8,488 nt of DNA, taken from contig PMCE01000551.1 in NCBI GenBank assembly GCA_003154025.1, positions 31,768 to 40,255 on the forward strand, read 5' to 3'. Below are positions 1 through 8,488 of this stretch, piece by piece (position 1 is the first letter of the stretch; the number at the start of each line of letters is the position of its first letter). This stretch comes from Syntrophaceae bacterium. Its GTDB lineage: Bacteria > Desulfobacterota > SM23-61. The position numbers and the translations under genes are program-made. The notes below the pieces were generated by a model that searched no databases, had not been told where the DNA came from, and was given only the letters and a program-made list of their open reading frames with translations.

Positions 1-440
1 CCATGAGCTATCGGCAATGAGCTGTGAGCTGTCTTTTTGGCCGGATTCGGCCCCAATTTCCGGATCTTCTCGGTCATCTCCCGGGCCACTTCGGCAAAGC
101 GGGGCCCCATGGCCGCGGACATGTTGTACATCTCCAGACGGTCCCCCCCGATGCCGGCTTCCTCCAGGATCTTCTTGGCCCAGGCCACCCGCTTCTTGGC
201 CCGGAAGTTTCCCTTGAGGAAATGGCAATCCCCCTCCATGCAGCCGGCCACGTAGACCCCGTCCGCCCCTCTTTCAAAGGCCTCCAGGAGGTGACGCACG
301 TCCACCTTGCCGGTGCAGGGAAGACGGATGATGCGCACGTTGGAAGGGTACTGCAGCCGCATGGTCCCCGCCAGGTCCGCCGCGGTGTAGGCACAGTAGT
401 GACAGCAGAAAGCGATGACGATGGGTTCAAAGGTTTCCAT
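1..440 (-). CDS. mvhD: MvhD-type [2Fe-2S] electron-transfer subunit (partial, open at left edge)
   Basis: This small cytoplasmic iron-sulfur protein belongs to the MvhD/FrhD hydrogenase-associated family, which passes electrons between HdrA and a partner enzyme. The window shows 146 codons without a stop, close to the family's usual length of about 140 residues. The expected cysteines are present: C13 and C16 (CHYC), C42 (PCTGKVD) and C67/C72 (GCMEGDC). C12 is an extra one. The ATG at 440 overlaps the hdrA stop as TGATG, and Shine-Dalgarno-like GGGGAG and AAGG lie in the last hdrA codons, so translation is probably coupled. No hydrogenase genes are visible. Next to folD and fhs the likelier partner is a methylene-tetrahydrofolate reductase (MetF/MetV) to the left; that is inference. 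The last visible residues (about 137-146) are encoded by a TGAGCT word repeat, so the C-terminus seems to run into an intergenic repeat, and the stop should lie just outside the window. Confidence 0.88.
   Translation of the reverse strand, partial: METFEPIVIAFCCHYCAYTAADLAGTMRLQYPSNVRIIRLPCTGKVDVRHLLEAFERGADGVYVAGCMEGDCHFLKGNFRAKKRVAWAKKILEEAGIGGDRLEMYNMSAAMGPRFAEVAREMTEKIRKLGPNPAKKTAHSSLPIAH
3..38. repeat. TGAGCT word repeat, probably half of a hairpin element
   Basis: TGAGCT occurs three times in 27 bases, at 4-9, 18-23 and 25-30 on the plus strand. It is followed by CTGTCTTTTT at 29-38. The same 10-mer flanks the inverted repeat between hdrC and hdrB (5915-5924). By analogy with the two complete elements in this window, a second inverted arm should lie beyond the left edge; this cannot be seen. 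The repeat lies in frame with the end of mvhD. Confidence 0.5.
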
Positions 441-3400
441 CAGACCCTTTCTCCCCTGAAAACATCGGTCAGAACCTCCACGATCACGTCGCACTTCGCC
501 ATGACCTGCTCGTCGGTGAAGTGCTGGAGGGTGATGGCTTTGCCCGGACACTCGGAGGCGCAGATGCCGCACCCGTGGCACATGGCCGTCTCGATCTCCG
601 CCACTCCGTTCCGGTTGATCACGGGGACGTTGTAGGGGCAGACACGCACGCAGGTAAGGCAGGCGGCGCACTTGTCGGCGTCCACCACCGAGACCACTCC
701 GCTGATCTGGATCTGGTCTTTGGACAGGACCGTACAGGCCCGGGAGACGGCCGCCGAGGCCTGCGACAGGCTCTCGTCGATCGTCTTGGGCGCATGGGCC
801 ATTCCGCAAAGATACAACCCCTCGGAAGCAAAGTCAACCGGTCGCAGCTTCATGTGCGCTTCCAGGAAAAAGCCCTCCGCCGTGCGGGGAATCTTGAGCA
901 GGGTGGCCAGCCCGGCCGTATCGGCCGGGAGGGTGGCCGCGGACAGGACCAGCAGGTCGGGCTGGAGAGTCAGGTTCTCCCGCAAGACCGGGTTGAAGAA
1001 GACCACCTCCAGGCGTCCGTCTTTCCGGGTCACCACCGGCTTGCGGTCCTCTTCATACCTCAGGAAGCGGATTCCGGCTTTTCTCGCGCGGGCATAATCC
1101 TCTTCCAGATGGCTGTACATGCGCATGTCCCGGTAGAGAACGGTCACCTGAGCCTTGGGGTTCAAGGTCTTGAGAGTCAGGGCATTCTTCACCGCCTCCG
1201 CGCAGCAGACCCGGCTGCAGTAGGGCCGCTCTTCATTCCGCGACCCCACGCACTGGATCATGACCACGTCTTTCAGCTCTTCCGCCCTCCGCCGGCTGCC
1301 GTGGAGGAGGCTCTCCATCTCCAGCTGGGTCAGCACCCGCGGGTCTTCTCCGTAGAGGTACTCCTTGGGCTTGAGCTCCTCCCCTCCGGTGGCGACGATG
1401 GTCACCCCGTGTTCGATGTTTTGCTCCTTTCCCTCGGAGCCGACCTTGAATGTGGTCTTGAAGTTGCCGATGTAGCCGGTGAAGTTCGTCAGAGTGGCGT
1501 TGGTGAAGGCCTGAATCCGGGGATTCCGGGCAACCCGGGCCTTCAGGTCTTCCAGGTAGCGGGGCACATCCTTGCCGGCCAGGGTGGTCTTCAGGCGCCG
1601 GAGGTTTCCTCCGAGCTCGGCTTCCTTCTCCAGCAGAACGGCCGCAAATCCTTGATCGGCCATCCCCAGGGCCGCTTTCATCCCGGACAACCCTCCGCCG
1701 ATGACCAGTCCCCGTTGGATGACCCCCTTGGTCAGTTCTTCCAGGGGCCGGTTCAGGCGGACGTTGGCCACGGCCATGCGGATCAGGTCGCGGGACTTGG
1801 AAGTGGCTTCATCCTTTTCATGCATGTGAACCCAGGAGCACTGGTCCCGGATGTTGGCCATCTCGAAGAGGTAGCGGTTCAGTCCCGCTTCCCGGATGGT
1901 CTCCTGAAAAAGGGGCTCGTGGGTCCGGGGCGAGCAGGAGGCCACCACCACCCGGTTGAGCTTGTGTTCCTCGATGGCCTTCTTGACCTTCTCCTGCGTG
2001 TCCTGGGAGCAGGTGTACAGGTTCTCGTCGGCAAAGACCACGTTGCCCAGGGAGGCCGCGTACTCCTTCACTTTCGGCACGTCCACCACCCCCCCGATGT
2101 TGTTGCCGCACCGGCAGATGAAGACGCCGATCCGGGGTTCTTCCCCCTTGACCTCTTTCTGCTGCGGGTACTGCTTGCGGGTCACCATCGTTCCCCGCAC
2201 GGCGGAGAGAGGCTCCGCGGCGGCCGCCGCCGCTCCGCTGGCCTGAGCCACGGTTTCGGGGATGTCTTTGGGCCCCTGGAAGACGCCGCAGACGTACACC
2301 CCCTCCCGGGTTGTGGCCAGGGGAGTCAGGGAGTCCGTCTTGGCGAACCCGTAGGGATCCAGCTCGATCTTCAGGCTCTTGGCCAATTCCTGGGTGGAGG
2401 CCGAAGGCACCATGCCCACGGATAGGACCGCCAGGTCGAACTCTTCTTCCTTGATCTCTCCCGCCTCATCCAGGTAGGTGATCAGCAGGTTCTTCGTCCG
2501 GGGATCCTCCACCACCCGGGAGATGGCGCAGCGCACGTACTTTACGCCGTACTCCCTCCGGGCCCTCTCGTAATAGGTGTCGAAGCCTTTTCCATAGGCC
2601 CGCATATCGATGAAGAAGATGGTGGGTTCGACCTCCTTCTCATGCTCCTTGGCGATGATCGCCTCCTTGGTGGCGTACATACAGCAGACCGAGGAACAGT
2701 AGGGATGGTTCTGATCGCGGCTCCCCACGCACTGGAGGAAAGCGATCTTTTTGGGGACCTTCCCGTCGGAAGGGCGTTGCACGTGCCCCATGGTGGGGCC
2801 GGAGGCGGAAAGAATCCGCTCGAACTGGAGCGCGTTCAACACGTTGGGATACCGTCCCAGCCCGTATTCCTGGGATAGGCGGGCGTTGTACACCTCGTAT
2901 CCGGGGGCCAGGACGATGGACCCCACCCGGATTTCCTCCTGGGTCTCAACCATCTCGTGGTTGATGGCCTTCAGTCCGCACTTGTAGTAGCAGCAGAGGC
3001 ACTCCGAGCAGACCCCGCAGGCCAGGCACCGGGCAGCTTCCGCCTTGGCCTCTTCTTCGCTGTACCCCTGGCTCACCTCTCGAAAAGTGGATACCCGCTC
3101 CTTGGCGGACTGGGCCCCCATGGAGACCCGGGGAGTTACTTTGATCTCGCCGTTGGACCGTTTTTCCTGAATCTCTTCCAGGGTCATCTTTACCACCGGG
3201 AGTTCCGGGGGGGCAGGGCGTTCCATATCCTCTCCCCGGAGGTACCGGTGCATGCTGTTGGCCGCCTTGTGCCCCGAGGCTACGGCGTCGATCACGAAAG
3301 TGGTCCCGGTAATGGCGTCGCCGGCGGCGAAGACCCCCGGGCGGGTAGCCGCCAGGGTGTTGGGATTGACGACGATGGTGGACCGGCGGGTGATTCCCAC

Positions 3401-4969
3401 GCCCGTGCTCTCGGGGATGAAGGCCAGGCCGGCCTGCTGGCCGATGGCAAAGATCACCACCTCGCAGAGTAGGGTATGTTCGCTTTCTTCCTCGGTCTCC
3501 AGGGTCAGCCGTCCGTCGCGGTCGAAATCCATGAAGGTTACCTTGACCGCCTCCACCCCGGCCACGTGTCCGTCCTTGTCTAGAATGCGCTTGAAGGATC
3601 GGCTGGGATACAGGGTGATCCCTTCTTCTTCGGCTTCGCGAATCTCTTCGAGGTTTGCGGGCGCCTTCTCCCGGCTCTCCAGGCAGGCCATGTCTACCCG
3701 GGACGCGCCCAGCCGGACCGCAGTGCGGGCGCAGTCCACGGCCACGTTCCCTCCTCCGAGGACCAGGACATGACGATTGCGGATGACCGATTGCGGGTTG
3801 CCGAGGAGGAATTGCGGCCCCACGTTCAGATTGGCCAGGCTGACGTCGCGAAGGAACTGGGTGTTGATCAATACCTCGGGAAGGTCGGCGCCGGGGATGG
3901 GCAGCTTCTTCCCCACGTGGGCTCCCACGGCTACGAGGACGGCCTTGAAGCCTTCCTTCGTCAGCTCGTCCAGGCTGGTGACCGGCGTGTTGAGTCGCAG
4001 GTCGATCCCCAGGTCGATGATCTCCCGCACTTCCCGGTCCACGACCATGGGGGGCAGGCGGTAATCGGGAATCCCCACCCGGAGCATTCCCCCGGCCAGG
4101 GGAAGGGCTTCGAAGAGGGTGACCGGGTATCCCAGCCTGCGCAGGTCCCGGGCCGCGGTGAGGCCGCAGGGGCCGGCGCCGATGATGGCCACCGGCTCGG
4201 CAAAATTGTAAGGAAGGGGATCCGGCGGGAGATAGGGTTGAGCATAGATCCGATCGGCCACGAAACGCTTCAACGTAGCGATGGAAACGGGCTGGTCTAC
4301 CAGATTCCGGTTGCACTCCTCCTCGCAGCGGTGGTTGCAGATCCGCCCGCAGATTCCGGGGAAGGGGTTGTCTTCTTTGATGACCCTCATGGCATCGTCG
4401 TACCGGCCCTCCCGGATGAGGGCGATGTACCCCTGGGCCCGCTGACCCGCCGGGCAGGCATCCCGGCAGGGGGCCACGCCGCGCTTTTCGATGGCGTAGG
4501 CATTGGGCACGGCCTGGGGATAGAGCTTGTAGGCCGCCCTCTGCTGGGCCATGCCCCCGTCGAACTTACTGGGCATGAGGATCGGGCACACCTGGGCGCA
4601 ATCGCTGCACCCCGTGCATTTGCTGATGTCGATGTAGCGGGGTTTGTGGCGCACGGTGACGGAGAAATTTCCGGCCTGCCCTTCCACCTTGGCCACTTCC
4701 GAGTCCATCACCAGCTGGATGTTGAGGTGGCGGCCCGTCTCCACCAGCTTGGGGCTGATGGTGCACATGGAGCAGTCGTTGGTGGGGAAGGTCTTGTCCA
4801 GCTGGGCCATGCGGCCGCCGATGGCCGAACTCTCCTCCACCAGGTAGACCTTGAACCCGGAGTTAGCCAGGTCCAGGGCGGCCTGCATCCCGCCCACGCC
4901 GCCGCCGACCACCATGACCGCCCCGATCTTTTCCATCCCTTTCGGTTGAGGTTCTTTCCCTTTTTCCAT
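440..4969 (-). CDS. hdrA: HdrA-GltD-HdrA fusion: electron-bifurcating heterodisulfide reductase subunit A with inserted NAD(P)H oxidoreductase domain
   Basis: This is a 1509-residue cytoplasmic flavin/Fe-S protein. HdrA module 1 starts directly at an FAD fold (GGGVGG, 22-27), then has NDCSMC (64-69) and a ferredoxin motif C118/C121/C124/C128. Residues about 160-600 form a GltD/NfnB-like domain: cysteines 168, 172, 207, 211, 215, 219; FAD motif GAGPCG (264-269); nucleotide motif GGGNVA (405-410); GVFAAGD (545-551). Cysteines 648-664 form a further cluster motif, and module 1 resumes with QCVGSRD and C758/C762/C763. After an Ala-rich link (913-918), module 2 is a full-length HdrA: N-terminal cysteines 952, 954, 987, 1012, 1044; FAD motif GGGLSG (1091-1096); QCVGSRN; and C-terminal 2x[4Fe-4S] cysteines 1434-1444 and 1464-1474. 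The frame stays open to 5170, but the ATG at 4969 has AAGGA five bases upstream and avoids a 186-base overlap with hdrB. It lies 14 bases after hdrB. The inferred role is NAD(P)H-linked electron bifurcation with HdrBC and MvhD. Confidence 0.93.
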   Translation of the reverse strand: MEKGKEPQPKGMEKIGAVMVVGGGVGGMQAALDLANSGFKVYLVEESSAIGGRMAQLDKTFPTNDCSMCTISPKLVETGRHLNIQLVMDSEVAKVEGQAGNFSVTVRHKPRYIDISKCTGCSDCAQVCPILMPSKFDGGMAQQRAAYKLYPQAVPNAYAIEKRGVAPCRDACPAGQRAQGYIALIREGRYDDAMRVIKEDNPFPGICGRICNHRCEEECNRNLVDQPVSIATLKRFVADRIYAQPYLPPDPLPYNFAEPVAIIGAGPCGLTAARDLRRLGYPVTLFEALPLAGGMLRVGIPDYRLPPMVVDREVREIIDLGIDLRLNTPVTSLDELTKEGFKAVLVAVGAHVGKKLPIPGADLPEVLINTQFLRDVSLANLNVGPQFLLGNPQSVIRNRHVLVLGGGNVAVDCARTAVRLGASRVDMACLESREKAPANLEEIREAEEEGITLYPSRSFKRILDKDGHVAGVEAVKVTFMDFDRDGRLTLETEEESEHTLLCEVVIFAIGQQAGLAFIPESTGVGITRRSTIVVNPNTLAATRPGVFAAGDAITGTTFVIDAVASGHKAANSMHRYLRGEDMERPAPPELPVVKMTLEEIQEKRSNGEIKVTPRVSMGAQSAKERVSTFREVSQGYSEEEAKAEAARCLACGVCSECLCCYYKCGLKAINHEMVETQEEIRVGSIVLAPGYEVYNARLSQEYGLGRYPNVLNALQFERILSASGPTMGHVQRPSDGKVPKKIAFLQCVGSRDQNHPYCSSVCCMYATKEAIIAKEHEKEVEPTIFFIDMRAYGKGFDTYYERARREYGVKYVRCAISRVVEDPRTKNLLITYLDEAGEIKEEEFDLAVLSVGMVPSASTQELAKSLKIELDPYGFAKTDSLTPLATTREGVYVCGVFQGPKDIPETVAQASGAAAAAAEPLSAVRGTMVTRKQYPQQKEVKGEEPRIGVFICRCGNNIGGVVDVPKVKEYAASLGNVVFADENLYTCSQDTQEKVKKAIEEHKLNRVVVASCSPRTHEPLFQETIREAGLNRYLFEMANIRDQCSWVHMHEKDEATSKSRDLIRMAVANVRLNRPLEELTKGVIQRGLVIGGGLSGMKAALGMADQGFAAVLLEKEAELGGNLRRLKTTLAGKDVPRYLEDLKARVARNPRIQAFTNATLTNFTGYIGNFKTTFKVGSEGKEQNIEHGVTIVATGGEELKPKEYLYGEDPRVLTQLEMESLLHGSRRRAEELKDVVMIQCVGSRNEERPYCSRVCCAEAVKNALTLKTLNPKAQVTVLYRDMRMYSHLEEDYARARKAGIRFLRYEEDRKPVVTRKDGRLEVVFFNPVLRENLTLQPDLLVLSAATLPADTAGLATLLKIPRTAEGFFLEAHMKLRPVDFASEGLYLCGMAHAPKTIDESLSQASAAVSRACTVLSKDQIQISGVVSVVDADKCAACLTCVRVCPYNVPVINRNGVAEIETAMCHGCGICASECPGKAITLQHFTDEQVMAKCDVIVEVLTDVFRGERV

Positions 4970-4983
4970 TTCTTTCCTTGCCT

Positions 4984-5814
4984 TCAGATGAGCCCCTTGG
5001 AAGCCAAGAGCTTCGTCGGGTCGACGAAATGCCTTTTCCACCACTTTCCCGCGTCCGGGTGGCCCAGGCTCAAGCCCATGAGTTCGGTGAAGTACAGAAT
5101 GGGCAGTTCGTATTTCCTGCCCGCCTCGCTGGAGATTTCTTCCTGCCGGGTGTCGAGGTTGGACTGGCAAAGGGGGCAGGCCACGACGATGGCTTCGGCC
5201 CCCGCCTCCAGGGCCTTGTCGAATAGCTTCCGGGTGAGCCGCCGGACGATGTCGGTCCGGGTCAGGACCAGGCTTCCGCCGCAGCAGTCGGTCTTGTAGG
5301 ACCAGGGGATCATCTCCGCCCCCATCAGGCTCAGGAGCCGGTCCATTTCCTCCGGGTTCTCGTATTTCTTCGCCCCGGTCACCTTGGGGGGCCGGACGAG
5401 CAGGCAGCCGTAATAACTGACCATTTTAAGACCGGCGAGGGAGCGCTTGATCATCCCCTTGATCCGTTCCCCCAGTTCCTCATCGGCAAGGAACTCCAGG
5501 AGGCTCAGGACACGGAAACGGAGCTTTTTGCCCCCTGCCTCCAATTCCCGCTCCCCCCCCTTGAGCCGGCTGTAGCAAGCCGCGCAGGGAACGACCACAT
5601 CCCTCCCCTCTTTTTCCGCGATGGCCAGGTTGCGGGCAACCAGGTTATGCGCCAGAGAATCATTGGTGACATGGGCGGAGCTGGCCCCGCAGCAGTTCCA
5701 GTCGGGCAGCTCGCAGAGCTCCACGCCCAAAAGAGCGCTCAAGCCCTTGGTAGATTCATCATATTCCAGGGCCGTACCATGGAGAGCGCAGCCGGGATAA
5801 TAGGAAACTTTCAA
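4984..5814 (-). CDS. hdrB: HdrB-like heterodisulfide reductase subunit B (two CCG domains)
   Basis: This 276-residue protein is the catalytic-type subunit that, in methanogen HdrB, holds two noncubane [4Fe-4S] clusters and reduces a disulfide. Both CCG motifs are intact: C9, C41-C42, C77/C80, and C137, C177-C178, C213/C216. The spacings of 31/34 and 39/34 residues fit the CX31-39CCX35-36CXXC family pattern closely. It has no transmembrane segment or signal peptide. The frame can start at a TTG at 5820, but the TTG at 5814 is preferred: GAGGGG at 5821-5826 then sits six bases upstream, and the protein begins MKVSYYPGC, as HdrB proteins usually do. No ATG is available near the N-terminus. The gene sits between hdrC and hdrA in the usual hdrCBA order, with only 14 bases before hdrA. 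The physiological acceptor here need not be CoM-S-S-CoB; in this setting it may relay electrons to a methylene-tetrahydrofolate reductase, which is inference. Confidence 0.93.
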   Translation of the reverse strand: MKVSYYPGCALHGTALEYDESTKGLSALLGVELCELPDWNCCGASSAHVTNDSLAHNLVARNLAIAEKEGRDVVVPCAACYSRLKGGERELEAGGKKLRFRVLSLLEFLADEELGERIKGMIKRSLAGLKMVSYYGCLLVRPPKVTGAKKYENPEEMDRLLSLMGAEMIPWSYKTDCCGGSLVLTRTDIVRRLTRKLFDKALEAGAEAIVVACPLCQSNLDTRQEEISSEAGRKYELPILYFTELMGLSLGHPDAGKWWKRHFVDPTKLLASKGLI

Positions 5815-5820
5815 GGTCAA

Positions 5821-5826
5821 CCCCTC
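5821..5826 (-). promoter_or_regulatory. Ribosome binding site of hdrB
   Basis: The minus strand reads GAGGGG here, six bases before the TTG at 5814 and directly abutting the TTG at 5820. Spacing therefore decides for the inner TTG. The site lies only a few bases downstream of the T-run that follows the hairpin at 5838-5916, so folding of that hairpin could affect its access. Confidence 0.6.
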
Positions 5827-5831
5827 GCTAG

Positions 5832-5924
5832 AAAAAAAGAATTCAGAATCCAGAAGCCAGAATTCAGAAGCCGGAACGTTTTTATTCTGACTCCTGACTC
5901 CTGGATTCTGAATTCTGTCTTTTT
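5832..5924 (-). terminator. Terminator-like inverted repeat between hdrC and hdrB (intergenic hairpin element)
   Basis: The arms at 5838-5869 and 5885-5916 are inverted copies matching at 28 of 32 positions, the outer 16 perfectly, around a 15-base loop. Read on the minus strand, as hdrC-hdrB is transcribed, the stem is followed by a run of seven Ts (5832-5838, the last shared with the arm) and preceded by AAAAA. This is the form of an intrinsic terminator, although the stem is AT-rich. The arms consist of short related words (GAATTCAG, GAATCCAG, GGAGTCAG) rather than a unique stem, so it also looks like a repeated genomic element. Because hdrB must still be expressed, partial termination, mRNA processing or 3'-end protection of the upstream message are possible roles. 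Function is not shown by the sequence. Confidence 0.6.
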
Positions 5925-6472
5925 CATCCTTTCAATCCCCGGAAGAAACCTTTAATCTCTTTCTTCTCCCGGACCCCCGACGGGAAGAGCTTGAGCTTCC
6001 CCTTGGCAAACATCCTCCATCCCAGCTTGAAGTCCTCCATCCACTTTCCCGTTTTCTGCTTGTACCGGACCATCATGGAGAGCTCGTGGACACGCCCATT
6101 GGACCGGATGGCCTCCAGGAAGGTGGAGTGGAAGAGGGCCACTTCCTTCTCCGCCGGGGGCACCCCTTCCCGGATGGCCGTCTGGCGCAACCAGTCCATG
6201 ACTTTGGCGATGTCGATGTCGTTGGGGCAGCGGGTGGAGCAGGTGTAGCAGGAGGCGCAGACCCAGATGGTCTTGGAAGAGAGGAGCCGGTCCTTCATCC
6301 CCAGGGAGACCATCTGCATGACCTGGTTGGGTTTGAAATCCATGGCGAAGGCCACGGGGCAGCCGGCCGAGCACTTCTGACACTGGTAACAATCCTGGAC
6401 GTTGAGCCTGCTTCCCCTGGAAAAGGGATCTGAGGGAGCCGAGGGGACTTCCCGAATCTTGGTCTCAGGCAC
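5924..6472 (-). CDS. hdrC: HdrC-like heterodisulfide reductase subunit C (two [4Fe-4S] clusters)
   Basis: This 182-residue soluble ferredoxin-like subunit relays electrons from HdrA to HdrB. It has two complete CxxCxxCxxxCP motifs: C28/C31/C34/C38 and C72/C75/C78/C82. The segment between them (KPNQVMQMVSLGM, ending at 59) is typical of HdrC. The C-terminal tail (about 100-182) is basic and helical in character, with no membrane segments, which separates it from the membrane-anchored HdrE/DsrM-linked types. The start is a GTG at 6472, supported by GGAAGGAG at 6481-6488 eight bases upstream; no in-frame ATG is better placed. It is the first gene of the hdrCBA-mvhD run, 156 bases after folD. The 103-base gap to the longest hdrB frame, with its hairpin, is unusually large for genes whose products form one complex. 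Confidence 0.92.
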   Translation of the reverse strand: MPETKIREVPSAPSDPFSRGSRLNVQDCYQCQKCSAGCPVAFAMDFKPNQVMQMVSLGMKDRLLSSKTIWVCASCYTCSTRCPNDIDIAKVMDWLRQTAIREGVPPAEKEVALFHSTFLEAIRSNGRVHELSMMVRYKQKTGKWMEDFKLGWRMFAKGKLKLFPSGVREKKEIKGFFRGLKG

Positions 6473-6628
6473 GGAATGGACTCCTTCCGTTACTTTTCAT
6501 ACCATCTTCAATTTTATCGAACCGACCCGTGAATCCAGGCGGGAAGGAAAACGACTCATCTGCATGAATAACTGGCCTTTTTAAGGTATCATTTCCCTTC
6601 CCCCGCCTATATGAGGTATATCACCCTT
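6473..6628 (-). promoter_or_regulatory. folD-hdrC spacer with an imperfect direct repeat; possible promoter or operator region
   Basis: This 156-base stretch has no gene and is more AT-rich than its surroundings. On the minus strand two similar words occur: one at 6605-6628, directly after the folD stop, and one at 6575-6599. Both begin AAGGG, contain TGAT and ACCT, and end in AGGC. With small gaps they match at 19 positions. A TAAAAT-like -10 candidate occurs nearer hdrC, but no convincing -35 pairs with it. No strong terminator hairpin is seen. The spacer may let hdrCBA-mvhD be transcribed separately from fhs-folD. Promoter identity is a weak inference. Confidence 0.3.
6481..6488 (-). promoter_or_regulatory. 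Ribosome binding site of hdrC
   Basis: The minus strand reads GGAAGGAG, eight bases before the GTG at 6472. This strong site supports the GTG start and a 182-residue product. Confidence 0.7.
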
Positions 6629-7519
6629 TTACGTCTTGAGGTCGGCGGCGACTTTGGCCGCCTTGACCGTGTTCATCATCAGCATGGTGATGGTCATAGG
6701 GCCGACCCCTCCGGGCACCGGAGTGATCAGGCTGGCTTTCTCCTTCACCCCCTCAAAGTCCACGTCCCCGCAGAGAATGGCCTTGCCCTCTTTGCTCATG
6801 CCGATCCGGTTGACGCCCACGTCGATGACCACCGCCCCTTCCTTCACCATGTCCGCGGTCACGGCCTTCGCCTTGCCGGCGGCCACGATGAGGATGTCCG
6901 CGCGTTTGGTATGGTAGGCGATATCCCGCGTGCCCGTGTGGCAGATGGTTACCGTGGCATTGGCCCCCTTTTGCTTCTGGAGGAGGATATTGGCGATTGG
7001 CTTGCCCACGATGTTCGAACGCCCCAAGACCACCACTTCGGCCCCGTCGGTATTCACCCCCGAGCGGATGAGAAGCTGCTGGATTCCCGCCGGGGTGCAG
7101 GGCAGGTAATCGGCCTCCCCGATCATCAGCTTCCCCACATTCACCGGATGAAACCCATCCACGTCCTTCTTAGGGTCGATGGCATAGAGGACTTTGGTCT
7201 CGTTGATGTGCTTGGGCAGGGGGAGCTGGACCAGGATTCCGTGGATTTTCGGGTCTCGGTTGTACTTGTCGATCAGCTCCAGAAGTTTGGCTTCGGAGAT
7301 GTCCTCCGGCTGGTTGTCCTGGATGGAGTGGAACCCCAGTTCCTTGGCCGTCTTCTGCTTTCCCGTGACGTAACTCACCGAAGCAGGGTTCTGTCCCACC
7401 AGGACGGTCACCAGGCCGGGGACGACATTGCTTTTTTCCTTCAAGGCGGCCACTTCCCTGGCTAACTCTTCCCGGATCTGTCTGGCTACCTCGGTTCCGC
7501 TGATGATCTTCGCGGGCAT
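6629..7519 (-). CDS. folD: FolD: bifunctional 5,10-methylene-THF dehydrogenase / 5,10-methenyl-THF cyclohydrolase
   Basis: FolD interconverts 10-formyl-, methenyl- and methylene-tetrahydrofolate in the cytoplasm, the middle of the methyl branch. The 296-residue product is of the usual length. It has the active-site residues at the Escherichia coli numbering: Y50 and K54 (YVTGK), Q98 (VQLPLP) and D121 (KKDVDGFHP). Other family signatures are PCTPAGI (140-146), the nucleotide-binding GRSNIVGKP (166-174) and PVPGGVGPMT (267-276). The ATG at 7519 has AAGGAGG at 7524-7530, four bases upstream, an excellent site. It follows fhs, which feeds it formyl-THF, and precedes the hdr genes. R167 and S168 are retained at the cofactor phosphate-binding position, which suggests NADP use; that is not certain from sequence. 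Confidence 0.98.
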   Translation of the reverse strand: MPAKIISGTEVARQIREELAREVAALKEKSNVVPGLVTVLVGQNPASVSYVTGKQKTAKELGFHSIQDNQPEDISEAKLLELIDKYNRDPKIHGILVQLPLPKHINETKVLYAIDPKKDVDGFHPVNVGKLMIGEADYLPCTPAGIQQLLIRSGVNTDGAEVVVLGRSNIVGKPIANILLQKQKGANATVTICHTGTRDIAYHTKRADILIVAAGKAKAVTADMVKEGAVVIDVGVNRIGMSKEGKAILCGDVDFEGVKEKASLITPVPGGVGPMTITMLMMNTVKAAKVAADLKT

Positions 7520-7535
7520 AATTCCTCCTTAAAAT

Positions 7536-7609
7536 CGCATAGAGCAGAGCGCATAGGGCAGAGCGTTTTCTTTCTTTGCCTCTATGCTCTATGCCCGATG
7601 CGCTATGCG
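7536..7609. repeat. Inverted word-repeat element in the fhs-folD spacer
   Basis: The whole fhs-folD spacer is 93 bases and is almost filled by this element. Imperfect inverted arms at 7536-7563 and 7580-7609 flank a pyrimidine-rich 16-base loop. The arms are built from words such as GCATAG and GCATAGAG (or their complement CTATGC), repeated within each arm. On the minus strand the element is preceded by AAAAA after the fhs stop and followed by only four Ts, so it is a poor terminator toward folD. In the other direction a five-T run follows it. It resembles the hdrC-hdrB element in architecture but not in sequence. Confidence 0.6.
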
Positions 7610-7612
7610 TTT

Positions 7613-8488
7613 TTAGAACAGGCCTTTCACCTTCCCCGTCTTCACATCCACGTCCACCCTCCGGAAAGCCGGGTCCGAGCTCGTTCCGGGCATGAGGGTG
7701 ATGGCCCCGGTGACCGGGCAGAGGAACTTGGCCCCGGAGTACACCAGGACGTCCCGTACGGGGAGGGTCCATCCCTTGGGAACTCCCTTGAGCTCCGGAT
7801 TGTGGGACAGGCTCAGGTGGGTCTTCACCATCATGGTGGCGAATTCGTTGTATTTGGGGTCGGACTCGAGCTTCTTGGCTTTGGCCTGGGCTTCGGGAGT
7901 CCAGGTGACCCCGTCCGCGCCGTAAACCTTCTTGGCCACCGTCTCCACCCGCTGGCGGAAAGGCATATCCATTGGATAGAGGAATTTGAACTGCGACTTC
8001 TCGTTGCAGGCGTCGATGACCGCGTCGGCCAGCTCCAGGGCCCCGTCCCCCCCTTTGGCCCAGTGTTCGGATACCGCCACGCGAGCGCCGGCCTGCTCGC
8101 AGGCCTTCCGCAGGAAGGCGATTTCGTCTTTGGTGTCGGTGTAAAAGGAATTGATGCACACCACCGGGTTGATCCCCGCTTGTTTTACGATCCCGATGTG
8201 GTGGATCACGTTGCTCACCCCCTTCTCGAGGAGGGGGATACTCTCCTTGGTGTAGGAGGAGTCCAAGGGCAGCCCGGCCACCACTTTGGGCCCGCCGCCG
8301 TGCATCTTCAACGCCCGAACCGTGGCGGTGACGACGGCCACGTTGGGAATCAGGCCGCTGTACCGGCACTTCACGTTCCAGAACTTCTCAAAGCCGATGT
8401 CCGCGCCGAAACCGCTCTCGGTCACGTTGTAGTCGAACATCTTCAGGGCGATCCGGTCGGCGATGATGGAGGACTGGCCCACGGCGAT
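7613..8488 (-). CDS. fhs: Formate-tetrahydrofolate ligase, C-terminal half (cut by right edge)
   Basis: This enzyme makes 10-formyl-THF from formate, THF and ATP, the entry step of the methyl branch (or makes ATP in reverse). The window holds 291 codons to a TAA stop, about half of a protein usually 550-600 residues long. The N-terminal part, including the P-loop, lies beyond the right edge. Family signatures include [15 protein letters not shown], the ALKMHGG stretch, [18 protein letters not shown] and the end [11 protein letters not shown] to GLF. The segment [16 protein letters not shown] replaces the IAHGCNS-type segment of clostridial enzymes, which points to a separate Fhs subfamily. 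That comparison is from memory and not computed. A GTG at 8482 is an internal valine codon rather than the start, since the conserved sequence continues to the edge. Confidence 0.97.

Follow-up and report, generated by a model that had tools for sequence, protein, structure and literature searches.

The window, i.e., the whole 8,488-nucleotide stretch of DNA analysed here, carries six genes on the minus strand in the order fhs-folD-hdrC-hdrB-hdrA-mvhD. The genes are listed below, and the domains and residues of the fusion gene follow its own line.

3..440, minus strand: mvhD (PF02662, E 6.8e-53); the frame reaches the window edge
440..4969, minus strand: hdrA/hdrL-type fusion gene, 1509 aa
4484..4924, minus strand: HdrA TrxR domain 1, first half, residues 16-162 (query 19-166 aligned to 5odc_A 147-294)
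3029..4483, minus strand: GltD insert, residues 163-647 (Fe-S region, FAD domain, NAD(P)H domain)
4268..4270, minus strand: K234, by alignment with StnC K170
3455..3775, minus strand: NAD(P)H-binding subdomain, residues 399-505 (GGGNVA at 405-410)
3674..3685, minus strand: CLES, residues 429-432, "LE" class, end of strand beta-2
2204..3028, minus strand: HdrA TrxR domain 1, second half, residues 648-922 (alignment to 5odc_A), with E717/K768
2819-2821 and 2666-2668, minus strand: codons of E717 and K768, putative bifurcation pair of TrxR domain 1
1718..2143, minus strand: HdrA N-terminal (MvhD-like) domain of module 2, residues 943-1084 (query 943-1115 aligned to 5odc_A 2-174)
695..1717, minus strand: TrxR domain 2, residues 1085-1425 (FAD motif 1091-1096)
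1313-1315 and 1187-1189, minus strand: codons of E1219 and K1261, pair in TrxR domain 2
500..694, minus strand: C-terminal two-cluster ferredoxin domain, residues 1426-1490 (PF13237 at 1428-1475)
4984..5820, minus strand: hdrB, two CCG stretches
5924..6472, minus strand: hdrC, Fer4_8/Fer4_17 (TIGR03290 E 1.5e-23, below the TIGR03290 cut-off)
6629..7519, minus strand: folD (PF02882, PF00763)
7613..8488, minus strand: fhs, 3' part only (PF01268 profile positions 275-556)

Integrity, domain layout and neighbourhood of the fusion gene

The fusion gene runs from an ATG at 4969 to a TGA at 442-440 and is intact, so that the uninterrupted 1509-residue frame of the first-pass annotation was borne out, and the motifs GGGVGG (22-27), GAGPCG (264-269), GGGNVA (405-410) and GGGLSG (1091-1096) were found exactly at the positions it had claimed. 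The frame extends open upstream to a TTG at 5170; a start there would overlap hdrB, and the homolog in locus L001 (84% identical) starts at the same place as the ATG of the window gene. The protein alignment (A1, 99 rows) comprised the window protein, 96 of the 119 other proteins in the list (the best 120 of 8000 scored), L004 and L005; the other 23 were left out for being shorter or near-duplicates, or in a thinning that followed no fixed rule. Query coverage was at least 97% in the 96 proteins, except for P0118 (79%). An assembly artefact joining separate genes, the error against which the frame was to be checked, was ruled out because L001, L003 and L005, from three different named assemblies, are single full-length frames of 1509, 1537 and 1477 aa.

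The search for Pfam-type domains placed PF14691 at 165-242 and PF07992 at 260-566 in the GltD insert, and PF13237 at the C-terminus; the GltD fold was also matched by 9bov_A over 166-663 and by other GltD-fold chains. The first half of TrxR domain 1 carries the FAD motif 22-27, C66/C69 (C69 is the aligned counterpart of Cys197 in HdrA of M. thermolithotrophicus) and the first inserted-ferredoxin motif (C118/121/124/128), the second half carries the second such motif (C654/657/660/664), and the MvhD-like domain of module 2 has C952/954/987/1012. The chain had been described as HdrA-GltD-HdrA; two HdrA modules and a GltD module are indeed joined in it, but a simple tandem fusion was ruled out, as GltD sits within, and splits, the first TrxR domain.

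The mvhD ATG and the hdrA stop overlap by one base. The window ends within the mvhD frame; metV-metF, which lie outside it, directly follow mvhD in the three closest named loci, the order being fhs-folD-hdrC-hdrB-hdrA-mvhD-metV-metF in L003 and hdrC-hdrB-hdrA-mvhD-metV-metF in L001 and L002. Further along in L001 come RACo and a CODH/ACS subunit. Among 52 relatives with at least 2.5 kb of downstream sequence, metV was absent downstream in 17, and some such relatives have Met genes upstream (L056, L058, L060, L103, L104). Upstream, L001 has a gene for a NiFe hydrogenase, and in some relatives Flx-like genes and an FAD oxidase adjoin the fusion gene.

Flavin sites and nucleotide preference

The pair E717/K768, equivalent to E356/K409 at the TrxR flavin in the alignment to 5odc_A, is conserved in all 99 rows of A1 and in 64/64 of the wider set (63 loci and the window). 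In the second TrxR domain, E1219 was found in 96/99 and K1261 in 97/99 rows, and in 46/64 and 51/64 of the wider set, respectively. The spacing E717-K768-E1219-K1261 is 51/451/42, versus 54/454/42 in Moorella as computed from the residues given in PMC9430772. With E717/K768 so conserved, bifurcation probably takes place at the first HdrA flavin. A plain NADH:methylene-THF electron conduit in which the E/K pairs are relics seems unlikely in view of the first pair being retained in 64/64, even though some parts of the family have lost the second pair and bifurcation in Moorella and Sporomusa is, in the text of PMC9430772 drawn on here, proposed and not demonstrated.

At its FAD-proximal cluster, the GltD insert has K234, which all 99 rows of A1 share and which is present in 62/64 of the wider set. 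It lies opposite K170 of StnC, a ligand of that cluster in a protein described as non-bifurcating (PMC10482914), whereas Glu takes its place in NfnB chains 4ylf_B and 5jca_L. Since the lysine is StnC-like and the NfnB glutamate is not found, the GltD FAD is probably the electron entry flavin. Lys also occupies this position in 9bov_A, a chain named as a bifurcating Nfn-ABC structure, and therefore Lys alone does not locate bifurcation. Two bifurcation sites, GltD as in NfnB in addition to the HdrA flavin, have been suggested as a possibility for ANME-1 HdrA-NfnB proteins (PLoS Biol 2022, PMC9012536), and the invariance of R304, aligned with StnC R239, the counterpart of NfnB R201, would fit. 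We nevertheless regard a second, NfnB-like site as improbable, given Lys at position 234 and given that none of the six window genes encodes an NfnA-like partner.

NADH and NADPH binding are commonly told apart by the residues at the end of strand beta-2; the LE class is called NADH-like and the YRR class NADPH-like. The window protein has the acidic CLES (429-432) there versus YRR in the five solved chains compared. Under the GXGXXG/GXGXXA rule for nucleotide preference (PMC12054007), GGGNVA in the window would read as NADP-type, against the NADH reading.

Distribution and probable exchange of the GltD insert

As to how widespread the fusion is, a question raised in the first-pass annotation, strong matches were found in 130 of 297 genomes from one phylum; a kind of gene known from Moorella is thus common in a phylum holding many sulfate reducers and syntrophs. 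On the HdrA tree, the NADH-like and NADPH-like GltD versions change 14 times, 11 of these changes being forced by well-supported branches; for the AU tests, the groups were named after the trees had been seen. Two paralogs on one 2.63-Mb contig of genome G442 are 55% identical in HdrA and 89% in GltD, and L003 and P0040 are 94.6% identical in the HdrA parts and 63% in GltD. Taken by itself, P0040 may be a chimeric assembly, but its cluster has a second member, which comes from another contig and another source. Same-genome pairs with an HdrA identity of 0.53-0.55 have a GltD identity of 0.45-0.46 in G336 and G363 versus 0.89 in G442, which a GltD that merely evolves slowly or fast fits poorly.

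The pair L059/L070 was dropped and not counted as a further GltD exchange; by sliding identity, the second TrxR domain and part of TrxR1 differ and T1a, GltD and N2 agree, and exchange or uneven divergence is therefore not confined to GltD. A DNA check of L092/L093 gave one blastn match (70% identity over 3,090 bases) and added no breakpoint. No related report of domain swapping or recombination with HdrA/NfnB was found among the 15 listed of 164 open-licence PMC articles, judged by title.

We consider it rather likely that the GltD insert is an exchangeable cofactor cassette, with CLES-like NADH-type and YRR-like NADPH-type versions replacing one another time and again in conserved HdrA backbones and being copied from one paralog to another within a genome. 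Such swaps would apparently let cells retune the electron donor of the bifurcating enzyme with the rest unchanged. If so, natural matched pairs such as L003 and P0040 are available, and would allow a direct test of the residues that decide between NADH and NADPH in a bifurcating complex, and of any effect of the donor potential on the energy balance. This cassette behaviour seems to be what is new here, the fusion architecture itself having been described already.

Proposed function and comparison with known systems

The GltD insert, the two HdrA modules, the conserved Fe-S ligands and E/K pairs and the operon context together suggest, with a probability of roughly 0.7, that the fusion protein serves as flavin hub in a Moorella-type, NADH-oxidising, bifurcating MetVF-HdrABC-MvhD methylene-THF reductase of a bacterium near Syntrophaceae/deltaproteobacterial MAGs, and the fusion subunit probably feeds electrons from NADH into carbon fixation. 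NADH would reduce the GltD FAD as a non-bifurcating entry flavin. From there, single electrons would travel along the GltD clusters and the split inserted-ferredoxin clusters until they reach the first HdrA FAD, the proposed site of bifurcation. The high-potential electrons may then run via the N-terminal-domain cluster, HdrC and HdrB to MetV-MetF, reducing methylene-THF, and the low-potential electrons via a branch made up of the second TrxR, the C-terminal ferredoxin domain and MvhD, with ferredoxin or something similar as acceptor. At the E0' values quoted for NADH (-320 mV), methylene-THF (-200 mV) and ferredoxin (-420 mV) (PMC9430772, PMC5861303), the coupled reaction is near equilibrium, and it could therefore reverse (confurcation) in acetate oxidisers.

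A hub working mainly in reverse, or one whose partners are sulfite/DsrC, formate or hydrogenase, as has been proposed for HdrL in Db. autotrophicum, where dsrABC follow hdrL1-mvhD (PMC2702500), would suit the hydrogenase gene of L001 and the Flx-like and FAD oxidase genes of some relatives; with fhs and folD in the window operon and metV-metF directly past mvhD in L001-L003, we think it rather doubtful. A built-in NAD(P)H module adjoining hdrB, hdrC and mvhD does fit the bifurcating hub proposed in the first-pass annotation. "Self-sufficient", as the complex had been called, is too strong, because separate genes encode MvhD and the acceptor side, which is HdrBC and, in relatives, also MetVF.

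HdrA of Moorella thermoacetica (162.8 kDa; last residue 1487 in the published numbering, versus 1509 here) is described as having, at the N-terminus, a TrxR-like domain into which a GltD domain is inserted, and then an MvhD-like domain, another TrxR and, at the C-terminus, a ferredoxin domain (PMC9430772). The window protein shares this order and has E and K in both TrxR domains; the contrast drawn earlier with Moorella, in which the electron-supplying partner was said to be usually separate, thus does not hold. Nor is the exact order or context novel: the order has been published, and many relatives have mvhD-metV after an hdrA gene of this kind. As in the Moorella system, hdrB, hdrC and mvhD adjoin hdrA, with metVF in the Moorella operon (PMC9430772; PMC5861303). 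Unlike in Moorella, matched here via published residue numbers only, fhs-folD lie directly upstream of hdrC. Moorella was absent from the nine named among 14 control genomes, and the best 120 of 7998 scored showed Chloroflexota names. With NADH as donor, Moorella HdrA is reported to reduce benzyl viologen at 190 U/mg (cited in PMC9430772); according to PMC5861303, the second acceptor in Moorella is still to be identified. The HdrA of Sporomusa has no GltD and yet shows a weak activity of this kind (0.5 U/mg), and GltD may therefore not be the sole NADH site; methylene-THF-dependent NADH or NADPH oxidation was, by the same account, not seen in Sporomusa crude extract (PMC9430772).

HdrL of the sulfate reducer Db. 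autotrophicum was named an Hdr/glutamate-synthase fusion in 2009 and is likewise followed by mvhD (PMC2702500); if HdrL has the same order, the remark in that paper that it seems confined to one species no longer stands. HdrL1 and HdrL3 contain selenocysteine where the window gene has Cys, and the dsrABC context of hdrL1 differs from the Wood-Ljungdahl context of the window (PMC2702500). Type III HdrA (HdrA9-11 of ANME-1 and Bathyarchaeota) is described with GltD/NfnB in the same inserted-ferredoxin region of HdrA but, the insert aside, is most like the single-TrxR type I, whereas the window protein has a second TrxR at 1085-1425 (PMC12054007, PMC9012536). StnC of Sporomusa ovata (8oh5_C) and NfnABC 9bov_A share with the window protein a GltD fold fused to another redox module, and the Lys at the K234 position; the partner module is NuoG-like in StnC and HdrA in the window protein.

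Gene, operon and domain anatomy

The window carries the following genes, all on the minus strand and listed in gene order.

fhs, 3' part
folD
hdrC
hdrB
hdrA-type gene, 440..4969, minus strand, 1509 codons
mvhD, its start overlapping the hdrA stop by one base

The coordinates and motif positions that the first-pass annotation assigned to the hdrA-type gene were right when checked against the sequence; the gene is real, well conserved and of a known kind. The useful additions are the spread of this kind of gene, a StnC-like lysine at the entry flavin, and evidence that its NAD(P)H cassette is swappable.

By match to the solved chain 5odc_A, residues 19-166 and 654-869 were assigned to one HdrA TrxR/inserted-ferredoxin region, 943-1115 to the HdrA N-terminal domain and 1357-1491 to the C-terminal region; the Pfam domains were consistent with this layout. 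A GltD/NfnB-like stretch (about 165-660) lies between the two TrxR pieces. In a structure model of residues 1-931 (pLDDT 82, pTM 0.72, 41 sequences), about 9 to 924 aligned with solved HdrA chains, and 161-667 with 9bov_A and 8oh5_C; the first HdrA domain thus consists of two sequence pieces around the GltD insert. The HdrA N-terminal domain is present in module 2 only. The C66/C69 pair belongs to module 1, and C69 was aligned opposite Cys197 of the methanogen enzyme. Three relatives' loci (L067, L087, L093) have an in-frame TGA at this same position (69 in window numbering), consistent with selenocysteine, and a SelB-like gene was found in L092, which shares its genome with L093; selenocysteine has been reported for Db. 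autotrophicum HdrA/HdrL (PMC2702500).

Electron entry and cofactor class

K234 of the window protein was aligned opposite K170 of StnC; in the NfnB-type chains 4ylf_B and 5jca_L the residue at this place is Glu. The FAD-proximal cluster has been described with Glu in NfnB, which bifurcates, and with Lys in StnC, which does not (PMC10482914). K234 was invariant in an alignment (A1) of the window protein with 96 homologs, L004 and L005 (99 rows), and was kept in 62 of 64 sequences of a wider set (His in L066 and L067); R304, corresponding to StnC R239, was kept in 64/64. However, 9bov_A, titled a bifurcating Nfn-ABC, also has Lys at the K234 position, which counts against relying on Lys alone. 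The pair E717/K768 of the first HdrA flavin was conserved throughout (99/99 in A1, 64/64 in the wider set), whereas E1219 and K1261 of the second pair were found in 96/99 and 97/99 rows of A1, which lie near the window protein, and in 46/64 and 51/64 of the wider set. From the residues, electrons probably enter at the GltD flavin, and bifurcation probably takes place at the first HdrA flavin.

In the NAD(P)H subdomain, where strand beta-2 ends, an acidic residue generally goes with NADH and an Arg pair with NADPH. The window protein has CLES there, compared with YRR in the five solved chains compared; position 431 was Glu in 73 and Arg in 26 of the 99 rows of A1 (LE and RR classes). The NADH reading of CLES would fit the activity with NADH that has been reported for Moorella (PMC9430772). 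An alternative rule, which uses the nucleotide motif (GXGXXG or GXGXXA; PMC12054007), points the opposite way when applied to the window protein.

Spread and genomic neighbourhood

Of 297 genomes sampled from the phylum to which G001 (the genome of L001, a Syntrophaceae MAG) belongs, 130 had a match to the window protein at E <= 1e-299. This count is a maximum for the GltD type in the sample; among the matches listed, many cover about 13-1497. For the phylum that includes the Ardenticatenia MAG G008, such a match was obtained in 14/301 genomes, 12 including the GltD stretch and two limited to about 656-1497. One member of the GltD-type family, P0053, is labelled by one source as coming from a Methanoregula MAG; mis-binning or transfer is possible.

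Downstream genes were counted in the 52 of 63 GltD-type loci (window excluded) with at least 2.5 kb downstream: mvhD was present in 48, metV in 35 (LE 18/21, RR 17/31), and metV with a MetF homolog in 32. L003 has the window gene order followed by metV-metF, and L001 and L002 have hdrCBA-mvhD-metVF. The loci L006 (HdrA of 1030 aa) and L106 have a similar hdr/mvhD/met neighbourhood with an HdrA lacking GltD, and the insert is therefore dispensable for this operon type. Some loci without downstream metV have Flx-like genes or an FAD oxidase. Flx-like Fe-S and NAD-binding genes follow mvhD in L061 (10425-15501) and L004 (14837-17517), and L061 additionally has an FAD oxidase with a CCG domain there; because the Flx-like genes adjoin a GltD-bearing HdrA, two NAD(P)H modules may occur in one complex.

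A NiFe hydrogenase large subunit gene (Pfam; L001:394-2142 and L116:8269-10715) lies upstream of hdrC in the closest named relative, preceded by a putative small subunit gene identified by eye; after the hydrogenase genes, still upstream of hdrC, come genes resembling metV and metF and one for a sensor kinase. Hydrogen input via MvhD is possible at this locus. A deltaproteobacterial locus (L013:3253-10938) encodes a distant GltD-containing HdrA-like protein of 1125 aa, a 531-aa protein matching MvhD and HdrC, and more HdrA pieces, with neighbours resembling, by eye, 2-ketoacid oxidoreductase subunits.

Probable exchange of the GltD insert, and known systems

The HdrA-only tree was reconstructed from 970 HdrA columns of 77 proteins: the locus and window sequences except L002 (63 of 64) and 14 of the 96 A1 homologs. 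Most sequences compared were from metagenome or other genomes without a named organism. On this tree the class label changed 14 times, 11 of them forced by well-supported branches (shuffled labels, 25.5); the second HdrA half only (548 columns, without L105) gave 15 changes with 11 forced, and GltD without the NAD subdomain gave 8 with 4 forced, all from quick searches with a single support measure and with several long-branched rows. On the HdrA tree L003 and P0040 paired as sisters; their identity was 94.6% in HdrA, compared with 63% in GltD, and the GltD of P0040 grouped with P0048 and other Arg-type proteins. In AU tests, with groups picked once the trees had been seen, constraining L003 with P0040 in the GltD data was rejected (p-AU 0.0007), as was constraining P0040, P0048, P0053, P0065, P0074 and P0079, six of the 43 Arg-type rows, in the HdrA data (p-AU 8e-10).

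In genome G442 a single contig of 2.63 Mb encodes two hubs with 55% identity in HdrA and 89% in GltD, the step falling near residues 165 and 595. Same-genome pairs in G354, G449, G564 and G390 were 51-55% identical in HdrA and 72-74% in GltD; at least the copies of the first three genomes are close relatives and may reflect one shared event. The other 14 of the 19 same-genome pairs lacked this pattern. These comparisons are evidence for the GltD insert as a swappable NAD(P)H cassette. The rank correlation of pairwise identity with module 2 (second TrxR to C-terminal ferredoxin, T2-Fd) was 0.19 for GltD, compared with 0.51 for the first HdrA domain (HdrA parts among themselves, 0.41-0.51); the value of 0.46 between the first HdrA domain and GltD argues against a wholly independent GltD. 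Mosaic patterns occur in other segments too: L059 and L070 are alike in the first TrxR half, GltD and the N-terminal domain of module 2, and very different in the second TrxR and part of the first. Searches of open-licence PMC papers gave no description of cassette exchange in HdrA.

GltD/NfnB insertions have been described in archaeal HdrA (PMC12054007, PMC9012536), hdrABC adjoining metF in sulfate reducers that partner methane oxidisers (PMC10553843), and an HdrL-like protein in Desulfurivibrio (PMC12142623); the Sporomusa HdrA is described without GltD (PMC9430772). The first-pass annotation placed the novelty of the HdrA-GltD-HdrA chain in its exact order and context, and contrasted it with Moorella and sulfate reducers, where the electron-supplying partner of HdrA would usually be a separate polypeptide. 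This was wrong as stated: the Moorella HdrA (162.8 kDa) has the same domain order, with predicted sites for 8 [4Fe-4S], 3 FAD and 1 NAD(P)H, and its pairs E696/K750 and E1204/K1246, in the numbering of that report, are spaced nearly equally to E717/K768 and E1219/K1261 of the window protein (PMC9430772).
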